Shown here piece by piece: positions 1-7,394 of a DNA stretch of 7,394 nt. The stretch lies in contig CAIQOG010000228.1 in NCBI GenBank assembly GCA_903873355.1, positions 1-7,394 of the forward strand, in the 5' to 3' direction. Within the stretch, counting starts at the first letter, position 1. Each line of letters begins with the position of its first letter. The translations under genes and the position numbers were made by a program. Origin of the DNA: an uncultured Bacteroidales bacterium (lineage in GTDB: Bacteria > Bacteroidota > Bacteroidia > Bacteroidales > Paludibacteraceae). The notes beneath the pieces were generated by a model. The model was not told the DNA's origin. It worked only from the letters and a program-made list of their open reading frames with translations, and made no database searches.

Positions 1-37
1 TGATTATCAATTGTTTGTAATTTTTGTCATGTACTAA

Positions 38-739
38 GATTTTAAAGTTATAAGAAGCAGTGATAATGGAAAAACCTGGTCATCTCCTATAGATATTACT
101 TCACAAATTACAAAACCGGAATGGCATCGCAATTTTAAGTTTATTACATCCGGAACCGGCATACAAACCAACTCAGGTCAATTATTAAATACAATAGTAA
201 ACCTTGAAAAAGGGCTTTATGTTTTTGGCAGTAACGACCATGGAAAAACCTGGTATCTAAATGACACCCCTATTGTTCCAGGCGATGAATCTAAGATAGT
301 TGAGCTTGTTGATGGCACCTGGATGATAAATAGTCGTACGGATAAAGGAATGAGGTTTATTCATACCTCAACAGATAAGGGAAAGACTTGGTTATCCAGG
401 CCGGATTCTTCACTTATTGATCCAGGCTGTAACGCTAGTATTATTAGATATTCATCTATTAAAGATGGTGCTGATAAGAACAGACTTATTTTTTCGAATG
501 CGAAAATGAAAGATCACAGGTTTAATATGACTGTAAGAATAAGTTATGATGAGGGGGAATCGTGGTCTGCCGGGAAAACTATATATGCTGCCAGTTCGGC
601 TTACTCCTCACTTTGTGTACTTGAAAACGGAGATATTGGGTTGTTATTCGAAAAAGATAATTATAAGGACAATGTTTTTGCAAGATTTACATTAGAATGG
701 TTAACTGATGGACAAGATAAACACTTTACAACTCAATAA
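38..739 (+). pseudogene. Exo-alpha-sialidase (neuraminidase), 5'-truncated remnant
   Basis: Sialidases cleave terminal sialic acid from glycans with a six-bladed propeller. This frame encodes the C-terminal part of one. Four Asp-box repeats are visible: SSDNGKTW (56-79), SNDHGKTW (230-253), STDKGKTW (368-391) and SYDEGESW (542-565). The Glu of KIVEL, the Arg of MINSR, the Arg of VRISYDEG and a Tyr in AYSSL match the later catalytic positions of the family, and the end FTLEWLTDGQD is a normal sialidase C-terminus. Missing are the RIP-motif first arginine, the acid/base Asp and the first Asp box. The frame is closed upstream by TAA at 35-37, and there is no ATG until 323, which lies inside the propeller, so a functional start is unlikely. 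Whether the 5' half lies further upstream behind a nonsense mutation or is deleted cannot be seen, because the window starts here. The immunity gene begins 14 bp after the stop. Confidence 0.8.
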
Positions 740-753
740 ATATAACGCATGGA

Positions 754-1221
754 ATGCGAGATAAAAGATATATAGCTGAACATAGAGGCGGACTTTTGAA
801 AAAAGAACAGCACCATCAATTAGTTCTTTGGGCTTGTGAGTGTGTAGAAAATGTTTTTCCTCTTTATGGAAATACAATTGACGAACGACTTATAAATGCA
901 ATAAACACGGCCAAGGAATGGGTGAAAGGCAATGCTTCTGTGGGTGAGGCAAGAAATGCTGCTTTTAGCGCAATAACAGTTGCAAATGAGCTGAATGACA
1001 AGACTGCAATTGCGATAGCTCGTTCAGTGGGACACGCTGTTGCTGCAGCACATATGGCTGACCATTCGCTGAGAGCAGCGGAATATGCTATAAAGGCTGT
1101 AATGCTGGCAGACAAATCAATAGAAACGGAAAGAAAATGGCAAGACAAACATTTATCACTCGAAATTATTGATCTTGTAATGGCAACAAGGGATAAAAAG
1201 ATAAAAACAACGAACCACTAA
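754..1221 (+). CDS. Imm5-like putative immunity protein
   Basis: This 155-residue cytoplasmic, helix-rich protein has no signal peptide or membrane segment. The opening RDKRYIAEHRGG, the block LVLWACECVENVFPLYG, the segment ERLINAINTAKEWVKGNASVGEAR and the SVGHAVAAAHMADHSLRAAEYA block match what I recall of proteins annotated as putative immunity protein with an Imm-5-like domain. Such proteins are thought to neutralise polymorphic toxins, but the partner toxin of this subgroup is not known to me and no toxin gene is visible. The start at 754 gives the full conserved N-terminus. Another ATG at 749 is in a different frame. The gene starts 14 bp after the sialidase stop, and its own TAA (1219-1221) lies inside the left end of an inverted-repeat element, as in a mobile cassette. 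The family call is from memory of conserved blocks and the biological role is inference. Confidence 0.7.
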   Translation: MRDKRYIAEHRGGLLKKEQHHQLVLWACECVENVFPLYGNTIDERLINAINTAKEWVKGNASVGEARNAAFSAITVANELNDKTAIAIARSVGHAVAAAHMADHSLRAAEYAIKAVMLADKSIETERKWQDKHLSLEIIDLVMATRDKKIKTTNH

Positions 1222-1345
1222 CACGGGTTTGACAAAAGTGGCAGAGCAGAGCTTACATGAGACTTTGTGTTTTGTATCAAGTGGAATGCTGGCAGACAGT
1301 TTTGTTTTTCGAAATCGCCACCTTCCCCAAGCCCGAAACCGTTAG
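1218..1345. repeat. attC-like imperfect inverted-repeat element 1
   Basis: The 128-bp element between the immunity and RDD genes has ends that fold back on each other. CTAAC (1218-1222) pairs with GTTAG (1341-1345). CGGGTTTG (1224-1231) pairs with CAAGCCCG (1328-1335) through one T-G wobble. GTGGC (1238-1242) pairs with GCCAC (1317-1321). Between the outer and next box the right arm is four bases longer than the left. The size and the AAC...GTT terminal boxes resemble integron attC sites, although the flanking bases do not match the RYYYAAC/GTTRRRY consensus. The stop codon of the upstream gene lies within the left box. It could instead be a structured intergenic repeat of another kind. Confidence 0.55.
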
Positions 1346-1369
1346 CAACATATTATAAAACCAAAAAAT

Positions 1370-1795
1370 ATGACTGAAAAGAATTATCCGGGAGTTTTTG
1401 ACAGAGTTAAAGCAATGATGACTGATGGTATTGTCATTGTGGTTTTTATGTTCGTCGCATCTTATATTTTCTCGCTCTTTGAAAGCGTGCCAGACAGTGC
1501 GAGAATTATAGCATTTGTATTCATTTTCCTCCTTTATGACCCACTGTTTACAAGTATTTTTGGTGGTACTATTGGTCATATGATGCTTGGACTTCGTGTT
1601 AAAAGAGAATCAGATGAAAAGAAAAACATAATTCTCCCTTTAGCAATACCGAGGTATATTGTGAAAGTCTTATTAGGCTGGATTTCGCTACTAACAGTTT
1701 CTGGCAATGAAAAGAGAAAAGCCATTCATGACTATATAGCTGGCTCTGTTGTGGTTTATGCGAAATCGAAGGAAGACATAAAAAACGAATGTTAG
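1370..1795 (+). CDS. RDD-family integral membrane protein
   Basis: The product is a 141-residue inner-membrane protein with three hydrophobic segments, near residues 17-38, 45-67 and 88-112. The family signature is present: FDRVKAMMTDGIVI near the N-terminus (R12, D19), a middle YDPLF followed by FGGTIGHMMLGLRVK, and KAIHDYIAGSVVV near the C-terminus, where the last Asp is the conserved one. RDD proteins are poorly characterised and some have been linked to ion transport, so no substrate can be assigned. The ATG at 1370 gives the usual N-terminus with the Arg close to the start. The leader after the preceding repeat element is only 24 bp, A-rich and without a Shine-Dalgarno motif. The stop TAG lies within the next repeat element. 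Gene plus trailing element looks like a cassette. Confidence 0.85.
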   Translation: MTEKNYPGVFDRVKAMMTDGIVIVVFMFVASYIFSLFESVPDSARIIAFVFIFLLYDPLFTSIFGGTIGHMMLGLRVKRESDEKKNIILPLAIPRYIVKVLLGWISLLTVSGNEKRKAIHDYIAGSVVVYAKSKEDIKNEC

Positions 1796-1917
1796 CAAAG
1801 GTCAAAACAAATGGCAGGTTTTGGAGTAATTTGAACTGCAGTAGCACGCACCGGCATTCGTACTTGTTGACAGTGGAAAACCATGCACACCGCCTCTTGT
1901 CATAGCCTAGGATCGTT
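1784..1917. repeat. attC-like imperfect inverted-repeat element 2 (weaker)
   Basis: AACGA (1784-1788) is the exact reverse complement of TCGTT (1913-1917). Further in, the left arm ACAA-two-GGC (around 1807-1815) matches the right arm's GCC-two-TTGT (around 1892-1900) as its complement, with several bases of length asymmetry between outer and inner boxes. The element covers the end of the RDD gene, including its stop, and separates it from the convergent minus-strand unit. Overall size is about 134 bp, close to element 1. The pairing is weaker than in elements 1 and 3, and the boundaries are approximate. Confidence 0.35.
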
Positions 1918-1974
1918 AACCCCAATTATTTCATTCCTTTTACCTGATTTCAATCCCTCCTTCGGCCTTAGAAT

Positions 1975-1988
1975 TGCCTTTACAGGCA
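1975..1988 (-). terminator. Small hairpin just after the minus-strand unit
   Basis: TGCCT and AGGCA (1975-1979 and 1984-1988) form a perfect 5-bp stem with a four-base loop, one base beyond the TAA of the 549-residue gene. There is no T-run after it in the direction of transcription, so it is only a weak candidate for a transcript end. Confidence 0.25.
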
Positions 1989-1989
1989 C

Positions 1990-3639
1990 TTATTCCGTTA
2001 TAACTATCTTCTGGAACTGGTACTTTGCTCTGCCCTTAGGTGTTAACAAACCATACATGATAGAATTACCGGGTACTGCTATAGCATTATTCAGCACAGG
2101 GATGGGTATTTTATCCTCTCCCTTTTTCTTAATAACGGCCTTTGTCTGTTTCCCGCTTACATCCAGCCGGGTAATGAATGAGTCGCCAATGTCGATTTTC
2201 TTAAAGAATGCATCTTTCTGTTCAAAGGTGTTGTAAAGCAAATAGAGATTATTGTTTTTTTCGAGAACTGCATAGGAATTGAATTTATTTTCCTCCAGCC
2301 AGAATTGCCTTTTGGTTATCTTGTCGTTTCTTTTTAACGTATTATCTGTATTCATGTTAACCACAAAAAGGTCATTTGTTACATAAATAGGAGTAATTGT
2401 GGTCACTGTACCTGAACCGGTGCTGGCAGTAGTTTTTCTTAATCCTTCAATATGTTGTTCGGCAATAAAATATTTTTCTCCGTTTTGCCGGTTTTTTATT
2501 TCACTCAGGGTATAATCATACGGGTCCCATTCCTGTTTGTTATCGATGCTTCGCCTGAATCGTTTCAGCTCTTCGGGGCTAAGGTCGCGGGTGAGCAAAT
2601 CGTTTCCCAGCGGAAGAGTACTGAGGTTGCTGATGGATTTTGAATCTATATCGAGGTCAAAACCAAAACTTCCGGCAACACTGATTTTACCTGGTTCCGA
2701 ATACAATCCGGCACAAAAAACAGAACCGTTGTCCTGGAGCAGGAAATTCATGCTCCTGATAAATTTTTTAGCTACTGTAAGAGAATAATGTTCAGTCCCG
2801 GCCTGATTTTGAGTATACTTGTAAATCTCGAAAGTATAGTTGGGCATATCGGTAAAATAGGTATCATTTGAAAAGAAACCTCGTGTTCGGAATTGAGCAA
2901 AATCATAGTAGTTCGATCTATCTTCATAATGTTGCCCCAGCAGATAAACAACACCCTTATTATCAAGTTTGAACCTGGAAAATTCAAATATGCCTTTAGT
3001 GAATGTGGCACTTACGTTATCATTCTTCCATAACGTATTCAGGTTGCTATCATACACATTGATACCTGAACGAAGTTCCTCTGACTTTTTATTCAGCAAT
3101 GAATAAAAGATTAAAACTTTGGTGCTGTCGGGTGAGGCTTCTATATGAAAGATTGTGCTGTTGAATTTACTAAACCCTGAGTAATCCAATTCAGCGGCTA
3201 GTTTAATGTTATCAAGCAGTTCAACAGTATTTGGATTGAAGTTCTGAACGAACAGATAATGCTTTTTGTCCTTTGAATTTTGAAATGATGAAAACACAAA
3301 TATCTTATCTCTCAACATTAAAGTGCCCTCAAATTGCAACTCTTTTTTCCCGTTTATTAATTCGAGTTCGGTCTTTTTGACGATAGTATTATTAAGGTCG
3401 CATTTATAAATGAAAGGATTCTTCCCGGCCAGGTTTATCTCTAACGCATTGCCGGTAACGAAGGGAAGGAATAAAAAGTAAGCGTGGTTACCAATGGTCC
3501 CTATTTGCCGGATGTCCGATCCAAAATCAGACATTTTGAAATTGATGATCTCACCTGATTTGAGTGTAAAACCAACATTCTGCGGTTTCGCAATTGAAAT
3601 AATAAGAGTAAGGGAAATGAGAATAAGCGTTTTTTTCAT
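1990..3639 (-). CDS. Exported protein of unknown function, possible beta-propeller
   Basis: I do not recognise a named family. The frame is open from 3711, but I place the start at the ATG at 3639. That start gives 549 residues with a clean signal peptide (MKKTLILISL, then a hydrophobic stretch ending AKPQ before NVG), whereas the upstream ATG would add 24 residues ahead of the signal and overlap the preceding gene. The mature protein is rich in short beta-type repeats (SGINVYDSNLNTLWKN, FEIYKYTQ, NNLYLLYNTF), which suggests a propeller-like fold. No enzyme motif, cysteine pairs or lipobox is visible. It lies 47 bp downstream of the barrel-like gene on the same strand, probably in one transcript. 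It is likely periplasmic or surface-exposed, and no C-terminal type IX sorting domain is evident. Similar large exported proteins of unknown role are common in Bacteroidota. Confidence 0.8.
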   Translation of the reverse strand: MKKTLILISLTLIISIAKPQNVGFTLKSGEIINFKMSDFGSDIRQIGTIGNHAYFLFLPFVTGNALEINLAGKNPFIYKCDLNNTIVKKTELELINGKKELQFEGTLMLRDKIFVFSSFQNSKDKKHYLFVQNFNPNTVELLDNIKLAAELDYSGFSKFNSTIFHIEASPDSTKVLIFYSLLNKKSEELRSGINVYDSNLNTLWKNDNVSATFTKGIFEFSRFKLDNKGVVYLLGQHYEDRSNYYDFAQFRTRGFFSNDTYFTDMPNYTFEIYKYTQNQAGTEHYSLTVAKKFIRSMNFLLQDNGSVFCAGLYSEPGKISVAGSFGFDLDIDSKSISNLSTLPLGNDLLTRDLSPEELKRFRRSIDNKQEWDPYDYTLSEIKNRQNGEKYFIAEQHIEGLRKTTASTGSGTVTTITPIYVTNDLFVVNMNTDNTLKRNDKITKRQFWLEENKFNSYAVLEKNNNLYLLYNTFEQKDAFFKKIDIGDSFITRLDVSGKQTKAVIKKKGEDKIPIPVLNNAIAVPGNSIMYGLLTPKGRAKYQFQKIVITE

Positions 3640-3686
3640 TGCTGCTGGAATAATATGGTGGATGAAATTTTGTTTGATGCTTAGTG

Positions 3687-4259
3687 TCAGAAAAGATAAC
3701 TGATATTGCAAGTGAGCGGTATTTGCGGTTTCCAGATAATTTCTGATTTTTCTCCTAAAAATGCCCAGGATGTGTCCCTGTATATTCTGAAGCCAAATCC
3801 GGCTTCGGCACCGAGAAGTATCTTGTTCACTATAATTCTCTGATAACCAACGTTCATAACGGCAGCATCAGTAAATACCGCATGATCCAGCCAGTTAATC
3901 TTCGGATAGATGGTAATGTACATTCTTTCGGGGAATGTCCTGAAATACAATTTTGCTTTGATGAAAGCCGAGAATCCGACACCTGTTTCTTTTATCGGAA
4001 GTGGATTATCCATAAACAGCCAGTTCTGTTTGGCAAGCCATACCGGCCCTCCTCCAACCTCAAATGAAAATTTGCTGGTTACCGAATGTTCGATTTTGAA
4101 TGGTATTTCACCATTGAGCGGGTCATAACCAATGCTTAAAATATTCTTGCTTTCTGATACATGGCCATCTTCGAGGTACCTTGAAATGTTCTGCGAATAG
4201 GCTTCTGTGGTTAACATCAATAGTAAAGAGACAGAAAAGAGATAGTTGCTAAATTTCAT
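3687..4259 (-). CDS. Small exported protein, likely outer-membrane beta-barrel
   Basis: This 190-residue protein starts with a signal peptide (MKFSNYLFSV, hydrophobic core, cleavage probably after AYSQ). The mature part has alternating polar/hydrophobic strands with glycines and aromatics (FSFEVGGGPVWLAKQ, VGFSAFIKAKLYF, ILLGAEAGFGFRIYR) and ends in NISYLF, a terminal phenylalanine as in many outer-membrane barrels. This supports a small barrel of about eight strands, but no specific family is recognised. It is the first gene of the minus-strand unit, with the 549-residue exported protein 47 bp downstream. A joint role at the cell envelope is likely but unspecified. The ATG at 4259 gives the signal peptide directly and there is no better upstream start. 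Confidence 0.75.
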   Translation of the reverse strand: MKFSNYLFSVSLLLMLTTEAYSQNISRYLEDGHVSESKNILSIGYDPLNGEIPFKIEHSVTSKFSFEVGGGPVWLAKQNWLFMDNPLPIKETGVGFSAFIKAKLYFRTFPERMYITIYPKINWLDHAVFTDAAVMNVGYQRIIVNKILLGAEAGFGFRIYRDTSWAFLGEKSEIIWKPQIPLTCNISYLF

Positions 4260-4593
4260 AATCAGCTGATTAATAATTAGTCATTCCTACTTATCCTGAC
4301 TACTTACGATGGAAATGTTACATGAAGATGTTCTGAAATGAATCCGCAATAACTTCGACAAATATGGGGAAAATAAAACATTCTAACTCTATATTTTTAC
4401 CGGACAACATTATTTTTAATAAGGGCTCGGCAGAATTGTATATGATCAATAAATCAACACATTAGCTTAATTATGAAAGAATAAAAAAATGATTTGGTAG
4501 CCGGTAAAGAAAAAAGGCCAAAAAGTACAACAATACTAGACGTGGTAAATCTTAAATAAAGAATAACAACAAATTAGCATTACAATCTGTGGG
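4260..4593. other. Gene-free intergenic stretch
   Basis: This AT-rich stretch of about 330 bp lies between two divergent transcription units. It should hold the promoter of the minus-strand unit. It also contains a copy of CAATACTAGA at 4531-4540, which recurs between the regulator and cupin genes. No convincing small gene or RNA is seen. Confidence 0.5.
4359..4366 (-). promoter_or_regulatory. Possible -7 element for the minus-strand exported unit
   Basis: Read on the minus strand, CATATTTG matches the Bacteroidota -7 consensus TAnnTTTG at all but its first base. It lies about 100 bp upstream of the barrel-like gene. No clear -33 TTTG at the right spacing is seen, so this is a weak call. Confidence 0.2.
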
Positions 4594-4671
4594 TAACACG
4601 GGCTAAGCAAGGTGGGGTTTCCCCAGGTGCAAAGCCAAAAAAAAACCACCTAGCCTGGCCCGGAAACGTTA
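4594..4671. repeat. attC-like imperfect inverted-repeat element 3
   Basis: This is the clearest fold of the four elements. TAAC (4594-4597) pairs with GTTA (4668-4671). CGGGC (4599-4603) pairs with GCCCG (4658-4662). GC (4607-4608) pairs with GC (4653-4654), and AGGTGG (4610-4615) pairs with CCACCT (4646-4651), leaving only two mismatches in the main stem. The right arm has four more bases than the left between the outer boxes, exactly as in element 1, and both share AACACGGG on the left. The apical part contains GGGG-TTT-CCCC (4614-4624), which could form an alternative hairpin. It lies 89 bp upstream of the regulator gene. Confidence 0.6.
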
Positions 4672-4760
4672 TGGGAAAATCCACAAGAACAAAGTGTTGA
4701 AAAAATTGTTAAATGATTGAAAATGTATAGAAACTATTTCATTTAACTAAAAATTATCGA

Positions 4761-5861
4761 ATGCCTATATACATGGATCGTCATGACGTATCGAAATCTG
4801 TAACTGCCGAAAATGTTGCACACCTTCATAAGGAAGATCTGAAAATTCAGGAGCAATTTAACTGCCGCGGTTTAACGTATTGGTTTGATGACATTAAAAA
4901 AATAGCCTTTTGTTTAGTAGAGGCTCCTGACAAAGAATCAATACATAATATGCATAATTTTGCCCATGGAGAGGTACCTAATCATGTCCTTGAGGTAGAT
5001 GAAAATCTTGTTGAATCATTTCTGGGACGAATAAAAGATCCAGATAAATCGGCTTCCACTGATTTAAATATTATCAATGATACGGCTCAACGTACATTAA
5101 TGGCTATTCGGTTTAAAACTATTTCACTACAGGGTATTTATAATTCCCAATCACAAGCCAATATGCAGCAAGTGATTAATGTAATTGGTGATTCGCTACT
5201 AAAATATGAGGGACGGCTTACCGAATATAAAGAAGGATATCTTCTGATTTCATTTAAATCTGCCTATAAATCTGTAAAGTTTGCATTAGAGCTAGAACCC
5301 TTAATTACAGATAAAATTGCTTCTTTATACAATACAAATATTTACTTTAAAATTGGATTGGCTTCGGGTATGCCTGTTGCAGCTAACAAGACCTTTTTTG
5401 AAGATGCTATTAAATTGGCAAATCGACTTTGCTTTATTGATAATTCCAATATTGTAATGTCATCCGAAGTTCAGAATTCATTTATTACAGAAAACTTAAA
5501 CGCAACTTTCGAAAAAGACAAAATGCATGCCTTACCATTTTCAGATGAATCTTTTTTACATACGTTATTAGATTTTATCGAGAAAGAATGGCATAATTCT
5601 GAATTAAAAGTTGAGGATTTTGATATACCACTTGGAATGAGCAGAACACAAGTGTACCGAAAAGTAATGCTTCTAACAGGAAAATCACCCAACAGTTTTC
5701 TTAAGGAATATCGTTTAAATCGGGCGTTAGAAAGAATAAACAAAAACACCTTTTCCATTTCAGAAATTGCATACGATACAGGGTTTAACAGTTTATCCTA
5801 CTTTTCAAAGTGTTTTTACAGAAGATTTGATCTTTTACCAACCGAATATATAAAATCCTGA
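4761..5861 (+). CDS. DUF4242 / degenerate cyclase-like / AraC-type transcriptional regulator
   Basis: Three domains are visible in 366 residues. Residues 1-91 match DUF4242 (relatives include the nickel-binding SCO4226 protein): MPIYMDRHDV, then AHLHKEDLKIQEQF, LTYWFDD, IAFCLVEAPD and VLEVDENLVESFLGRI, with H8, H21, H23, H62, H65, H69 and H75. Residues about 112-241 resemble a class III adenylate/guanylate cyclase domain (FKIGLASGMPV, FFEDAIKLANRLC, IVMSSEVQ), but both catalytic metal-binding positions look lost: the first strand reads MAIRFKTIS, and the usual GDG is KEG at 157-159. Cyclase activity is therefore unlikely. Residues about 266-366 are a complete AraC-type DNA-binding domain with two helix-turn-helix units (MSRTQVYRKV; SISEIAYDTGFNSLSYFSKCFYRRF, up to TEYIKS). 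It probably controls the cupin and haemoglobin genes downstream. The ligand is unknown. The start at 4761 is fixed by the family's MPxxMDRHD opening. Confidence 0.85.
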   Translation: MPIYMDRHDVSKSVTAENVAHLHKEDLKIQEQFNCRGLTYWFDDIKKIAFCLVEAPDKESIHNMHNFAHGEVPNHVLEVDENLVESFLGRIKDPDKSASTDLNIINDTAQRTLMAIRFKTISLQGIYNSQSQANMQQVINVIGDSLLKYEGRLTEYKEGYLLISFKSAYKSVKFALELEPLITDKIASLYNTNIYFKIGLASGMPVAANKTFFEDAIKLANRLCFIDNSNIVMSSEVQNSFITENLNATFEKDKMHALPFSDESFLHTLLDFIEKEWHNSELKVEDFDIPLGMSRTQVYRKVMLLTGKSPNSFLKEYRLNRALERINKNTFSISEIAYDTGFNSLSYFSKCFYRRFDLLPTEYIKS

Positions 5862-5874
5862 TGCCTGACTCATT

Positions 5875-5898
5875 CAATACTAGAAATCTGTAGTATTG
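5875..5898. promoter_or_regulatory. Perfect 8-8-8 inverted repeat, candidate operator or weak terminator
   Basis: CAATACTA (5875-5882) and TAGTATTG (5891-5898) are exact reverse complements separated by eight bases. A further half-site AATACTA follows at 5912-5918. The repeat lies 13 bp after the regulator stop and upstream of the cupin gene. It lacks a T-run, so an operator for the AraC-type regulator is at least as likely as a terminator. AATACTA also occurs inside two coding regions, so the half-site alone is not specific. Confidence 0.45.
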
Positions 5899-5954
5899 AC
5901 CCAAAAGTTCGAATACTAAACCCAAATTTACTATCCATCAGTTTTTTTATGCTG

Positions 5955-5962
5955 TAGTTTTG
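5955..5962 (+). promoter_or_regulatory. -7 promoter element of the cupin gene
   Basis: TAGTTTTG is an exact match to the Bacteroidota -7 consensus TAnnTTTG, 43 bp upstream of the cupin ATG, so it would give a leader of roughly 35-40 bases. No good -33 TTTG lies at the usual spacing, which would fit a promoter that needs an activator. The nearby AATACTA sites are 37 bp and more upstream of this element. Confidence 0.45.
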
Positions 5963-6005
5963 ACATCATAATTTTACTAGTGTTTAACAATTAAAATTCA
6001 AAACA

Positions 6006-6392
6006 ATGAAAATTGCAAAAGGAAACATAGATGTCAAAATGGAAATACCAGGTGCTGTAATCCGTCAGAAGACTGATTTTGGTGATGCAACAGGTTTAGG
6101 CAAGATTAGTGGTGAGTATTTCAGCCTTTCAGCAGGGGTGGATACTACTCCCCTATTTATGGGACTTGAAGGGAATTTGTGTCAATGCCCTCATTGGGGC
6201 TATCTTATTAGCGGTCAACTCACTACAACCGATGCTCAGGGTATCAAGGAAATTGTAATTGCGAACGATTTGTTTTACTGGCCGGCTGGGCATAATGTTA
6301 TGATCAATGCCAACGCAGAAATCGTGATGTTTAGCCCCCAGCATGAGCATACTCATGTTATCAATCACATGATTGAGAAAACTAAAACTTAA
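6006..6392 (+). CDS. Small cupin-domain protein with CxCPHWG motif and His-rich tail
   Basis: This 128-residue single-domain cytoplasmic cupin has its first motif around LFMGLEGNLCQCPHWGYLIS, with C59, C61 and H63, and its second around DLFYWPAGHNVMI (P93, G95, H96). I recall small cupins with the same CQCPHWGY core in many bacteria, usually of unknown substrate. The Cys and His residues are plausible metal ligands. The C-terminus carries H113-x-H115-x-H117 and then H121, a possible extra metal site not needed by the fold. The gene follows the regulator by 144 bp, with its own promoter-like element and an inverted repeat upstream, which suggests a regulated target rather than simple read-through. 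Function could be ligand binding, metal handling or an enzyme activity. None can be assigned from sequence alone. Confidence 0.8.
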   Translation: MKIAKGNIDVKMEIPGAVIRQKTDFGDATGLGKISGEYFSLSAGVDTTPLFMGLEGNLCQCPHWGYLISGQLTTTDAQGIKEIVIANDLFYWPAGHNVMINANAEIVMFSPQHEHTHVINHMIEKTKT

Positions 6393-6402
6393 GATCAAAG
6401 CC

Positions 6403-6426
6403 AAAGGCTACTTTAAAGGCTACTTT
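6403..6426 (+). repeat. 12-bp perfect tandem duplication
   Basis: AAAGGCTACTTT occurs twice in direct succession, beginning 10 bp after the cupin stop. CCAAAGGC (6401-6408) overlapping the first copy is also the exact reverse complement of GCCTTTGG at 6501-6508. The role is unknown. It could be a slippage product or a regulatory site. Confidence 0.5.
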
Positions 6427-6440
6427 CAGTAATCTTTTTA

Positions 6441-6464
6441 GTAAAATTTCATTTAGAATTTTAC
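6441..6464. promoter_or_regulatory. Second perfect 8-8-8 inverted repeat, upstream of the haemoglobin gene
   Basis: GTAAAATT (6441-6448) and AATTTTAC (6457-6464) are exact reverse complements with an eight-base spacer, the same geometry as the repeat before the cupin gene but a different sequence. It lies between the cupin stop and the haemoglobin start. No T-run follows, so it may be an operator or an AT-rich stem-loop in the transcript. Confidence 0.35.
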
Positions 6465-6568
6465 CTATCAAGAATGTTACTTTAACTATGCTGGGAGAGG
6501 GCCTTTGGTAATTATAATTTCATGTAACGTCTATTGTATTTATCGTTTAATCACAAACAAATATTATT

Positions 6569-6967
6569 ATGGCACAAGATAATGCAAGTATAGCTTCCGT
6601 AAGTCTTTATGAACGACTAGGAGGAGTTGAAGGAATTACATTAATAGTAGATGATGTAATAGAAGCACATATGAACAATCCGGTTATCAAAGACATTTTT
6701 ACACCCTACAAAGCTCAACCTGATCGATTGGCAGCAATTCGTAAGCATACCATTGACTTTTTTAGTGCAGGTAGTGGTGGCCCTGTTGAGTATAAAGGGC
6801 GTGATATGCCGGCAACTCATGAAGGCATGGGTATCAATGCCGAACAATACATGTGCGTTATGGATGATATTTTAAGCGTTTTGGAGGAACACAGCATAGA
6901 TGAAATATCAAAAAAGGATGTATTGGCAATTCTTTGGTCATTAAAAGGAATGATTATGGGTAAATAA
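6569..6967 (+). CDS. Truncated haemoglobin, group 1-like
   Basis: The 132-residue protein is close to the usual truncated-globin length. Family landmarks are SLYERLGGVEGI at the start (helix A/B), the glycine pair in AGSGGPVEYKGRDM (E-F region), and the proximal haem ligand H84 in ATHEGMGI. Truncated haemoglobins bind haem and handle O2, nitric oxide or related ligands. The B10 position, normally Tyr in a DDFYERV context, reads VDDVIEAH, so Ile31 replaces it. The distal pocket therefore probably lacks the usual hydrogen-bonding Tyr. It is the last gene of the regulator-cupin-haemoglobin module, 176 bp after the cupin gene, and is followed by a strong stem-loop. The leader is A/T-rich with no Shine-Dalgarno motif. 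Protection against nitrosative stress or a sensing role is inference. Confidence 0.9.
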   Translation: MAQDNASIASVSLYERLGGVEGITLIVDDVIEAHMNNPVIKDIFTPYKAQPDRLAAIRKHTIDFFSAGSGGPVEYKGRDMPATHEGMGINAEQYMCVMDDILSVLEEHSIDEISKKDVLAILWSLKGMIMGK

Positions 6968-6997
6968 ATCCATAATAATTACTTGCATTATTCTTAC

Positions 6998-7046
6998 AAT
7001 TTTCCATTATAACTTTATACCAATTATAAGGTTATTCTGGAAAATT
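6998..7046 (+). terminator. Long near-perfect stem-loop after the haemoglobin gene
   Basis: AATTTTCCA (6998-7006) pairs with TGGAAAATT (7038-7046). After a 2x2 internal mismatch, ATAACTTTATA (7009-7019) pairs with TATAAGGTTAT (7025-7035) with one T-G wobble, around a five-base CCAAT loop. About 20 pairs lie 30 bp after the stop codon. There is no T-run, so it may be a transcript-end stabiliser or a bidirectional terminator rather than a classical intrinsic one. Confidence 0.55.
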
Positions 7047-7101
7047 ATAGGTATATCATCACTGAATAATATACTTTATGTTATTCTAATGAGACGAATC
7101 A

Positions 7102-7232
7102 GCCCATACCACGCGCTATAGCCTATAAGGGTTTCACTGGTATGCGCAGGGTTGTAGACCGCTTCAACTTTTCGTGTAACTCGACAACAAATCGCCCGCA
7201 AACCCTTACTGCCAATACCGCCAAACGCTGGC
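7102..7232. repeat. attC-like imperfect inverted-repeat element 4
   Basis: TAAGGGTTT (7126-7134) is the exact reverse complement of AAACCCTTA (7200-7208). Extending outward without gaps, GCC, GCG, TAT and single G and C positions also pair, out to GCC (7102-7104) with GGC (7230-7232). Inside, GGTTGT (7150-7155) faces ACAAC (7185-7189). The length is 131 bp, similar to elements 1 and 2, but the sequence differs from them. It separates the haemoglobin module from the next gene, which starts 35 bp later. Confidence 0.5.
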
Positions 7233-7267
7233 AGACAGACAAAGTAGTAATCGTAAAAAAATCTATC

Positions 7268-7394
7268 ATGAAATCAAGAAACAAAGCATCTCAAATGACA
7301 ATGATTTTTATTTTCATTGCTTTAGGAACTGTAAAATTATTTGGCCAGGCTCCACCGCCAGGTAAATATGACACAATTAATTATCCTGAAGACA
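7268..7394 (+). CDS. Exported protein, N-terminal fragment (cut by window end)
   Basis: Only the first 42 codons are in the window. They encode a typical Bacteroidota signal peptide: a basic start (MKSRNK), a hydrophobic stretch (MIFIFIALGTVKLF) and a probable signal peptidase I site after LFGQ, followed by a proline-rich mature start (APPPGKYDTINYPED). There is no lipobox cysteine. The ATG at 7268 keeps the basic residues ahead of the hydrophobic core, whereas the internal Met codons 10 and 12 would lose them. Nothing about function can be said. Confidence 0.65.
   Translation, partial: MKSRNKASQMTMIFIFIALGTVKLFGQAPPPGKYDTINYPED

Follow-up and report, generated by a model that had tools for sequence, protein, structure and literature searches.

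The analyzed stretch of DNA, in the following called the window (7,394 nucleotides from an uncultured Bacteroidales bacterium), encodes a regulator that connects a DUF4242 domain, a domain with the fold of class III cyclases and an AraC-type DNA-binding domain. On balance, this protein is probably a local one-component activator of the AraC type with DUF4242 as input domain and the pseudo-cyclase as a module for dimer formation and signal transmission. Judged by its residue content the cyclase-fold domain appears to be catalytically dead, and a direct repeat together with a -7 element downstream of the gene forms a probable operator, which is the new element of this analysis. The loss of the catalytic residues and the predicted operator are both well supported computationally.

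Domain structure of the regulator

The regulator gene and its parts are located in the window as follows.
4761..5861, plus strand: gene of the three-part regulator, 366 aa, assigned by domain profiles
4767..5033, plus strand: DUF4242 / SCO4226-like domain, residues 3-91 (PF14026, 59.5 bits), the probable input domain
5079..5534, plus strand: class III cyclase-fold domain, residues 107-258, predicted to be catalytically dead from its residues
5109..5111, plus strand: codon of R117, which replaces the first metal-binding Asp (anchor R111+6)
5235..5237, plus strand: codon of G159, which replaces the second metal-binding Asp (gapless register G151-F165)
5412..5426, plus strand: helix K218 to R222, bearing the transition-state Asn and Arg in cyclases; Asn exchanged for Lys, Arg kept
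5538..5858, plus strand: AraC-type DNA-binding domain, residues 260-366 (HTH_18, 66.1 bits)

A Pfam search as suggested in an earlier note on this DNA found both ends of the protein. The score of the N-terminal domain against PF14026 is above the cut-off of 28.5 bits, and the C-terminal domain was recognized by HTH_18 (cut-off 33.6) and by HTH_AraC (33.7 bits, cut-off 26.6), which places it in the AraC/XylS family. Its closest solved sequence match is 12aw, a hybrid two-component system protein (E 2.6e-21). The middle domain of the regulator was not seen with Pfam alone, and Pfam detects this domain in only 8 of 55 relatives, so that the suggested test on its own would have misled. Profile and fold comparisons demonstrated that the middle domain is homologous to class III cyclases and has the cyclase homology fold. 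The rows of the VIA-align comparison span mainly residues 92-271 of the regulator, and the fold of DUF4242 therefore rests on sequence.

The build proposed in the earlier note, DUF4242 plus a cyclase-like domain plus an AraC-type end, was thus confirmed by PF14026, the fold comparison and HTH_18. Its remark that the form with the AraC end was unfamiliar did not hold, since PF14026 and HTH_18 are both present in 118 of the 120 matches listed out of 2477 database matches for the group of the regulator (type 1). The same architecture was found in 118 of the 120 matches listed for a second lineage (type 2, seed L092), and the idea that it is rare was rejected. In one database entry, P0185, the protein carries the name AraC-like DNA-binding protein/class 3 adenylate cyclase. 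The parts of the regulator are already known and their combination is visible in databases; among the literature matches listed, no description of a DUF4242-cyclase-AraC protein was found by title or opening of the abstract.

DUF4242 is the most conserved domain within type 1, and it matches the Streptomyces nickel-binding protein SCO4226 (4oi3) with an E value of 2.7e-5. SCO4226 has a homologous ferredoxin-fold domain, but it comprises 82 residues, is not fused to other domains and forms a dimer, and its Ni-1 ligands are Asp43, Ser46 and His76 (PMC4186839). Metal binding by DUF4242, as put forward in the earlier note, is unsupported for a site of this type, and SCO4226-like binding was rejected: Asp43 is kept, whereas Ser46 and His76 are absent from the regulator. 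Position 46 carries K or R in 120 of the 121 type-1 proteins, and I, V, L, M or T occupies positions 76-77, an assignment that is less sure because residues after 69 fall outside the direct alignment with SCO4226. The SCO4226 equivalog model NF033706 gave 38.7 bits, far below its cut-off of 125. The regulator family gives a clue to what DUF4242 does; in databases the domain often bears the name nickel-binding, though the SCO4226 site is not kept here.

Loss of the active site and relationship to intact enzymes

The comparison covered three groups, the two-domain DUF4242-cyclases, type 1 and type 2. The type-1 set of 121 consists of the query and the best 120 of the 2477 matches; a few of these are fragments, and the counts refer to the nearer members of the group. 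Class III cyclases are defined by two metal-binding Asp residues and by a transition-state Asn and Arg. The regulator has R117 and G159 at the metal positions and K218 in place of Asn, and it retains the Arg as R222. The first metal position lies six residues after R111, which is common to all three groups, and holds Asp in 121 of 121 two-domain relatives and in 2 of 121 type-1 proteins. The second Asp is kept in 14 of 121 type-1 proteins; both are absent in 105, one is kept in 16 and none has both. The exchange of both residues, already read from the window in the earlier note, was borne out in the regulator and in most of the sampled type-1 homologues, except that the second position had been placed one residue too early. 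The transition-state Asn is replaced by Lys in 106 of 121 type-1 proteins, and the Arg is retained in 108.

The two-domain relatives without an AraC end are found on rhizobial and Azospirillum plasmids (L117-L121; 23-29% identity to the regulator) and in the L091 group (L091, P0242-P0361). Where names are given, they read nickel-binding protein, DUF4242 domain-containing protein or class 3 adenylate cyclase. These proteins share the first two domains and their order with the regulator, as well as FLGRIxDP and R111, but the state of the catalytic residues is the opposite: the four examined residues are intact in 125 of 125 proteins (121/121 of the L091 group and 4/4 from plasmids) if Asn or Gln is accepted at the Asn position. 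Type 2, which has the AraC end, shows both Asp residues by alignment column in 89 of 121 proteins and all four catalytic residues in 12 of 121. Its second Asp was counted 106 times in 121 by MAFFT column and 56 times gap-free from G151, a count that depends on the alignment because of a one-residue insertion. By residue content, type 2 thus appears partly and type 1 fully decayed.

It is extremely improbable that type 1 provides one half of a heterodimeric active cyclase, comparable to the mammalian C2 domain and paired with an intact DUF4242-cyclase. Type 1 does keep the Arg and Thr of a C2-like half and lacks the Asp residues, and one genome (G008, of the Arenibacter locus L031) encodes both forms (L091). 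However, 7 of 8 genomes searched with PF14026 show no protein of two-domain length, which led us to reject this pairing as the general case; three of the eight contain a single DUF4242 protein, which has the three-part length, and the frequent Lys at the Asn position also argues against it.

A comparison of median pairwise identities (60 of 121 proteins sampled per group) gave 0.76 for DUF4242, 0.42 for the cyclase domain and 0.60 for the HTH in type 1, and 0.71 for DUF4242 and 0.70 for the cyclase domain in the two-domain L091 group. The type-1 cyclase domain therefore looks released from catalytic constraint, and DUF4242 does not. This bears on the question whether the pseudo-cyclase itself could be the sensor, with the metal half lost, the K218/R222 helix binding a nucleotide or an anion, and DUF4242 as an auxiliary part. 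Thr216 (110), Lys218 (106), Arg222 (108) and Cys224 (118) are kept in most of the 121 type-1 proteins though the rest drifts, and the conserved E214, T216, K218, R222 and C224 leave room for a ligand site in this domain. We nevertheless regard a sensing pseudo-cyclase as rather doubtful, because it is the least conserved of the three domains and because a stand-alone DUF4242 gene is present in 9 of the 76 operator-led clusters described below, which points to DUF4242 chemistry. The earlier note had suggested a catalytic fold reused for sensing or dimerization; the reuse is supported, but from the conservation we infer that sensing falls to DUF4242, which is under constraint, the cyclase fold being less constrained.

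In a tree computed from 64 rows, one branch splits off all of type 1 and another all of type 2 (100/100). Type 1 clusters with the two-domain enzymes of the L091 group (98/96) and type 2 stands apart, which would mean two AraC fusions; a single origin of the fusion was not rejected (p-AU 0.255), the branches being long. A history that we put forward tentatively is that a second-messenger enzyme became a transcription factor, perhaps twice independently, by addition of the AraC domain and decay of the active site, and that it spread through the Bacteroidota together with an operator and a detoxification-like target module. If so, a signal once reported via a cyclic nucleotide would now be read directly at one promoter.

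A probable operator and the genes behind it

The features downstream of the regulator gene are the following.
5896..5912, plus strand: candidate operator half-site 1, TTGACCCAAAAGTTCGA, from the weight matrix and the alignment with kin loci
5917..5933, plus strand: candidate operator half-site 2, TAAACCCAAATTTACTA, 21 bp after half-site 1
5955..5962, plus strand: -7 promoter element of the TAnnTTTG type, TAGTTTTG, at the fixed distance of the family (offset 61 from the matrix start)
6006..6392, plus strand: predicted target gene 1, a 128-aa cupin (cupA; AlphaFold2 pLDDT 93.5, cupin-fold matches)
6569..6967, plus strand: probable target gene 2, truncated haemoglobin (PF01152, 30.7 bits, cut-off 21)

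A single-sequence search of genome contigs found no relatives of the regulator. With a profile search 392 relatives were obtained, and the best 80 of these (79 from Bacteroidota, 1 from Ignavibacteriota) were used as loci. The conserved direct repeat was first seen in an alignment of the intergenic stretch of the window with the five nearest loci. Over 81 downstream stretches the consensus is TGAayyAAAATTac.....TTTGAAyyAAATGTag, two half-sites with a period of 21 bp. In a four-fold cross-validation, with folds not split by kinship, 72 of 81 held-out stretches scored above the 99.9th percentile of 810 dinucleotide shuffles. A scan of the whole loci on both strands (935,170 bases) yielded 76 matches above 16 bits, one in each of 76 of the 81 loci, a count that is optimistic because the matrix was trained on the scanned loci. 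All of them are on the strand of the regulator, at distances of -10 to +279 bp relative to the stop codon of a regulator copy. The matrix gave no match above 16 bits elsewhere in these loci, an absence that is unaffected by the training, and none in the reversed sequences. Five loci are without a site (L009, L029, L036, L038, L059). A conserved direct repeat, which may be a binding site of the kind found at target promoters of AraC/XylS regulators, is present in 76 of 81 loci.

Using a matrix built from 66 sites without the window and its kin L001-L005, the site at 5894 remained on top among both strands of the whole window with a modest 11.3 bits (next match 1.9 bits), and the equivalent place was on top in the five kin loci; L004 has in addition a 13.4-bit match on the minus strand. 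Within 24 genomes a pattern with at most 2 mismatches gave 35 matches, and a control pattern 5. The 23 matches with 0-1 mismatch all have a regulator copy in their cluster: 21 follow such a copy directly, one (G169:C2) precedes a DUF4242-regulator pair and one (G160:C33:93968) is about 1.4 kb away from a copy. The regulator therefore looks local. Three of the 12 two-mismatch matches lie next to a regulator, namely those in G156, at G160:C33:91380 and, behind a type-2 copy, in G001:C23; nine, including the one looked at (L195), are without explanation. The pattern was not found in 4 of the 24 genomes (G005, G158, G162, G170); three of their loci have matrix matches and a fourth has two.

At offset 61 the exact TAnnTTTG is present in 40 of 72 sites and a relaxed form in 58, with 5 more at offset 62. 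The repeat ends about 21 bp upstream of this -7 element, where a -33 element would sit. A -33-like TTTG/TTG does not rise above background: it occurs in 9 of 72 sites, and 9.2 would be expected by chance in these stretches. This would fit an activator that substitutes for the motif, though the lack of the motif alone does not tell an activator from a repressor. Scans for sigma-70 promoters and terminators gave nothing useful. Repression, in which the protein on the repeat would block the promoter until a ligand arrives, seems unlikely to us: a protein at this distance could also exclude the polymerase, but the repeat sits ahead of the -7 element and does not overlap it, no -33 motif rises above background, and direct repeats of the AraC type usually serve activation when they end at -35.

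In type-2 loci the type-1 matrix found weak matches (6.9-16.8 bits) in L163-L166 and L168. They fall on an apparent diverged repeat with the same period, TGCAACAAATGTTGC ... TTTGnAACAAATGA, seen by eye and without a shuffle control. In L163, L164, L165 and L166 (G227, G251, G310, G396) two different copies of the type-2 regulator stand in tandem. A type-1-like site of 38.4 bits in L167 is located after another ORF and not directly after the type-2 regulator of this locus. At L193:5502-7155 and L129:5367-7029 the operator precedes a stand-alone DUF4242 gene upstream of the regulator, which would then control its own operon.

The first gene after the operator in the 76 loci encodes a truncated haemoglobin (33), cupB (12), an FAD oxidase (10), cupA (9), DUF4242 (4), an MddA-like protein (3), or another or no product (5). 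Genes recurring downstream on the same strand are the truncated haemoglobin, the FAD oxidase, the 128-aa cupin, a second cupin (Cupin_7), the stand-alone DUF4242 and an MddA-like methyltransferase. The truncated haemoglobin belongs to the operator-led cluster of 36 and cupA to that of 17 of the 76 loci. The candidate proximal His of the haemoglobin, H84, is invariant in 13 aligned sequences. The FAD oxidase representative from L008 has EncM as its closest solved relative (E 2e-100); type-2 regulators in L123, L124 and L192 lie directly upstream of a gene of the FAD-oxidase family. The product of L072:7192-7941, a Pfam NnrU match, scores as methanethiol S-methyltransferase MddA (NF045656, 325 bits, cut-off 270), and the MddA-like family is the first after the operator in L062 and L080. 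This target hints at a link to thiols or sulfide, and the whole set of oxidase, haemoglobin, cupins and thiol methyltransferase suggests, as a lead, that the encoded proteins deal with a small reactive compound, which may be a thiol or sulfide.

That the regulator does not control its neighbors and that the repeat is an unrelated intergenic element is very improbable. Tight linkage alone can conserve sequence, but the repeat is kept with regulators down to 44% identity and ahead of six gene families, with a single repeat in each locus; second copies of the regulator in G002, G006, G163 and G169 are likewise accompanied by it, and the apparent repeat of the type-2 loci has the same period.

Elsewhere in the window, positions 754-1221 encode an Imm5-like putative immunity protein (PF21805, 126 bits). 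A BNR_2 (sialidase-like) match at 323-739 covers profile positions 177-276 of 277 only and may correspond to the 3' portion of a longer gene or of a broken one. Directly upstream of the regulator, 4560-4679 has a GC content of 46%, compared with 26-38% around it, and shows partly matching inverted arms by eye, which are absent from the computed repeat list; it may be an intergenic repeat.

Proposed mechanism and comparison with known systems

The reuse of a catalytic fold in a one-component regulator, as suggested in the earlier note, is supported by the cyclase fold, the lost residues and the conserved putative operator. For the ligand, the dimer, the direction of control and the role of the middle domain we infer the following scheme. 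DUF4242 would bind a small ligand. The pseudo-cyclase would make no cAMP or cGMP, but would join two chains and relay the ligand-induced change. Class III cyclases work as dimers, and a homodimer is the simplest model, in which two AraC domains would be placed on the two half-sites; the period of 21 bp corresponds to two helical turns and fits such an arrangement. On the repeat the AraC domains would recruit RNA polymerase to the cupin-haemoglobin promoter, which has no -33 motif above background, and elsewhere to promoters of the FAD oxidase, the second cupin, the stand-alone DUF4242 or the thiol methyltransferase. An enzyme converting a signal into a second messenger would thereby have become a regulator that passes the signal to DNA. 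To our knowledge, pseudoenzymes in transcription factors are rarely accompanied by intact relatives, intermediates in partial decay and a DNA target. In the present case the intact two-domain enzymes, type 2, type 1 and a precise candidate operator are all in hand, which makes the use of a dead cyclase fold in a regulator directly testable.

Known systems resemble the regulator in single parts. The protein 12aw is similar in its AraC domain, which in that family is joined to a sensor kinase, whereas the regulator joins it to DUF4242 and a pseudo-cyclase. When the whole model was compared with Foldseek, OaPAC and bPAC ranked first (E 2e-8 and weaker), and in both a small alpha/beta sensor, a BLUF light sensor, precedes the cyclase domain. 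In contrast to the regulator they are active enzymes without a DNA-binding domain, and the whole-chain rmsd of about 15 A indicates a different domain placement. The mycobacterial CHD+LuxR regulators (Rv0386, Rv1358, Rv2488c) are, as far as we know, without a DUF4242 domain. They combine a cyclase homology domain with a helix-turn-helix as the regulator does, but with a LuxR instead of an AraC end; cyclase activity was reported for Rv0386, and in the survey cited such proteins were restricted to Mycobacterium (PMC3466318). Among the literature consulted, these cyclase-plus-LuxR regulators of Mycobacterium are the nearest printed precedent for the regulator described here.
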